From Bradyrhizobium genosp. SA-3 (GTDB taxonomy: Bacteria > Pseudomonadota > Alphaproteobacteria > Rhizobiales > Xanthobacteraceae), in contig NZ_PSRT01000020.1 of the NCBI RefSeq assembly GCF_004212635.1, positions 1 to 64,000 of the forward strand: a stretch of DNA of 64,000 nt. Direction: 5' to 3'. Below are positions 1-64,000 of this stretch, in pieces. The notes beneath the pieces were generated by a model. It was given only the letters and a program-made list of their open reading frames with translations, was not told the DNA's origin and did not search any database. Position 1 is the first letter of the stretch. Each line of letters begins with the position of its first letter. The translations under genes and the position numbers were made by a program.

Positions 1-117
1 CGAGCGTCGTGTTCTGCAAAAGAGGGCTGCCTGCCAACTTCCGCTATGCTCCGTTAGTGACCGGGATCGCGCGGCAGTGCAATGTCGCGAAGGGCCAGCA
101 GGTGACGTTCGAAATGA

Positions 118-142
118 AAAAGGCCGCCAACCGAGGCGGCTT
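118..142 (-). terminator. Rho-independent terminator of the small gene at 141-323
   Basis: Read on the minus strand, GCCGCC and GGCGGC arms separated by a short loop are followed by a run of five T. The hairpin begins at the stop codon of the 60-residue gene, so it most likely ends that transcript. Confidence 0.6.
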
Positions 143-323
143 ACTTTTGCACCTCCAGCTCTGCCAGGATTTTCGTGAGCGTCTCAAGCAAGCGTAAGGA
201 GCGGGTCGCTGGGCGACCTTCGCACAGCGCTTCGCTCACCTCTTCAATTTCGCAATCGATACGGGCCCGAACTCGCGAGATCAGCTCGGCGCGGCGCTCC
301 GGGTTGTCGATTAGAATGAGCAT
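141..323 (-). CDS. Small conserved-type hypothetical protein (60 aa)
   Basis: I do not recognise a named family. The 60-residue product is soluble, rich in Glu, Arg and Leu, and looks wholly alpha-helical, with no membrane segment or Cys. Support for a real gene is the hairpin terminator at its stop codon and its place in a row of minus-strand mini-genes (339-548, 565-759). Small charged proteins of this kind are common in Bradyrhizobium and have no assigned role. The N-terminal part (residues 1-20) has the DNPERRAELISRVRARID pattern of an amphipathic helix. Function unknown. Confidence 0.5.
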   Translation of the reverse strand: MLILIDNPERRAELISRVRARIDCEIEEVSEALCEGRPATRSLRLLETLTKILAELEVQK

Positions 324-338
324 CGCGTTGCTTCGCTA

Positions 339-548
339 TCATACAGGCGGGAGCGTGGCGGCAGCGCTTTGCGCTGCATCGGCGTCAAGGATCGCGACCT
401 TGCGATCAAGTTGCCATATCTCGACGCCGTGGCGATTGATCAAGCGCCGTGCGGCCTTCACAGCGGCTTCATCACTGGCCGCCTCAAACACCCGCGCATC
501 GCAGATGTGACCATCCTCGCCGATAATAAATGCTCAGTATCCGACCAT
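339..548 (-). pseudogene. Small protein gene interrupted by an early TGA (nonsense)
   Basis: The minus strand from 548 reads ATG-GTC-GGA-TAC-TGA, then stays open for 64 codons to a second TGA at 339-341. The part after the internal stop looks like coding sequence: it starts AFIIGEDGHICDARVFEA, then has an Ala/Glu-rich helix and ends in VEIWQLDRKVAILDADA. This matches the plan of the roughly 65-residue rhizobial small proteins with GxDGHI near the start and VExWQxxRxVAxL near the end; that resemblance is from memory. A GGAG lies about nine bases before the ATG. A CGA to TGA change at codon 5 (MVGYR to MVGY-stop) explains the break most simply. Confidence 0.55.
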
Positions 549-564
549 ATTGAATTGCTCCGCG

Positions 565-759
565 CTAGGTTGGCGGCCGCAGTTCCTTGGACGACAGCCA
601 GTCGTTGACGTCGGAAGCGGTCTCGGCTTGGCGCGCACGACGCAAAAGTCCTTCGCGTTCGACGCCGGGCGGAGTGGCTTGGGCCTGCTGGCGCAGACGT
701 TCTGCCTGTTCGAGCAGCCGCTGTTCGAGGGTGCTGGTTTGTTTGAAACGGCGTCGCAT
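565..759 (-). CDS. Small helical hypothetical protein (64 aa)
   Basis: The 64-residue product begins MRRRFKQTSTLEQRLLEQAE and is rich in Arg, Gln, Glu and Leu, so it should form one or two amphipathic helices. I chose the ATG at 759 over the upstream in-frame one at 795, because a GGAG ribosome-binding site lies just before 759 and the first 12 extra residues look non-coding. The type recurs across Bradyrhizobium as a conserved protein of unknown function, from memory. It ends just before the broken mini-gene at 339-548, and both are on the minus strand. No biochemical role can be proposed. Confidence 0.6.
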   Translation of the reverse strand: MRRRFKQTSTLEQRLLEQAERLRQQAQATPPGVEREGLLRRARQAETASDVNDWLSSKELRPPT

Positions 760-902
760 CGGCGCTGCTCCATTTAAGTTGGGGCGGGAGCGCAACCGGC
801 GTTCTCATCACCGATGACTGCCTAAGGACGGTGCGGTGATCGCATAATTAGATACCCGTTATGTCTAGTTGTCGACGTAAATATTCACGAAGGCGAAGAA
901 AG

Positions 903-1589
903 TTAGGAACTGTTCCGCTTGAGAAGGCCATAGCACTCGCACGATAAACCTCGCACGACGCTGCGATCCAGGATCTGGATTTTTCCCCGCGAATAGGCAA
1001 TGGCTCCTCGTTTTTGCAGCCTGTTTGCGACATCCGTGACGTATGTGCGGTGCACGCCCAGCATCTCAGACAGTAGCTCCTGTTTAAGTACGAAGTGATC
1101 ACTTTCCGCGCGGTCCGCCGTGTGGAGCAACCACCGGCAGAAGCGTTGTTCGACGCCATGCAGCGAATTGCAGGCAGCTGTCATCGTGGTTTGGTCGAGC
1201 AATATGTCAGCACTCCTGAGACACAGCTCCGCCATAGGCGCGCTGTCCGTCACCATGTTCCGAAACTCCTTCGCTGAAATCTTCAAGGCTTGAACCGGTA
1301 GCTGGGCGACGACGCGAATGAGGGACGTGCGCGGCGCCCCAAGGCCCGCACGGGCTCCGATCATGCCTTCCCGGCCGACGACGGAGGTTTCGGCCATCCG
1401 ACCATCTTTCAGCACGACCAAAAGCGAGAACATGCCCGATAGCGGGAAGTGAACGGCCGTGACTTCCTGCCCCTCCTGTTGAACAACATCGCCTTGGGCA
1501 TATCCGACGACCGACGACCTCTCCCTTACAGATTCGAGGTCCCGTCGGGGAAGAAGGGCTAAGAGCTTGTTGCGAAGAGGATCATCCAC
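903..1589 (-). CDS. Crp/Fnr-family transcriptional regulator
   Basis: A 228-residue regulator with an N-terminal cyclic-nucleotide-binding-type beta barrel (residues about 15-125; GDVVQQEGQEVTAVHFPLSGM, then a GREGMIGA turn) and a C-terminal Crp-type winged helix (ELLSEMLGVHRTYVTDVANRLQKRG). There is no N-terminal Cys cluster of FNR type, so direct Fe-S oxygen sensing is unlikely; the ligand is unknown. The frame stays open upstream to a TTG at 1742, but the family fold starts near VDDPLRNKLL, so I take the GTG at 1589. This atypical start is uncertain. Rhizobia carry many paralogues of this group and the targets cannot be read from the neighbours. Confidence 0.85.
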   Translation of the reverse strand: MDDPLRNKLLALLPRRDLESVRERSSVVGYAQGDVVQQEGQEVTAVHFPLSGMFSLLVVLKDGRMAETSVVGREGMIGARAGLGAPRTSLIRVVAQLPVQALKISAKEFRNMVTDSAPMAELCLRSADILLDQTTMTAACNSLHGVEQRFCRWLLHTADRAESDHFVLKQELLSEMLGVHRTYVTDVANRLQKRGAIAYSRGKIQILDRSVVRGLSCECYGLLKRNSS

Positions 1590-1867
1590 TTGCGCACCTA
1601 TCGCCCGATCGGTCGGGCCGGTCCGCAGGGGGTAAATCAACGCTCCGAGGGCGCTACCACGGAAGGGGTACGTGACGACAAAGTCGGATGAGGTCGATCC
1701 GTTCCTCACAATTCTTACGTTGCCGTGCAGGGGTCCCGGCAATCGTTCGCGCGCTCTGGATACCTAAACGGGAGCCTGATGGATGATAGTTGAGGTCCGT
1801 TTGGGGTCATTTTCGTCGGTTTAGTCGAAGTTTTCGGCTGATCGAAGTCGGCTCCTGGCCCATCTGT

Positions 1868-2142
1868 GACCTCGGAGAATGTCCGGTCTTCGGCCGCTGT
1901 CGGGAGGTGACCGGACGTCAATCGGCCAGCCGCATAATGAGTGCATGCCTAGCTCAGGTCAGAACTTGACCTCGGACAGAACCGTTGTCAGGCCGGGTCA
2001 GAAAACGGTATTCGGGATAGGGCTTGGCAGGTCGTTTTACGGGCCCGAAGCCGACAGAAGCCATCACCGATGTGGCGCTCCGATGCTGAGATCAGAGGCT
2101 AATCGGTCGGCGGTCGAGAGGTCGCTGCTGATGGGCGCCAGC
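1868..2142. repeat. Dispersed repeat module P1, copy 1
   Basis: This block matches 9864-10102 along its whole length. Shared stretches include CGGACGTCAATCGGCCAGCC, GAACTTGACCTCGGACAGAA, GCCATCACCGATGTGGCGCT and GGCTAATCGGTCGGCGGTCG. Copy 1 carries roughly 35 extra bases in the middle (about 1983-2020). No intact reading frame is common to both copies, so this looks like a non-coding or decayed repeat. Confidence 0.75.
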
Positions 2143-2236
2143 CGACATCGGCGTTTCCTCGCTCATTCTCGTTGTGGGCGGTGAGAGGCGCAAAGGTGGT
2201 CTATTTGGGGGGAAGGATCAAGGCAGCCCCGCGCCT

Positions 2237-2317
2237 GTCATCCCGGGCCGCACGCAGCGCGAGCCCGGAATCCATCGTGCGGCAAGCAAGGCGGAGGACC
2301 GGGCGCGCGGAATGACG
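2237..2317. repeat. REP-like palindrome (family H, single copy here)
   Basis: Inverted arms TCATCCCGGGCC... and ...GCGCGGAATGACG flank a short centre, with GCGAGCCCGGAATCCAT inside. It resembles the common Bradyrhizobium intergenic elements whose arms end in GGAATGAC. Only one copy is seen in this window. Confidence 0.5.
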
Positions 2318-2320
2318 GTA

Positions 2321-2572
2321 TTACTTGTTCTTGTCGCCCATGTGGTGAGGCGTCGAGGTGCTGGGTCCGCCGGTGTAATGATGACCGCCCGATGAGGACT
2401 TCGACGAGGCGCCGGTGGTCTCGTTCTTGCTGCCCATGTGATGCGGGACTTCGGTCTTCGGCCCGCCGCTGTAGTGATGGCCATTCTTCTCTTTGTCCGT
2501 GGTTTGAGCCATCGCAGGAACGGCCAGCAGGGAAACGATGCCAATGGCGGCGACGAATTTCTTGGTGATCAT
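2321..2572 (-). CDS. Secreted His-rich protein with a tandem 21-residue repeat
   Basis: An 83-residue product with a clear Sec signal peptide (MITKKFVAAIGIVSLLAVPAMA, cleavage after about residue 22). The mature part is mostly two imperfect repeats, the first beginning GHHYSGGPKTEVPHHMGSKN and the second GHHYTGGPSTSTPHHMGDKN, joined by a Ser/Thr/Gly linker. Each unit carries two His pairs, which would suit metal binding in the periplasm, but that is inference. It is separated by 176 bases from the divergent DUF2933 gene, whose product ends in a His-rich tail. Exact function unknown. Confidence 0.75.
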   Translation of the reverse strand: MITKKFVAAIGIVSLLAVPAMAQTTDKEKNGHHYSGGPKTEVPHHMGSKNETTGASSKSSSGGHHYTGGPSTSTPHHMGDKNK

Positions 2573-2748
2573 GTTCGGTTCTCCGGATTGCGGGAGCTTT
2601 CATGGTAGGCCTGCCGCGGCACATCGGCTTTGAGCAAGGTCAAGGAATGAGCTTCGTAGCTCTAGCGCCGCAGTTTGAGAGCCGTTGATCTGCGTCAACA
2701 ATGATCGCAGCGCTGCTCCTATGCTCCGAGGGACATAGGAGCGTGCCG

Positions 2749-3003
2749 ATGTCGGTACAGGACCATTCCGGGTATCGAGAGCCCCCGCAGGAGGGCATGT
2801 CCGTCAAAGCCAAGGCCGGTCTGGTCCTGATCGGATTCCTGGTCATCGCCGGCGCACTTCTGTTTACCGAGCACAGGGCTCACGTGCTCGGGCTCCTGAT
2901 CTGGCTCCCGCTCCTCGCCTGTCCTCTGATGCACCTCTTCATGCACGGCGGACACGCTCACCATCACGGCAGCGGCCGGCCGGACGATTCGAGGAGCGCC
3001 TGA
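2749..3003 (+). CDS. DUF2933-type small membrane protein
   Basis: An 84-residue protein with two closely spaced hydrophobic segments (about residues 19-38 and 45-62) and a His-rich end ([17 protein letters not shown]). Size and layout fit the DUF2933 family, which often precedes an isoprenylcysteine methyltransferase-like gene. The ATG at 2749 is preferred; the frame extends to 2701 without a better start. Its stop codon shares one base with the start of the next gene, so the two are probably translationally coupled and head the export cassette that runs to 8044. The His tail may bind metal. Function unproven. Confidence 0.7.
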
Positions 3004-3677
3004 TGCACGATGCCGCGCCCGCCTACGGCCTCTGGGGCCTCGTCATCGTCAACTCGGCGGTGTTCATCCTGTTCGCCTACAGCTTCTTCAAGCCGCAGAC
3101 CTCCCGCGGCTGGCGCTCCTTCGGCGCCTTAAGCGCGTTTCTGGTGGCGCTGTTCGTGGAGATGTACGGCTTCCCGCTCACCATCTACTTCCTGTCGGGC
3201 TGGCTGCAGTCGCGTTACCCGAACGTCGACTGGTTCTCCCACGACGCCGGCCACCTGCTCGAGATGATGTTCGGCTGGAAGACCAATCCGCATGCCGGAC
3301 CGTTCCACGTTCTCAGCTACATCTTCATCGCCGCCGGCTTCATCCTGATCTCTGTCGCCTGGAGGGTGCTGTACGAGGCGCAGCAGACCCGCAGCTTAGC
3401 CACCATCGGCCCCTACAGCTATGTCCGGCACCCGCAATATGTCGGCTTCGTGCTGGTGATGTTCGGCTTCCTGTTGCAGTGGCCAACGATTCTGACGCTG
3501 GCGATGTTTCCGGTGCTGACCGTCATGTATGTGAAGCTTGCCAGAGACGAGGAGCGCGAGGCCCGGGCCGAGTTCGGCGAGACCTATGCGCGGTACGCTG
3601 CGCAGGTGCCGGCGTTCTTTCCCTATCTCAACCGGCAATCCGGTCAGGGCTCTTCCGGCGGCTATCGTCACGGCTGA
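3003..3677 (+). CDS. Isoprenylcysteine carboxyl methyltransferase-like membrane protein
   Basis: A 224-residue multi-pass membrane protein. The C-terminal half carries the ICMT/PEMT signature: [14 protein letters not shown] (around residues 138-151) followed by [20 protein letters not shown], which in this superfamily binds S-adenosylmethionine. Bacterial members methylate unknown lipid or small-molecule acceptors; true protein prenylation is absent in bacteria, so the name gives the fold, not the substrate. It overlaps the DUF2933 stop by one base, and the ABC ATPase gene begins 50 bases downstream. A role in modifying an envelope lipid handled by the exporter is inference. Confidence 0.75.
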
Positions 3678-3727
3678 CCCTCGCGCGAGGAGATGCCCGC
3701 GAACGGCACTGGCTTGAAAGGACGTCG

Positions 3728-4435
3728 ATGGGCGTGCCAGTCTTCACCGCGAAAGCGCTGACCAAGACCTACGTCTCGGGCGAGGTGATGGTGCATGCCC
3801 TCAACGACGTGGATCTCGAAATCGCCGAGAAGGAAGTGGTCGTGCTGCTCGGCCCCTCCGGAAGCGGCAAGACGACTTTGCTCAACATCATGGGCGGCCT
3901 CGACCGGCCGACCGGCGGCCGGCTGTTCTTCCGCGATCTGGATCTGACCGGTCTCGAGGATCGCGAGCTGACGAAGTATCGCCGCGACCATGTCGGCTTC
4001 GTCTTCCAGTTTTACAATCTGGTGCCGAGCCTCACCGCGTATGAAAACGTTGCGCTGGTCACCGAGGTTGCGAGGAACCCGATGCGGCCCGCCGACGCGC
4101 TCGCGCTGGTCGGGCTCGAGGAGCGCATGCATCACTTTCCCGCCCAGCTCTCCGGCGGCGAGCAGCAACGCGTCGCCATCGCCCGCGCGATCGCGAAGCG
4201 ACCGGCGGTGCTGCTGTGCGACGAGCCGACCGGGGCGCTGGACTCGAAGACCGGCAACCGCGTCATCGAAGCGCTGCTCGGGGTGAACCGGCAGCTCGGC
4301 ACCACCACGGTCATCATCACCCACAATGCCAGCATCCAGGAGGTCGCCGACCGGGTGATGTTCTTCGCCGACGGCCGGATCTCCCGGATCCAGAAGAACG
4401 CGAGCCGGCGGCAAGCCGCCGAGCTCACCTGGTGA
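3728..4435 (+). CDS. ABC transporter ATP-binding protein, MacB/LolD type
   Basis: A 235-residue ATPase with Walker [10 protein letters not shown], a Q-loop (FVFQFYNL), signature [15 protein letters not shown], Walker [13 protein letters not shown] and an H-loop His (VIITHN). The LSGGEQQR signature and DEPTGALD box are typical of the LolD/MacB/FtsE branch that pairs with FtsX-like permeases, and such a permease follows after four bases. The open frame begins at 3479, but homology starts at the ATG at 3728. It should power extraction or efflux of a lipid, peptide or drug at the inner membrane with the two downstream products. Confidence 0.9.
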
Positions 4436-4439
4436 CGAC

Positions 4440-6803
4440 ATGACAGCGCTCGACATCAAATTGTTTCGCGACGTCAGGCGGCTCTGGGCTCAGGTGCTCG
4501 CCGTCGCCTTGGTCGTCGGAGGCGGCGTTGCGACGCTGGTGCTTGCGGTCGGCTCCCATCGTTCCCTGGAAGAGACCCGGATCGCCTATTACGAACGCTA
4601 TGGCTTCGCCGACGTGTTCGCGCAAGCGAAGCGCGCGCCCAAGGCGCTCGCCGACAGGATCGGCGAGATCCCGGGTGTCGCCGTCGTCGACACCCGCATC
4701 GCCAAGCTGGCGCTGCTGGATATTCCCGGCTTCTCCGCGCCTGCCAGCGCCCAATTCGTCTCGCTGCCCGATAACGGCGAGCCGCACCTCAATCGACTCT
4801 ACATGCGTTCCGGACGTCTTCCGGAGGCCGGACGGACCGAAGAGGTTGTCGTCAACGAACCGTTCGCCCGGGCTCACGGCTTCTCGGAAGGCGCGCGGTT
4901 CTCGGCCATCCTGAACGGCAAGAAGCGCGAGCTCGTCATCGTCGGCACGGCGCTGTCGCCCGAGTTCGTCTACACCGTCGGGCCCGGCGACCTGATGCCG
5001 GACGACTGCCACTACGCCATCGTCTGGATGTCGGAGAAGGCGCTCGCCGGCGTCTACGATCTCGATGGCGCCTTTTCGGTGGTCTCGGTCAAGCTGCAAC
5101 CCGGCACCTCGGAGCGCGAGGTGATCTGGCGGCTCGACACCTTGCTCGACCCCTATGGCGGGCAGGCGGGTCATGGCCGCAAGGACCAGACCTCGCACGC
5201 CTGGCTCGATCATGAGCTCGACATGCTCAACAACATGAGCCGCACGCTGCCGCCGATCTTCCTGCTGGTCGCCGCGTTCCTGGTCAATCTCACTTTGACC
5301 CGGCTGGTCGCGCTCGAGCGCGAGCAGATCGGCCTGCTGAAGGCGCTCGGCTACGCCGACAGCAGCATCGTGCTGCACTATTTCAAGTTCGTGGCGCTGA
5401 TCGTCGTGATCGGAATCCTCCTGGGCGGCGTCGCCGGCACCTGGCTCGGCTTGCGCGTCACCGCGCTGTTCGGCGACTTCTTCCACTTCCCGTTCCTGGT
5501 GTTCGCGAAGGCGCCGGACCTCTACGTCACTGCGGGCGCGCTCAGCGCGGCTGCCGCTGCGATCGGCGCGTTCCGGGCGCTGCGCGGGGTGGTGAAGCTG
5601 CCGCCTGCCGTCGCCATGCAACCGCCGGCCCCGCCGGTCTATCGGCGGCTGCTGCCGGCCCGCATCCAGCTCGACCAGATCGTGTCACAGCCGACGCTGA
5701 TGATGATCCGCAACATCGCCCGGCATCCGGTGCGGGCCTTCTTCACCGCGCTCGGCATGGCGCTCGCGACTGCGATCCTTGTGGTCTCGCTGTTCACGAG
5801 GGACAGCATGGAGCACCTGACCGACGTGACCTACTTCCTCGCCGACCGGCAGGACGCAGCCGTCGGCTTTGCCGAGAAGCGGATCGCGAATGTCGTGGAG
5901 CAGGTGAACCGGCTACCGGGCGTTCTTGCCGCCGAGCCGTTCCGCGAGGTGCCGGTCCGGATTCGCCACGGCAACGTCGAACGCCGCATCGTCATCAGCG
6001 GCCGGCCGGCCGACGCCGACCTCCGGCGCATCATCGACGCCGAGCTTCGGCCAGTCGTGCTCCCGGAGACGGGCCTCGCCATCTCCGGCATGCTCGCCTA
6101 CATCCTCGGCGTCGGGCCCGGCGACAGCGTCGAGATCGATCTGATGGAGGGAGCCCGGCGAACCGTCACGGTGCCGGTCGTCGCCACCGTCGAGGACTAT
6201 TTCGGCATCAGGGGCATGATGGAGATCGAGGCACTGCGCAAGCTGATGCGCGAGGCGCCCGTCGTGACCAGCGTCAATCTCAGCCTCGACGAGAACCGGA
6301 CGGAGGACTTCTACGCCGCCGTGAAGTCCATGCCGACGGTCGGCGGCGTGGCGCTGCAGCGCGTCTCGCTGGCGAACTTCCGCAAGACCGTCGCGCTGCT
6401 CGTCACCACGATGGCGAGCATCTACACCGGGCTCGCCGCCGTGATCGCGTTCGGCGTCGTCTACAACAACGCCCGCATCTCGCTGTCCGAACGGGCGCGA
6501 GAGCTGGCGAGTCTGCGCGTGCTCGGTTTCACGCGCGGCGAGGTGCTGCGCATCCTGCTGCTGGAGCTCGCCATCCTCACCCTGATCGCCCAGCCGCCCG
6601 GCTGGCTGATGGGCTACGGGCTTGCATGGGTCATGAAGACGAACCTGGCCGGCGAATTGATGCGCGTCCGCCTCGTCGTCGAACATTCGACGTACGTCAT
6701 CGCCACCTCCGTCGTGGTGCTGGCGGCTGCCGCCTCCGCAGTCGTTATCCGCGAACGCATCGACAAACTGGACCTCGTCGCGGTCCTCAAGACGCGAGAC
6801 TAG
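4440..6803 (+). CDS. FtsX-like ABC transporter permease, duplicated
   Basis: A 787-residue permease with the duplicated layout: a transmembrane helix at about 17-37, a large periplasmic domain, an FtsX core of three helices at about 270-385, then a second helix (about 432-450), a second periplasmic domain and a second FtsX core at about 660-780. Both cores have the conserved coupling segments ([13 protein letters not shown] and [20 protein letters not shown]). This matches long DUF214-type permeases rather than single-unit MacB. It is tightly packed between the ATPase and the adaptor gene, so the three form one export machine. Substrate unknown. Confidence 0.9.
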
Positions 6804-6805
6804 CC

Positions 6806-8044
6806 ATGCCGGCAAAGTGGACCAAACGTATCATCGGTGCTGCGGCCCTGGTCGCGATCGCGGGAGGCCTGGCCTGGTTTGCCTGGCCACGCCCGGTTCT
6901 GGTGGATCTTGCGACCGTCTCGAAAGGGCCGATCGAAGTCACGGCGGATGACGACGGAAAAACCCATGTCCGCCATGTCTACACGGTCTCGGCGCCCATC
7001 GCGGGCAAGGTCTTGAGGATCTCGCATCCGCTTGGCGAGCAGGGACCTTCGCTTCACGTCGGCGACGAGGTCGTTGCCAATCAGACCGTCATCGCCCTGA
7101 TGCAGCCGACGCTGCCGGGGTTCATCGACGCGCGTTCGCGCGATCAGCTCCAGGCCGAGGTCCTGGCCGCGGATGCGGCGATCCAGCAGCAGGAGGCGGA
7201 AGTGAAGCGGATCGAAGCCGCGTTGGATTTCTCAAGGACTGAATTTCAGCGGGCTCAGGCACTGTCGCGCACCCAGACCATCTCTGCCCAGGCCTTCGAC
7301 AAGGCGAAGTTCGAGGTCGCCACCAACGAGGCCGCCTTGGCGAGCGCGAAGGCTCAGGTCGACATGCGCCGCGCGGTGCGGACCAGCCTGGCGGCGCGGT
7401 TGATGGATCCTGCCAACGCCGCGCCGTCGGCCGCGCCGACGTGCTGTGTTCGGGTGCTCGCGCCCACCAGCGGACGGGTGCTAAAGATCGTCCAGGACAG
7501 CGAGGCCACGGTCCTGCCCGGGACGCCGCTGGTCGATATCGGCAACCCCGTCGATCTGGAGGTCGTGGCAGATCTGCTCTCGACCGATGCCGTCCAGGTC
7601 AAGGTCGGCGCGCCGGTCCGGATCGACGGCTGGGGCGGGAAGCCGATTAAGGGCAAGGTGGTCCGGGTAGACCCAGCCGGCTTCCTGAAGGTCTCGGCGC
7701 TGGGCATCGAGGAGCAGCGGGTTCGACTGACCATCGATTTCAGCGACCCGCCTGAGGCGTGGGCCTCACTCGGACATGACTATCGGGTCATCGTCCACGT
7801 CACCACCTGGAGTGCTCAGGACGCTTTGACCGTGCCGGTGAGCGCCTTGTTCCGGAAAGGCGATCAGTGGGCCGTTTTTGCCGACGAGAACGGTCGTGCA
7901 AAAACGACTCTCGTTCAGATCGGCCACCGCAACAGCCGCATGGCCGAGATTCGACTAGGCCTGACCGCCGGGGACCGCGTCGTGCTGCACCCGAGCGACC
8001 GGATCACCGATGGAGCGAGAATCGCGCAAAGAGGTCCGGAATAG
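6806..8044 (+). CDS. HlyD-family periplasmic adaptor (membrane fusion protein)
   Basis: A 412-residue protein with one N-terminal membrane anchor (about residues 7-25), a split biotinyl-lipoyl-like domain (VSAPIAGKVLRI and VLAPTSGRVLKI), a coiled coil at about 125-200 rich in Ala, Glu and Gln, and a beta-barrel region. This is the plan of membrane fusion proteins bridging an inner-membrane ABC pump to the outer membrane. The ATG at 6806 lies two bases after the permease stop; the upstream in-frame extension to 6626 is permease sequence in another frame. No outer membrane channel gene is linked, so a shared TolC-like partner is likely. Confidence 0.88.
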   Translation: MPAKWTKRIIGAAALVAIAGGLAWFAWPRPVLVDLATVSKGPIEVTADDDGKTHVRHVYTVSAPIAGKVLRISHPLGEQGPSLHVGDEVVANQTVIALMQPTLPGFIDARSRDQLQAEVLAADAAIQQQEAEVKRIEAALDFSRTEFQRAQALSRTQTISAQAFDKAKFEVATNEAALASAKAQVDMRRAVRTSLAARLMDPANAAPSAAPTCCVRVLAPTSGRVLKIVQDSEATVLPGTPLVDIGNPVDLEVVADLLSTDAVQVKVGAPVRIDGWGGKPIKGKVVRVDPAGFLKVSALGIEEQRVRLTIDFSDPPEAWASLGHDYRVIVHVTTWSAQDALTVPVSALFRKGDQWAVFADENGRAKTTLVQIGHRNSRMAEIRLGLTAGDRVVLHPSDRITDGARIAQRGPE

Positions 8045-8050
8045 ATACAG

Positions 8051-8180
8051 CTCGTAGGATGGGTAGAGCGAAGCGAAACCCATCAAGCTTCATCCTCACA
8101 AATCGGATCGAGCTCATCTAGATTCTGCGTCCGCCAATTTGAGCGATGGTTTGGCAAGAGCTCAACCCATCCTATCCGGC
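8051..8180. repeat. Inverted-arm element (family B-like)
   Basis: The left arm GTAGGATGGGTAGAGCGAAG with ACCCATC is mirrored about 100 bases later by AACCCATCCTATCC. The arm differs from B1 and B2 (GTAGGGTGGGCAAAG) by a few bases. It lies just after the HlyD stop, between convergent genes, and may also act as a bidirectional terminator. Confidence 0.55.
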
Positions 8181-8417
8181 CAGCTGTTCAAACAGTGCGT
8201 GGACGAGGAATGCTACTATTGGAAGCACCACGATCCCCGTTAAAAAACTTTGCTTCAGATATTGCCGTTGTTGATCGTCTCTTGGAAAAGTTTCCCAGGT
8301 TAGGTGTTCCCAGAAGCTCGTTCGAGGCGATGGCTTGATGCCTCTGATCCAAAGAGAGCCATGAACGATCAGCAAGCTTGTTAGCAGCGTCACCAGAATC
8401 GAAAAGCCCTTAGGCAT
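8172..8417 (-). CDS. Small membrane protein, unknown (81 aa)
   Basis: An 81-residue product with two predicted membrane helices, about residues 5-24 and 56-76, joined by a basic/aromatic loop (SPRTSFWEHLTWETFPRDDQQRQYLKQ). No family is recognised. It is the last of three minus-strand genes of unknown function (8172-9701), separated from the next by 286 bases that hold repeat module P2. Its end overlaps the inverted-arm element. Both ends of the protein should lie on the same side of the membrane. Confidence 0.5.
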   Translation of the reverse strand: MPKGFSILVTLLTSLLIVHGSLWIRGIKPSPRTSFWEHLTWETFPRDDQQRQYLKQSFLTGIVVLPIVAFLVHALFEQLAG

Positions 8418-8511
8418 AGAGCTCTCTTGCCCTCCGCGTCACATGCCGGCACCGCATCACCAAGACTTGTGAGGCGGCAAGTGTTGATGGACGTCTGCGC
8501 CGCCGCCCCAC

Positions 8512-8609
8512 GATGCCATCCTGCCCCTGTTTTGCCCGACTCGTCAACCAGATTTCGTAAAATCAAAAGCCGCAACGGCGGCCAGGCAATCGCTTGCCGT
8601 GCATGGGGC
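8512..8609. repeat. Dispersed repeat module P2, copy 1
   Basis: This matches 10118-10216. Shared pieces include CCCCTGTTTTGCCCGAC, TTTCGTAAAATC and GTGCATGGGG in the same order and spacing. It lies in the 286-base gap between the two small membrane protein genes; nothing else is visible in that gap. Confidence 0.7.
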
Positions 8610-8703
8610 CCATGTCCGCGAGGCGTGTTGCCCGGCGGAAATGCTCCAACCGCCGCTTGCGACCTGTGTGAAAACGCTACACGGCCAAGACCCGTAGCGG
8701 AGG

Positions 8704-9006
8704 TTACCGCTTCTTGTACATAGCCAGCAATGTGCCGACCATCAACCCAGAGCATATAGGCACGCCAATAGCGATCATCGTCCAGAACGCGATGAGCAAA
8801 AAGTGCGCGAATACCCCCTCTCCAATTACATCGCTCCGTAGCCAGAAAGGCACTGTGCAAGTCGCGGCCAGTAGAAGGCCCGCCAAGGCGATTTTCATGA
8901 ATGCGGTGGAGCGTGGATCACGTCGCGCTGAATGAAATGCCGACCATGCTTCCAAGAGCGCAAGGGCTAACCACAAGATTTCAATTGCGAGCGGGACGCC
9001 AGCCAT
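8704..9006 (-). CDS. Small membrane protein, unknown (100 aa)
   Basis: A 100-residue product with three hydrophobic helices at about 5-20, 37-54 and 67-93, and a basic end (MYKKR). No motif or family is recognised. It starts five bases after the end of the lipoprotein gene at 9012-9701, so the two are probably co-transcribed. A membrane partner for that lipoprotein is a guess based only on adjacency. Confidence 0.55.
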   Translation of the reverse strand: MAGVPLAIEILWLALALLEAWSAFHSARRDPRSTAFMKIALAGLLLAATCTVPFWLRSDVIGEGVFAHFLLIAFWTMIAIGVPICSGLMVGTLLAMYKKR

Positions 9007-9011
9007 ATTCG

Positions 9012-9701
9012 CTATCTTCGATAAAAATCGTAGGCATTCAGCTCGTTGGCAAGCGTAGCTCCCGAATGCAGTCGATCGCCGTCAAGCTGAGTTTTCATGG
9101 TCTTGAGCCACGGCAGCTTCGCTTCAATACCGGCCGTCACTGGGTCTTCTGTCACCTCAATGACGGCTTCACGAAGTACAATTCCAGTGCCGAAAGTTGC
9201 GGCTAGATTTGCCGGATCAATCTGCTCGACCGACTTCGGCTCATCAAGATCACGAAAGCGGACCAACATCGGGGTTTCATCGCTATGCAAAACTCGACGC
9301 GGCCGCTGCTCCTTCAAAAGTCGCACTTGTGGAAGGGGATCGGTCTCCGATTTGAGTAGGTCACCAAATGCGTGAAACAGCAACCACGCGGGATCGCCGA
9401 GCCTGCCAAGGCCAACTCTCGGACCGCGTAGTAGAGCGAAGAACTCGCCGTGGGAGCCGAGATCGACTGTAACAGCTTCCCCAGTCACCTCGTTGCCGAA
9501 ACCTCCCATAGATCCAAAGAGGGCTCTCGTGTCAGACTGTTTGACCTGAATGATCCCAGACCCGCTGACGGGTTTGCCATCCACGACCACGTTGAACGTC
9601 AATCTGTACCGGATTGTCTCGCTTAGCGAGTTGCCGCACCCCGTTAAAGTGCTGCTCAAGAGGCAGAGGACCACCAGCCATTTCGCGCGATGTTGAGCCA
9701 T
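9012..9701 (-). CDS. Putative lipoprotein of unknown function (229 aa)
   Basis: The product starts with a signal peptide ending in a lipobox (SSTLTGC, Cys at residue 22), so it is probably acylated and membrane-anchored. The body reads YRLTFNVVVDGKPVSGSGIIQV near the start, a beta-rich pattern also found in uncharacterised proteobacterial lipoproteins, and otherwise has no known motif. I chose the ATG at 9701 because it is followed at once by the signal sequence; the frame extends to 9779 with no signal-like features. It is followed closely by a small membrane protein gene. Confidence 0.65.
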   Translation of the reverse strand: MAQHRAKWLVVLCLLSSTLTGCGNSLSETIRYRLTFNVVVDGKPVSGSGIIQVKQSDTRALFGSMGGFGNEVTGEAVTVDLGSHGEFFALLRGPRVGLGRLGDPAWLLFHAFGDLLKSETDPLPQVRLLKEQRPRRVLHSDETPMLVRFRDLDEPKSVEQIDPANLAATFGTGIVLREAVIEVTEDPVTAGIEAKLPWLKTMKTQLDGDRLHSGATLANELNAYDFYRR

Positions 9702-9863
9702 CGTCTTTCCAACGACTGACGGTGAGTAATAGCCGGTATGAACTGCCGCACACCAACATCCCCTGGTTGTGGGTCGCAAGGCACTAAAGTTCCGTAAATG
9801 GTAGTCGGAATGCCTTAGAGTCAGAGCAGCTTGGACGAATTAATTGCCGCTTCTGGCCTCCGC

Positions 9864-10102
9864 GACCTCGGGGAATGTCCGCTCTTCGGCCGCTGCTGGG
9901 AATGACCGGACGTCAATCGGCCAGCCGCTTAATGAGTGCATGCCGTAGCTAAGTTCAGAACTTGACCTCGGACAGAACGGCTTGGCAGGAAGGTTTACGG
10001 GCCGGAAGCCAACGGAAGCCATCACCGATGTGGCGCTCGGATGCCGAGATCGAAGGCTAATCGGTCGGCGGTCGAGATGTTGCGTGCGGATGGGCGCCAG
10101 CC
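9864..10102. repeat. Dispersed repeat module P1, copy 2
   Basis: Counterpart of 1868-2142, same orientation, shorter by about 35 bases in the middle. It is followed 15 bases later by P2 copy 2, so here the two modules form one composite element. Confidence 0.75.
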
Positions 10103-10117
10103 TCACGCCCGTTGCGA

Positions 10118-10216
10118 TGATGCCACCATACCCCTGTTTTGCCCGACGGGTCAAAGGAATTTCGTAAAATCGAAAAAGCGCAGTGCAAACAAGACCCCGG
10201 CTACTGTGCATGGGGT
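10118..10216. repeat. Dispersed repeat module P2, copy 2
   Basis: Counterpart of 8512-8609, in the same orientation and directly adjacent to P1 copy 2. Confidence 0.7.
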
Positions 10217-10280
10217 TGTTTTTCGATAATTTTGTTTTCGGGCCCCAAACGTCCCGGACCGACCACTCTCGCTAAGCTTG

Positions 10281-10299
10281 AAACGGGCCTAAGCCCGCC
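10281..10299 (-). terminator. Probable terminator of lepA
   Basis: On the minus strand the bases right after the lepA stop read GGCGGGCTTAGGCCCGTTTC: a short GC stem with a TTAG loop and a brief T-rich tail. The stem is only about five pairs, so the call is tentative. Confidence 0.45.
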
Positions 10300-12111
10300 T
10301 CAGCTATCCACCTTCAGCGCGGCAATGAACGCTTCCTGCGGGATGTCGACCTTGCCGAACTGCCGCATCTTCTTCTTGCCTTCCTTCTGCTTCTCCAGAA
10401 GTTTGCGCTTACGGGTGATGTCGCCGCCGTAGCACTTTGCGGTGACGTCCTTGCGCAGCGCGCGCACGGTTTCGCGCGCGATCACCTTGCCGCCGATCGC
10501 CGCCTGGATCGGGATCTGGAACATGTGCGGCGGGATCAGCTCCTTCATCTTCTCGACCATGGCACGGCCGCGCCCTTCGGCGCGGGTGCGATGCACCAGC
10601 ATCGAGAGCGCATCGACCGGCTCGGCATTGACCAGGATCTGCATCTTGACCAGATCGGCCGGCTTGTAGTCGGTGAGATGATAGTCGAACGAGGCGTAGC
10701 CCTTGGAGACCGACTTCAAGCGGTCGTAGAAATCGAACACGACCTCGTTGAGCGGCAGATCGTATTTCACCATGGCGCGGGAGCCGACGTAAGTGAGCTC
10801 CTTCTGCGCGCCGCGGCGGTCCTGGCACAGCTTCAGCACGCTGCCGAGATATTCGTCCGGGGTGAGGATCGTCGCCTCGATCCAGGGCTCGTCGATCTCG
10901 GCGATCTTGACCACGTCGGGCATGTCGACGGGATTGTGAATCTCGAGCTCGGTGCCGTCGGTCAGCTTCATCTTGTAGATGACGCTCGGCGCGGTCGCGA
11001 TCAAATTGAGATCGAATTCGCGCGACAGCCGCTCCTGGATGATCTCGAGGTGCAACAGGCCGAGGAAGCCGCAGCGGAAGCCGAAGCCGAGTGCGGCCGA
11101 GGTCTCCATCTCGAAGGAGAAGCTGGCATCGTTCAGCCGCAGCTTGCCCATCGCGGCGCGCAGCGTCTCGAAGTCGTCGGCATCGACCGGGAACAGGCCG
11201 CAGAACACCACCGGGATCGCCGGCTTGAAGCCGGGCAGCATGTCCGCCACCGGCTTCCTGTCATCGGTGATGGTGTCGCCGACGCGGGTGTCGGCGACCT
11301 CCTTGATCGCGGCGGTGATGAAGCCGATCTCGCCGGGGCCGAGCTCGTCGACCTGCTGCATCTTCGGCGTGAAGAAGCCGACGCGCTCGACGTCGTAGGC
11401 CGCGCCCGTGCCCATCATGCGGACGCGCTGGCCCTTCTTCATCGTGCCGTCAACGATGCGCACCAGCACCACGACGCCGAGATAGACGTCATACCAGCTG
11501 TCGACCAGCAGCGCCTTCAACGTCGCGTCGCGATCGCCCTTCGGCGGCGGCAGGCGGGTCACGATCGCCTCCAGCACGTCGGGGACGCCGAGGCCGGTCT
11601 TGGCCGAGATCATCACCGCGTCGGAGGCGTCGATGCCGATCACGTCCTCGATCTGCTGCTTGATCTTCTCGGGCTCGGCGGCGGGCAGATCGACTTTGTT
11701 CAGGACCGGGACGATCTCGTGATTGTTGTCGAGCGCCTGGTAGACGTTGGCGAGCGTCTGCGCTTCGACGCCCTGGCTGGCGTCGACCACCAGCAGGGAA
11801 CCCTCACAGGCCGCCAGCGACCGCGAGACCTCGTAGGCGAAGTCGACATGGCCGGGCGTGTCCATCAGGTTGAAGATGTAATCCTTGCCGTCCTTGGCGC
11901 GGTAGGCGAGGCGCACCGTCTGCGCCTTGATGGTGATGCCGCGCTCGCGCTCGATGTCCATGGAATCGAGCACCTGCTCCTTGCCCGCCATCTCGCGGTC
12001 GGAGAGGCCGCCGGTCATCTGGATCAGGCGGTCGGCCAGCGTCGATTTGCCATGGTCGATATGGGCGACGATGGAGAAATTGCGGATGTTGGAAATGGGG
12101 ACGGTCGTCAT
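10300..12111 (-). CDS. lepA: Elongation factor 4 (back-translocating GTPase LepA)
   Basis: A 603-residue translational GTPase. The G domain shows [14 protein letters not shown] (G1), DTPGHVDF (G3) and NKVDLP (G4), followed by domain II, EF-G-like domains III and V, and the LepA-specific C-terminal domain ([20 protein letters not shown]). Length fits the family. It binds the ribosome and remodels stalled or mistranslocated complexes. The ATG at 12111, giving [20 protein letters not shown], is the conserved start; the frame extends to 12174 without support. The gene stands alone, divergent from the caspase-like gene. Confidence 0.98.
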
Positions 12112-12243
12112 GGGCGCGGGATACCACTCACGCCGCGGTGCGGCAACCATTCCCTTACCCTCCTGCGCCGGCATGGGGCTCCCGCCGTCGATTTCAGTGG
12201 CGGCCTCTGCTATTTTCCCACCTTTCGGTCATGGAAACGGGCC

Positions 12244-13599
12244 ATGCATTGGAAGATTCTTTCTGCCTTGTTGTTTACCGCATGTTTCGCCTTCCCGGCC
12301 GCCGCTGAAAAGCGCGTCGCACTCGTCATCGGCAATTCCGCTTACCGGAGCGTACCGCGGCTGGAGAACCCCGCGAACGACGCGCAGCTGGTGGCCGATA
12401 CGTTGCAGCGGCTCGGCTTCACGCTGGTCGGCGGGGGTGCCCAGGTCGAGCTGGACAAGGCGGGCTTCGACAACGCGGTCCAGCGCTTCGGCAACCAATT
12501 GATCGGCGCCGACGTCGCCTTGTTTTACTACGCCGGGCACGGCATCCAGGTTCGCGGGACGAACTATCTCGTGCCGATCACGGCGAATCCGACGCGCGAG
12601 ACCGACGTGGACTTCCAGATGGTCGATGCCGCACTGGTGCTTCGGCAGATGGATGGAGCAGGAACCAAGCTGAACATCGTCATTCTCGATGCTTGCAGGA
12701 ACAATCCGTTTGGCGGGCGTGGCCTCCGTGGCTCCGACGGCGGCCTGGCGCAAATCCGGGCCCCGGAGGGAACGCTGCTCTCCTACGCCACCCAGCCTGG
12801 AAACGTCGCGCTCGACGGCGCCGACGGGCATAGTCCCTACACGCGGGCGCTGGTCGAAACGATGCAGCGACCCGGGCTCGACGTGCTGCAGACATTCAAT
12901 CAGGTGGGACTCATCGTCAAGCGTGCGACCGGCAGCGCCCAGCAGCCCTGGGTTTCCACCTCGCCGATCGACGGCTCATTCTACTTTTCGGGCGCAGCGG
13001 CAGGGCAGGTGGCGGCAGTCGACGTGCCGACGACGGTCACGGCGCCTACCTCAAACCTTCCGTCTTCCGCGCCGGTGACGAGGACGCAGTCGGATTTCCT
13101 GTTTCCGGATTCCGATAGCCGGCTGCTTGCCGATGCCGATCTGAGGGCGCTGGGCAAGGATGAACTGCGCCTTGCGCGCAACGAGATCTTTGCACGGCGA
13201 GGGCGCTACTTCAACGCGCCCGATCTGACGGCGAGGTTCAGCAAGTTCGCCTGGTACGTACCCCGGACCTGGGACCCTCAGCTCAGCGCCGTCGAGAAGG
13301 AAAATATCGCCCTGATCGAACGCTATGAATCCGGCGGCCCGGCTCAGAGCGGCTTCATCTTTCCCGATTCCGATCGACGCCTGCTCACGTCCGCTGATCT
13401 GCGTGGGCTTTCGAACGACGAACTCCGTATCGCGCGCAACGAGATCTTTGCACGGCGAGGGCGCTACTTTGAAGCGGCAGATCTCAAGGCCCGCTTTGAG
13501 CGCTTCTCGTGGTATTTGCCCAATACATGGAATCCAAAGCTCAATTCGATCGAGGAGGCGAATGTCGCGCTGCTCGATCAGGCCGGCAAGCGTCGATGA
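12244..13599 (+). CDS. Secreted caspase-like (peptidase C14) protein with two YARHG domains
   Basis: A 451-residue protein. Residues 1-21 are a signal peptide (MHWKILSALLFTACFAFPAAA). Residues 22-245 form a caspase-like p20 domain that starts RVALVIGNSAYRSVPRLENP and has the catalytic dyad His99 (YYAGHG) and Cys151 (LDACRNNPF). After a Pro/Ala/Thr linker come two tandem YARHG domains (about 285-360 and 371-446), each with FPDSDxRLL, ELRxARNEIFARRGRYF and WY.P.TW.P.L. YARHG is an extracellular domain thought to bind cell-wall material. The stop overlaps the start of an M15 peptidase gene. A periplasmic protease acting at the wall is the simplest reading; substrate unknown. Confidence 0.88.
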   Translation: MHWKILSALLFTACFAFPAAAEKRVALVIGNSAYRSVPRLENPANDAQLVADTLQRLGFTLVGGGAQVELDKAGFDNAVQRFGNQLIGADVALFYYAGHGIQVRGTNYLVPITANPTRETDVDFQMVDAALVLRQMDGAGTKLNIVILDACRNNPFGGRGLRGSDGGLAQIRAPEGTLLSYATQPGNVALDGADGHSPYTRALVETMQRPGLDVLQTFNQVGLIVKRATGSAQQPWVSTSPIDGSFYFSGAAAGQVAAVDVPTTVTAPTSNLPSSAPVTRTQSDFLFPDSDSRLLADADLRALGKDELRLARNEIFARRGRYFNAPDLTARFSKFAWYVPRTWDPQLSAVEKENIALIERYESGGPAQSGFIFPDSDRRLLTSADLRGLSNDELRIARNEIFARRGRYFEAADLKARFERFSWYLPNTWNPKLNSIEEANVALLDQAGKRR

Positions 13600-14363
13600 T
13601 GCTGGCGCTGCGGGCAGCACACGTCCTCCTCGTTCTTCTTGCCTCTGCCCCGGCGACGGCCCAGACCAGAACCGAGCTTCTCGATCGGCTGGTTCGCGCC
13701 TATCCCGAAGCTCTGTCCGGTCACGACGGCAACGAAATTGTCTGGCGCGATGGCACGGCGATGCCAGTCGACGACGGCATCGACGACAAGTCGTTTGATC
13801 AGCGCCTGCGCGACGCCTCGATCGTGGACCAGCTCCGTTTGCCCTATCCCGTCGGCGTTTCCGCGCCGCCCGCATTGAACGCCGATCCAGGAAGATTTCG
13901 AAACGAAGCATTCTTCAGGAAGATGTATGGCGACTGTCACAGTGGAGCGGTTCAGCGGAATCTCGTCACCATCACCTGGCTGCCTCGAACATGGGGGAAG
14001 GCGATCCAGGTGACCCGGATCAATGGCGTAGCGGACCGGCTCAAGGAGGTGTCGGCGGAAATCGACAAGCTCGCGCCGGCGCTGAAGGCCGCTGCTTTTC
14101 CAATTGCCGGTGTGCTGTCGTGCCGGCCGGTCGCCGATACCGGAAAGATGAGCATGCATGGCTATGCAGCCGCGATCGATCTGAATTTGGGATATTCCAA
14201 CTATTGGCTGTGGGCGGGCCGGGGGAAGTCCATCCCGTACAAGAACAGGATGCCGCAGGAGATCGTCGACATCTTCGAACGCCACGGGTTCATCTGGGGC
14301 GGCAAATGGTATCACTACGACACGATGCACTTTGAATATCGCCCGGAACTGCTGGCCCGGTGA
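13596..14363 (+). CDS. Secreted M15-family peptidase (D-Ala-D-Ala carboxypeptidase-like)
   Basis: A 255-residue protein with a signal peptide (about 1-23, ending APATAQ). The C-terminal half has the zinc-peptidase pattern of M15C/VanY-type enzymes: SMHGYAAAIDLN (first His and Asp ligands) and YDTMHFEYRPE (catalytic Glu/His region). Such enzymes cut peptidoglycan stem peptides. The first of two adjacent ATGs (13596 and 13599) overlaps the TGA of the caspase-YARHG gene, so the two proteins are probably made from one message by coupled translation. This supports a shared role at the cell wall. The N-terminal 100 residues match no family I know. Confidence 0.82.
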   Translation: MMLALRAAHVLLVLLASAPATAQTRTELLDRLVRAYPEALSGHDGNEIVWRDGTAMPVDDGIDDKSFDQRLRDASIVDQLRLPYPVGVSAPPALNADPGRFRNEAFFRKMYGDCHSGAVQRNLVTITWLPRTWGKAIQVTRINGVADRLKEVSAEIDKLAPALKAAAFPIAGVLSCRPVADTGKMSMHGYAAAIDLNLGYSNYWLWAGRGKSIPYKNRMPQEIVDIFERHGFIWGGKWYHYDTMHFEYRPELLAR

Positions 14364-14452
14364 TTGCGGATTTTTCGTGCTCGGGGTCCCCGCGTCCTTC
14401 ATTCACGCCAAGCTGATTTCACTCCAGCGCAAAACGCGCTACGCAACGCTCC

Positions 14453-16078
14453 ATGTCGACCACGTCACTTCCCTCCGCCAGAGCGCGCACCAAGACCCGG
14501 CTCAGTTACAACCGCTTTCGGGCCTGGCTGGTTGCCTGCGCGATCCGTCCCGAGGCCCGCCTCTGGCTGGTGATCCAGCTCGCTATCCTGCATGCGGTGC
14601 TCTGGACCTTCATCCTGATCAATCTCAAGGCGGCGCAGGACGTTCACATGGACGTCGCAGAAGCCTATGGCTGGGGCCAGAAATTCCTCTGGGGTTATGG
14701 CAAGCATCCGCCGCTGTCGGGCTGGATCGCCGGTCTCTGGTTCAAGCTGTTCCCGGCGGCGGACTGGGCGACTTATGCGCTTGCGATGGCGACCGTCGGT
14801 GTCGGCATGGTGATCTGCTGGCTGGTTGCCTTGCGCGTGGTCGATGCGCGGCGCGCGTTCCTTGTTGTGGTGATGGTCGCGCTCTACCCGATCTTCAATT
14901 TCAAGGGTTTCAAGTACAACCCGGATCTGCTCCAGCTCGTCACGCTGCCGCTGCTCGTGCTCGCTTATCTCAACGCCTTTGCGAAGCGGAGCTGGCAATC
15001 CGGCGTCTTGCTCGGGCTGGCCGGCGCGCTGGCGCTGATGACCAAATATTGGGTGCTGACCATGATCGGCGCCATTGGCCTTGCCGCGCTGATCCATCCC
15101 GAGCGGTTGCGCTTCCTGTCGTCGCCGGCGCCATGGGTTGGGATCGCGACGATGGTGGTGGCGATGATCCCGCACATCGTCTGGCTGGCGGATGCGCATT
15201 TCGTGCCGCTGACCTATGCCGGCGACACCTACAGCCTCCAGGACAGCAGCCAGGTGCATCAGCTCGTCGCCGGCTACTTCCTGCATAATTTCGCGCTGTT
15301 GGCCCTGCCGGTCGCGCTTGCCGCGCTGGCGATGGCGCTGGTGCCGCCGTGGCTCACGCTGCTCATGCGCGCCCCCTTGCGCATCGTCACGCGAGCCTGG
15401 GCGCGCGGGATCAATCCGGGCGTCAACCTCTCGCAGGCGCTGAACGTCTGGATCATCCAGATCATCGTCGCGTTCGGCCCGCCGCTCGGCGCGCTGGTGT
15501 TCAGCATCTACATGAAGACCGATTGGGGCATCTCGCTGTTCTTCCTGGTGCCCTTGGCGCTGGTCGCGATCCCTGCATTGCGGGTGCAGGGCTCGGTGCT
15601 GTTCAACATCGCCGCGATCTGGCTCGTGCTCAGCGCCGCCACGCTCGCCGCCTCGCCCTGGATCGCCGCACGCGAGATGGCGGCTAATGCCGGCAACACG
15701 GCGACCTATGGCGCGCGCTCGGAGCTGGCGCGCGAGCTGACGCAGGCCTGGCACGCGCGCTTTGCCTCGCGCTGGGCGGTCGTCGCCGGGACGATGGAGA
15801 CGATTCAGCCGATGGTGTTCTACAGCCCCGATCACCCCAGCCCGTTCACGCCGAACGAAGCCTGGGCGTCCGGGCTGACCTCGCTCGAGGACGTCAGGAC
15901 CTACGGCTTCATCGGCGTGTTCGATCCGACCGACGAGCGTCTGCCCAAGTTCGAGAAGTGGGTCTCGGAAGTCGCGCCGGACGCCGAGCGCATGGTGATG
16001 ACCACGCGCCGCTTCACCCACGGCAAGGCCGGTCCGGCAATGAGCTGGAACATCTACATCGTGCCGCCGGGGAAATAG
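14453..16078 (+). CDS. Glycosyltransferase family 39-type integral membrane protein
   Basis: A 541-residue polytopic protein with about 11 hydrophobic helices. Near the N-terminus it has the acidic first-loop motif (HMDVAEAYGWGQ) and GYGKHPPLSGWI typical of bacterial GT39/ArnT-like enzymes, which move a sugar from a polyprenyl phosphate to lipid or protein on the outer face of the inner membrane. FNFKGFKYNPDLLQL is also characteristic. The C-terminal 130 residues are soluble and probably periplasmic. The gene stands alone between the M15 gene and a palindromic element. Acceptor and sugar cannot be read from sequence. Confidence 0.85.
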   Translation: MSTTSLPSARARTKTRLSYNRFRAWLVACAIRPEARLWLVIQLAILHAVLWTFILINLKAAQDVHMDVAEAYGWGQKFLWGYGKHPPLSGWIAGLWFKLFPAADWATYALAMATVGVGMVICWLVALRVVDARRAFLVVVMVALYPIFNFKGFKYNPDLLQLVTLPLLVLAYLNAFAKRSWQSGVLLGLAGALALMTKYWVLTMIGAIGLAALIHPERLRFLSSPAPWVGIATMVVAMIPHIVWLADAHFVPLTYAGDTYSLQDSSQVHQLVAGYFLHNFALLALPVALAALAMALVPPWLTLLMRAPLRIVTRAWARGINPGVNLSQALNVWIIQIIVAFGPPLGALVFSIYMKTDWGISLFFLVPLALVAIPALRVQGSVLFNIAAIWLVLSAATLAASPWIAAREMAANAGNTATYGARSELARELTQAWHARFASRWAVVAGTMETIQPMVFYSPDHPSPFTPNEAWASGLTSLEDVRTYGFIGVFDPTDERLPKFEKWVSEVAPDAERMVMTTRRFTHGKAGPAMSWNIYIVPPGK

Positions 16079-16095
16079 TAGGATCTCGTAGCGGT

Positions 16096-16192
16096 GCCGT
16101 AGGGTGGGCAAAGGCGCGAAGCGCCGTGCCCACCATCTTTCGGCGAGCGTGACAGGCGTGGTGGGCACGCTTCGCTTTGCCCACCCTACGGC
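16096..16192. repeat. Inverted-arm element, family B, copy 1
   Basis: The left arm GCCGTAGGGTGGGCAAAG is mirrored by CTTTGCCCACCCTACGGC. The inner part holds GGCGCGAAGCGCCGTGCCCA and a counterpart GTGGGCACGC. It is 97 bases long, between convergent GT39 and HPr genes. Near-identical copy at 57029-57126. Confidence 0.85.
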
Positions 16193-16212
16193 AGCTTCAT
16201 TGACGAAGCAGC

Positions 16213-16530
16213 CTAAACCCCTTCCTCATTGAACTTGCTCTCGACCAGCTCGGTGATTGCCGTGAGCGCCGCTTCGGCTTCGTCGCCGGCAGCCGCGACC
16301 GTGATGGTCGTGCCGGGACCCGCAGCCAGCATCATCAGGCCCATGATCGAGGTGCCGCCGACGGTCTCGCCGCCGCGCGTCACCCATACTTGCGCGTTGA
16401 AGCGCTCGACCGCCTGGACGAATTTCGCCGAGGCGCGGGCGTGCAGGCCGCGCTTGTTGATGATCAGAAGCTCTTTGGAGATCGCCCCCGCGGGCACGCC
16501 CGTTGCGGCTTGCGGCGCGTCGTCGCTCAT
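16213..16530 (-). CDS. ptsH: HPr family phosphocarrier
   Basis: A 105-residue HPr. The phosphorylatable His is His30 in NKRGLHARASAKF, and the HPr-kinase target is Ser61 in GGTSIMGLMMLA. Both sites are intact. In alphaproteobacteria this HPr belongs to an incomplete, mainly regulatory phosphotransferase chain with EI(Ntr), EIIA proteins and HPr kinase. Its ATG overlaps the stop of the EIIA gene by four bases, and hprK lies just upstream. The N-terminal extension of about 15 residues is longer than in enteric HPr but usual in this group. Confidence 0.93.
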   Translation of the reverse strand: MSDDAPQAATGVPAGAISKELLIINKRGLHARASAKFVQAVERFNAQVWVTRGGETVGGTSIMGLMMLAAGPGTTITVAAAGDEAEAALTAITELVESKFNEEGV

Positions 16531-16928
16531 TTGCCGGCGAGCACGCGGCTGGCGATGGTGACGTATTTGCGGCCGGCTTCCTGGGCCATCGCGATCGCGT
16601 CGGGCAGCGGACGCTCCTCGCGCACCTTGGCGAGCTTCACCAGCATGGGCAGGTTGATGCCCGCAAGCACTTCGACCTTGGGGCGGCTCATGCAGGATAT
16701 TGCGAGGTTCGACGGTGTACCGCCGAACATGTCGGTGAGGATCGCAACCCCGTCGCCGGAATCGACGCGGTTAACCGCCTCGATGATGTCGCTTCGGCAG
16801 AGATCGGAATCATCTTCGGCACCGATCGTGATCGCTTCGATTTGCTTTTGTGGGCCCATGACATGCTCAAGCGCTGCCTTGAATTCGTCGGCAAGGCGCC
16901 CGTGGGTCACAAGTACTAGACCAATCAT
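16527..16928 (-). CDS. PTS EIIA component, mannose family
   Basis: A 133-residue EIIA(Man)-type protein: MIGLVLVTHGRLADEF holds the phosphorylatable His9, and LTDMFGGTPSNLA is the family signature. No EIIB/EIIC/EIID genes are near, as expected for the regulatory EIIA(Man) of rhizobia, which accepts phosphate from HPr but probably does not transport sugar. I chose the ATG at 16928, preceded by AGGAG, over the longer frame to 16985. It is co-translated with ptsH (four-base overlap) and sits 133 bases after hprK. Confidence 0.92.
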   Translation of the reverse strand: MIGLVLVTHGRLADEFKAALEHVMGPQKQIEAITIGAEDDSDLCRSDIIEAVNRVDSGDGVAILTDMFGGTPSNLAISCMSRPKVEVLAGINLPMLVKLAKVREERPLPDAIAMAQEAGRKYVTIASRVLAGK

Positions 16929-17061
16929 CGGAAAACTCCTCGCGCGCGCTTTTGGTGCGCCGCACGAACGCGCCACTTTGACCATCCAGAGCCCCTGCGC
17001 AAGAGGGGATGTTGCGTATCTCCCTGAATCTAGACGGATGGATGAGGGGAGCTGCGCCGGT

Positions 17062-17586
17062 CTATTCGGTCGCGATAGTGGGGTTCATATGGTTACCATT
17101 TCCCTTCAAACAATCGGCTGAGGGCTTAACGGAAGATGAACTCTTGGTAGTGGTCAAGGCCGCAACAACCAATGGGAGGGGCGAATAGCCGCGGCTAACA
17201 GGGATTCGCGGTATTTCGACACCAGAAATGCTGGTTTTCAGCGATTCTGTCGCAGGCAGGCGCTCGGCGTCCGCCGCGTCCAGATCGACCACGAGGCCGA
17301 CGGTCGCATGCTCCACGAAGTCGCAGCGGCGGATTCCCAAGCCCCGGATCTCGATCAGGCCGGCCAATACCGGAGCGGGGCGGACTTCAATTTCCTGGCC
17401 GACTGTCGCCAGATGGACACGGTCATCTCCGACCAGAACGGCCCTTTCGATCAGGCCCGACCGGCCCGCCATGATTAAATCGAAGGCAAGGCGCGACTTG
17501 CCGGAGCCCGAGGGACCGCGGATCAGCACGGCAAAATTCCCGACCTTGACGGCGGAGGCGTGCACGCTGGGGCCGCCGTCGCTCAT
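17062..17586 (-). CDS. hprK: HPr kinase/phosphorylase, short alphaproteobacterial form
   Basis: A 174-residue HprK reduced to the C-terminal catalytic domain: Walker A GPSGSGKS at residues 24-31, GDDRVHL (the loop that carries HPr contact residues) and an IEIRGLGI segment. The N-terminal domain of Firmicute HprK is missing, as in other alphaproteobacteria. It phosphorylates or dephosphorylates Ser61 of the HPr encoded 530 bases downstream. Its start overlaps the chvG stop by four bases. The last 25 residues are low in conservation and may vary by strain. Linking ChvG/ChvI to HPr control is the established theme of this operon. Confidence 0.93.
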   Translation of the reverse strand: MSDGGPSVHASAVKVGNFAVLIRGPSGSGKSRLAFDLIMAGRSGLIERAVLVGDDRVHLATVGQEIEVRPAPVLAGLIEIRGLGIRRCDFVEHATVGLVVDLDAADAERLPATESLKTSISGVEIPRIPVSRGYSPLPLVVAALTTTKSSSSVKPSADCLKGNGNHMNPTIATE

Positions 17587-19379
17587 AGCGCCGGCAGCCT
17601 CACCACGAAGCGCGCGCCCGTGACCGTCGGCGCGCCGTCGGCATCGAGCGGGCCTGCGCGGTTCTCGGCCCAGATGCGCCCGCCATGGGCATCGACGATC
17701 TGCTTGGAGATCGACAATCCGAGGCCGGAGTTCTGGCCAAAGCCCTGATGCGGACGGTCGGTGTAGAAGCGCTCGAAGATGCGCTCCAGCGCGTCGTCGC
17801 GGATGCCGGGGCCGTCGTCGTCGATCACGATCTCGATCTCGCCGCGCGCGCGGCGGCAGGTGAGGCGCACCTTGCTGCCGGCTTGCGAGAACGATTGCGC
17901 GTTGGACAGCAGGTTGGAGACGACCTGTCCGAGCCGTGAATCGTGGCCAGTCACGGCGAACGTGTCGGTCGGGCTGCGGCCCTCGAAGCGGGTCTCGACC
18001 GCGACGTCGTGGCCGAGCTTGGTCTCGTTGGCGACGGACGCCAGCGTCGTCAGCAGGCGGCGCAAGTCGACCGGGATCGCATCCTGGCGCTGCAATTCGG
18101 CATCGAGCCGGCTGGCGTCCGAGATGTCCGAGATCAGACGGTCGAGCCGCTTGACGTCGTGCTCGATCACCTCGAGCAGGCGTGCGCGGCTGGTCTCGTT
18201 GCGCGCCAGCGGCAGCGTCTCGACCGCAGAGCGCAGCGAGGTCAGCGGGTTCTTCAGTTCATGGGCGACGTCGGCGGCGAACATCTCGATCGCCTCGATG
18301 CGGCTGTAGAGCGCGCTGGTCATGTCGCGCAGCGCGCCGGAGAGGTGGCCGATCTCGTCGCGGCGGCGGGTGAAATCGGGGATCTCGATGCGGGCCTTGA
18401 TGCGGCGGCGGACGCGCTCGGCGCTGTCGGCGAGCCGGCGCACCGGACCTGCGATCGTGCTGGCAAGCAGCAGCGACAGCATGATCATGACCGTTGCGGC
18501 AACACCGCCGACCTTCAGGATGGCGAGGCGCTCGGCGGTGACCATCTGGTCGATGTCGTCGCCCTGGGTCGACAGCATCAAGGCGCCGTGGATGGCACGC
18601 GAGCGCAGCACGGGGACCGCGACCGAGACGATCACCTCGCCGCGTGCATTGACCCGCACCATCGAGCGCTTCTGGCCCTGGAGTGCGTCGCCCACCTCCG
18701 CATAACCATTGCCATTCTCGGGCCCGAGCTCGCGGTAGAGCGGCAGGTCGCCGCGGTTCAGCCAGGTCCGCACCGCGACCATGCCGCGCTCGACGATGCC
18801 GGGCTTCTCGGCCGGTGGCGGCAGGTTGTAGCGCAGCACGTTTTCGAGGTTGCGGCTGTCGACCAGCAGGCTGCCGTTCGGATCGTAGATGCGCGCGCGC
18901 GTCTTGGTCGGCGAGATCAGCGTGCGCAGCACCGGCGCCACGCGCTCCGGATTGATCGGGAAGTCCAGCGGCGAATATTCGTCCGAGCCGCCATAGGTCT
19001 CGCCCGGCTTCAGATCAAGCAGCCGGTCGGGGTCGATGGTGATGGCGTTGGTCTGCACGGTCGCTGAGGCCGCGATGGCGCCGGCGATGATCTCGGCCTG
19101 CACCAGGAGGCTCTGAGCCCGCGCGTCGATCAGGCCGGCGCGGAATTGCGATAGATACAGGATGCTGGCGACCAGCGCGACGAGGCCGGCGAGGTTGAGG
19201 GAGACGATGCGGCGGGTCAGGCTCGAGAAGGACAGCGCGAAGAAGAACTGCCCGGCGCGCTTCAACCAGTTCAGCGGCCGCCAACCCTGCGGCTTGTCTT
19301 CGGCAACGTGCTCCGGAACGCCGTGGGATGCGACATCCTCGGCGCTCTGGTTTGGATCAGGCTGCGTTCGGTCAAGCAA
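17583..19379 (-). CDS. chvG: Sensor histidine kinase ChvG (ExoS/BvrS type)
   Basis: A 598-residue kinase. Membrane helices lie at about 55-75 and 295-315 and enclose a periplasmic sensor domain, then a HAMP segment, a HisKA domain with the phosphorylated His373 (DVAHELKNPLTSLRS) and an HATPase domain (NLLSNAQSF, DDGPGI, GLGLSI). Length, arrangement and neighbours identify ChvG, which senses acidity or envelope stress in rhizobia, Agrobacterium and Brucella and phosphorylates ChvI. It lies 117 bases after chvI, and its stop overlaps the hprK start. Confidence 0.95.
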   Translation of the reverse strand: MLDRTQPDPNQSAEDVASHGVPEHVAEDKPQGWRPLNWLKRAGQFFFALSFSSLTRRIVSLNLAGLVALVASILYLSQFRAGLIDARAQSLLVQAEIIAGAIAASATVQTNAITIDPDRLLDLKPGETYGGSDEYSPLDFPINPERVAPVLRTLISPTKTRARIYDPNGSLLVDSRNLENVLRYNLPPPAEKPGIVERGMVAVRTWLNRGDLPLYRELGPENGNGYAEVGDALQGQKRSMVRVNARGEVIVSVAVPVLRSRAIHGALMLSTQGDDIDQMVTAERLAILKVGGVAATVMIMLSLLLASTIAGPVRRLADSAERVRRRIKARIEIPDFTRRRDEIGHLSGALRDMTSALYSRIEAIEMFAADVAHELKNPLTSLRSAVETLPLARNETSRARLLEVIEHDVKRLDRLISDISDASRLDAELQRQDAIPVDLRRLLTTLASVANETKLGHDVAVETRFEGRSPTDTFAVTGHDSRLGQVVSNLLSNAQSFSQAGSKVRLTCRRARGEIEIVIDDDGPGIRDDALERIFERFYTDRPHQGFGQNSGLGLSISKQIVDAHGGRIWAENRAGPLDADGAPTVTGARFVVRLPAL

Positions 19380-19496
19380 TGCTTATGCCCGCGTTAGGAC
19401 AGCTCGTTGAGAAGGTCCCCGCATCCTAGAGCGATCCCGGTCCCGATGGAATCAGAACCGGCGATGCTCTCGTCTTTGGTGAAGCTGCCTGCCGCC

Positions 19497-20198
19497 TCAG
19501 GCTTCCTTGAAGCGGTAGCCGACGCCGTAGAGCGTCTCGATCATCTCGAACTCGTTGTCGACCACCTTGAACTTCTTGCGGAGCCGCTTGATGTGGCTGT
19601 CGATGGTGCGGTCGTCGACATAGACCTGGTCGTCATAGGCCGCATCCATCAGCGCGTTGCGGCTCTTCACCACGCCGGGCCGGGTCGCCAGCGCCTGGAG
19701 GATCAGGAATTCGGTGACGGTCAGCGTCACCGGCTCGTTCTTCCAGGTGCAGGTATGCCGTTCCGGATCCATGCGCAAAAGGCCCCGGTCGAGCGCCTTG
19801 GCATCGTTCTCCTTCGGCGCGACGGTCGGGTCCTTGGGCGCCGAGCGGCGCAGCACCGCCTTGACGCGCTCGACCAAAAGGCGCTGCGAGAACGGTTTGC
19901 GGATGAAGTCGTCGGCGCCCATCTTGAGGCCGAACAACTCGTCGATCTCTTCGTCCTTGGAGGTCAGGAAGATCACTGGCAGGTCCGATTTCTGCCGCAG
20001 ACGCCGCAGCGTCTCCATGCCGTCCATGCGCGGCATCTTGATGTCGAGGATGGCGAGATCGGGCTGGGTGGTGCGAAAACCGTCAAGCGCGGAGGCACCG
20101 TCGGTGTAGGTCATGATGCGGTAGCCTTCGGCTTCCAGCGCGATCGAGACGGATGTGAGAATGTTGCGGTCGTCGTCGACCAAAGCGATTGTGGGCAT
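19497..20198 (-). CDS. chvI: Response regulator ChvI (OmpR family)
   Basis: A 233-residue regulator: receiver domain with phospho-acceptor Asp52 ([13 protein letters not shown]) and acidic DDD at 8-10, and an OmpR winged helix ending [25 protein letters not shown]. The start is ATG 20198 ([12 protein letters not shown]); the longer frame to 20312 runs into the promoter. ChvI controls succinoglycan, motility, acid response and, in Agrobacterium and Sinorhizobium, pckA. Here pckA lies on the other strand about 4 kb away, with two genes between. The 243 bases to hugZ form a divergent promoter region. Confidence 0.96.
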
Positions 20199-20441
20199 GA
20201 GCCTCTGCTTTCTGCTTTCCGTTTGGGTCGTGGCTTGAAACGGCGAGCAATCCAGTGATGCGCCGCATACAATGGGTGCCGAACTCGGCATACGAACCTT
20301 GTCACCGAGCAATGCAAGCTAGGCTGAAGTGTGACCAAGTTCCACGAAACGCGGCAGATCCGCCGCGTCTCGACCCATAACCTGGCCCCCGTTTACCCGA
20401 AAAAAGGCCTCCCTTGCAACCACCTGACCCCGAGAAAGCCG

Positions 20442-21191
20442 ATGCAACCGACCCCGGATTTCGACCCCGCGAAACTCGCCAAATCGCTGCTGCGACGGTC
20501 GCGGCAGGGGGCGCTGGCAACCCTGATGGCCGGCAGCGGCGATCCCTATTGTTCCCTGGTCAATCTGGCGAGCCATCCCGATGGCTCGCCGATCCTGCTG
20601 ATCTCGCGCCTCGCGGTGCATACCCGGAACATCTTGGCGGACAGTCGGATCTCGCTGATGCTGGACGAGCGCGCGGCCGGCGATCCCCTGGAAGGAGCCC
20701 GGATCATGCTGTCCGGCCGGGCCGAACAGGCCGATGCCGACAAGGAGTTGCTCCAGCGACGGTATCTCAATGCCCATCCCTCGGCGGAAGGCTTTGTTTC
20801 GTTTAAGGATTTCTCCTTCTTCCGGATCCGACCCACGGGAACCCATCTGGTTGCCGGCTTCGGCCGGATCGTCGACCTCAAGCCCGAGCAGTTCCTCACG
20901 GACCTCACCGGTGCCGAGGATCTGCTGGCGGCGGAACAGGGCGCCGTCGAGCACATGAATGCCGACCATCGCGACGCCATGAACCTCTATGCCACAAGGC
21001 TGCTCGGCGCGGCCGAGGGCGACTGGCGCTGCACCGGCTGCGATCCGGAAGGCCTCGACATGCAGATGGATCAGACCGCGCTGCGGCTGGAGTTCCCGGA
21101 GCGGGTGACGGATGGCACGGCACTGCGCAAGATGCTGGTCCGCCTCGCAGGTGAGGCGCGCAAGAAGATGGACCAGGGCGAAACATTTTGA
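20442..21191 (+). CDS. HugZ-family protein (pyridoxamine 5'-phosphate oxidase-like, heme-related)
   Basis: A 249-residue protein. The N-terminal two thirds form a split-barrel FMN-binding fold (SRQGALATLMAGSGDPYCSL, ISRLAVHTRNI, RIMLSGRA), and the C-terminal domain is the DUF2470-type segment (EQGAVEHMNADHRDAMNLYA) that supplies heme-pocket residues in HugZ. HugZ enzymes degrade heme; many members of this wider family are unproven. The ATG at 20442 is chosen because homology begins just after it. It is divergent from chvI and 64 bases upstream of the TPR-CHAT gene, same strand. Confidence 0.85.
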   Translation: MQPTPDFDPAKLAKSLLRRSRQGALATLMAGSGDPYCSLVNLASHPDGSPILLISRLAVHTRNILADSRISLMLDERAAGDPLEGARIMLSGRAEQADADKELLQRRYLNAHPSAEGFVSFKDFSFFRIRPTGTHLVAGFGRIVDLKPEQFLTDLTGAEDLLAAEQGAVEHMNADHRDAMNLYATRLLGAAEGDWRCTGCDPEGLDMQMDQTALRLEFPERVTDGTALRKMLVRLAGEARKKMDQGETF

Positions 21192-21255
21192 ACGTCGCCG
21201 CTGATCGCTGCGACCCAAGACCGTGATCGGTCCGACGGCGGCAGCGAGAGTGTTC

Positions 21256-23853
21256 ATGGCAAGATGGAATCGAGTGGCGCTGATCGCAGGCCTCGCGCTC
21301 GCGGCGAGCGCATTGCTGCCCACGGCTGCTCTTGCCCAGAAGGGCAATCTTGCCGCGCAGGGCGCCAGGATCAACGCGCTCATGGCTGCCGGCAAGTATT
21401 CGGAAGCGCTCCCGCTCGCGCAGGCGACGGTTGCGAGCCTCGAGAAGAGCGACAACGGCCGTGAACTCGCCGCTGCTCTCAACAATCTCGGTCAGGTCCA
21501 TGCCGGCCAGGGCCGAGACGATCTGGCCGAGCCGCTCTACAAGCGCGCGATTGCATTGATGGAAAAGTCGCTCGGCCTCGACACTCCATTGGTCGCGGCC
21601 GAACTGACAAATCTCGCCGCGCTGTATCAGCGGCAGGGCCGCTTCGCCGAGGCCGAGCCGCTGTTCAAGCGCGCGCTCGCCGTGCGCGAAAAGAGCTTGC
21701 CGCGTGAGCACCCCGATGTCGGCCAGGCCCTCAACAATCTGGCCACGCTCTATGTCAAGCAGGAGCATTTTGCCGACGCCGAGCCGCTGTTCCAGCGGGC
21801 GCTTGCGATCTACCAGAAAGCAGCCGGGCCCGAGCATCCCGCGGTTGCGACCGTCCTGAACAACATCGGTCAGGTCGATCGCGACCTCAATCGCGATGCT
21901 GATGCCGAAGCGCCGATCAAGCGCTCGCTCGCGATCCGCGAGAAAGTGCTGGGGCCGGAGCATCCCGACGTCGCCCGCTCGCTGAACAATCTCGCGGGTC
22001 TCTATCAGCACCAGCAGCGCTATGTCGAGGCCGAGCCGCTGTATTGCCGCGCGCTGGCGATCCGTGAGCGCGCATTCGGCGCCGATCACCCTGACGCCGC
22101 AATCTCGACCAGCAATTTCGCCTATTTCCTCCAGATGTCCGGGCGGACTGCCGACGCCTTGCCGCTCGCAGAAAAGACGCTCGCCAACAATCGTGCGCAG
22201 TTACGCGTCGTATTGCCGATCCTGTTTTCCGCGCGGCAGCAGCGTCTCCTGCCGGACGACAAGGCGCTGGACGAGGCGCTCGCGGCGATCCAGCGCGGCA
22301 CGCAATCCTCTGCCGCCGCCGCCGTGAACAAGCTCGCGGTGCGGTTGGCCGCCGGCAGCGACCGGCTCGCCGAGCTCGTGCGCAAAGATCAGGATCTCGC
22401 GGCCGAGTCCGACGCGCTCGACAAGGCGATCATCACTGCGGTGTCGAAGCCTTCCGCTCAGCGCGACCGCGTGGCCGAACAGCGCAGCCGCGCGCGGATC
22501 GCGGCAATCGCGAGCGAGCGCAGCGGATTGCAGAAGACCCTCGCGGTCGAGTTTCCCCACTATTCTTCGCTCTCCAACCCGCTGCCGCTGGCGGTGAAGG
22601 ACATTCAGGCATTGCTGTCGGCCGACGAGGCGATGGTGCTTTATTCGATCGTCGACAAGCAGAGCTACGTCATCGCGATCACCCGCGACGGCGTCGACTG
22701 GAAGGAGATCCCGCTCGGCGCTGATGCGCTGGCGCAGAAAGTGTCCGCCTTCCGTCGGGGATTAGACGTCGGCAAGGCGCACGATGCCTCCGGCAAAGCC
22801 GGATTGTTCGACCTTGCGCTCGCGAACGAGCTCTATGCCGCGCTGCTTGGTCCGGTGGAGGCGCTGACAAAAGACAAACGCAATTTGTTGGTCGTGCCGT
22901 CGGCGGCGCTGACCGCGTTGCCGTTTCATCTGCTGGTCACGGAGAAGCCGCGAGCGGCGATCCCGGACAGGCTCGAAGGCTATCGCAGCGCCGCCTGGCT
23001 GTTGCGGCGCCAGGCCGTCTCGGTGCTGCCGTCGGTGATCAGCCTGAAATCGCTGCGCGCCTTTGCGCGCAGCGATCAAGGCATCAAGCCGATGACCGGC
23101 TTCGGCGATCCCGTGTTCAACCCTGCGCTGGAGGGGCCGGCCGAGCGTCGTGCCGCAAGCGGCAAGGTCGCAGCGCGCAGCATCGCGACCATCGCCTATA
23201 CCGACTTCTGGCGCGGTGCCGGCGTCGATCGTGCGCGGCTGGCGCAGGCGCTGCCGCAACTGCCGGATACTGCGGACGAGCTGAACGCGGTGGCGAGGGA
23301 TGTCGGCGCGACCGATGCCGACATCCATCTCGGTCGCGACGCCAGCGAAACGACGCTCAAGCGTGCAGCGCTTGCTCAATATGGCATCATCTACTTTGCC
23401 ACCCACGGCCTTGTCGCCGGCGACATCAAGGGACTGGGTGAGCCCTCGCTTGCACTCTCCATTCCCGATCAGCCATCGGAGCTCGACGACGGCCTGCTCA
23501 CCGCGAGCGAAGTGGCCCAGCTCAAGCTCAATGCGGATTGGGTTGTGCTGTCGGCCTGCAACACCATCGCGGGCGACAAGCCGGGCGCTGAAGCCCTGTC
23601 GGGATTGGCGCGTTCGTTCTTTTATGCCGGTGCCCGTGCTCTCCTGGTCTCGCATTGGGCGGTGGATTCGGAAGCTGCCACGCGCTTGACCACGTCGACG
23701 TTCGAGCTGCTCAAGAACGAACCGAAGATCGGTCGCGCCGAAGCCTTGCGCCGCGCGATGCTAACTTATCTCAACGACGCTTCGTCCCCGCGCAACGCCT
23801 ACCCTGCGATGTGGGGGCCGTTCGCACTCATCGGCGAAGGTGAGGTAAGATAG
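21256..23853 (+). CDS. Secreted TPR-CHAT protein (caspase-fold protease-like)
   Basis: An 865-residue protein. Residues 1-28 are a signal peptide (LLPTAALAQ). Residues about 45-310 hold six kinesin-light-chain-type TPR units of 42 residues (NNLAxLYxxQxRFAEAEPLFKRALAIREK...). The C-terminal CHAT domain (about 520-865) has the caspase-like pair His717 (YFATHGLV) and Cys768 (VLSACNT), followed by ALLVSHWAVDSEAA. In other systems CHAT proteases (separase clan) are cytoplasmic and act in defence, but the signal peptide places this one in the periplasm. TPR units probably recognise a protein target. Both catalytic residues are intact. Target unknown. Confidence 0.9.
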   Translation: MARWNRVALIAGLALAASALLPTAALAQKGNLAAQGARINALMAAGKYSEALPLAQATVASLEKSDNGRELAAALNNLGQVHAGQGRDDLAEPLYKRAIALMEKSLGLDTPLVAAELTNLAALYQRQGRFAEAEPLFKRALAVREKSLPREHPDVGQALNNLATLYVKQEHFADAEPLFQRALAIYQKAAGPEHPAVATVLNNIGQVDRDLNRDADAEAPIKRSLAIREKVLGPEHPDVARSLNNLAGLYQHQQRYVEAEPLYCRALAIRERAFGADHPDAAISTSNFAYFLQMSGRTADALPLAEKTLANNRAQLRVVLPILFSARQQRLLPDDKALDEALAAIQRGTQSSAAAAVNKLAVRLAAGSDRLAELVRKDQDLAAESDALDKAIITAVSKPSAQRDRVAEQRSRARIAAIASERSGLQKTLAVEFPHYSSLSNPLPLAVKDIQALLSADEAMVLYSIVDKQSYVIAITRDGVDWKEIPLGADALAQKVSAFRRGLDVGKAHDASGKAGLFDLALANELYAALLGPVEALTKDKRNLLVVPSAALTALPFHLLVTEKPRAAIPDRLEGYRSAAWLLRRQAVSVLPSVISLKSLRAFARSDQGIKPMTGFGDPVFNPALEGPAERRAASGKVAARSIATIAYTDFWRGAGVDRARLAQALPQLPDTADELNAVARDVGATDADIHLGRDASETTLKRAALAQYGIIYFATHGLVAGDIKGLGEPSLALSIPDQPSELDDGLLTASEVAQLKLNADWVVLSACNTIAGDKPGAEALSGLARSFFYAGARALLVSHWAVDSEAATRLTTSTFELLKNEPKIGRAEALRRAMLTYLNDASSPRNAYPAMWGPFALIGEGEVR

Positions 23854-24124
23854 GAAGCCACGTCGGGCATTGTGCGTCGCAATAACCGGGAGTAACGCGC
23901 AAATGCGCGTTTGGTTGCGCGATCATTCGAACTTTTTGAATGCGCCTGCTCAGAGCTGACATGCGCGACGTTTGGCGCGGTCTTTGAATAAACCAAATCC
24001 TACGGGATCAGCTTGGCAACGCCGGCGTTCATCAGTATTAGGTCGCCCAACCGAGGCTAAATGGCCTATATTCACGGTGACCGCGAGGGCGCCAAGGTTT
24101 GGTCGCGCTAAGTGTCGCGGGTTC

Positions 24125-24142
24125 TAGGAGGATTTTTTCGTG
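24125..24142 (+). promoter_or_regulatory. Ribosome-binding site fixing a GTG start for pckA
   Basis: CTAGGAGGATTTTTTCGTG: a full AGGAGG lies eight bases before the GTG at 24140. The alternative in-frame positions upstream have no such site. The preceding 270 bases (23854-24124) should hold the pckA promoter; CCTATATTC at about 24065 could be a -10 element, but I see no clear -35. Confidence 0.65.
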
Positions 24143-25756
24143 CAAGAGACGGGCGTGCGCAACGGTGCCTTCGGCGCCGACAAATTCGGCTTAAAGAATC
24201 TCAAGCAGGTTCACTGGAACCTCGGTGCGCCACAACTCTATCAATACTCGCTCTCGGCAGGCGAGGCGGTGCTGTCCGCCGACGGTGCACTCTGCGCCGA
24301 CACCGGCGAGTTCACCGGCCGCAGCCCGAAGGACAAGTTCACGGTGCGTGACGCCACCACCGACAAGAAGATGTGGTGGGCCGGCAACCAATCGATCACC
24401 GCGGAGCAGTTCGAGACGCTCTATCAGGATTTCCTCAAACACGCCGAAGGCAAGACGCTGTTCGCGCAGGACCTCTATGGCGGCGCCGATCCGGCCTACC
24501 GGATCAAGACACGTGTCTTCACCGAACTCGCCTGGCACTCGCTGTTCATCCGCACGCTGCTGATCCGCCCCGAGGCCGTCGAGCTGTCGAGCTTTACGCC
24601 GGAGCTTACCATCATCGACATGCCGAGCTTCCGCGCCGATCCCAAACGTCACGGCTGCCGCTCGGAGAACGTCGTCGCGATCGATTTCGCCCGCAAGATC
24701 GTCCTGATCGGCGGGTCTTATTATGCCGGCGAGATGAAGAAGTCGGTCTTCACCACGCTGAACTATTACCTGCCCGAGCGCGGCGTGATGCCGATGCACT
24801 GTTCGGCCAATGTCGGCGCCAACGACGACACCGCGATCTTCTTCGGGCTATCAGGCACCGGCAAGACCACGCTGTCGGCTGATCCCAACCGCACCCTGAT
24901 CGGCGACGACGAGCACGGCTGGGGCCCGAACGGCGTATTCAATTTCGAAGGCGGCTGCTATGCCAAGTGCATCAAGCTGTCGAAGGAAGCCGAGCCCGAG
25001 ATCTTTGCTGCATCGACGCGCTTCGGTGCGGTGCTCGAGAATTGCGTGCTCGACGAAGACACCCGCATCGTCGATTTCGACGACGGCTCCAAGACCGAGA
25101 ACACGCGCTCGGCGTACCCGCTCGATTTCATTCCGAACGCCTCGCGCACCGGCCGTGCGCCGCAGCCGAAGAACGTGGTGATGCTCGCCGCCGACGCCTT
25201 CGGCGTGCTGCCGCCGATCGCAAAGCTCTCGCCGGCGCAGGCGATGTATCACTTCCTGTCCGGCTACACCGCCAAGGTGGCCGGCACCGAGCGCGGCCTC
25301 GGCAACGAACCGCAGCCGGAATTCTCGACCTGCTTCGGCTCGCCCTTCCTGCCGCTCGACCCCAGCGTCTACGGCAACATGCTGCGTGACCTCATCGCCC
25401 GGCACAATGTCGACTGCTGGCTGGTCAACACCGGCTGGACCGGCGGCAAGTATGGTGTCGGCTCCCGCATGCCGATCAAGGTGACGCGCGCGCTGCTCAC
25501 CGCCGCGCTCGACGGCTCGCTTCGCAACGTCGAATTCCGCACCGACAAATATTTCGGCTTCGCGGTCCCGACCGCCCTGCCGGGCGTGCCGAGCGAAATC
25601 CTCAACCCGGTCAACACCTGGAAGGACAAGGACGAGTTCGACAAGACCGCCCGCGCGCTGGTCGGCATGTTCCAGAAGAACTTCGCCAAGTTCGAAGCCC
25701 AGGTCGACGCCGAGGTGCGCGCCGCTGCGCCGGACGTGAAGCTCGCAGCGGAGTAA
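24140..25756 (+). CDS. pckA: Phosphoenolpyruvate carboxykinase (ATP)
   Basis: A 538-residue enzyme that turns oxaloacetate and ATP into PEP, ADP and CO2, the entry step of gluconeogenesis from dicarboxylates. Visible motifs: [23 protein letters not shown], the kinase-1 P-loop [18 protein letters not shown] and [10 protein letters not shown]. The start is GTG at 24140 with a strong ribosome-binding site. In rhizobia pckA is needed when growing on succinate and is tied to ChvI control, which fits its placement here. A hairpin terminator follows. Confidence 0.97.
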
Positions 25757-25780
25757 CTTGGCTCTCGAAACGGAATACAA

Positions 25781-25810
25781 AAGGGCGGCCGCGAGGCCGC
25801 CCTTATTGCT
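25781..25810 (+). terminator. Probable pckA terminator
   Basis: AGGGCGGCC and GGCCGCCCT form a nine-pair perfect stem with a four-base GCGA loop, followed by the T-rich TATTGCTTTG. It starts 25 bases after the pckA stop. Confidence 0.6.
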
Positions 25811-25829
25811 TTGCGCGATATCTCTCCAC

Positions 25830-25909
25830 CGTCATTGCGAGCGCAGCGAAGCAATCCAGAATCCCTCCGCGGAGACAGTCTGGATTGCTTCGCTGCGCTC
25901 GCAATGACG
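25830..25909. repeat. Inverted-arm element, family A, copy 1
   Basis: The left arm CGTCATTGCGAGCGCAGCGA followed by AGCAATCCAGA is mirrored by TCTGGATTGCTTCGCTGCGC and TCGCAATGACG. Length 80 bases, centre CCGCGGAG. Other copies at 26766, 30942 and 56866. Confidence 0.9.
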
Positions 25910-25924
25910 AGCCTGCGAGAGCAG

Positions 25925-26740
25925 CTACGCCTTGAAATAGGCGATCTGCGTCGTGGTCGCGAGCAATCTGCCGTTCGGTGACCACAGCTCGCCGTTCTGA
26001 TCGCCATAGCTCTTGTGGAAGATCTTGGCGTCCGCGGTCGCGAGCACGCGCGTGATGTCTTCCGCCGCCAGCTCTTCGGCATCGGTGTGGAAATACGTCG
26101 TCAGCGACACTGTGCCGAACGGCACCAGCTCGCGCCGCGCGTGGAAGATGCGGCCGAAGAAGGCATCCGACATCGACATCAGTGACAGCATGTCGAGCTT
26201 GCGCGGCGTGCGGTCGCTGATCCAGATCTTCGAATAGGTGCTGGCGGGCTCGGTCTGCGGCGGGCCGATCCGCATCTCGCCCTCGACGAAGCGGAATTCA
26301 TACTGGTTGGCCCAGGACGCCGCGATCTTCGGGAATGGCAGCGTCTGTTCGAACGGCTTGGCGTCTGGGCACTTCGCCACCCCGTGCTCCCAGGACGGCC
26401 GACGCTCGGCGAACACGGCGGTGGCGAGCGTTGCGACCTCGCCGCCGCCTTGGCTGAGCTCGACGCTCCAATGCTGGCTGGAGCGGTTGGCCTTCACCAG
26501 CCGCAAATCGAGATCGAACGGCCCCTTGGCGATCGGTGCGCAGTAATTGACGGTGAGCGCGAGCGGATCGCCGGCGCGTTCGGGATGATCGATCAGCGCG
26601 CGCAAAATGGTCGCGGCGGTGGCGCCGCCGAACGGGCCGACAAAGGCCCAGTAATCGTCGCTGGTGTGCCCCTGCCAGCTGGAGTCACCGGCACTGACGC
26701 GGGTGGCGTCATCGAACGGGTGCGGGAGCTTGGCGTGCAT
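25925..26740 (-). CDS. Acyl-CoA thioesterase-like protein (double hotdog)
   Basis: A 271-residue protein of the TesB-like / thioesterase-family type with two hotdog repeats: the first around residues 20-115 (WAFVGPFGGATAATILRAL, then VNYCAPIAKGPFDLDLRLVK), the second around 165-270 (TYSKIWISD, FGTVSLTTYFHTD, ELWSPNGRLLATTTQIAYFK). Such proteins hydrolyse acyl-CoA thioesters; the chain-length preference cannot be told. The gene lies between two family A elements and has no functional neighbour. A few TesB-like proteins are non-enzymatic, so activity is inferred. Confidence 0.8.
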   Translation of the reverse strand: MHAKLPHPFDDATRVSAGDSSWQGHTSDDYWAFVGPFGGATAATILRALIDHPERAGDPLALTVNYCAPIAKGPFDLDLRLVKANRSSQHWSVELSQGGGEVATLATAVFAERRPSWEHGVAKCPDAKPFEQTLPFPKIAASWANQYEFRFVEGEMRIGPPQTEPASTYSKIWISDRTPRKLDMLSLMSMSDAFFGRIFHARRELVPFGTVSLTTYFHTDAEELAAEDITRVLATADAKIFHKSYGDQNGELWSPNGRLLATTTQIAYFKA

Positions 26741-26765
26741 TGGTGGTCCTCGGTATCTCCCCGAC

Positions 26766-26845
26766 GCTCATTGCGAGCGCAGCGAAGCAATCCAGACTGT
26801 CCCCGCGGAAAGAATCTGGATTGCTTCGCTGTGCTCGCAATGACG
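26766..26845. repeat. Inverted-arm element, family A, copy 2
   Basis: Same 80-base layout as copy 1: CATTGCGAGCGCAGCGAAGC and its mirror ending GCAATGACG, with a CCCCGCGGAAAG centre. It lies between the thioesterase and glgP genes. Confidence 0.88.
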
Positions 26846-26968
26846 GCGGTTGAGGCTGCGGCGTCTGTATCATTGGCGCCGGTTTGGGAAATGATGATGA
26901 TCATATCATCATCCTTCGCGCGATATGCAATAACCTCGCAGGTAACGCCGATTTCACGCCACGGAAAA

Positions 26969-29494
<2,526 letters not shown>

Positions 29495-29689
29495 TTCCTA
29501 GTCGAACGAACACTACGCACCCTACGCGTCATGCCCCTGCACCGGAACCATCGCTGGCGCGGTCGTGCACTGCGTTGATGCAAATTTATGCAAGGAACGG
29601 GCCGATTTGGGAACCCGGACCAGCACGGAGAAACACGGATTTGCTGCTACAATGGCGGCCAATTCAGCCATCACTGTGGAGGAGACCCC

Positions 29690-29935
29690 ATGAGACCTCT
29701 GATGAGACTGCTGATCGAAATCGCCACTGCGACCCTGCTCGTTATCTGCATCAGCGTCTCCACCGCCGCCTCCGCCGCCGGCAAAATGGGCCGCAGCGCC
29801 GACGGCCTCAGCTGCGCCGTCTCGCTCCCGCAAAACACAACGCCAGCAGCCCGCTGCGCCGCCATCAAGCGCCAATGCGGCGGCAAGTTTTATGCGAGCG
29901 CGTGCGGAGACAGGCTGATGTCGGCGGTGAATTGA
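29690..29935 (+). CDS. Small secreted Cys-containing protein (81 aa)
   Basis: An 81-residue product with a signal peptide (about 1-29, ending STAASAAG). The mature part is only about 50 residues with four Cys (LSCAVS, ARCAAIKRQCGG, SACGD), which could form two disulphides in the periplasm. A GGAGGAG ribosome-binding site lies just before the ATG at 29690; the longer frame to 29588 lacks one. I know no family name. The Cys spacing hints at a small structural or inhibitor-like protein, but that is conjecture. Confidence 0.6.
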   Translation: MRPLMRLLIEIATATLLVICISVSTAASAAGKMGRSADGLSCAVSLPQNTTPAARCAAIKRQCGGKFYASACGDRLMSAVN

Positions 29936-29988
29936 GGGGGTCGTACGGCGGAAACAGCGTTCGTTTGGCCGAAGGCTTTCACTGGGTT

Positions 29989-30022
29989 GTCGTCCCGGCG
30001 AAGGCGGGGACCCATAACCACC
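29989..30022. repeat. Family C left arm (before GIY-YIG gene 1)
   Basis: GTCGTCCCGGCGAAGGC then GGGGACCCATAACCACC. It differs by one base from the left arm of the complete element at 48547 across GTCGTCCCGGC...ACCCATAACCAC. It is paired with the right arm at 30351-30382 across the nuclease gene. Confidence 0.88.
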
Positions 30023-30026
30023 GTTG

Positions 30027-30314
30027 TCAAATGAGATGCGATAGATCGCGCCAATCCGGATTTTCCTGCTCGATCAAGCGAATCTTCCAGTCGCGGCACC
30101 ATTCCTTCAGTGCCTTCTCGCGTGCTTCGGATGGCGAAGTGTAAGTTTCAACGTAGACAAGTCGTGTCACGCCATATTTCGTGACGAACTTCGAACCGCG
30201 TCCAGAGCGATGCAATGTCAGCCGATTGTTGAGGTCGTTGCAGATGCCGATGTACAGCGTGCCGTAGCGCCGGCTCGCGAGAATGTAGACATAGTACGCT
30301 GCGGGTGCGTTCAT
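30027..30314 (-). CDS. GIY-YIG single-domain endonuclease-like protein 1
   Basis: A 95-residue protein made only of a GIY-YIG (UvrC/URI-type) nuclease domain: YVYILAS at residues 8-14, GTLYIG at 18-23, the conserved Arg31 in NNRL and Glu66 in AREKALK, with the usual tail WKIRLIEQENPDW. All key residues are present, so it may be active. The gene fills the space between the two arms of a family C repeat (29989-30022 and 30351-30382) and leaves almost no spare sequence. No DNA-binding domain is attached, so target choice would have to come from the nuclease fold or from DNA structure. Confidence 0.88.
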   Translation of the reverse strand: MNAPAAYYVYILASRRYGTLYIGICNDLNNRLTLHRSGRGSKFVTKYGVTRLVYVETYTSPSEAREKALKEWCRDWKIRLIEQENPDWRDLSHLI

Positions 30315-30350
30315 CGTTGGGCGCCCATTTCCGAAAACGTCCGAGAGCGG

Positions 30351-30382
30351 CGGTTATGGGTCCCGGCCTTCGCCGGGACGAC
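30351..30382. repeat. Family C right arm (after GIY-YIG gene 1)
   Basis: CGGTTATGGGTCCCGGCCTT then CGCCGGGACGAC, the mirror of the left arm at 29989. In complete C elements the arms are about 140 bases apart end to end; here they span 394 bases because the nuclease gene lies between. Confidence 0.88.
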
Positions 30383-30497
30383 ATTGTGGAGGCATCAGAA
30401 CAAATTAAGAACACTTTAGCAAGTCTTTGATATATCATTGTGATTCGGCATCGCGCCGACACAATATCTAGCGTCGTTCAGACTTCGCGAGGACTAC

Positions 30498-30929
30498 ATG
30501 TCCACCATTGCCTTCGATCAATTTGCCCTCACCCGGATCGCCGATTTCGCGCGGTCGCTGTCGCGACTGCATCAGGCGGCGCGGCGCCAGAGGATCGATG
30601 ACGATCAGTTCGACCGCGAGTTCAATACGGTGTGCCAGTCGATCTGGGGCTACACCATCGATGACATCAGCGACGAGCTGTTTTCGACCGACGACCATCT
30701 GTTCCTCGACACGCTGGACGAAGCGCATGCGCGCATCTTCGCGGCCGAGCAGGGTTATGACCTCGTCGATGACCAGGGCATGCTGACCGATTGGTGGGGC
30801 TTTTGCTGGATGATCCTGGCCGAGAAGCGCGGCCTCTTGACGCCGGAAAACCGCGCCGCTGCGCGCGCCGCAATCGAGCAGAAATATCTGGCGGCCCCGA
30901 ACGTGATCGGGGTGATCATCGGGCGGTAG
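30498..30929 (+). CDS. Conserved-type hypothetical protein (143 aa)
   Basis: A 143-residue soluble protein, acidic in the middle (IDDDQFDREF, DDISDELFSTDDHLFLDTLDE) and basic near the end. There is no signal peptide or membrane helix. The Trp/Tyr-rich SIWGYTIDDISDELF and TDWWGFCWMILAEKRGLLTPENR segments look like folded helices. I do not recognise a family. It has a normal start with a good upstream gap and codon use like its neighbours, and is followed 12 bases later by a family A element. Confidence 0.6.
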   Translation: MSTIAFDQFALTRIADFARSLSRLHQAARRQRIDDDQFDREFNTVCQSIWGYTIDDISDELFSTDDHLFLDTLDEAHARIFAAEQGYDLVDDQGMLTDWWGFCWMILAEKRGLLTPENRAAARAAIEQKYLAAPNVIGVIIGR

Positions 30930-30941
30930 TGCAGCAACCTC

Positions 30942-31028
30942 CGTCATTGCGAGCGAAGCGAAGCAATCCAGGATCCTTCCGCGGAGGGATTCTGGATTGC
31001 TTCGTCGCAAGGGCTCCTCGCAATGACG
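30942..31028. repeat. Inverted-arm element, family A, copy 3
   Basis: CGTCATTGCGAGCGAAGCGA and AGCAATCCAGGA are mirrored by TCTGGATTGCTTCG and CTCGCAATGACG. It is 87 bases, slightly longer because the right arm holds an extra CAAGGGC. Confidence 0.88.
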
Positions 31029-31050
31029 GCTTTGTTGTAGGCGGGTGCGA

Positions 31051-31866
31051 CTAATCCAATCCCGCCCGCTTTGCCGGCTTCTGCGTCTTCGGCACCGTCA
31101 CGTCAGGCTGCGCCTCGCGCACGATTTCCGCGGCCGGCGCATCCGCCGCGACCGTCTCGGCGCGCACCGGTGCCACCTTCATCTCGCCGAGCCGCGCGCG
31201 GACCTGCGCGGTGAGGCCGGGATAGGAGGCAACCGGGGTGAAGTCCGCAGCCTGATCGTTGCCGACACGGATGCCGGTATAGGCGACGAGGCCGTCGGCG
31301 GTCGCAATCACATCGCCGGCCTTCAGCGATGAATCCAGCGCGAGGTCGACCGGGGCGAGGCCCACCGGCTCGCGCCCATTGCAGGTACAGTCGGCGCGCA
31401 GCGCCTTGCGATAGGCGAACGCATTCTCACTGTCGGCGTAGCGCTCGCCGGTCTGCGACGCGGCGCCCTCGATCGACGAGCCGAAATAGACCTTCGTCGC
31501 GCTGGCAGGGCAGAACGCCTGACACATCTGCGCCGGCGCGACGAGCCCGCGCATCAGCGGGAAATATTTGCCGTCGCAGCTGCGCACGCAGAAGGCCGGG
31601 CCGGAGCCGCCGGCCGCCGCCGAACGGGTCGGCGGCGCATATTGCGGGGTTGCTGCATTCTGCTGGCCGGTGAAGGGATCGGCGTAGGAGTTCGCCTGCT
31701 GCGGCACCTCGCGCTGCGGGCGCTGCTGCTGCAGGCCACCGAAGAAGAAGTCGAACAGGCCTTCGGCCGAAACCGGAGCCGGGGCCGCGATCAGCGGTGC
31801 TGCAAGGCTGGCGGCCACAAGCATTGCGCGACGCCGCCGGCGCGCATGGGACGAGATTGTACGCAA
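31051..31866 (-). CDS. DUF2865-domain secreted protein
   Basis: A 271-residue protein with a basic start (MRTISSHARRRRRAM) and a signal peptide ending near residue 34 (APVSAEG). A low-complexity Gln/Pro/Ala stretch (about 42-85) leads to a Cys-bearing core: FCVRSCDGKYFPLMRG, QMCQAFCPASATKVYFGSSIE and ADCTCNG. This matches DUF2865, a family of rhizobial periplasmic proteins with six conserved Cys and unknown function. The C-terminal 60 residues are Ala/Pro/Val-rich and probably disordered. Confidence 0.85.
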   Translation of the reverse strand: MRTISSHARRRRRAMLVAASLAAPLIAAPAPVSAEGLFDFFFGGLQQQRPQREVPQQANSYADPFTGQQNAATPQYAPPTRSAAAGGSGPAFCVRSCDGKYFPLMRGLVAPAQMCQAFCPASATKVYFGSSIEGAASQTGERYADSENAFAYRKALRADCTCNGREPVGLAPVDLALDSSLKAGDVIATADGLVAYTGIRVGNDQAADFTPVASYPGLTAQVRARLGEMKVAPVRAETVAADAPAAEIVREAQPDVTVPKTQKPAKRAGLD

Positions 31867-32070
31867 CGCTCACTCCACGGACGCTACTGAACCTGGCCGA
31901 GACCAGCGAGGTCTTGGCGCATGATTCACCATAAAGCGGGATGGTAAATGAGCAGTTGAGCGGAGGCGGTTTCAAGTCGAGGCCGTGACCTCTTTGAGGC
32001 CGGGCACAGCTTCCGGCAGATCGTTGCTTCCGGGCCACGCCCGCATGACGGCCACGGCTGTTTCGCGGCC

Positions 32071-32634
32071 TCAAGCCTTCAAAAACTCCGACGCCTTGTA
32101 GAGCGAGCGGAACGGCAGGCCGGCCGCGCCGAACGTGTCGGTCGCGCCTTCCTCGCGGTCGACCATGGTCAGCACCAGCACCACATTGGCGCCGGTCTCG
32201 CGCACGGATTCCACCGCCTTCATCGCCGAGCCGCCTGTGGTGGTGACGTCCTCGACGATCACGACGCGCTTGCCCGCCAAGGTCTCGCCCTTGGGCAGGC
32301 CCTCGATCGCGAGCTTGGCGCCGTGTTCCTTCGGCTTCTTGCGCACGAAGAACGCCGCGATCGGATGGCCCTTGATCCAGGAGATCTGCGCCAGCGCGCC
32401 GGCCAGCGGCACCGCGCCCATCTCGAGCCCGCCGATGAAATCGAGCTTGTCGTCCTTCAGCGCCTCGTAAGTGAGCTCGGCGAGCAGCGTCGCGCCCTCG
32501 GGGTCGAGCATGGTCGGCTTCAGGTTGAAGTAGAAATCGCTCTTGCGGCCCGACGCGAGCGTCACCTCGCCGCGGCCAAAGGAGCGCCGGCGGATGATTT
32601 CGAACAGGCGGGCGCGGGAGGCTGATTTCGACAC
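32071..32634 (-). CDS. pyrE: Orotate phosphoribosyltransferase
   Basis: A 187-residue enzyme that joins orotate to PRPP in UMP synthesis. It shows the PRPP-binding loop [19 protein letters not shown], the [11 protein letters not shown] flexible loop and [11 protein letters not shown]. The best start is the GTG at 32634 ([14 protein letters not shown]), preceded by GAGGG; the frame continues upstream to 32853 without homology. The gene is divergent from a glutathione transferase gene and has no pyr neighbours. About 200 bases between it and the DUF2865 gene (31867-32070) show nothing I can name. Confidence 0.93.
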
Positions 32635-32809
32635 GGCGGTCCCTCGAACAGCGTTTTTGGAGGAGGCGGAATTTATCCGCGACCGCCGCGACATTCCAGA
32701 GGGGGCGTCTCCCGTCAACAGGGATCGGCCATCTCGGCCCGCCGGTTGTGGGGGTGCAACCTTCTGGAGTAGGTGAGGGCCGAACCTGTCAGGGGGAAGG
32801 AAGCAAGGC

Positions 32810-33436
32810 ATGACCGCCGAACTGCACACCTGGAACACACCGAACGGCCGCAAGATCTCGGTCGCGCTGGAGGAGATGGGACTGCCCTACAAGGTGATCC
32901 CGGTGAACATCACCAAGGGTGAGCAGATGGCCCCGGAGTTCCTCAAGCTTTCCCCCAATAACAAGATCCCCGCGATCGTCGACCCCGAGGGTCCCGACGG
33001 CAAGCCCGTCAGCATCTTCGAATCCGGCGCCATCCTGCTCTATCTCGGCGAAAAGACCGGCAAATTCCTGCCGAAATCGCTTTCCGCGCGCATCCCCGTC
33101 TATGAATGGCTGATGTGGCAGATGGGCGGCTTCGGCCCGATGCCCGGCCAGGTGCATCATTTCATCGCGCTCGAGAACGAGCAGGACCGCGCTTATGGTC
33201 TGAAGCGCTTCATGGCGGAGACGCGCCGGCTCTATGGCGTGCTCGACCGCCGGCTGGAGGGCCGCGACTTCGTCGCCGGCGAGCTCTCGGTTGCCGATTT
33301 CGCCATCCTGGGCTGGGCCTGGCGCCACCCGCGCCACAAGGTCGACCTCGCCGACTTCCCCAACGTCAAGCGCTGGTACGACGCCCTGATGGCGCGGCCG
33401 GCCGTGAAGCGGGGGATGGAAGCGAAGCTGGATTGA
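32810..33436 (+). CDS. Glutathione S-transferase, YfcG/Nu-like
   Basis: A 208-residue transferase. The N-terminal thioredoxin-like domain has the YfcG-type start [33 protein letters not shown] (cis-Pro) and [14 protein letters not shown] (gamma-glutamyl binding). The C-terminal helical domain has [12 protein letters not shown] with the N-capping motif. In the YfcG/Ure2p-like group the TPN segment takes the place of the catalytic Tyr or Ser and disulphide reductase activity is common. A GGGGGAAGG lies just before the ATG. The gene stands alone. Confidence 0.9.
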
Positions 33437-33443
33437 TCTTTCG

Positions 33444-33605
33444 CTTACCCTCCCCTGGAGGGGGAGGGTCGATCGCGCGCAGCGCGAGCGGGGTGGGGTG
33501 ATCTCTCTGCACGGACACTGTTGGACGGGGAGGGACCTTCACCCCACCCCGTCTCACATTTCGCTGCGCTCAATGTGAGCCGACCCTCCCCTCCAGGGGG
33601 TAAGA
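33444..33605. repeat. Large inverted-arm element (family F, single copy)
   Basis: The left arm CTTACCCTCCCCTGGAGGGG is mirrored by CCCTCCAGGGGGTAAG-like sequence at the right end. Two inner hairpin pairs (GGGGTGGGGTGA with TCACCCCACCCC) are nested inside. It is 162 bases, between convergent GST and LysE genes, so it could also stop transcription from both sides. Confidence 0.7.
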
Positions 33606-33609
33606 AAGC

Positions 33610-34245
33610 TCACACCTTCTTCGCTTCCACCGCCATCCGCACCGCGAGCCCGGCCAGCACCGTGCCCATCAGCCAGCGCTGCACCAGCATCCAGCTCGGC
33701 CGGCTCGCCAGGAACAGCGCGATCGATCCGGCCGCGAGCGCGATCATCGCATTGACGCTGACGCTGATCGCGATCTGAATCGCCCCTAACACCACCGACT
33801 GCGTCAGCACGCTGCCGACGGTGGGATCGATGAACTGCGGCAGCAGCGCCAGATACAGCATCGCGATCTTCGGATTGAGCAAATTGGTGACGAAGCCCAT
33901 CGCGAACAATTTGCGCGGGCTGTCGATCGCGAGCTTCCTGACCTGGAACGGCGAGCGCCCGCCCGGCTTCACCGCCTGCCAGGCGAGCCACAGCAGATAG
34001 CCGGCGCCGGCGAAGCGCAGCGCGTCATAGGCGAAGGGAATGGCGAGCAGCAGCGCCGTGATGCCGAACGCCGCGCACAGCATGTAGAACACGAAGCCCA
34101 GCGCCACGCCGCCGAGCGAGACGATGCCCGCCACTGGGCCCTGCGTGATCGAGCGCGAGATCAGGTAGATCATGTTCGGCCCGGGCGTGAGCACGAGACC
34201 AAGGCAGACGAGGGCAAAGCCGAGCAGGGCGGATGTGTGGGGCAT
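33610..34245 (-). CDS. LysE/RhtB-family exporter
   Basis: A 211-residue membrane protein with six predicted helices. It has the family start LVCLGLVLTPGPNMIYLISRS and the PGP motif, then GGVALGFVFYMLCAAFG and LLNPKIAMLYLALLPQF. The family exports amino acids or related metabolites; the substrate is not evident. The ATG at 34245 (MPHTSALLGF) is preferred to the longer frame to 34323. No LysG-type regulator is adjacent. Confidence 0.9.
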   Translation of the reverse strand: MPHTSALLGFALVCLGLVLTPGPNMIYLISRSITQGPVAGIVSLGGVALGFVFYMLCAAFGITALLLAIPFAYDALRFAGAGYLLWLAWQAVKPGGRSPFQVRKLAIDSPRKLFAMGFVTNLLNPKIAMLYLALLPQFIDPTVGSVLTQSVVLGAIQIAISVSVNAMIALAAGSIALFLASRPSWMLVQRWLMGTVLAGLAVRMAVEAKKV

Positions 34246-34349
34246 GGGCGAACCGGTGCGGGGACGCGATGGTTCTAATATGCGCGGCGAAGTGGGGCCA
34301 TCGCGCAATTGCTCGGAGGACAATTCAAGCGGCGCTGCATCTCACTTGG

Positions 34350-34490
34350 GTCGTCCCGGCCTAGTGCGCAATTGCGCACGGGGGGCCGGGACCCATAGCC
34401 ACCGAATTAGGTTTGGCGAAGGCTGCCAACCACCATCTCGCGCCACAACTTCTCCCTGGGGGTATGGGTCCCGGCCTTCGCCGGGACGAC
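34350..34490. repeat. Inverted-arm element, family C, copy 2
   Basis: The left arm GTCGTCCCGGCC...GGGACCCATAG contains a TGCGCAATTGCGCA palindrome in place of the usual loop; the right arm is TATGGGTCCCGGCCTTCGCC then GGGACGAC. It is 141 bases long, and the spacer holds GTTTGGCGAA, which is also present in C3 and C4. Confidence 0.88.
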
Positions 34491-34496
34491 ACATTG

Positions 34497-37400
34497 TCAA
34501 TGCGCCTCGTCCCAGTTCGTTGCGGCACGCGCATCGACGTGCAGCGGCACCGACAGCAGCACGGCCGGGAACGGGGCGTCCTGCATCACGTGCTGCACGA
34601 CCGGCAGCGTCGCCTCGACCTCGGCGTCGGGCACCTCGAAGATCAATTCGTCATGCACCTGGAGCAGCATCTGCGCCGACAGCTTCTTCTTGGCCAGCGC
34701 ATCCTCCACGCGCGTCATGGCGCGGCGGATGATGTCGGCGGCGGTGCCCTGGAGCCGGGCGTTGATCGCGGCGCGCTCGTTGAAGGCGCGCACCGAGGCG
34801 TTGGAGGCCTTGATATCGGGGTAGTGGCATTTGCGGCCGAACAGCGTGGTGACGTAGCCGTGGCTGCGGCAGAAGTCGCGCGTCTCGTCCATATAGGCGC
34901 GGATGCCGGGGAAGCGCTCGAAGTATTTCTTGATGTAGGCCGAGGCTTCCTCGCGCGCGATGCCGAGCTGGTTGGCGAGGCCGAACGCCGAGATGCCGTA
35001 GATGATACCAAAATTGATCGCTTTGGCGCGGCGGCGGATTTCGCTGGGCATGCCCTTGATCGGCACGCCGAACATTTCCGACGCGGTCATGGCGTGAATG
35101 TCGAGCCCGTCGCGGAACGCCTGCTTCAGCACGGGAATGTCGGCGATCTCGGCCAGCAGCCGCAGCTCGATCTGCGAATAGTCGGCGGAGACCAGCTTGT
35201 GCCCGGGCGTCGCAACGAAGGCCCGGCGGATCTTGCGGCCGTCCTCGGTGCGCACCGGGATGTTCTGCAAGTTCGGCTCGTTCGACGACAGCCGGCCGGT
35301 CGTGGTCGCGGCCAGCGCGTAGGTGGTGTGGACGCGATGGGTCTGTGGATTGACGTAAGTCGGCAGAGCGTCGGTATAGGTCGATTTCAGCTTTGAAACC
35401 TGGCGCCACTCCAAAATCTTCTTCGGGAAGTCGTGGCCCTGCTCAGCGAGCTCATCGAGCACCTGGGCGGTGGTCGACCATGCGCCGGTTTTTGTCTTGC
35501 TGCCCCCGGGCAATCCCATCTTGCCGAACAAGATGTCGCCGATCTGCTTGGGGCTGCCGACATTGACGGGCTCGCCCGCGATCTCCTGGATCTCGGCCTC
35601 GACCCGCGCTGCGGTCTGGGCGAATTCGCCCGACAACCGCGACAGCACCTGGCGGTCGATCGAGATGCCGCGCCGCTCCATGCGCGCGAGCACGGATACC
35701 AGCGGCCGCTCCAGCGTCTCGTAGATGGTGGTCATATGCTCGGCGACGAGGCGCGGCTTCAGCACGCGCCAGACGCGCAGGGCGATGTCGGCGCCTTCCG
35801 CCGACAGCGGTGCGGCCTTGTCGATCGGCACCTGGTCGAAGGTGATCCTGCCCTTGCCGCTGCCGAGCAGCTCGTTCTCCTTCAGCATGGCATGGCCGAA
35901 CCAGCGCTCGGACAGCGATTCGATCGCATGCGAGCCGCGGCCGGCGTCGAGCACGTAGGAGATCAGTTGCGCGTCGTCGATGTTGCGCAAGGTGATGCCG
36001 TGCTGTGCCAGCATCACCGCGGTGAACTTGACGTCGAAGCCGACCTTGAGAATGCCTGATGATTCCAGCACCGGCCGCAGCGCTTGGATCGCGTCGTCGT
36101 GCTTGACCTGGTCGAGTGCCAGGCCCGCGTCGAACAGGCCGGCGCCGCCGCCGGATTGCTTGTGCGCCAGCGGCACATAGCAGGCCTCGTTCGGCGCCAC
36201 CGCCAGTGCGATGCCGCAGAGATCGGCCTGCATCGGATTAATTGAGTTCGCTCTCGTCTCGATCGCGACGTGGCCGACGTCATGGATGCGGGCGATGAAG
36301 GCGTTGAGCTCTTTGAGCGTCTTGATCGCCTGATACTTGCCGCGCTCGACTGGAAGCTTGCGCAGCGCCTCTTCGCGCGCGGCGGCGAGCGAGATCGGCG
36401 CCCCCTTCGGGCTCGCGGCCTTGTCCTCCTTGCTCGCCGATTTGTTGGGTTGGCCCGGCGCAGCTTGCGCCGGCGCGCCTGTGCCCGGCGGGGGCACGAC
36501 GTCCGAAGGCGGCAGCGGCGAGAACACGCTGGCGCCCTTGGCATAGCCGGGATCGGCATCGACGTTGGCGGGATCGATCTGCGAATAATCGGCGACGCGC
36601 CGCGTCAGCGTCGTGAATTCCATCGCCTTGAGGAAGGCGATCAGCTTGCGTGCATCCGGCTCGTGGACGGCGAGGTCGTCGAGGGGCACCTCGAGGTCGA
36701 CCTTGTCGTCGAGCAGCACGAGCTGCCGCGAGATCCGTGCCTTCTCCGCGTTCTCGAGCAACGCTTCGCGCCGCTTCGGCTGTTTGATCTCGCCGGCGCG
36801 GAACAACAATTGATCGAGGTCGCCATATTCGGTGATCAGCTGCGCCGCGGTTTTGACGCCGATGCCGGGCACGCCAGGCACGTTGTCAGTGGAATCGCCG
36901 GCGAGCGCCTGCACCTCCACCACCTTCTCCGGAGGCACGCCGAATTTCTCGATTACCTCGGGGATGCCGATGCGGCGGTCCTTCATGGTGTCGTACATGG
37001 TGACGCAATCGGTGACGAGTTGCATCAGGTCCTTGTCGGAGGACACGATGGTCACGCTCGCGCCGCGCTCGCAGGCCTGCCGCACATAGGTCGCGATCAG
37101 ATCGTCGGCCTCGAACCCGACCTGTTCCAGGCAGGGCAGGTCAAAGGCGCGCACCGCTTCACGGATCAGCGCGAATTGCGGGATCAGGTCATCAGGCGCC
37201 GGTGGCCGGTGCGCCTTGTATTCGGGATAGATCTTGTTGCGGAAGGTGATCTCCGACTTGTCGAAGACGATGGCGAGATGCGTCGGCCGGTTGTCCTCGG
37301 GCATGTCGCGCAGGAGCTTCCACAACATATTGCAGAAGCCGAGCACCGCATTGACCTGGAGGCCATCTGACTTGCGGTTCAGCGGCGGCAGCGCGTGATA

Positions 37401-37580
37401 GGCGCGGAAGATGTAGGAGGAACCGTCGACCAGGAAGACATGGTCGCCCTTGCCGGCCGCTTTCGCCGCGACCGGCTTGGCAGCTGCCTTGGCAGCAGCG
37501 GATTTGCTCTCGGCGGCCGCCTTGGGCGCGGCAGCCTTGGTTTCAGCTTTGACAGTGGTCTTCGGGGAGGTTTTGGGCAT
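34497..37580 (-). CDS. polA: DNA polymerase I
   Basis: A 1027-residue enzyme. Residues 1-44 are a Lys/Ala-rich extension. Residues 45-340 form the 5'-3' exonuclease (VFLVDGSSYIFRAYHALPPL, GFEADDLIATY, GDSTDNVPGVPGIGVKTA). A Pro-rich linker (355-395) precedes a 3'-5' exonuclease-like domain (about 415-610), and the polymerase domain shows DYSQIELR, RRRAKAINFGIIYG and QVHDELIFEVP. Oddity: the four metal-binding acids of the proofreading site in E. coli Pol I are here Glu441, Arg443, Thr520 and Gly596, so proofreading is predicted lost. It repairs gaps and removes RNA primers. Confidence 0.96.
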   Translation of the reverse strand: MPKTSPKTTVKAETKAAAPKAAAESKSAAAKAAAKPVAAKAAGKGDHVFLVDGSSYIFRAYHALPPLNRKSDGLQVNAVLGFCNMLWKLLRDMPEDNRPTHLAIVFDKSEITFRNKIYPEYKAHRPPAPDDLIPQFALIREAVRAFDLPCLEQVGFEADDLIATYVRQACERGASVTIVSSDKDLMQLVTDCVTMYDTMKDRRIGIPEVIEKFGVPPEKVVEVQALAGDSTDNVPGVPGIGVKTAAQLITEYGDLDQLLFRAGEIKQPKRREALLENAEKARISRQLVLLDDKVDLEVPLDDLAVHEPDARKLIAFLKAMEFTTLTRRVADYSQIDPANVDADPGYAKGASVFSPLPPSDVVPPPGTGAPAQAAPGQPNKSASKEDKAASPKGAPISLAAAREEALRKLPVERGKYQAIKTLKELNAFIARIHDVGHVAIETRANSINPMQADLCGIALAVAPNEACYVPLAHKQSGGGAGLFDAGLALDQVKHDDAIQALRPVLESSGILKVGFDVKFTAVMLAQHGITLRNIDDAQLISYVLDAGRGSHAIESLSERWFGHAMLKENELLGSGKGRITFDQVPIDKAAPLSAEGADIALRVWRVLKPRLVAEHMTTIYETLERPLVSVLARMERRGISIDRQVLSRLSGEFAQTAARVEAEIQEIAGEPVNVGSPKQIGDILFGKMGLPGGSKTKTGAWSTTAQVLDELAEQGHDFPKKILEWRQVSKLKSTYTDALPTYVNPQTHRVHTTYALAATTTGRLSSNEPNLQNIPVRTEDGRKIRRAFVATPGHKLVSADYSQIELRLLAEIADIPVLKQAFRDGLDIHAMTASEMFGVPIKGMPSEIRRRAKAINFGIIYGISAFGLANQLGIAREEASAYIKKYFERFPGIRAYMDETRDFCRSHGYVTTLFGRKCHYPDIKASNASVRAFNERAAINARLQGTAADIIRRAMTRVEDALAKKKLSAQMLLQVHDELIFEVPDAEVEATLPVVQHVMQDAPFPAVLLSVPLHVDARAATNWDEAH

Positions 37581-37656
37581 GGCCGCAATGTATGAATTTT
37601 TGCGGGCTTTGACAGCCTTGGAAGGCGGATTTTTGGCTCAATTCCCACACTTCATC

Positions 37657-37796
37657 GTCGTCCCGGCCTAGTGCGCAATTGCGCACGGGGGCCGGGACCC
37701 ATAACCACAGGAAGTGGTTTGGCGAAGACTCGGAGTTGCCATCTTCCGCCGCAGCAAGGTTCTCGGAGTATGGGTCCCGGCCTTCGCCGGGACGAC
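37657..37796. repeat. Inverted-arm element, family C, copy 3
   Basis: 140 bases. Left arm GTCGTCCCGGCC with the TGCGCAATTGCGCA insert, then CCGGGACCCATAACCAC; right arm ATGGGTCCCGGCCTTCGCCG then GGACGAC. Spacer with GTTTGGCGAA. Between polA and the acyltransferase gene. Confidence 0.88.
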
Positions 37797-37819
37797 AGCG
37801 TGGAGAGAACGTCGCTCCA

Positions 37820-38887
37820 CTACTCCGCCGCCTGCAACACCGGCCCCGTTTTCTTCGGCGCGATCCAGAACGCGTCCGGGCGCTCGAACAGGAAGTGCGC
37901 ATTGAGCCGCAATGCCATCTGCCAGATCGCCAGCGCCCCGAGCACGCCGAGAACCGTGACGACCAGCGACACCGCGCCGATATCGGCAATGATGCCCGTG
38001 CGCAGCAGCAGCGTCCGCGTCGCCGCCATCGGCAGGAAGAAGGCGAGGTAGATCACGATCGAATGCTCGCCGCAGAAGCGGAGGAAATTCAGCCATTGCG
38101 CGCGCGCGAGCAGCGTGCCGATCGTGATGATGGCGCAGGCACCGGCGAAGCCCAGAACGAGCGAGACGATCTTCCATTCGCTGGCGCCGAATGTGACCAG
38201 CCCGGCATTGACCAGCGCCCAGGTCGCGAGTGCTGCAAGCGCAAGGGCCGGATGCTTCCGTGCGCGATCCGACAGGGCGAACACGTAAGGCGCGAACAGA
38301 TAGCCTGAATAGAAATAAACGAAGCGCGCGCAGAACTCGTCGATGACGGTCCAGCCGGTCGTGACGCGTGCCGCCTCCAGCGCGGCGGCGACGAGCCAGA
38401 TTGCGAGCGGCGGGATTTTGCGTGTCAGTTTTGTGACGACGAAGAAGATCGGCAGCAGATAGATGAACCACAGCGTGCCGAACGGCTCGATGAAGGATTC
38501 GAGGTACAAGAGGCCAACGTCGCGCCAGCTCGTTTCCGCCGCGAAGGCCGGCGCCTTGAAGCCGAATTGGATTGTCACCCAGACGACATAGAAATAGGCG
38601 AAATGCACCACCTTGCGGTCGAGATAGGTTCGCCAGTCCCGGTCGATCACCAGGGACAGGAACAGGCCCGAAATCAGGAAGAAATCCGGCATCCGGAACG
38701 GCTTTGCGAAGGCCACGGCGACATGCATGAAGCCGGTCTGTCCGGCTGCGAACTCGACCCCGAGCACCGAATGCATCATCACGACCATGACGATACAGAT
38801 GCCCTTGGCGTAGTCGACCCAGTCGACACGCACGGCAGAAGCGGCCTTGGAACGCCCGGTCGCAGCGATTGTGCCTGATCGTGCCAT
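37820..38887 (-). CDS. Acyltransferase-3 family membrane protein
   Basis: A 355-residue protein with ten or so predicted helices and the acyltransferase-3 signatures: WVDYAKGICIVMVVMMHS with the catalytic-type His near residue 39, PFRMPDFFLISGLFLSL and RDWRTYLDRKVVHF. This family O-acetylates or O-succinylates polysaccharides and lipids at the inner membrane; NodX and exopolysaccharide modifiers are examples. Divergent from ugd, a nucleotide-sugar gene, so a role in surface polysaccharide modification is plausible but inferred. Confidence 0.85.
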   Translation of the reverse strand: MARSGTIAATGRSKAASAVRVDWVDYAKGICIVMVVMMHSVLGVEFAAGQTGFMHVAVAFAKPFRMPDFFLISGLFLSLVIDRDWRTYLDRKVVHFAYFYVVWVTIQFGFKAPAFAAETSWRDVGLLYLESFIEPFGTLWFIYLLPIFFVVTKLTRKIPPLAIWLVAAALEAARVTTGWTVIDEFCARFVYFYSGYLFAPYVFALSDRARKHPALALAALATWALVNAGLVTFGASEWKIVSLVLGFAGACAIITIGTLLARAQWLNFLRFCGEHSIVIYLAFFLPMAATRTLLLRTGIIADIGAVSLVVTVLGVLGALAIWQMALRLNAHFLFERPDAFWIAPKKTGPVLQAAE

Positions 38888-39082
38888 GGTGTCCCTTTTT
38901 GAGGCGTGTTCCGCCGGTCCCTGTCCGTCAGCGGGGCAGTGTGGCGCCTTGCGGTTTCAGACTTCTTTACCGGTTCAATTTCCGTACCGCTTTTTTGTAT
39001 GCGCCACTGTTCTCTTCCCTCAGGAAAATGCTAAACCGCCCCGCGTCGGGGTTTCATTAACCAATCTAAAACAGGGATTTTC

Positions 39083-40398
39083 ATGCGCATCGCGATGATC
39101 GGCACGGGCTATGTGGGACTGGTGTCCGGGGCCTGCTTTGCGGATTTCGGTCACGACGTCACCTGCGTCGACAAGGACGAGAAGAAGATCGCTGGCCTTC
39201 ATCGCGGCGAAATCCCGATCTACGAGCCCGGGCTGGACGAGCTGGTGGCGAACAATGTGAAAGCCAAGCGGCTGGATTTCACCACCGACCTGTCCAAGCC
39301 GGTCGCGGAGGCCGATGCCGTCTTCATTGCGGTCGGCACGCCGTCGCGCCGCGGCGATGGCCACGCTGACCTCTCCTATGTCTACGCCGCCGCCCGTGAG
39401 ATCGCGCAATCGCTCACCGGCTTCACCGTCGTGGTGACGAAGTCGACCGTGCCGGTCGGCACCGGCGACGAGGTCGAGCGCATCATCCGCGAGACCAATC
39501 CGTCAGCCGACGTCGTCGTCGCCTCCAACCCCGAATTCCTGCGCGAGGGTGCCGCGATCCGCGACTTCAAATTCCCCGACCGCGTCGTGGTCGGCACCTC
39601 CGACGAGCGCGGCCGCAAGGTGATGGGCGACATCTATCGTCCGCTGTCGCTGAACCAGGCGCCGCTGATGTTCACGCGCGCCGCACCGCCGAGATGATCA
39701 AATACGCCGCCAACGCGTTCCTGGCGACCAAGATCACCTTCATCAACGAGATCGCCGATCTCTCCGAAAAAGCCGGCGCCAACGTCCAGGAGGTCGCGCG
39801 CGGCATTGGCCTCGACAACCGCATCGGCACCAAATTCCTGCATGCGGGTCCCGGCTTCGGCGGCTCGTGCTTCCCGAAGGACACCAAGGCGCTGATCAAG
39901 ATCGCGCAGGACTACGACGTCTCCTTGCGCATCGTCGAATCCGTCTTGGCCGTGAACGAGAACCGCAAACGCGCGATGGCGCGCAAAGTGAGCCAGGCGC
40001 TCGGCGGCTCGCTGCGCGGCAAGACCATCGCGGTGCTCGGCCTCACCTTCAAGCCCGACACCGACGACATGCGCGATGCGCCGTCGATCCCGCTGGTGAC
40101 AGGCCTGATCGACATGGGTGCAAATGTGAAGGCGTTCGATCCCGTCGGCATGGAGCAGGCCAAGGGCGAACTGCCCAACATCACCTATTGCGAGGATGCC
40201 TATAGCTGCGCGCAAGGTGCCGATGCGCTCGTCATCGTCACCGAATGGGTTCAGTTCCGCGCGCTCGATCTCGGCCGGCTGAAGGCGACCATGGCAAAGC
40301 CCGTCGTCGTCGATCTCCGCAACATCTACCGCCCCGAGGACATGGAAGCCGCCGGCTTCGTCTACGAGAGCATCGGCCGCCCGTCGGTGCAAGGCTGA
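39083..40398 (+). pseudogene. ugd: UDP-glucose 6-dehydrogenase, split by a one-base deletion
   Basis: Two frames together give a complete Ugd of about 438 residues. The first (39083-39697, 204 aa) has the NAD fold (MIGTGYVGLVSGACFADFGH) and VASNPEFLREGAAI; the second (39694-40398, 234 aa) has MIKYAANAFLATKITFINEI, the catalytic Cys in GPGFGGSCFPKD and VLGLTFKPDTDD. The break is at about 39675-39690, where ACGCGCGCCGCACC stands in place of the expected codons for T-A/G-R-R-T, one base short. The result is an ATGA overlap, so coupled synthesis of two pieces is conceivable. Ugd makes UDP-glucuronate for surface polysaccharides. A sequencing error is equally possible. Confidence 0.85.
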
Positions 40399-40423
40399 TC
40401 GCGGACTAGTTATCCGCTAAATC

Positions 40424-40512
40424 CGTCATGACCGGGCTTGTCCCGGCCATCCACGTCTGTTTTCTAGGCTGGCCAGACCACGTGGATGCCCGGGACAAGC
40501 CCGGGCATGACG
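40424..40512. repeat. Inverted-arm element, family D, copy 1
   Basis: The left arm CGTCATGACCGGGCTTGTCC then CGGCCATCCACGT is mirrored by ACGTGGATGCCCGGGACAAG then CCCGGGCATGACG. It is 89 bases, between ugd and hrpB. Confidence 0.9.
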
Positions 40513-40525
40513 ACGGGATGATTTC

Positions 40526-43000
40526 TTGCCCCGCAGCTTCGACACGCCCCTTCCGATCGATGCCGTGCTCGACGATTTGTCGCGCACGCTGGAAGCGCAC
40601 AACGCGGCCGTGCTGGTGGCGCCGCCGGGTGCGGGCAAGACCACGCGGGTGCCGCTGGCGCTGCTGGATGCGCCCTGGGCCAAGGGTCAGAAGATCATCG
40701 TGCTGGAGCCGCGCCGCATCGCGGCGCGCGCCAGTGCCGATCGCATGGCAAAATCGCTTGGGGAACGTGCCGGGGAAACCGTCGGCTATCGCGTCCGCTT
40801 CGGCTCCAAGATCTCGCGCGCGACGCGCATCGAAGTGGTGACCGAGGGCATTTTCACCCGCCAGATCCTCGACGATCCCGAACTCTCCGGCATCGCCGCG
40901 ATCCTGTTCGACGAATTCCACGAGCGCTCGCTCGATGCCGATCTTGGACTCGCTTTGGCGCGCGATGCGCAAACCGGCCTGCGCGAGGATCTCCGCATCC
41001 TCGTGATGTCGGCCACGCTCGATGGCGCGCGCGTGGCAAGATTGCTCGGCGAGGCGCCCGTCGTCGAGAGCGAGGGCCGCGCCTTTCCGGTCGAGACGCG
41101 CTATCTCGGCCGCAAGGCGGACGCGCCGGTGGAGCGGCAGATGGCCGACGCCATCGCATCCGCGCTGCGCGCCGATAGCGGCTCGGTGCTGGCGTTCCTC
41201 CCCGGCGCCGCCGAGATCCGCCGTACCGAGAACTTCCTGGGCGAACGCGTGCACGACGCTTCCATCGAGATCGTGCCGCTGTTCGGCGCGCTCGATGCCG
41301 CTGTGCAGGACCGCGCCATCGCGCCGGCGCCCAAGGGCACACGCAAGGTGGTGCTGGCGACATCGATCGCCGAGACCTCGCTCACCATCGAAGGCGTGCG
41401 TATCGTCGTCGATTCCGGTCTTGCCCGCGTGCCGCGCTACGAGCCCGACATCGGGCTGACCCGGCTTGAGACCGTGCGCGCCTCGCGCGCGGCGGTGGAC
41501 CAGCGCCGCGGCCGCGCCGGCCGCACCGAGCCTGGTGTCTGCTACCGGCTCTGGGACGAGCCACAGACGGCCTCACTCGCGCCTTACACCCAGCCGGAAA
41601 TCCTCAGCGCCGATCTGTCGTCGCTGGTGCTCGATCTCGCGCAATGGGGCGTCACCGATCCCGCGGCGCTGTCGTTCCTCGATCCGCCGCCGCAGCCGGC
41701 CTGGAAGGAAGCCAAGAGCCTGCTCACCGAGCTCAACGCCGTCGATGGCGACGGCCGCATCACCGCGGAGGGCAAAAGCCTGCGCGCGCTGGCGCTGCCG
41801 CCGCGGCTGGCGCGCATGATCGTGGATTCGCATCGTGCAGGCAGCGGCGAGGCCGCGGCCGAGATCGCGGCGATCATCACCGAGCGTGGGCTCGGCGGCG
41901 ACAGCGTCGATCTCGAGCACAGGCGCGACCAGTTTCGCCGCGATCGCTCGCCGCGCGCGGTGAGCGCGCGCGACCTGGCGCGGCGCTGGGCCTCGCAGGT
42001 GGCGGCCTCGGAGACGGCGGGGCAGCAGGAGGATCTCTCCACCGGCCTGATGCTCGCCTATGCGTTCCCGGACCGCGTCGCGCGCAACCGCGGCAATGGC
42101 AGTTTCGTGCTGGCCAATGGCCGCGGCGCGTCCGTCGAGCAGACCTCCTCGCTCGCCCGCGCGCCCTACATCGCGATCGGCGAAATGACGGGAACGGCGG
42201 CGAGCGGACGCATCCTGCTCGCCGCGCAAATTACGCAGGACGAGATCGAGCGGCATTTCGCCGAGCATATCGAGAGTGCCGACGAGATCTCGTTCGATCG
42301 TGGTGCCATGGCATTGCGGGCGCGGCGCAAGCGCGCGCTGCATGCGATCACGCTCTCCGAGGCGACGCTTGCCGTGTCGCCCTCGGAGGAAACGGCGCGC
42401 ATCTTCGCGGATGGCCTGATCGCCGCGGGCCTCGACCGGCTGCCCTGGTCGAAGGCGGCCAAGCAGTGGCGCGACCGCGTGATGTTCCTGCGCAAGGCCG
42501 AGGGCGACAGCTGGCCGGATCTCTCCGATGACGGACTAATCGCGCGCCGCGACGACTGGCTGGTGCCCGCGCTCTACGACAAGATCGCGCTGAAGGACAT
42601 CTCCGCCGGCGATCTCTCCGATGCGCTGATGGCGCTGCTGCCGTGGGAGATGCGCGCGCGCCTCGACCGCGAGGCGCCGACGCATTTCGAGGCGCCAACC
42701 GGCACCATGCTGGCGATCGACTACGAAGCCGAGCAGGGGCCAACCATCGCGGTGCGGCTGCAGGAATTGTTCGGCCTCAACACCCATCCGTCGATTGCTG
42801 CCGGCAAGGTGCCGCTGGTGCTGGAATTGCTGTCGCCGGCGCAGCGCCCGGTGCAGGTGACGCGCGATCTCCCCGGCTTCTGGCGCGGCAGCTACAGCGC
42901 GGTACGCTCAGACCTGCGCGGCCGCTATCCGCGCCATCCCTGGCCGGACGATCCCGCCAGTGCGCTGCCGACCCGGCGGGCAAAGCCGCGCGGGACGTGA
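40526..43000 (+). CDS. hrpB: ATP-dependent helicase HrpB (DEAH/DEAD-like)
   Basis: An 824-residue helicase: motif I PPGAGKTTRVPLALL, motif II DEFHERSL, motif III SATLDG, motif VI DQRRGRAGRTEPGVCYRLW, then the HrpB C-terminal domain ending RGRYPRHPWPDDP. The DEFH box and length mark HrpB rather than HrpA. The role is unclear in most bacteria; it unwinds nucleic acid with ATP. The start is TTG at 40526, the only in-frame start before the conserved LPIDAVLDDL segment, and no strong ribosome-binding site is seen. A family D element lies directly before it. Confidence 0.93.
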   Translation: MPRSFDTPLPIDAVLDDLSRTLEAHNAAVLVAPPGAGKTTRVPLALLDAPWAKGQKIIVLEPRRIAARASADRMAKSLGERAGETVGYRVRFGSKISRATRIEVVTEGIFTRQILDDPELSGIAAILFDEFHERSLDADLGLALARDAQTGLREDLRILVMSATLDGARVARLLGEAPVVESEGRAFPVETRYLGRKADAPVERQMADAIASALRADSGSVLAFLPGAAEIRRTENFLGERVHDASIEIVPLFGALDAAVQDRAIAPAPKGTRKVVLATSIAETSLTIEGVRIVVDSGLARVPRYEPDIGLTRLETVRASRAAVDQRRGRAGRTEPGVCYRLWDEPQTASLAPYTQPEILSADLSSLVLDLAQWGVTDPAALSFLDPPPQPAWKEAKSLLTELNAVDGDGRITAEGKSLRALALPPRLARMIVDSHRAGSGEAAAEIAAIITERGLGGDSVDLEHRRDQFRRDRSPRAVSARDLARRWASQVAASETAGQQEDLSTGLMLAYAFPDRVARNRGNGSFVLANGRGASVEQTSSLARAPYIAIGEMTGTAASGRILLAAQITQDEIERHFAEHIESADEISFDRGAMALRARRKRALHAITLSEATLAVSPSEETARIFADGLIAAGLDRLPWSKAAKQWRDRVMFLRKAEGDSWPDLSDDGLIARRDDWLVPALYDKIALKDISAGDLSDALMALLPWEMRARLDREAPTHFEAPTGTMLAIDYEAEQGPTIAVRLQELFGLNTHPSIAAGKVPLVLELLSPAQRPVQVTRDLPGFWRGSYSAVRSDLRGRYPRHPWPDDPASALPTRRAKPRGT

Positions 43001-43154
43001 CTCCCTCGCCTCGCTCTTGCGGGGAGAGGTTCAAGCGACCGCATTAACCGTCCGCTCATCCTTTTCGGCAAAATGACACGAGCCCCGGCGTGCCTTCGCT
43101 CGCGGACAGGCGCGCCGCGTGGTGAAATCGAGCTTTCGGCTCGGAAGTGGTGTG

Positions 43155-43667
43155 ATGCGTAACATAGTGATCTTCGCGGCCGTCATGATCGGTCTCGGCA
43201 CCTTCATGGCCCAGATGGCGGACAAGATGAGCTCCGCCTCCGCCACCTCGGTGCCGCGCACGACGGTGGCAGTCGCCTCCACCGCGCCCGCCGGCGGCCG
43301 CAGCCTGGCCATTTCCCGCGACGGTCGCGGTCATTTCCAGGCCGAGGGCCGGATCGAGGGCCAGCGTATCGGCTTCATGGTCGACACCGGCGCCTCCGTC
43401 GTTGCGCTTAACGAGACCTCGGCCGCACGCTTTGGCCTGCGTCCTTCGCGCAGCGAGTACAACGCCACCGTCTCGACCGCCAACGGCACCATCAAGGCCG
43501 CGCGCACCCGCATCGCCATGCTGGAGGTCGGCGGCCTCGTCGTGCGTGACGTCGATGCCATGGTGCTGCCGGACGCCGCGCTGTCGGAGAACCTGCTCGG
43601 CCTCTCCTTCCTGTCCCGCCTGAAGCGCTTCGAATACGCCAACGGCCAGATGGTGCTCGAGCAGTAG
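43155..43667 (+). CDS. Retropepsin-like aspartic protease (TIGR02281 type), membrane-anchored
   Basis: A 170-residue protein with an N-terminal signal anchor (MRNIVIFAAVMIGLGTFM) and a clan AA aspartic protease domain with the active-site triad GFMVDTGASVVALNE and ENLLGLSFLSRLKRFEY as the flap-partner segment. Retropepsin-type enzymes work as dimers with one such site each, so this should dimerise in the periplasm. The ATG at 43155 is preferred; a GTG-started frame to 43119 adds 12 residues. Targets are unknown. The gene is single, upstream of a mutase gene. Confidence 0.88.
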   Translation: MRNIVIFAAVMIGLGTFMAQMADKMSSASATSVPRTTVAVASTAPAGGRSLAISRDGRGHFQAEGRIEGQRIGFMVDTGASVVALNETSAARFGLRPSRSEYNATVSTANGTIKAARTRIAMLEVGGLVVRDVDAMVLPDAALSENLLGLSFLSRLKRFEYANGQMVLEQ

Positions 43668-43860
43668 GCGCGGCCCGCGCAATCGCGCGAGCGTCCATTT
43701 CAAGAACATATCTTTGCTTTCGCCGCCCGCGCGGTAACGTTTCTTCGTTACCAAACTGCCGCAATTATCGGCCATAAGCCTTCATTCCCGCCTTCCGCTG
43801 CGGCCCGGCATTCGCTAAGGCTGCAGCAAATCCTGCCCCCCTTTTCACGAGACTGTCTCA

Positions 43861-45360
43861 ATGTTCCCGAAGCCGAAATCCGTATTGTTGCCCAACACCT
43901 ATGCTTTCGAATCCGAGCCGATGGTGAAGCCGACGGGCTTTCGCGAGTATGACGCGCGCTGGTTGTTCCAAAAGGAAATCAACCTGATGGGTGTGCAGGC
44001 GCTCGGCATGGGGCTGGGCGCGTTGATCGCCGAGCTCGGCGTCAAGCAGGAGATCGTCACTGGCCACGATTTCCGCGGCTATTCGGCCTCGATCAAATAC
44101 GCGCTGATCTCCGGCCTGATGGCCGGCGGCTGCAAGGTGCACGACATCGGGCTTGCGGTGACGCCGATGGCCTATTTCGCGCAGTTCGATCTCGACGTGC
44201 CCTGCGTCGCCATGGTGACGGCCTCGCATAACGACAATGGCTGGACCGGCGTGAAGATGGGCGCCAACCGCCCGCTGACCTTCGGTCCCGACGAGATGAC
44301 GCGGCTGAAAGAGATCGTGCTCAATGCCGAGTTCAAGAATAAGGCCGGCGGCTCCTATCAATTCCACGAGAATTATCCGGCGCGTTACATCGCCGACCTC
44401 ACCTCTCGTCCGAAGCTGACGCGCAAGCTGAAGGTCGTCGCTGCCTGCGGCAACGGCACCGCCGGCGCGTTCGCGCCGCAGGTGCTGGAGGCGATCGGCT
44501 GCGAGGTGATCCCGCTCGATACCGAGCTCGATCACACCTTCCCGAAATACAATCCGAACCCCGAGGACATGGAGATGCTGCACGCGATCCGCGACGCGGT
44601 ACTGCACCACAAGGCCGATGTCGGTCTCGGCTTCGACGGCGACGGCGACCGCTGCGGCGTCGTCGACAACACCGGCGAGGAGATCTTTGCCGACAAGGTC
44701 GGCGTGATGCTGGCGCGCGACATGTCGGCGATCCACAAGGAGGCGCAGTTCGTCGTCGACGTGAAGTCGACCGGCCTGTTCGTCACTGATCCCGTGCTGC
44801 AGAAGCAGGGCGCGAAGGTCGCCTATTGGAAGACCGGTCATTCCTACATGAAGCGCCGCACCAACGAGATGGGCGCGCTGGCGGGCTTCGAGAAGTCGGG
44901 TCACTTCTTCTTCAACAAGCCGTTCGGCCGCGGCTATGACGACGGCCTGGTCTCGGCGATCGCGATCTGCGACATGCTCGACCGCGCGCCCGGCAAGTCG
45001 ATGGCCGACCTGAAGAACGCGCTGCCGAAGACCTGGTCGTCGCCGACCATGTCGCCGCACTGTGCCGACGAGGTCAAATACGGCGTCATCGACAAGGTGG
45101 TGAAGCACTTCGAAGGCTTGCAGGCGAAGGGCGCCAAGATCGGCGGCCAATCGATCCGCGATCTCGTCACCGTCAACGGCGTGCGCGTCACGGTCGAAGA
45201 CGGCAGCTGGGGCCTGATGCGCGCCTCCTCCAACAAGCCCGAGCTCGTCGTCGTGGTCGAGAGCCCGGTCTCGGAGCAGCGCATGCACGACATGTTTGAG
45301 ATGGTGAACAGCGTGCTGCGCACCCATCCCGAGGTCGGCGAGTACAATCAGAAGATCTAA
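43861..45360 (+). CDS. Phosphomannomutase/phosphoglucomutase
   Basis: A 499-residue alpha-D-phosphohexomutase. The phosphoserine loop is MVTASHNDNGWTGVKMG (the Ser after Ala), the metal loop is GFDGDGDRCGV, the sugar-binding loop is EKSGHFFFNKPFG, and the C-terminal phosphate-binding loop is near DGSWGLMRASSNKPELV. It interconverts mannose-6-P/mannose-1-P or the glucose pair, feeding GDP-mannose or UDP-glucose. In rhizobia this form is often annotated ManB/NoeK-like. Its proximity to ugd suggests joint support of surface polysaccharide synthesis. Confidence 0.92.
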   Translation: MFPKPKSVLLPNTYAFESEPMVKPTGFREYDARWLFQKEINLMGVQALGMGLGALIAELGVKQEIVTGHDFRGYSASIKYALISGLMAGGCKVHDIGLAVTPMAYFAQFDLDVPCVAMVTASHNDNGWTGVKMGANRPLTFGPDEMTRLKEIVLNAEFKNKAGGSYQFHENYPARYIADLTSRPKLTRKLKVVAACGNGTAGAFAPQVLEAIGCEVIPLDTELDHTFPKYNPNPEDMEMLHAIRDAVLHHKADVGLGFDGDGDRCGVVDNTGEEIFADKVGVMLARDMSAIHKEAQFVVDVKSTGLFVTDPVLQKQGAKVAYWKTGHSYMKRRTNEMGALAGFEKSGHFFFNKPFGRGYDDGLVSAIAICDMLDRAPGKSMADLKNALPKTWSSPTMSPHCADEVKYGVIDKVVKHFEGLQAKGAKIGGQSIRDLVTVNGVRVTVEDGSWGLMRASSNKPELVVVVESPVSEQRMHDMFEMVNSVLRTHPEVGEYNQKI

Positions 45361-45400
45361 GGGGCGTCAGGGGAGCACAACACGCGCCGTAAATCTCCGC

Positions 45401-45506
45401 TGTCATGCCCCGGCTTGGCCGGGGCATCCAGTACGCCGCAGCTTCTCCGTATCCAATCGCCTTCTCTCTGGACTACTGGATCGCCCGGTCAAGCCGGGCG
45501 ATGACA
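45401..45506. repeat. Inverted-arm element, family E, copy 1
   Basis: The left arm TGTCATGCCCCGGCTTGGCC then GGGGCATCCAGTA is mirrored by TACTGGATCGCCCGGTCAAG then CCGGGCGATGACA. It is 106 bases, between convergent mutase and Lrp genes. Confidence 0.88.
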
Positions 45507-45524
45507 GCGTCTGTGTGGCGCGAC

Positions 45525-46034
45525 CTAAGCCGCCACCACCGCCGGGATCGGCAGCGCGGTGACCGACTTGATCTTCTCCATCGCGAAGCGCGAGGTGACG
45601 TTCTTCAGTGGCACGGCGCTGATCAGCTTCTTGTAGAACACGTCATAGGCCTGCATGTCCGCCACCACGACGCGCAGCATGTAGTCGACGTCGCCGGCCA
45701 TGCGATAGAACTCCATCACCTCCGGCATGGCGCTGACGGCTTCGGCGAACCGCTTCAGCCAGGCGTCGGAATGGTCGGAGCTCTCCACCGAGACGAACAC
45801 GGAGATGCCGAGCCCGATCTTGTTCTGGTCGACGAGGGCGACGCGCTTGATGATCACGCCATCGGCCTCCAGCCGCTGGATGCGCTTCCAGCAGGGGGTC
45901 GAGGACAGGCCGACGCGATCGCCGATCTCGGCGACGGAGAGGGAGGCATCCTCCTGGAGGACCATCAGGATCTTGCGGTCGATGGCATCGAGGCGGCGGC
46001 TGGTCTCGGGAATCTGGACGGCAAGGTCGGTCAT
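45525..46034 (-). CDS. Lrp/AsnC-family transcriptional regulator
   Basis: A 169-residue regulator: N-terminal winged helix (LDAIDRKILMVLQEDASLSV, then GLSSTPCWKRIQRLEADGVI) and a C-terminal RAM/ligand-binding beta-alpha-beta fold (VFVSVE, VMEFYRMAGDVDYMLRVVV). It resembles regulators of amino-acid catabolism (BkdR/PutR-like), but the ligand and targets cannot be told. The gene is isolated, 67 bases from the end of the PfkB kinase gene on the same strand. Confidence 0.93.
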   Translation of the reverse strand: MTDLAVQIPETSRRLDAIDRKILMVLQEDASLSVAEIGDRVGLSSTPCWKRIQRLEADGVIIKRVALVDQNKIGLGISVFVSVESSDHSDAWLKRFAEAVSAMPEVMEFYRMAGDVDYMLRVVVADMQAYDVFYKKLISAVPLKNVTSRFAMEKIKSVTALPIPAVVAA

Positions 46035-46101
46035 TTGAAGAACTTTGTTCCATTTCAGGGGCAGATTTCCCTGATATAGAGAAAATCATTCTATAGCAAG
46101 T

Positions 46102-47055
46102 CTATAATGTTGGCGCCCGGCCCGGCATCGCCGCCGCCTGCTCGCTCAAAAACTCTTCAACTTCAACGCGTTGTGGTGCGGCTAGGCCACCGCCATGGCG
46201 AGTGCATTTCAGCGCCGCGGCGGCCGCGGCGAATTGCAGCGCCTCCCGCGCCCCTTCGCCCTCGGCGAGGCGAAGTGTGAAGGCGCCATGGAAGACGTCA
46301 CCGGCGCCGAGCGTATCGACCGCCTGGATCGGGAAGGCTGGTGTCTGCTCCAGCTCGCCCACTTCGTTCAGCCAGATCGTGCCGAGGGGACCGCGGGTGG
46401 CGGCGAGGAAGGCCGGCGTCAGCCCGGCCAGGCGCTTCAAGGCCTCGCCGTCGTCGGCGATGCCGGCGGTCTCCTGCACCTGTTCGCTGGCGAACAGCAA
46501 ATGCGAGGCTGTCGTGAGCAGGCCGTCCTGCAACGACATCGCGCGGTCGACGCCGACGATGACGGGAATGCCGCGCCGGCGCGCCTCAGTGCAGAGCGAG
46601 GTCGCGAACGAAGCACTGCGGCTTTCGACGAGGACCACGCGGCAATCGGTGAGCAATTCGTCCGCGTCCGGCAACTTTACGGTCCATAAGGCCGGATCAC
46701 GATAGATGGTGAGGGTCCGCTCGCCGGAGGGCTCGATCATGATCGCCGAGACCGGCGTTGTCAGACCTGGCATGCGTACGATGTGCGTGGTTTCGATGCC
46801 CTCCTGCGCCATCCGTTCGAGAATGAAGCTGCTCGACGTCTCGCCGGCATCGCCCATCGGTCCGGCGAACGCGACGCGGCCGCCGAGGCGGGCGATGGCG
46901 ATCGCGGCATTGAGTGCGTTGCCGCCGCAGATCTCCGCAAGGTGGCTCGCGTTGGCCTTGCTGCCGCGTTCGGGCACGGCCTCGACGCGAAAGGTGAGGT
47001 CGCGCACGGGAATGCCGATGCAGAGGATGCGCGGCGCGAGTCCCGTTGCGGTCAT
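46102..47055 (-). CDS. PfkB-family carbohydrate kinase
   Basis: A 317-residue kinase of the ribokinase clan. It has GGNALNAAIAIARLGG (substrate-binding), the anion-hole/catalytic segment VDTLGAGDVFHGAF with its Asp, and TRGPLGTIWL near the ATP site. The ending and length fit sugar kinases such as ribokinase, ketohexokinase or sulfofructose kinase. No transporter or aldolase genes are linked, so the substrate is open. It is probably co-transcribed with nudC (13-base gap) and the HIT gene. Confidence 0.88.
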   Translation of the reverse strand: MTATGLAPRILCIGIPVRDLTFRVEAVPERGSKANASHLAEICGGNALNAAIAIARLGGRVAFAGPMGDAGETSSSFILERMAQEGIETTHIVRMPGLTTPVSAIMIEPSGERTLTIYRDPALWTVKLPDADELLTDCRVVLVESRSASFATSLCTEARRRGIPVIVGVDRAMSLQDGLLTTASHLLFASEQVQETAGIADDGEALKRLAGLTPAFLAATRGPLGTIWLNEVGELEQTPAFPIQAVDTLGAGDVFHGAFTLRLAEGEGAREALQFAAAAAALKCTRHGGGLAAPQRVEVEEFLSEQAAAMPGRAPTL

Positions 47056-47068
47056 CGGCGCTCTCAGC

Positions 47069-48013
47069 TCAAGCGCCGCTCTTGTCGTGCACCCAGCGGC
47101 CGAGCAGATGATGGGCGATCGCGAACGGATGCGGGCCGGCGAGCCCGTCCGGATGCGTCCGCGTCAGCATCAAGGCGGCCTCCTCGCGCGTGAACCAGCG
47201 CGCGTCTTCCAGCTCCATGCGATCGACGACGATGTCCTCGTTCAGCGCCCGCGCGCTGCAGCCGATCATCAGCGACGACGGATAGGGCCAGGGCTGGGTC
47301 ATGTAATACTGCACGTCGGTGCAGCGGATCCCGGACTCTTCCAGGATCTCGCGGCGCACCGCGTCTTCGATGGTCTCGGCCGCCTCGACGAAGCCGGCGA
47401 GGCAGGAATACATGCCGGGCGGAAATTGCTTCTGGCGGCCGAGCAGGCACTTGTCGCCGGAGGCGACCAGCATGATCACGACGGGATCCGTGCGCGGAAA
47501 ATGCTCGGCCTTGCAGGCGGGACAGTCGCGCTTCCAGCCGCCTTCCTTCATGCTGGTGCGTGCGCCGCAATTGGCGCAATAGCCGTGGCGCTGATGCCAG
47601 CCCACCATCGATTTCGCCATCGCGATCGCCGACAGCTCCTGCGGCGGGACTGCACCCTGCATCGCCATGCCGCGCAGCTCGGTCACGGTGTAGTCGTCGC
47701 GGCCGACCAGCTTCTCGGCCGCCGCCTGCGACATTCCCATGCCGAACATCGCCGCGCCATCGCGCAGCCCCAAGAAGACCGTGCCGGGATTGGCGCCGCA
47801 TTTCAGCGCCTCGTCGATTCCCAGCAGCGCCCGAACCCTCTCGCCCTCGCGCTTCACCAGAAGCGAGTCGCGATAGACGACATAGGCGCGCGATGACGGT
47901 TTCTGCTCCATCGCGAACAGCTTCTCGTCGTCGCGGCGCAGATGCGCGGCGCGGTCGAGGACGTTGGTGACGAAGGCCGGCTGTCCCAGCGGAAACGCGT
48001 TGAATGCTGACAT
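47069..48013 (-). CDS. nudC: NAD+ diphosphatase (NudC)
   Basis: A 314-residue Nudix hydrolase. A four-Cys zinc ribbon (YCANCGARTSMKEGGWKRDC then PAC) precedes the Nudix box GFVEAAETIEDAVRREILEE and SGI, with the NudC-type SYPSSLMIGC-like segment (YPSSLMIGCSARAL) after it. It cleaves NAD+/NADH to NMN and AMP and can remove NAD caps from RNA. All four Cys and the Nudix Glu residues are intact. Ten bases separate its start from the HIT gene stop, so the pair is likely co-transcribed. Confidence 0.93.
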   Translation of the reverse strand: MSAFNAFPLGQPAFVTNVLDRAAHLRRDDEKLFAMEQKPSSRAYVVYRDSLLVKREGERVRALLGIDEALKCGANPGTVFLGLRDGAAMFGMGMSQAAAEKLVGRDDYTVTELRGMAMQGAVPPQELSAIAMAKSMVGWHQRHGYCANCGARTSMKEGGWKRDCPACKAEHFPRTDPVVIMLVASGDKCLLGRQKQFPPGMYSCLAGFVEAAETIEDAVRREILEESGIRCTDVQYYMTQPWPYPSSLMIGCSARALNEDIVVDRMELEDARWFTREEAALMLTRTHPDGLAGPHPFAIAHHLLGRWVHDKSGA

Positions 48014-48023
48014 TATTATTCTT

Positions 48024-48443
48024 TCAACCCAACCAGATCTTGCGGCGGAGCGCGCTGATGAAATTCTGCACTTCAGTGGCGTCGTGCGCCAGCGGCGGCA
48101 TCACGCCCCACACCGGCCGCGGCCAGGCCGCATCACTGGTCCGGCGCGCGATGACGTGAACGTGAAGCTGCGGCACGAGGTTGCCGAGCGCGGCGATGTT
48201 GAGCTTGTCGCATTTGGTGATGTCCTTCAGCGCGCGCGAGACGCGGGAGATCTCGGTCATCAGCTGCGCCTGCTGCACCTCGTCGAGATCGATGATCTCG
48301 ACCGCGTCAGGCCGCCGCGGCACCAGCAGTAGCCAGGGATAATGCGCGTCCTTGATGACCAGCACCTTCGACAGCGGCAAATCGCCGATGTCGATGGTGT
48401 CCTCTTTCAGGCGGGAGTGCAGCGACCAGGCGGGTTCGGGCAT
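48024..48443 (-). CDS. HIT-domain protein
   Basis: A 139-residue HIT-superfamily protein. The active-site motif reads QLHVHVIAR: against the classic HxHxH, the first His is Gln while the presumed nucleophile His and the last His remain. This Q-x-H-x-H form is standard in a proteobacterial subgroup that also ends with WPRPVWG. HIT proteins cleave or transfer nucleoside monophosphates. It is the first gene of an apparent HIT-nudC-pfkB unit of nucleotide-handling enzymes. The substrate is unknown. Confidence 0.88.
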   Translation of the reverse strand: MPEPAWSLHSRLKEDTIDIGDLPLSKVLVIKDAHYPWLLLVPRRPDAVEIIDLDEVQQAQLMTEISRVSRALKDITKCDKLNIAALGNLVPQLHVHVIARRTSDAAWPRPVWGVMPPLAHDATEVQNFISALRRKIWLG

Positions 48444-48546
48444 ATGTGTTTCCGGATAGCCGGGGGGCGGGCGTGTTGGGGCCGACCATACGATACGCGG
48501 TTAGCGAGGGAAAGGTTGGGGCTCCGCAGGGGCCTCATGCACCGTT

Positions 48547-48686
48547 GTCGTCCCGGCGAAGGCCGGGACCCATAACCACAGGAAGAAGTTTGGCGAAAGC
48601 CGGCAGTAAAGAGTCGTCCCGCGGTGCGACCAACTGCGCCTATCGATAGATCTCGCGGTATGGGTCCCGGCCTTCGCCGGGACGAC
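48547..48686. repeat. Inverted-arm element, family C, copy 4 (reference form)
   Basis: 140 bases. Left arm GTCGTCCCGGCGAAGGCCGG then GACCCATAACCACAG; right arm GCGGTATGGGTCCCGGCCTT then CGCCGGGACGAC. It has the ordinary GAAGG loop and the GTTTGGCGAA spacer motif. Confidence 0.9.
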
Positions 48687-48706
48687 AGCGAATTTGTGGC
48701 GTCTTC

Positions 48707-49834
48707 CTACGCCTCCGCAATCACCCGCGCATTGGCGCGGATCGACGCCTCGCTCACATGAATCCCAAGGCCGGGGCCGTCGGGCACCACGACATGGCCG
48801 GCGCGGTTGGCGATGCGCTCCTCCAGCACGTCCTCGGTCAGCACGTGATGCGGCATGTAGAACTCGCAGCCGAGCGAGATGCCCGGCGTCGCCGCGATCA
48901 GCTGCGTGCCGGCGGCGAGCCCAATGCCGCCCTCCCACAGCGTGCCGCCATAGCCGGGCAGGCCGGCGATGTCGGCGATTGCCATGATCGCCTGCGCCTC
49001 GAACAGGCCGCCGGCCTTCATCAGCTTGATCGACACGGCGTCGGCTGCCTCGCGGCGCACCACCTCCATCATGTCGCGGCGATCGAAACAGCTTTCGTCG
49101 GCCAGCACCGGCGTTTCCAGCGCCGCGGTGAGCTGTGCCATCACGTCCAGATATTTGCGCGGCACCGGTTGCTCGATGAAGGTCGGCGCAAACTCTTCGA
49201 CATCGCGCAAAATCTTGATAGCGCCGAACGGCGCCAGGGCCTGGTTGTAGTCGACGCGCAAATCGACCTTGCCGCCGAATTCTTTCCGGATCGCCGCGAG
49301 GTGGTCGAGGTCCTCGCGATGCGGCTTCACGCCGGTCTTGACCTTGTAGATGAAATTGCCGTCCGGCACCATGTATCGCATGCGTTCGAGATCGGCGGCG
49401 AAATCCGGATCGGCGATCGAGAAAGAGAGCGGGATGGTGTCACGCACGCGGCCGCCGAGGAGGTCGGCGACCGACAAGCCGGACGACTTGCCGACGATGT
49501 CGAGCAGCGCCATCTCGATGGCGACCTTGGCCTCGGCATGTCCGACCAGCGCACGGTCGAGCTCCGCCATCAGCGCGCGGATACGGCGCACCGGCTTGCC
49601 GAGCACGATCGGCCTTAAGTAAATGTCGAGCGCCGAGTACGCCGCTTCCGGCGTTCCCGTAAACACCTCCCACGGCGCTGCCTCGCCCCAGCCGATCACG
49701 CCGTCACTGGAGGTGAGCTCGATCAGCACGCGCTTCACCGTGCCCTTGACGTTGCCGACGCCCTGCAGGCGCGCCATCTTGATCGGGCTCTCGATCAGGA
49801 ACAGCCTGAGACGTTCGATGGTCGCTTCGGTCAT
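48707..49834 (-). CDS. Enolase-superfamily enzyme (muconate-lactonizing / epimerase subgroup)
   Basis: A 375-residue protein with the full MLE-subgroup active site: Lys164 and Lys166 (YKVKTG), metal ligands Asp195 (RVDYNQ), Glu221 (FIEQPV) and Asp246 (LADES), and the second catalytic Lys270 (SIKLMKAGG). Members isomerise muconates or epimerise dipeptides or N-acyl amino acids; the exact reaction is not fixed by these residues. It is the last of four overlapping or abutting genes after an amino-acid-type ABC importer, which favours an amino-acid-like substrate. The real start is the ATG at 49834, overlapping the SDR stop by four bases. Confidence 0.88.
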
Positions 49835-50589
49835 GTCAGGCCTCCATTGACGTGCCAGACCTGGCCGGTGACGTAGGACGCCTTCGGTGATGCCAGGAAG
49901 GCGATGATCTCGGCGACTTCCTCCGGCCGCCCGCGGCGGCGCATCGGGATCAGCGCCTCGGTCGCAGCGATCTGCTCGGGCGACAGCCGGCTCTCGCTCG
50001 GCTTGTCCTTGACGATGAGGCCCGGCGCCACCGCGTTGACGGTGATGCCATCTTTCGCGAGCTCGATCGCAGTCAGCCGCACCAGCGCTTCCAGCGCCGA
50101 GCGGCTTGCGGCGGTCGCGGCGAACGGCGCGAACTCGGGCCGGATCGCATGCGCGACGAATGAGGAGACTGCCACGATCCGTGCGCCTCGTCCTGCACGC
50201 AGCAACGGCAGCGCGGCCTCGACCATTCGCGTGAACGCCAGCGCGGATTCGTCCATCGCCTGTCGAAATTGATCCGCGGGCGTGCCGATCGCGCTGCCGC
50301 GGCGGGCGTGGCCACCGACCAGGATCAATCCATCGAGCCGGCCAAAGGCGGCTTGCGCGGCGGCGACGGCATCGGTGGCCGCGGCCTCCTCGGCAAGATC
50401 GCCGAGACACTTTGCGTTGACAGCGCCCTTCGCTTCGGCGTCCGCCGCGGTGGCGTCGAGGCCTTCTGCATTCGCGCGTGTGTGCAGAACGAGCCCAACA
50501 CCAGGCGCGGCGAGCAGCTTTGCGGTGGCGCGGCCGATGCCGCTGGCGGCACCGGTGACGAGATAGACGCGTTCGATATCAGGCATCAT
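49831..50589 (-). CDS. SDR-family protein lacking the catalytic Tyr/Lys pair
   Basis: A 252-residue Rossmann protein with the dinucleotide motif TGAASGIG (residues 12-19) and the ending [14 protein letters not shown] typical of SDRs. In classical members an active-site YxxxK follows the conserved Ser; here Ser142/143 is present, but the expected Tyr and Lys positions are Thr159 and Arg163 ([14 protein letters not shown]). The NNAG motif is also replaced (LVGGHA). It may bind NAD(P) without classical chemistry, or use another mechanism. It overlaps both neighbours by four bases, so it works with the ABC/enolase set. Confidence 0.85.
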
Positions 50590-51392
50590 GGTGTCGCGTT
50601 GGCCGGCGGCAGTGCGCCGGTGCGGTGGAAATGGCTGAGGAAGGCGCGCGTCGCGCTTTCCTTGGGATTGTCGATCACCTGCCGCGCCGGGCCCTCCTCG
50701 ACCACGATGCCGTCGCGCATGAAGATGAGGCGGTCGGCGACCTCGCGGGCAAAGGCGATTTCATGGGTCACGATCACCATGGTCATGCCTTCCGATGCCA
50801 GCCGCTGCATCACGCTCAAGACCTCGCCGACGAGTTCAGGATCGAGTGCCGAGGTGGCCTCGTCGAACAGCATGACGTCAGGCTCCATCGCGAGCGCACG
50901 TGCAATCGCGACGCGCTGCTTCTGCCCGCCGGAGAGCGTCGCCGGATATTGATCGGCCTTCTCTGCAAGCCCGACCTTGGCGAGCTGCGCACGCGCGAGT
51001 TTCTCGGCGTCCGCCTTGGCCATCCGCCGCACCGTAACCGGCCCCTCCATCACGTTCTGGAGCGTGGTCATGTGCGGGAACAGATTAAAGTGCTGGAACA
51101 CCATGCCGGTGGTGGCGCGGAATCTTGCCAGCGTCGTCACGTCGGGCAGCTTCGAACCGTCGCCAAATGAAAAGCGAGTGTCCCCGACGCGGACGCTGCC
51201 GCCGTCGGGCACGACCAGGAGATTGATGCAGCGGAGCAGCGTCGATTTGCCGGAGCCGGACGGGCCGATCAGCGCGACCACGCCGCCCTTGGCGACATCG
51301 AGATTGATGTTCTTCAGGACCTCGTTGCTGCCAAAGCTCTTGCGCAGGCCGCGGATTTCGATTTTTGAGGTGTTATTGGGCGTCTCGCTCAT
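50586..51392 (-). CDS. Amino-acid ABC transporter ATP-binding protein
   Basis: A 268-residue ATPase of the polar amino-acid uptake branch (GlnQ/HisP-like): Walker [23 protein letters not shown] (Q-loop), [20 protein letters not shown] and [18 protein letters not shown]-loop [11 protein letters not shown]. The insert around residues 70-90 ([14 protein letters not shown]) is longer than in HisP. Its start overlaps the permease stop and its own stop overlaps the SDR start, so one message and tight stoichiometry are likely. Confidence 0.94.
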
Positions 51393-52051
51393 TCACTCAC
51401 CGCCAATCGCTTCTCGCCACGCCGGACGAGGATGGTCAGGGGAATCAGGATCGCCGCATAGGCGACCGCGACGGCGGTGTAGGTTTCCAGCGGCCGGTAG
51501 CTGTCATGGGCGGCGACCTGGCTCTGATAGACGAGGTCGGGCACGGCCAGCACCGAGACCAGCGAGGTGTTCTTGAACTGGATGATCGACTGGTTCATCA
51601 GCGCCGGGATCATGCGCTTGATCGCCTGCGGCAGCACGATGCGGCGCATGCTCTGGATCGGCGTCATGCCGAGCGCGGCGCCGGCTTCGGACTGGCCGCT
51701 GTCGATCGAGACGATGCCGCCGCGGATGATCTCCGAATAGAACGAGCCGCCATAGAGCGAGAGCGCCAGCGCCGAGGCGGTGATCGGCGTCATCTCGACG
51801 CCGGCGAGGATCGGCAGCGCGTAATAGAACCAGATCAGCTGGACCAGGATCGGCGTGCAGCGGAACGCCTCGATGAAGGCGAGCGCGGCAAGACGCAGCG
51901 CCCTGAAGCGCGACAGGCTGCCGAACGCACCAAGCAGGCCGAACAGCAGCCCGCAGACGACGATGACCACGGTGAAGCCGACGGTGACGCCGAGCCCGTT
52001 GAGAAAGAGCCAGCGATAGCCCCAGAGGATGCCGAAGTCCCACTGATACAT
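51389..52051 (-). CDS. Amino-acid ABC transporter permease
   Basis: A 220-residue permease of the HisMQ family with about five helices and the coupling loop [21 protein letters not shown] single permease gene is present, so the complex would be a homodimer, or it pairs with a permease elsewhere. It lies 185 bases downstream of the binding-protein gene, with a hairpin-rich family G element between, and overlaps the ATPase gene by four bases. Confidence 0.93.
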
Positions 52052-52067
52052 GCGTGCTTTCTTGCTT

Positions 52068-52197
52068 CACCTCTCCCGCTTGCGGGAGAGGTCGTGTCGC
52101 ATCGAAGATGCGGCACGGGTGAGGGTTCTTTCCTCTAGGGGAATCCTGTCAGCCGAGACACCCTCTCCCCAGCCCTCTCCCGCAAGCGGGAGAGGGG
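52068..52197. repeat. Hairpin element (family G) inside an operon
   Basis: CCTCTCCCGCTTGCGGGAGA and the mirror CTCTCCCGCAAGCGGGAGAG lie about 110 bases apart; each is itself a strong hairpin with an 8-9-pair stem, and together they can form a longer one. It lies between the binding-protein and permease genes. Confidence 0.85.
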
Positions 52198-52236
52198 GGC
52201 AGCGAGATCGCCGATGCAGCGGCGCCCAATCATACC

Positions 52237-53091
52237 CTACAGCGACACGCCCGGCGGAATGTCCGCCTCGGTCACGCCCACCAGCTCCATGTTGGTGATG
52301 ATCGCGTTGCGGATGAAGCCGAGGCCTTTGTTGAAGTCGATCCAGGTGTTGACGTAATCGCGCCAGGTCTTGTCGGTCTCGCGGCGGAAGCCGGCATTGG
52401 ACGTGGTGGCGAAGATCGGTGTCGGCAGCACGAGCTGGCCGAGCGAGGGGTTCTTCTTCAGTACGGTCAGCGACAGCATGGTGATCAGGCACTGCGCGTC
52501 GACGCGGCCGGTCTGGAGTGCGGCGGTGGCATCGTCCGCGGTCTTCAGCCGCGTGATCTGCGCCTTCGGCGTCAGGCGGCTGACGACCTGGTCGTGCGAG
52601 GAGCCCTGGTCGACCGCGATCTTGATGTCGGGCGAGTTCAGCTCGGCCCAGCTTTTCGGCTTGAAGTCCTTCTTGCAGAGGATGGCGAAGGCGTTGTTGA
52701 AGACCGGCACCGAGAAGTCCACCACCAGCGCGCGCTTCGGGGTCGGATTGAGGCCGAAAAAGATATCGATCTTGTTGGCCTGCAGATCGAGCACCGAATT
52801 GCCCCAGGTGGTTTCGGTGATCTCGAGCTCGGCCTCCATGTCGTCGGCCAGCCCCTTGGCGATGTCGATGTAAAAACCCTTCCACTGGCCGGAGGCGAGG
52901 TCCTTCATGTAGTAGGGCGCGCCGCCGCCGACCGCGCCGATCCGCATCTTCTTGGTCCGGCGGATGCGGGCGAAGGTCGATTCGTTCGGATCTGCCGCCT
53001 GGGCCACGGCCGGGGAGGCCAGTGCCCCCGCGGCCGCTGCACCAATGGCGCCAAGTCCGACAATCGATGCAACATCACGACGTGTAACCAT
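52237..53091 (-). CDS. Amino-acid ABC transporter substrate-binding protein
   Basis: A 284-residue periplasmic solute-binding protein of family 3. The N-terminus (MVTRRDVASIVGLGAIGAAA) has a twin-arginine-like RR followed by a hydrophobic stretch, so it may leave by the Tat pathway; cleavage after AVAQA is likely. The core shows MRIGAVGGGAPYYMKD, GFYIDIAKGLADDM, FFGLNPTPKRALVVDFSVP and SNAGFRRETDKTW. It captures a small polar amino acid or derivative; which one is unknown. It heads the five-gene set that runs down to 48707. Confidence 0.93.
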   Translation of the reverse strand: MVTRRDVASIVGLGAIGAAAAGALASPAVAQAADPNESTFARIRRTKKMRIGAVGGGAPYYMKDLASGQWKGFYIDIAKGLADDMEAELEITETTWGNSVLDLQANKIDIFFGLNPTPKRALVVDFSVPVFNNAFAILCKKDFKPKSWAELNSPDIKIAVDQGSSHDQVVSRLTPKAQITRLKTADDATAALQTGRVDAQCLITMLSLTVLKKNPSLGQLVLPTPIFATTSNAGFRRETDKTWRDYVNTWIDFNKGLGFIRNAIITNMELVGVTEADIPPGVSL

Positions 53092-53286
53092 TGGGAAATC
53101 GCTTTTCTGGTTGGATTTTTCTGGTTGGATGGAGTTCCGCCAAGCGTTCTTAGCAAGGTGGTCCCAGCAGCGAAAGCACAGCCTATCGGCTGGGCAGATC
53201 GGGGATTGCCCGGATGCTGGGCAAACTCAACCGGTTCAAGCCGATACCCGCTTGCTTTCCGCTCCCTTTGGCCCCAAATAGGGACC
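53092..53286. other. Upstream region of the SRP RNA
   Basis: 195 bases with no gene, between the divergent binding-protein gene and the SRP RNA. It should hold both promoters; I see no clear conserved boxes. Confidence 0.4.
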
Positions 53287-53384
53287 GGGAGATTGGCGGT
53301 GGACGAGCCACTCGCCAACCGGGTCAGGTCCGGAAGGAAGCAGCCCTAACGAGGTCTGGATCGGGTCGCTCGTCAGTCTCCTAC
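53287..53384 (+). ncRNA. ffs: Small signal recognition particle RNA (4.5S type)
   Basis: The universally conserved SRP domain IV core is present: GGTCAGGTCCGGAAGGAAGC with AGCC around 53322-53344. The ends close a stem (GGAGATTG at 53288-53295 with CAGTCTCC at 53374-53381). Length of about 98 nt fits the bacterial small form. A run of T after CCTG (53386-53392) suggests the terminator. It is located just before dnaX, as in many alphaproteobacteria. The RNA binds Ffh and directs ribosomes making membrane proteins to FtsY. Confidence 0.93.
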
Positions 53385-53478
53385 CTGTTTTTCCGAGCGA
53401 ATTGCGCCGGCGGGCCTGCCGCTGGCGCGCTCCTTTCCGCAAAAGCCGGCCGAGAGAGATTTCATTGCGGATCGACCG

Positions 53479-55320
53479 ATGACCGACGCTGGCGCCCCTC
53501 CCAATCCCGACAGCGTCAGCCAGGCTGGCTTCGCACTCGGCGCCGAGCCGGGCACGCCCTACCGGGTGCTGGCGCGCAAATACCGCCCTTCCTCTTTCGA
53601 TGATCTGATCGGCCAGGAGGCCGTGGTCCGCACCGTCTCCAACGCGTTCGAGACCGGGCGCATCCCGCAGGCCTGGATCCTCACCGGCGTCCGCGGGGTC
53701 GGCAAGACCACCACTGCGCGTATCCTAGCACGTGCGCTCAACTATGAGGTGCCGGATGGTTCGGTGAAGGGCCCGACCATCCATATGCCGGCGCTGGGGG
53801 TGCACTGCCAGGCGATCATGGAAAGCCGGCACATGGACGTGCTGGAGATGGACGCGGCGTCGCATACCGGCGTCGACGACGTCCGCCAGATCAACGACAG
53901 CGTGCGTTATGCCCCCGCCAGCGCCCGCTACAAGGTCTACATCATCGACGAAGTCCACATGCTGTCGACGGCGGCGTTCAACGCCTTCCTGAAGACGCTG
54001 GAGGAGCCGCCGGAGCACGCCAAGTTCGTGTTCGCCACGACGGAGATTCGTAAGGTTCCAGTCACGGTGCTGTCGCGCTGCCAGCGCTTTGACCTGCGCC
54101 GGGTCGAGGCCGATGTGCTGATGAAGCACCTCGCCAACATCGCGGCGAAGGAGAGCGTCGAGATCGAGCCGGAGGCGCTCGGCATCATCGCGCGTGCCGC
54201 CGAAGGCTCGGTGCGCGATTCGCTGTCGCTGCTCGACCAGGCGATCGCGCATGCGGCGGGGCAGGTGAAGGCCGATGCCGTCAGGCAGATGCTGGGCCTC
54301 GCTGATCGCACCCGCGTCATCGATCTCTTCGATTCGCTGGCGCGCGGCGACATCGCGGCCGCTTTCAAGGAGTTCCGCGACCAGTACGACGTCGGCGCCG
54401 ATCCTATCGTCGTGCTCTCGGACCTCGCCGAATTCGTCAATTTCGTCACCCGTGTGAAGATCGTTCCGGCGACCGCCGACAACGTCGCCTATGGCGAGAC
54501 CGAGCGGGTCCGCGCGCGAGACTTCGCCTCGAAGATCTCGATGCGCGTGCTGTCGCGGATGTGGCAGATGCTGCTCAAGGGCATCACCGAGGTGCAGGCC
54601 GCGACGCGTCCCGCCGCGGCCGCCGAAATGGTGCTGGTGCGCATCGCCTATGTCGCCGACCTGCCGACGCCCGACGAAGCGATCCGGATGCTGGAGCAGA
54701 ACGGCGGCGGCTCGCCGGTCGTGAGCGGCGGCAGTGCCGCGCGCAGCGCGCCTTCGGCGCCGGTCGCTTCCGTGGCCCCGGTTCGCATGCCGACATCCTC
54801 GCCGTCCTCGTTCGGCGGTGGCGCTGCCCGGCCGCAGATGGCGGCGCCCGCGCCCGATCCGCAAGGCGCAGCGCCGCTGCTACGCGTCACCAGCTTCACC
54901 CAGCTCGTCGCGCTGGCGGGGCAGAAGCGCGACCTCCTGACCAAGGGCGCGCTTGAAGGCGACATGCGCCTCGTCCGTTTCGAGGAGGGCCGGCTGGAAG
55001 TCGCGCTCGAGCCCAACGCTTCCAAGACCATGATCTCCGAGCTCGCGAAGAAATTCGAGCTGTGGACCGGGCGCCGCTGGACCGTGATCGTCTCCAACGA
55101 GCAGGGCCAGCCGACGCTGCGCTCGGTGAACCAGGCCGCGAAGCAGGAGCATGCGCGCACCGCCGAGGCCGACCCGCGCGTGCAGGAGGTGCTGTCGCGT
55201 TTCCCCGGTGCGAAGGTCGTCGAGGTCCGCAGGCTTGCCCCCGAGACGCCGGAAACCAATATTAATTCGGACTATGGTAGTGACGATCCGCTAGAGGGTT
55301 CCGATGGCGACGATCTCTAG
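53479..55320 (+). CDS. dnaX: DNA polymerase III subunit gamma/tau
   Basis: A 613-residue clamp-loader ATPase. Motifs: YRPSSFDDLIGQEAVVRT, Walker A GVRGVGKTTTARI, Walker B IIDEVHML, sensor 1 FATTEIRKVPVTVLSRCQRF. The zinc module of E. coli DnaX (four Cys) is missing; only one Cys (GVHCQAI) lies in that segment. Such loss is seen in related alphaproteobacteria as far as I recall. The linker at about 405-470 is Ala/Pro/Ser-rich. It loads the sliding clamp and couples leading and lagging polymerases. No ribosomal frameshift signal for a short gamma form was identified. Confidence 0.96.
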   Translation: MTDAGAPPNPDSVSQAGFALGAEPGTPYRVLARKYRPSSFDDLIGQEAVVRTVSNAFETGRIPQAWILTGVRGVGKTTTARILARALNYEVPDGSVKGPTIHMPALGVHCQAIMESRHMDVLEMDAASHTGVDDVRQINDSVRYAPASARYKVYIIDEVHMLSTAAFNAFLKTLEEPPEHAKFVFATTEIRKVPVTVLSRCQRFDLRRVEADVLMKHLANIAAKESVEIEPEALGIIARAAEGSVRDSLSLLDQAIAHAAGQVKADAVRQMLGLADRTRVIDLFDSLARGDIAAAFKEFRDQYDVGADPIVVLSDLAEFVNFVTRVKIVPATADNVAYGETERVRARDFASKISMRVLSRMWQMLLKGITEVQAATRPAAAAEMVLVRIAYVADLPTPDEAIRMLEQNGGGSPVVSGGSAARSAPSAPVASVAPVRMPTSSPSSFGGGAARPQMAAPAPDPQGAAPLLRVTSFTQLVALAGQKRDLLTKGALEGDMRLVRFEEGRLEVALEPNASKTMISELAKKFELWTGRRWTVIVSNEQGQPTLRSVNQAAKQEHARTAEADPRVQEVLSRFPGAKVVEVRRLAPETPETNINSDYGSDDPLEGSDGDDL

Positions 55321-55389
55321 CGCATGATCCGGACCCGAAGGGCCGCGTAGCGAAAAGTGCGAAGCGGTTTTCCGATAAGATCATGCGCA
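55320..55389. repeat. Palindromic element (family I), Rhizobiales type
   Basis: GCGCATGATCCGG and its partner CCGATAAGATCATGCGC flank AAAAGTGCGAAGCGGTTTTC. This matches the plan of a widely shared Rhizobiales intergenic palindrome (ATGATC...GGTTTTCC...GATCATGC), from memory. It lies between dnaX and ybaB. Confidence 0.65.
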
Positions 55390-55453
55390 AACACTATGCT
55401 AAGGCGCGATGATGATTCATAGCGCCTTAGTCTCTTTCAAGGACACGCGAGCT

Positions 55454-55774
55454 ATGGCTGATTTTCTCGGCATGATGAAGCAGGCGGCACAGCTGCAATC
55501 CAAGATGCAGGAGATGCAGGACCAGCTTGCCAACGTCGAGGTCGAAGGCATCTCCGGCGGCGGCCTCGTCACCGTGCGCATGACCGCAAAGATGGACGTA
55601 AAGGGCATCAAGATCGATCCCTCGCTGATGAAGGCGGAAGAGCGCGAGGTGCTGGAAGACCTGCTCGTCACCGCCTTCGGTGATGCCCGCCGCAAGGCGG
55701 AGACTGCGATGCAGGAGAAGATGCAGGCCCTCACCGGCGGGCTCGGCCTGCCGCCGGGGTTGTTCGGCCAGTAA
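55454..55774 (+). CDS. YbaB/EbfC-family nucleoid-associated protein
   Basis: A 106-residue protein with the tweezer-fold pattern [40 protein letters not shown] and ENLVTAAF-like [15 protein letters not shown], ending in Met/Gly-rich residues. It binds DNA as a dimer. The ATG at 55454 fits the family start; a longer frame begins at 55409. It is between dnaX and recR, the conserved dnaX-ybaB-recR cluster, and recR starts two bases after its stop codon. Confidence 0.95.
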
Positions 55775-55775
55775 G

Positions 55776-56378
55776 ATGGGCGCCGTTGCAGGACCTGAAA
55801 TCGAGCGGCTGGTCCAGCTGCTCGCGCGGCTGCCGGGCCTCGGCCCGCGCTCGGCGCGACGCGCGGCGCTGCATCTGATCAAGAAGCGCGAGGCGCTGAT
55901 GATGCCGTTGTCCTCGGCATTGCAGGTCGCGCTCGACAAGGTCGAGGTGTGCAAGACCTGCGGCAACATCGACACGCAAAATCCCTGCACCGTCTGCACC
56001 GATCCGAAGCGCGATCCCTCCATCATCGTCGTCGTCGCCGACGTCGCCGACCTCTGGGCGCTGGAGCGCGCCAATGCCACCCAGGGGCGCTATCACGTGC
56101 TCGGCGCGACATTGTCGCCGCTCGACGGCGTCGGCCCGCAGGACCTCACCATCGACGCGCTGGTGGCGCGCGCGCATGATTCGCAGGTGCAGGAGATCAT
56201 CCTGGCGCTGAATGCGACGGTGGACGGCCAGACCACCGCGCATTACATCACCGACCTGCTTCAGGACGCCAATGTGAAGGTGACGCGGCTCGCCCATGGC
56301 GTGCCTGTCGGCGGCGAGCTTGATTATCTCGATGAAGGTACGCTATCGGCTGCGATGCGGCAGCGCACCCTGTTCTAG
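55776..56378 (+). CDS. recR: Recombination protein RecR
   Basis: A 200-residue protein: helix-hairpin-helix [16 protein letters not shown], the four-Cys zinc finger [16 protein letters not shown], and a Toprim domain ([14 protein letters not shown], then [12 protein letters not shown] and [15 protein letters not shown]), ending [13 protein letters not shown]. It acts with RecF/RecO to load RecA at gaps. It starts one base after the ybaB stop, indicating an operon. Confidence 0.97.
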
Positions 56379-56405
56379 CCATCCAGACTTTATGGAACGG
56401 ACGAC

Positions 56406-56840
56406 ATGACGAAACTTTTCGCCACACGATTGGCTTTGGTCGCGACGATGATGGTGCTGGTGAGCCCGGCCATCTCCGCGCAGCAGGGCGACGAGACGCC
56501 GCCGCCGTCCAAGCCCGGCAAGCCGATCAACACCGGCGACGTGCTCTCCGGCGAACTGAATGCGATGAAAGTGCGCGATGCCAAGAACGGCAAGCGCGTC
56601 GCGACTTATCAGATCACCTCCGAGCCGCGCCGCCTGCCGCCGCCGAACGGGCTGTGCAACCTCGAGACCGGCCCCGAAACCTTCCAGCTCGTCACCTCCA
56701 GCGATGCGCAGGCCGCGCAGCTGAAATCGTTCGTCGGCAAGGAGATCTCGGTCAAGGTCGACGAGATCGCCTGCGCCAGCGATGCCGGTCAGATGAGCGA
56801 GGCCGTGATCACGAAGTGGAGTTTGATCAAAAAGCAGTAG
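56406..56840 (+). CDS. Secreted hypothetical protein (144 aa)
   Basis: A 144-residue protein with a signal peptide (MTKLFATRLALVATMMVLVS, cleavage near AISAQ). The mature part starts with a Pro-rich segment (DETPPPSKPGKPINTGD) and contains two Cys (LCNLETGPE and EIACASDAG) that may pair in the periplasm. The beta-rich core is not a family I can name. It follows recR by 27 bases on the same strand. Confidence 0.7.
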   Translation: MTKLFATRLALVATMMVLVSPAISAQQGDETPPPSKPGKPINTGDVLSGELNAMKVRDAKNGKRVATYQITSEPRRLPPPNGLCNLETGPETFQLVTSSDAQAAQLKSFVGKEISVKVDEIACASDAGQMSEAVITKWSLIKKQ

Positions 56841-56865
56841 GGGGCGGCCGCGACGCCTTCTCCGT

Positions 56866-57018
56866 CGTCATTGCGAGGAGCCCGCGACAAAATTGCGAAG
56901 CAATTTTGCGCTGGTGCGACGAAGCAATCCAGACTGTCTCCGCAGCGGCAGTCTGGATTGCTTCGCGGAGCCTGTCATCGGGCCGCGCTTCGCGCGGACC
57001 CGTTGGCTCGCAATGACG
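56866..57018. repeat. Inverted-arm element, family A, copy 4 (enlarged)
   Basis: CGTCATTGCGAGGAGCCCGC ... and GAAGCAATCCAGACTG mirrored by CAGTCTGGATTGCTTCGC and CTCGCAATGACG. At 153 bases it is nearly twice copy 1: an inner AAAATTGCGAAGCAATTTT hairpin sits in the left arm and extra GC-rich sequence in the right. Confidence 0.88.
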
Positions 57019-57028
57019 AAGGCGAGGT

Positions 57029-57126
57029 GCCGTAGGGTGGGCAAAGGCGCAAAGCGCCGTGCCCACCATCTTTCGTCGATCGCGCTGAAGGTTGGTGGGC
57101 ACGCTTCGCTTTGCCCACCCTACGGC
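57029..57126. repeat. Inverted-arm element, family B, copy 2
   Basis: GCCGTAGGGTGGGCAAAGGC and mirror GCTTTGCCCACCCTACGGC, 98 bases, 11 bases after family A copy 4. The two elements fill almost the whole 310-base gap 56841-57150. Confidence 0.88.
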
Positions 57127-57150
57127 ATCGCGGGCGTGGCGCTCGCGGTG

Positions 57151-58509
57151 TCAAACCCGCACCGGCCCCAACGTCTCGAAATGCCCGCGCTTCTGCAGCC
57201 AGGCCAGCAGCACCAGGCTCGGGATCGCCACCAGCACGCAGATCACGAAGAACAGCGCCCAGCCGGTCGTATCAGCCACGAAGCCGGCACCTGATGACAG
57301 ATACGTTCGTCCCACCGCGGCAAGCGCGGTGAGCAACGCGTATTGCGTCGCCGTGTGCAGCGGGTTCCTGCACAGGGCGGAGAGATAGGCGACGAAGATC
57401 ACGGTGCCGATGGCGCTGGTGAAGTTCTCGGCCGTGATGGCGAAGGCGAGCGCCCATTGGCTGGTGCCGACGAACGCCAGCCAGGAGAACGAAAGGTTGG
57501 CGAGCGCCTGTACGACGCCACCGATCCAGAGGCTGGTCGCCAGCGAATAACGCCGCGCGACAAAACCGCCGGCAAAGCCGCCGATCAGCGTCGCGGCGAG
57601 CCCGACGCCCTTCACGATCGCAGCATAATCGTTGCGCGAGAAGCCGAGGTCGATCACGAACGGCGCCGTCATCGTGCCGGAGAAAGCATCGGTGAACTTG
57701 AACAGCACCACGAAAGCCAGCGCGGCGAGCGCGTCCTTGCGGGAGAGGAATTCGGCGAAGGCGCCGATCGCGGCCTGAACCACGCGATGGAAGGCCGGCT
57801 CTGCGTGCGTCGCCGCTTCTGCCTTTGTCGATTGCTCGGGCTCGGTTGCGACGAGCGCCGTGACCGTCCCGATCAGCACCATCGCGGCCATCACCACATA
57901 GCCCCACATCCAGGCCGAGTGTCGCGTAATGCCGGTGCCCTCGAAGCCGGAGACGATGAACAGCGCGCCCGCGGTCGAGACCAGCATGCCGATGCGATAG
58001 GCGGCGACATAAGCGGCCATGCCGGCCGCCTGCTCGCTCTCCGGGAGGCTCTCGACGCGGAAGGCATCGACCACGATGTCCTGGGTCGAGGACGTGGTCG
58101 CGACCAGCAGCGCGCCGACCGCGACGTAGAACGGCGAGCGCGCGGGATCGGTCATCGCCAGCAGCAGGATGGCGATGATCAGCAGCAGCTGCGAGAACAA
58201 AAGCCAGCCGCGCCGGCGCCCGAAGGCGCGGGTGAACAGCGGCACATGCATCGCATCCACCAGTGGCGCCCACAAAAATTTCAGCGTGTAGGGCGTGCCG
58301 ACCAGCGCAAACAGCCCGATGGTCTTGAGATCGACACCGACCTCCCGCATCCACACCAGCAACGTCGAGCCCGACAACGCCAGCGGCAGGCCGGAGGAGA
58401 AGCCGAGGAACAGCACGATCAGCACCCGCGGTTGCAGGTACACGGCAAGGCTGTCACGCCAGGAGGCGGCGGGAGCGCCGGCGGAGGAGGTCGCGTCGGG
58501 TGCGGTCAT
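57151..58509 (-). CDS. AmpG-like MFS transporter
   Basis: A 452-residue protein with 12-14 helices. It shows the AmpG-type opening (FLGFSSGLPLALSGSTLLVW), VGTPYTLKFLWAPLVDAM and TSSTQDIVVDAFRVE, which resemble inner-membrane permeases for anhydromuropeptides. It would recycle cell-wall GlcNAc-anhMurNAc peptides and thus link to beta-lactamase induction. No ampD, nagZ or bla genes are nearby. Related alphaproteobacterial MFS proteins may transport other compounds, so the name is a family call. Confidence 0.88.
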   Translation of the reverse strand: MTAPDATSSAGAPAASWRDSLAVYLQPRVLIVLFLGFSSGLPLALSGSTLLVWMREVGVDLKTIGLFALVGTPYTLKFLWAPLVDAMHVPLFTRAFGRRRGWLLFSQLLLIIAILLLAMTDPARSPFYVAVGALLVATTSSTQDIVVDAFRVESLPESEQAAGMAAYVAAYRIGMLVSTAGALFIVSGFEGTGITRHSAWMWGYVVMAAMVLIGTVTALVATEPEQSTKAEAATHAEPAFHRVVQAAIGAFAEFLSRKDALAALAFVVLFKFTDAFSGTMTAPFVIDLGFSRNDYAAIVKGVGLAATLIGGFAGGFVARRYSLATSLWIGGVVQALANLSFSWLAFVGTSQWALAFAITAENFTSAIGTVIFVAYLSALCRNPLHTATQYALLTALAAVGRTYLSSGAGFVADTTGWALFFVICVLVAIPSLVLLAWLQKRGHFETLGPVRV

Positions 58510-58584
58510 GGGGAGGTGTTAGCAGATTCTGGGAGAAAAGACTCTGCTAGCCGGTTAGACGGAAGCCCTCACGGCTTCCCTCGG

Positions 58585-58705
58585 TGTCATCGTCCGCCTT
58601 GTGCGCAATTGCGCACTGGGGCGGACGATCCAGTACTCCGCAGCGTTTCGACTCAACAATGACTGCCGCGGCGTACTGGATGCCCCGCCTGCGCGGGCCA
58701 TGACA
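58585..58705. repeat. Inverted-arm element, family E, copy 2
   Basis: TGTCATCGTCCGCC then a TGCGCAATTGCGCA palindrome in the loop, GGGCGGACGATCCAGTACTC, mirrored by GTACTGGATGCCCCGCCTGC and GGGCCATGACA. 121 bases, between the AmpG-like and rmuC genes. Confidence 0.85.
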
Positions 58706-58717
58706 GTGTGCCTCAAG

Positions 58718-59917
58718 TCACTCCCCCGCCTGGAGCTTCCTCGGAAACAGCTCCGGCGCACCGGTGGCCACCAAATGTGGGCCTTCGGGCGCATCCGCCT
58801 TGCTGAAATCGAGCTCCTCGATTCGCCCGGCGCGTTTCTCGATCTTGTCGGCGGAGATCAGCACCTGCCGCACGTCCTCGTTGACGTCGGCAAAATGCTT
58901 TTGCAGCTTCAGCACGCGGTCGCGCAGGCGGCCCAAATCGTCGCCGAGCTTGATCACCTCGGTTCGGATCTGGTCGGCGGCATCGCGCATGCGCGCGTCC
59001 TTCATGATCTGCTGCATGACTTGGATCGCGAGCATCAGCAGCGAGGGCGACACCAGCACGACGCGGGCGCGATAGGCCTTCTGGATCACGTCGTCGAAGC
59101 CGTCATGGATCTCGGCGTAGACCGATTCCGACGGCACGAACATCAGCGCCATTTCCTGGGTCTCGCCGGTGACGAGATATTTTTCGGCGATGTCGCTGAC
59201 GTGCTTCATCACATCGCCGCGCAGCCGCTGCGTGGCGAGGCGCCGCTCCTCGTCGGTGCGGGCGTCGTGCAGCGCGGTCATCGCCTCCAGCGGAAATTTC
59301 GCATCGATGCAGAGCGGGCGCTGGTCGGGCAGGAACACGACGCAATCGGGGCGCTTGCCGGTCGAGAGCGTGAACTGGAACTCGTACGACCCCTTCGGCA
59401 GCCCGTCCTGGACGATCGCCTCCATCCGCGCCTGGCCGAAGGCGCCGCGCGATTGCTTGTTGGCGAGCACGTCGCGCAGGGTCGTGACCTGCGTGGTGAG
59501 GTCGGTGAGGTTCTTGTGCGCGCTGTCGATGATGCCGAGCCGCTCGTGCAGCGCGCGCAGGCTCTCCATGGTGTTGCGGGTCGAATGTTCCATGGACTGG
59601 CCGACGCGATGCGTCACCGAATCCAGCCGCTCGTTGACCGCCCGCGCCATCTCGGTCTGGCGGCCGGCCAGCGCCTGGGTCATGGCGTCGACCCGGCCCG
59701 AAGCCTCGCTCTGGGCCCGCAGCACCTCGCTCAGGCGCTCCTCGAGCTCGTCGGCCCGGATCGCATGCGCCATCGCGAGTTCCGCGCCGCGCCGCCCGGA
59801 GCGCGCGATCACGACGGCAATCACCACCAGCAGGATGAGGACCAGGGCGCCGAAGCCGATCAGCGCATCGATCGTGCGCACCGGCCAGTCGCCCAGCATG
59901 ACAATGATCTCGTTCAT
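58718..59917 (-). CDS. rmuC: DNA recombination protein RmuC
   Basis: A 399-residue protein. A membrane anchor (about 20-40) is followed by a long coiled coil (about 50-170), then the RmuC nuclease-like domain with GKRPDCVVFLPDQRPLCIDAKFPLEA (PD-(D/E)xK-type region) and FVPSESVYAEIHDGFDDV. The fold suggests a DNA-acting role that limits inversions at short repeats in E. coli. I chose the ATG at 59917; the frame continues upstream into the def promoter without signals. It is divergent from def, with repeated TTAACCAT-like sites between them. Confidence 0.92.
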   Translation of the reverse strand: MNEIIVMLGDWPVRTIDALIGFGALVLILLVVIAVVIARSGRRGAELAMAHAIRADELEERLSEVLRAQSEASGRVDAMTQALAGRQTEMARAVNERLDSVTHRVGQSMEHSTRNTMESLRALHERLGIIDSAHKNLTDLTTQVTTLRDVLANKQSRGAFGQARMEAIVQDGLPKGSYEFQFTLSTGKRPDCVVFLPDQRPLCIDAKFPLEAMTALHDARTDEERRLATQRLRGDVMKHVSDIAEKYLVTGETQEMALMFVPSESVYAEIHDGFDDVIQKAYRARVVLVSPSLLMLAIQVMQQIMKDARMRDAADQIRTEVIKLGDDLGRLRDRVLKLQKHFADVNEDVRQVLISADKIEKRAGRIEELDFSKADAPEGPHLVATGAPELFPRKLQAGE

Positions 59918-59969
59918 GCGTCCCTTTCTACCCGATTCGCCGGCATGCGCGAACGAAGAGGGAACGTCG

Positions 59970-60039
59970 GTGGTTAACGACCCACTAATTTTTATGGTTA
60001 ACGAAGCCTGAAGTTTTATGGTTAGCGGCGGGTTAACGA
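59970..60039. promoter_or_regulatory. Array of GGTTAACG-type sites between rmuC and def
   Basis: GGTTAACG occurs at 59972, 59996 and 60031 and GGTTAGCG at 60020, giving steps of 24, 24 and 11 bases. The middle two are preceded by TTTAT. On the minus strand they read TTAACCAC, TTAACCAT, CTAACCAT and TTAACCCG, close to the alphaproteobacterial CtrA half-site TTAACCAT. The 171-base gap serves both divergent genes. Confidence 0.6.
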
Positions 60040-60088
60040 GGTTCCTCGCCGGATTGACCGCATCCGGCGCGCAGCTTAAATCGCCGCC

Positions 60089-60616
60089 ATGGCCCTCAGA
60101 GAAATCATCATCCTGCCCGACAAGCAGCTGCGTCTGATCTCCAAGCCGATCGAGAAGGTCACGCCGGAGATCCGCAAGCTTGCCGACGACATGTTCGAGA
60201 CCATGTACGACGCGCCCGGCATCGGCCTCGCGGCGATCCAGGTCGCGCAGCCGCTGCGGCTGATCACCATGGACCTCGCCAAACGCGACGAGAACGGCGA
60301 GACCAAGCACGAGCCGCGCGTCTTCATCAACCCGGAGATTCTCTCCTCCTCGGAGGAACTTTCGGTGTACGAGGAAGGCTGCCTGTCGATCCCCGAATAT
60401 TACGAGGAGGTCGAGCGTCCCGCGAAGGTGCGCGTGCGCTTCACCGACCTCGACGGCAAGGTGCACGAGGAGGATGCCGAAGGCCTCTACGCCACCTGCA
60501 TCCAGCACGAGATCGATCATCTCAACGGCGTCTTGTTCGTCGACTATCTGTCGAAGCTCAAGCGCGACCGCGTGATGAAGAAGTTCGAGAAGGCCGCCAA
60601 GCGCGCGGGGGAGTAG
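60089..60616 (+). CDS. def: Peptide deformylase
   Basis: A 175-residue metalloenzyme that removes the formyl group from nascent proteins. Motif 1 reads GIGLAAIQV (the common GxGLAAxQ with Ile in place of Pro), motif 2 EGCLSIP and motif 3 QHEIDHLNG, so the Cys and both His metal ligands and catalytic Glu are intact. fmt, which adds the formyl group, follows after 134 bases. The 171-base divergent region to rmuC carries repeated sites described separately. Confidence 0.97.
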
Positions 60617-60631
60617 GTCTCTCCCTCACGT

Positions 60632-60719
60632 CGTCATGGCCGGGCTTGACCCGGCCATCCACGCCTTGCTTGCTTTATCGCCAAGTCCGTGGATGCCCGG
60701 GACAGGCCCGGGCATGACG
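60632..60719. repeat. Inverted-arm element, family D, copy 2
   Basis: CGTCATGGCCGGGCTTGACC then CGGCCATCCACG mirrored by CGTGGATGCCCGGGACAGGC then CCGGGCATGACG. 88 bases, between def and fmt. Confidence 0.9.
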
Positions 60720-60750
60720 GAGAACCAGAACTCTCACCGAACGCTGCCAC

Positions 60751-61686
60751 ATGCCCCTTCGCCTGATCTTCATGGGCACGCCCGATTTCTCCGTGCCGAC
60801 GCTGCTCGAGCTGGTCGCGCATGGCCACGAGATCGCGGCGGTCTACACCCGCGCGCCGAAGCCCGGCGGCCGCCGCGGTCTGCAATTGCAGCCCACGCCG
60901 GTTGAAGAAGCTGCGCGAAAGCTCGGCGTTCCCGTGCTGACGCCGAAGACGTTGAAGGCGCCGGAGGCGCTCGACGAATTTCGCGCCTTCGATGCCGATG
61001 CCGCGGTCGTCGTCGCCTATGGCATGATCCTGCCGCAGGCCATCCTCGATGCGCCAAAACTCGGTTGCTACAATCTGCACGCTTCGCTGTTGCCGCGCTG
61101 GCGCGGCGCCGCCCCCATCAACCGCGCCATCATGGCAGGCGATGCCGAGAGCGGCGTGATGGTGATGAAGATGGACGTCGGCCTCGACACCGGCGACGTC
61201 GCCATGGCGGAACGCCTCGCGATCACCGACAGCATGACCGCGCTCGATCTGCACGATCGCCTGTCCCGGTTAGGTGCCGATTTGATGGTGCGCGCCATGG
61301 CGGCGCTCGGACGCGGCGGGCTCCAGCTCAAAAAGCAGAGCGAGGACGGCGTCACCTATGCCGCCAAGATCGATAAGGCCGAGGCGCGGATCGATTGGAC
61401 GAAACCCGCACGCGCGGTGCTGCGCCACATCCACGGACTGTCGCCGTTCCCCGGCGCCTGGGCCGAGCTCGCGGACGTCAGCGAGAATGCGCGCGTCAAA
61501 ATCCTGCGATGTGAATTGGCGAACGGCTCAGCTGCGCCCGGCGAGGTGCTCGACGGCCACCTTACCATCGCCTGCGGCGAGGGTGCCATCCGCATCATCG
61601 AGCTCCAGCGCGAAGGCAAGGCGAGGATGCAGGCCGCTGACTTTTTGCGTGGCGTGCCGCTGAAGGCGGGATCGAAGTTCAGCTGA
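60751..61686 (+). CDS. fmt: Methionyl-tRNA formyltransferase
   Basis: A 311-residue enzyme that formylates Met-tRNAfMet with 10-formyl-THF. The N-terminal domain shows [15 protein letters not shown] and the catalytic segment [16 protein letters not shown] (Asn, His and SLLPxxRG) with DTGDV; the C-terminal OB-like domain follows residue 205. It forms a def-fmt-truA run on one strand, each gap filled by a palindromic element. Confidence 0.97.
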
Positions 61687-61689
61687 CGC

Positions 61690-61790
61690 TATCATACGCC
61701 GCGAAGGCGGGGTATCCAGTACGCCGAGGCGTCTCGGTCGAACGGAGCTGTCTCAGAGTACTGGATCATCCGCCTTCGCGGATGATGACA
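61690..61790. repeat. Inverted-arm element, family E, copy 3
   Basis: TATCATACGCCGCGAAGGCG then GGGTATCCAGTAC mirrored by GAGTACTGGATCATCCGCCT then TCGCGGATGATGACA. 101 bases, between fmt and truA. Arms are more diverged than in E1. Confidence 0.75.
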
Positions 61791-61804
61791 CCACCCGGAT
61801 TGAG

Positions 61805-62542
61805 ATGCCCCGCTACAAGCTCACCATCGAATATGACGGCGCGCCGTTCTGCGGCTGGCAGGTGCAGGAGACGCTGCCCTCGGTGCAGGGCGCGCTGGAA
61901 GCTGCCGTCAAGGCGATGACCGGCGCGGACGCGCGGGTGCATGGTGCCGGCCGCACCGATGCCGGCGTGCACGCGCTCGGCCAGGTCGCGCATGTCGACA
62001 TCGCAAAGCAATTTGCGCCGGATCGTTTTCGCGACGGGCTCAACGCGCATCTGCGCCCGCATCCGGTCGCGGTGCTCGAGGCCGAGATCGTCCCCGAGAC
62101 CTTCGAGGCGCGCTTCTCGGCCATCAAGCGCCATTACCGCTACCGCATCATCAACACCCGCGCCAATCTTACCCTCGACGTCGGCCACGCCTGGCGCGTG
62201 CCGCGCCGGCTCGACGCCGATGCGATGCATGCGGCGGCACAACGCCTGCTCGGCAAGCACGATTTCACGACGTTCCGCGATACCGAGTGCCAGGCCAAAT
62301 CACCGGAGAAGACGCTCGACCAGCTCGACGTCGCGCGCGATGGCCGCGAGATCACGATTCTCACCACGGCGCGCTCGTTCCTGCATAGCCAGGTGCGCTC
62401 GATGGTGGGCTCGCTGGTCTGGGTCGGCGAGGGACGCTGGAGCGCGGATGATCTCTCCGCAGCCCTAGCTGCCCGCAACCGTGCGGCGTGCGGCATCGTT
62501 GCGCCGCCGGAGGGATTGTATCTGGTGAAGGTGGATTACTAG
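61805..62542 (+). CDS. truA: tRNA pseudouridine(38-40) synthase TruA
   Basis: A 245-residue enzyme. The catalytic Asp is in [14 protein letters not shown] (about residue 53); [10 protein letters not shown] and [19 protein letters not shown] are further family marks. It modifies U38-U40 in the anticodon arm of tRNAs. It is the third gene of the def-fmt-truA run and is followed by a lone family D arm. Confidence 0.96.
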
Positions 62543-62561
62543 CGCCTGATGCCACCTCGGG

Positions 62562-62593
62562 CGTCATGGCCGGGCTTGCCCCGGCCATCCACG
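62562..62593. repeat. Family D left arm (before GIY-YIG gene 2)
   Basis: CGTCATGGCCGGGCTTGCCC then CGGCCATCCACGT. It matches the left arm of D1, D2 and D4, but no right arm follows before the nuclease gene, which starts 17 bases later. Confidence 0.88.
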
Positions 62594-62610
62594 TGCGCCA
62601 ACATGCAACC

Positions 62611-62900
62611 ATGCATGGTGGGTGGGTCTACATCCTGGCGAGCGCTCCAAATGGCATTTTGTACGTCGGCGTGACGAGCGATATTATTCGTCGTGTCTAC
62701 GAGCATCGAAATGGACTCGTGCCTGGCTTCACCAAAAAGTACGGTATCAAGCTACTCGTCCATTTCGAACGCTACGAGGATATCCAAACCGCCATCCAGC
62801 GCGAGCACAACATCAAGCACTGGTCACGGACTTGGAAGTCAGGTTGATCCTCAGGGATAATCCTGAATGGAAGGATCTCTACGACACGATCGTCCAGTAA
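62611..62900 (+). pseudogene. GIY-YIG single-domain endonuclease 2, frameshifted near the end
   Basis: From ATG 62611 the frame encodes 78 residues: WVYILASAPNGILYVGVTSD, the conserved Arg in IIRRVYEH, and Glu in AIQREHNIKHWSRTW, then ends early (KSG-stop at 62847). The next frame continues with the usual family tail VRLILRDNPEWKDLYDTIVQ to 62900. One base is missing at about 62839 (AAGTCAGG for AAGGTCAGG). The core nuclease residues remain, so the shortened protein might still fold, but the last helix is lost. It lies after a lone family D arm and 24 bases before a complete D element. Confidence 0.82.
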
Positions 62901-62924
62901 GGCGTGCCCCGGTTCTCGCCACAT

Positions 62925-63015
62925 CGTCATGGCCGGGCTTGTCCCGGCCATCCACGATCTTTCTTGCTGGAGGCGCCGAAGAACGTGGATGCCCGGGACA
63001 AGCCGGGGCATGACG
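62925..63015. repeat. Inverted-arm element, family D, copy 4
   Basis: CGTCATGGCCGGGCTTGTCC then CGGCCATCCACG mirrored by CGTGGATGCCCGGGACAAGC then CGGGGCATGACG. 91 bases, between GIY-YIG gene 2 and dapE. Confidence 0.9.
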
Positions 63016-63038
63016 GCGGAGAATGAGGAGCCAGCGCC

Positions 63039-64000
63039 TCACCCAAAATACCGCGCCAAAATCCCGCGATACACCTTGGTCAGCTTCTCCAAATCCGTCA
63101 CCGGCACCCGCTCGTCGATCTGGTGCATAGTCTGCCCGACCAGGCCGAACTCGATCACCGGGCAGTAGCTGGAGATGAACCGCGCATCCGACGTACCCCC
63201 GCTCGTCGACAGCTCCGGCTTGCGGCCCGTCACCTCCTCGATCGCGGAGACCGCGAGATCGGTGAACGGGCCGGGCTTGGTCACGAACACGTTGGAGTTC
63301 GAGGGCTCCCAGACGATGCGGGCGCGGACGCGGTTGCCGCAGGCCTTTGCGAGGCGCGTCTCGACCAATTCGCGCAGGCTCGCCTGGGTGTGGTTGTCGT
63401 TGTAGCGGATGTTGAATTTCGCGCGGGCCTCGCCGGGGATGACGTTGCTGGCCTTGTTGCCGACGTCGACCGAGGTGAACTCGAGATTGGAGGCCTGGAA
63501 CTGGGCGCTGCCATGGTCGAGCGGCTCGTCGGAGATCGCCACGATCAGCCGCGCGATATCAGGCACCGGGTTGGAGGCGCGATGCGGATAGGCGACGTGG
63601 CCCTGCACGCCGTCGACATAGAGCGTGCCCGATTGCGAGCCGCGACGGCCGACCTTGATGGTGTCGCCGAGCGTCTCGACATTGGATGGCTCGCCCAGCA
63701 CGCAATGGTCGAACTTTTCGCCGCGCTCGGCGGCCCATTTCAGCAGCTTGATCGTGCCGTTGATGGAGACGTCTTCCTCATCGCCGGTGATCAGGAACGA
63801 GATCGAGCCCGAGCCCGATCTTTGGCCGTCATCGCGCGGCTTGCCGCCATTGGCGGCGAGATGCTCCAGCACCGCCGCCACCGAGCAGGCGATGCCGCCC
63901 TTCATGTCGACCGCGCCGCGGCCGTGCAGGAAACCGTCCTTCACCTCGCCCGAGAACGCGCCGACGCTCCAGGCGCTCTCGTCGCCCGGCGGCACCACGT
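63039..64000 (-). CDS. dapE: Succinyl-diaminopimelate desuccinylase, 5' end outside the window
   Basis: About 320 residues of an M20-family zinc enzyme are visible; the start lies beyond 64000. [19 protein letters not shown] holds the bridging Asp, [16 protein letters not shown] the catalytic Glu pair, [20 protein letters not shown] the dimerisation domain, and [12 protein letters not shown] and [11 protein letters not shown] the later zinc His region. The first zinc His lies upstream, off the edge (the sequence begins VVPPGDE). It makes LL-diaminopimelate for lysine and peptidoglycan. Confidence 0.95.

Follow-up and report, generated by a model that had tools for sequence, protein, structure and literature searches.

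In the REPIN-RAYT systems, as described in the accessible parts of PMC3116915 and PMC8049555, REPs form inverted doublets, the enzyme gene is next to REPs of its own type, one genome can hold several enzyme-REP pairs, inheritance is vertical, and REPs are more numerous where the enzyme is present. The CGTC-tagged REPs (Di Nocera et al. 2013, PMC3733652) carry the tag CGTC/TGTC, an 8-9 bp stem, a 4-5 nt loop and a CCA tail, and they form head-to-head doublets; Bradyrhizobium has types 1 and 3, unusual loops included. Neither a dedicated transposase for these REPs nor a tyrosine transposase gene flanked by them is reported in the accessible text of that paper, in which they stand as a large repeat class, mainly of alphaproteobacteria, that had spread without a known enzyme in 2013. 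A GIY-YIG gene and a RayT gene are listed together among clade-specific genes in PMC9465073, with no link drawn between them in the accessible text. None of the matches listed in a literature search covering few subscription papers and no preprints connected REPs or REPINs with GIY-YIG proteins; such a link may already have been described elsewhere.

The window, a 64,000-nucleotide stretch of a Bradyrhizobium contig, contains the following features, in which REP types are our own assignment from the description in PMC3733652, as far as accessible.

29988..30028, plus strand: left arm, a CGTC-1-type REP with an extension; tag TGTC, 8-bp stem with one mismatch, 4-nt loop, CCA tail
30027..30314, minus strand: single-domain GIY-YIG nuclease gene, 95 aa, two residues shorter than its nearest relatives
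30343..30383, minus strand: right arm, a perfect CGTC-1-type REP in inverted orientation
34350..34491, plus strand: REPIN-like doublet of the same REP family as the window arms; left hairpin capped by GTGCGCAATTGCGCAC; DNA fold z -6.9
37656..37797, plus strand: REPIN-like doublet of the same family as the window arms; left hairpin capped; z -7.3
48546..48687, plus strand: REPIN-like doublet of the same family as the window arms; z -7.4
58585..58705, plus strand: REPIN-like doublet of another CGTC type; z -5.8
62562..62591, plus strand: CGTC-3-type REP left of the second GIY-YIG copy; 9-bp stem, 5-nt loop
62613..62901, plus strand: second GIY-YIG copy, with a frameshift near the C-terminus
62925..63015, plus strand: CGTC-3-type REP doublet right of the second GIY-YIG copy

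As the original prediction held, a GIY-YIG gene is enclosed by inverted repeat arms. The arms at 29988-30028 and 30343-30383 are 41 nt each, 90% complementary and 314 nt apart, and the ORF listing gives one complete ORF between them, the 95-aa gene on the minus strand, which by that listing is intergenic. Its stop codon lies 12 nt from the left REP and its start codon 42 nt from the right REP. The REP is built as TGTC-GTCCCGGC-GAAG-GCCGGGAC-CCA; the right-arm hairpin is perfect (fold z -4.5), whereas the left copy has one stem mismatch (fold z -1.2). Further members of this repeat family (family C) had been placed near 34350, 37657 and 48547, and we located them as the three doublets of the arms' own family listed above. 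At up to two mismatches, the genome contains 179 copies of the 25-nt arm core (94 plus, 85 minus) and 0 of its reversed pattern; among 100 arm-core places listed, 54 make up 27 tag-outward inverted pairs, 86-110 nt apart by hand count.

The window arms and REPs bear an unpaired terminal tag (CGTC, TGTC or CCTC), an 8-9 bp stem, a 4-5 nt loop that is expanded in some copies, and a CCA tail. Each window doublet consists of two inverted REPs and a spacer folding into one hairpin, which is the make-up of a REPIN. By our own type assignment, the arms fit the CGTC-tagged REPs, agreeing in tag, stem, loop, tail, high copy number and head-to-head doublets with the description accessible in PMC3733652; the difference is that no transposase is given there, whereas here a GIY-YIG gene is bracketed by CGTC REPs and co-varies with them. 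The cap palindrome GTGCGCAATTGCGCAC recurs in REP hairpin loops at 34350-34491, 37656-37797 and 58585-58705 despite unlike stems, as if loops had been swapped between REP families. Additional CGTC-3-like doublets, with unlike stems in their two arms, lie at 40424-40512, 45401-45506 and 60632-60719.

A Pfam search of the window protein returned GIY-YIG as the only family at E<=0.001 (52 bits, residues 7-77); the Y1/HUH transposase domain of a RAYT was absent, and no NUMOD or other DNA-binding module was found. Two residues of the nearest relatives are missing from the window protein, and this copy may be impaired. Among 211 relatives, the near-invariant residues were Y8 (207), Y19 (209), G21 (210), R29 (210), E66 (211) and N85 (204). 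A conserved Y, Y-x-G, R, E and N are the key residues of the GIY-YIG superfamily, and all of them are conserved here, as in a member of that superfamily. Median dN/dS was 0.10 and 0.07 in two enzyme clades, with 86 of 160 and 58 of 73 pairs usable and median dS near 1. By this comparison, dN/dS and residue conservation indicate that the GIY-YIG protein is under purifying selection.

In an AlphaFold model (pLDDT 82.7), the nearest fold was UPF0213 (1zg2), the sole match at E<=0.001, and PDB entries 1zg2 and 1ywl were also matched by sequence profile. The window protein is like the small UPF0213 GIY-YIG proteins in size, fold and sequence profile; it differs in its REP association, of which we found no report for UPF0213. 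The next fold match was Slx1 (Foldseek E 0.03, probability 1.00), a structure-specific GIY-YIG nuclease whose nuclease domain resembles the predicted fold, the match being weaker than that to UPF0213. Slx1 carries a RING domain and partners with Slx4, whereas the window protein has no second domain. GIY-YIG homing endonucleases and Penelope-like elements likewise represent GIY-YIG nucleases tied to mobile DNA; the window protein differs from them in lacking a second Pfam domain and so a NUMOD or reverse transcriptase module.

Relatives of the protein were found in 95 of 98 Bradyrhizobium-genus genomes, two or more in 82 (E<=1e-6). REPs were sought within 250 nt on each side of the genes by a strict detector that required tag, stem, loop and CCA, and enclosing inverted repeats were counted at a score of at least 14. 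The test originally proposed was whether arms flank homologues more often than random genes, and the counts against control windows and control ORFs favour this: strict CGTC REPs stood on both sides at 88 of 157 relatives' loci (in opposite orientation at 83) against 4 of 10,929 control windows, and enclosing inverted repeats were present at 127 of 157 against 44 of 10,929, with n slightly inflated since a few loci are in two sets under different names (e.g. L068/L164, L077/L186, L086/L198). Control ORFs of at least 100 aa had opposite REPs on both sides in 7 of 805 cases, inverted repeats in 8 and a REP on at least one side in 82. No set was drawn at random. One was confined to the top 80 matches, and hand-picking from the matches listed supplied both the phylum sample and the 40 genus loci. 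L037-L066 were left out of the flanking counts, and loci with less than 260 nt of flank were dropped, which removed one of the 37 named Bradyrhizobium loci, four of the 43 named others and one of the 43 in the phylum sample.

By set, strict two-sided REPs were detected at 22 of 40 and 30 of 36 Bradyrhizobium loci, 24 of 39 named others and 12 of 42 Pseudomonadota picks, with 3 of 2818, 0 of 2500, 1 of 2583 and 0 of 3028 same-locus control windows in the same order; enclosing repeats were found at 36 of 40, 35 of 36, 30 of 39 and 26 of 42 loci, with 12, 10, 8 and 14 of these control windows. The best phylum matches outside the genus, a set without a control run, gave strict REPs at 7 of 24 and enclosing repeats at 12 of 24, so that strict two-sided REPs were lower in the less selected sets (12 of 42 and 7 of 24). 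Named examples with two-sided REPs include Afipia, Pelagibius, Parvibaculum, Methylobacterium and Rhodobiaceae. Among Bacteroidota, enclosing repeats whose arm reads TTGTCATTCCTGTGAAAACAGGAATCTAT were present at loci of two Lutibacter species (scores 17 and 21); the strict detector misses most of them because the tail differs. In flanking by cognate REPs, the GIY-YIG gene works like a RAYT without being a member of that family.

Strict REPs on both sides were lacking at 18 of the first 40 Bradyrhizobium loci, 14 of which had none on either side; by eye, each of these 14, which stand outside the strict counts, showed palindromic arms of other make-up. Long cruciform arms of the GTGTCCCGGAC...GCCGGGACCCAG type bracket the GIY-YIG genes L079, L081, L082, L086, L091, L097, L102 and L104, and arms of the same long cruciform type, missed by the strict detector, occur at the C207 locus of the window genome (L006 in G000).

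The flanking DNA of the window gene is common to 21 of the 29 other best loci (hereafter siteA), with an 841-aa ORF at 26969-29494, which we take to be glycogen phosphorylase, on one side and the ORF at 30498 on the other. The arms at these shared loci change from CCCGG to CCTGG types. At the site of the bare doublet 58585-58705, relatives L089, L094, L096 and L103 carry a GIY-YIG gene between two doublets, and L084, L092 and L106 carry one between two single REPs. Both loci examined have the same gene neighbours in several or many species and, judged by these neighbours, are shared by descent, in line with the vertical inheritance of RAYTs. On the 98-genome tree, presence of the gene changed 17 times.

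Protein identity was then compared with arm similarity at 72 loci, which are the 116 loci with strict two-sided REPs dereplicated at 90% protein identity. The correlation was rho 0.42, the highest of 999 permutations being 0.20. Arm cores had a median similarity of 0.91 between left and right of one locus and 0.14 between loci, and left and right cores were identical in 35 of the 72. These data suggest that each protein version tends to pair with its own repeat version.

Copies of three REP stem types were counted in the 98 Bradyrhizobium-genus genomes, the reversed control giving 0 in each genome, and two enzyme clades (siteA and CCTGC) were assigned by hand. Raw medians, from which genomes with partial genes were left out, were 40 versus 0 for CCTGG, 75.5 versus 7 for CCCGG and 4 versus 9 for CCTGC in genomes with versus without the siteA clade (28 versus 69). 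For the CCTGC clade (29 versus 65), they were 23 versus 1 for CCTGC and, for the non-matching types, 0 versus 1 for CCTGG and 9 versus 12 for CCCGG. Phylogenetic GLS on 93 genomes (27 siteA and 29 CCTGC-clade carriers), with a rough phylogenetic correction because the tree of 98 genomes rests on two neighbouring genes of about 1.25 kb, gave matching log2 effects for siteA of +2.26 for CCTGG (p 2e-10) and +2.43 for CCCGG (p 9e-9), against -0.61 for the non-matching CCTGC (p 0.098). The CCTGC clade showed +2.03 for CCTGC (p 3e-10), against 0.12 for CCTGG (p 0.62) and 0.35 for CCCGG (p 0.28). There is thus a double dissociation: the siteA clade goes with more CCTGG and CCCGG REPs, and the CCTGC clade with more CCTGC REPs.

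The matching effects persisted when 4 or 8 copies were subtracted from carriers for the gene's own arms (p<=1.1e-5 and p<=1.2e-4), when G065 and G041, which have the gene beside the marker, were added as carriers, when partial genes were counted either way, and when genomes less than 90% complete were dropped; in this last run, siteA was negative for CCTGC (p 0.029). Matched nearest pairs were weaker, with 12:5 for CCTGG (p 0.14), 14:4 for CCCGG (p 0.03) and 2:10 for CCTGC (p 0.04) in siteA, and 19:7 for CCTGC (p 0.03), 7:6 for CCTGG and 14:12 for CCCGG in the CCTGC clade. Exceptions occur in both directions: the siteA carriers G073, G074, G050, G053 and G041 have 0-3 CCTGG REPs, while the non-carriers G084, G043 and G007 are rich in CCTGG and G077, G052, G049 and G020 in CCTGC REPs, and 25 of the 69 siteA non-carriers have at least 10 CCCGG REPs.

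At the level of the phylum, genomes with five or more CGTC-1 REPs had the enzyme (E<=1e-17) in 27 of 38 cases, versus 52 of 261 for the others (odds 9.9, p 7e-10; 299 genomes, kinship ignored). For the 52 carriers with few CGTC-1 REPs, the pattern may have missed their REP types. At this threshold, the enzyme was not found in 11 of the 38 CGTC-1-rich genomes, namely G327, G262, G299, G133, G149, G205, G208, G233, G368 and G378, plus G098 with a weak match. In G133, G149, G233, G368 and G378, which have 23 to 153 CGTC-1 REPs, no GIY-YIG relative came up at E<=1e-10; these five may have lost the enzyme or may depend on a different mover.

Clean empty sites, which the original prediction named as support, did not appear: among the comparisons listed, strict and relaxed criteria gave none in 20 orthologous regions (11-20 kb), the window and 40 further loci, the between-species comparison at the window locus included, and no target duplication was seen in the same comparisons. 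Sites lacking the gene held unrelated DNA (L219, L220), a decayed hairpin or other REP doublets. The L229 alignment, forced through non-matching sequence beyond about 33.4 kb of the window, was left out. In G093, whose neighbouring marker is 92-95% identical, the window gene and its arms are gone and a decayed single hairpin is left; CCCGG REPs number 1 in G093 versus 160 in the window genome, an anecdotal figure from a single genome pair. A 122-nt doublet in L241 corresponds to a single 28-nt hairpin in L243, possibly the footprint of a deletion or excision. The window site 37656-37797 and its orthologous sites in L230-L248 hold REP doublets of different families by species, which suggests a hot spot or replacement.

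On these grounds, we consider it probable that the small GIY-YIG protein is a nuclease dedicated to CGTC-tagged REPs as their partner, that it does for them what RAYT does for GTAG-tagged REPs, and that it propagates its cognate REPs in trans. What the comparisons show in support, read from sequence throughout, is the flanking, the protein-arm pairing, the selection on the protein and the number of matching REPs that goes with each clade. Set against REPIN-RAYT as described in the accessible text of PMC3116915 and PMC8049555, the GIY-YIG case is alike in its doublets, cognate REP flanks, several pairs per genome, vertical inheritance and greater REP number with the enzyme, and it differs in having GIY-YIG in place of a Y1/HUH transposase and CGTC-tagged in place of GTAG-tagged REPs. 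The gene would stay at its inherited locus between two cognate REPs, and the protein would recognise its own REP family by hairpin and tag and propagate REPIN-like doublets, such as those at 34350, 37656 and 48546, in trans. A structure-specific cut, as the Slx1-like fold might allow, would fall at the base of the extruded hairpin beside the CGTC tag and be followed by re-insertion (transposition) or by break-and-repair copying at another intergenic site. The claim that the enzyme propagates family C thus gains from the flanking, from arm type following the protein and from clade predicting matching REP number, and it loses the clean empty sites. The three doublets, cast originally as non-autonomous copies of the element, do belong to the same REP family; the picture is unlike that of an IS with derived MITEs, where the parent is mobile, since the same neighbours across species at the two loci examined point to a resident gene acting in trans.

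The main alternative is reverse causation, whereby the enzyme persists where REPs abound. A homing-type parasite, whose GIY-YIG gene inserts at abundant REPs and persists where they are common while the REPs spread otherwise, seems unlikely: GIY-YIG is a homing-nuclease fold, and enzyme presence following REP abundance would give the same correlation, but at the loci examined the gene has stayed beside the same neighbours from species to species, the protein is without a second Pfam domain, and such a parasite need not track arm type so closely. We also find it improbable that the nuclease is a host-side caretaker that resolves or trims REP hairpins or cruciforms and, without spreading REPs, is retained where they are numerous. 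The predicted Slx1-like fold, the purifying selection and the correlation with matching REPs would suit this role, yet the two inverted cognate REPs bounding the gene, and the arm-type matching at its own locus, are left unexplained unless the arms autoregulate.

We judge it very unlikely that family C owes its spread to a RAYT or some other Y1 transposase, with the GIY-YIG gene as a bystander. Of 299 genomes, 156 have a Y1_Tnp domain, and the share is higher among those with at least 5 CGTC-1 REPs (28 of 38 versus 128 of 261, odds 2.9, p 0.003), but family C arms are missing from the loci of all four Y1_Tnp genes found in the window genome (a lone CGTC-3-type REP lies about 1.1 kb from one of them), the accessible text of PMC3733652 gives no CGTC-flanked tyrosine transposase gene, and the GIY-YIG link is both stronger and type-specific; a RAYT as main mover was rejected on the arm-less Y1 genes and this stronger association. 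Chance bracketing of a small gene by REPs that crowd intergenic gaps is scarcely credible: one intergenic site does hold REPs of different families in relatives, but the controls taken at the same loci, both windows and ORFs, speak against the idea, as does the double dissociation of enzyme clades and REP types.

A wider reading, to which we incline with less assurance, is that bacterial palindromic repeats are mobilised by two unrelated classes of enzyme, RAYT and single-domain GIY-YIG nucleases, each lineage of the latter recognising its own CGTC hairpin and maintaining REPIN populations across at least Pseudomonadota and Bacteroidota; this would be the first GIY-YIG transposase for non-coding elements. 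REP-type repeat populations would then have arisen with two unrelated nuclease folds, a convergence with something general to say about how small replicating sequences become established in bacteria. With a candidate enzyme that is matched to its repeats, and several such pairs in a genome, the spread of CGTC REPs becomes directly testable.

The window genome holds further GIY-YIG genes. The second, frameshifted window copy (62613-62901) lies among REPs of the CGTC-3 form (9-bp stem, 5-nt loop); in L088 (G037), a gene at 5001-5270 has flanks matching window positions 62542 and 63038, the site of this second copy, with REPs of another type. The C104 and C207 copies, split between frames, are bracketed by two further palindrome types (C207 by eye). 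Neither the C219 copy nor a 692-aa match on C99, presumably UvrC-like, has CGTC REPs or arms in its locus. Among eight more distant GIY-YIG matches, strict REPs were found at none, and enclosing arms were absent from five (L292, L296-L299). C219, the 692-aa match and these five rule out a coupling that extends to all GIY-YIG proteins. The distant genes L293, L294 and L295 are enclosed by a different palindrome, of GTCCCGAGC...GAGGGAC and CCTGAGCTTGTCGAAGG-like types, a hint of further enzyme-repeat pairs.
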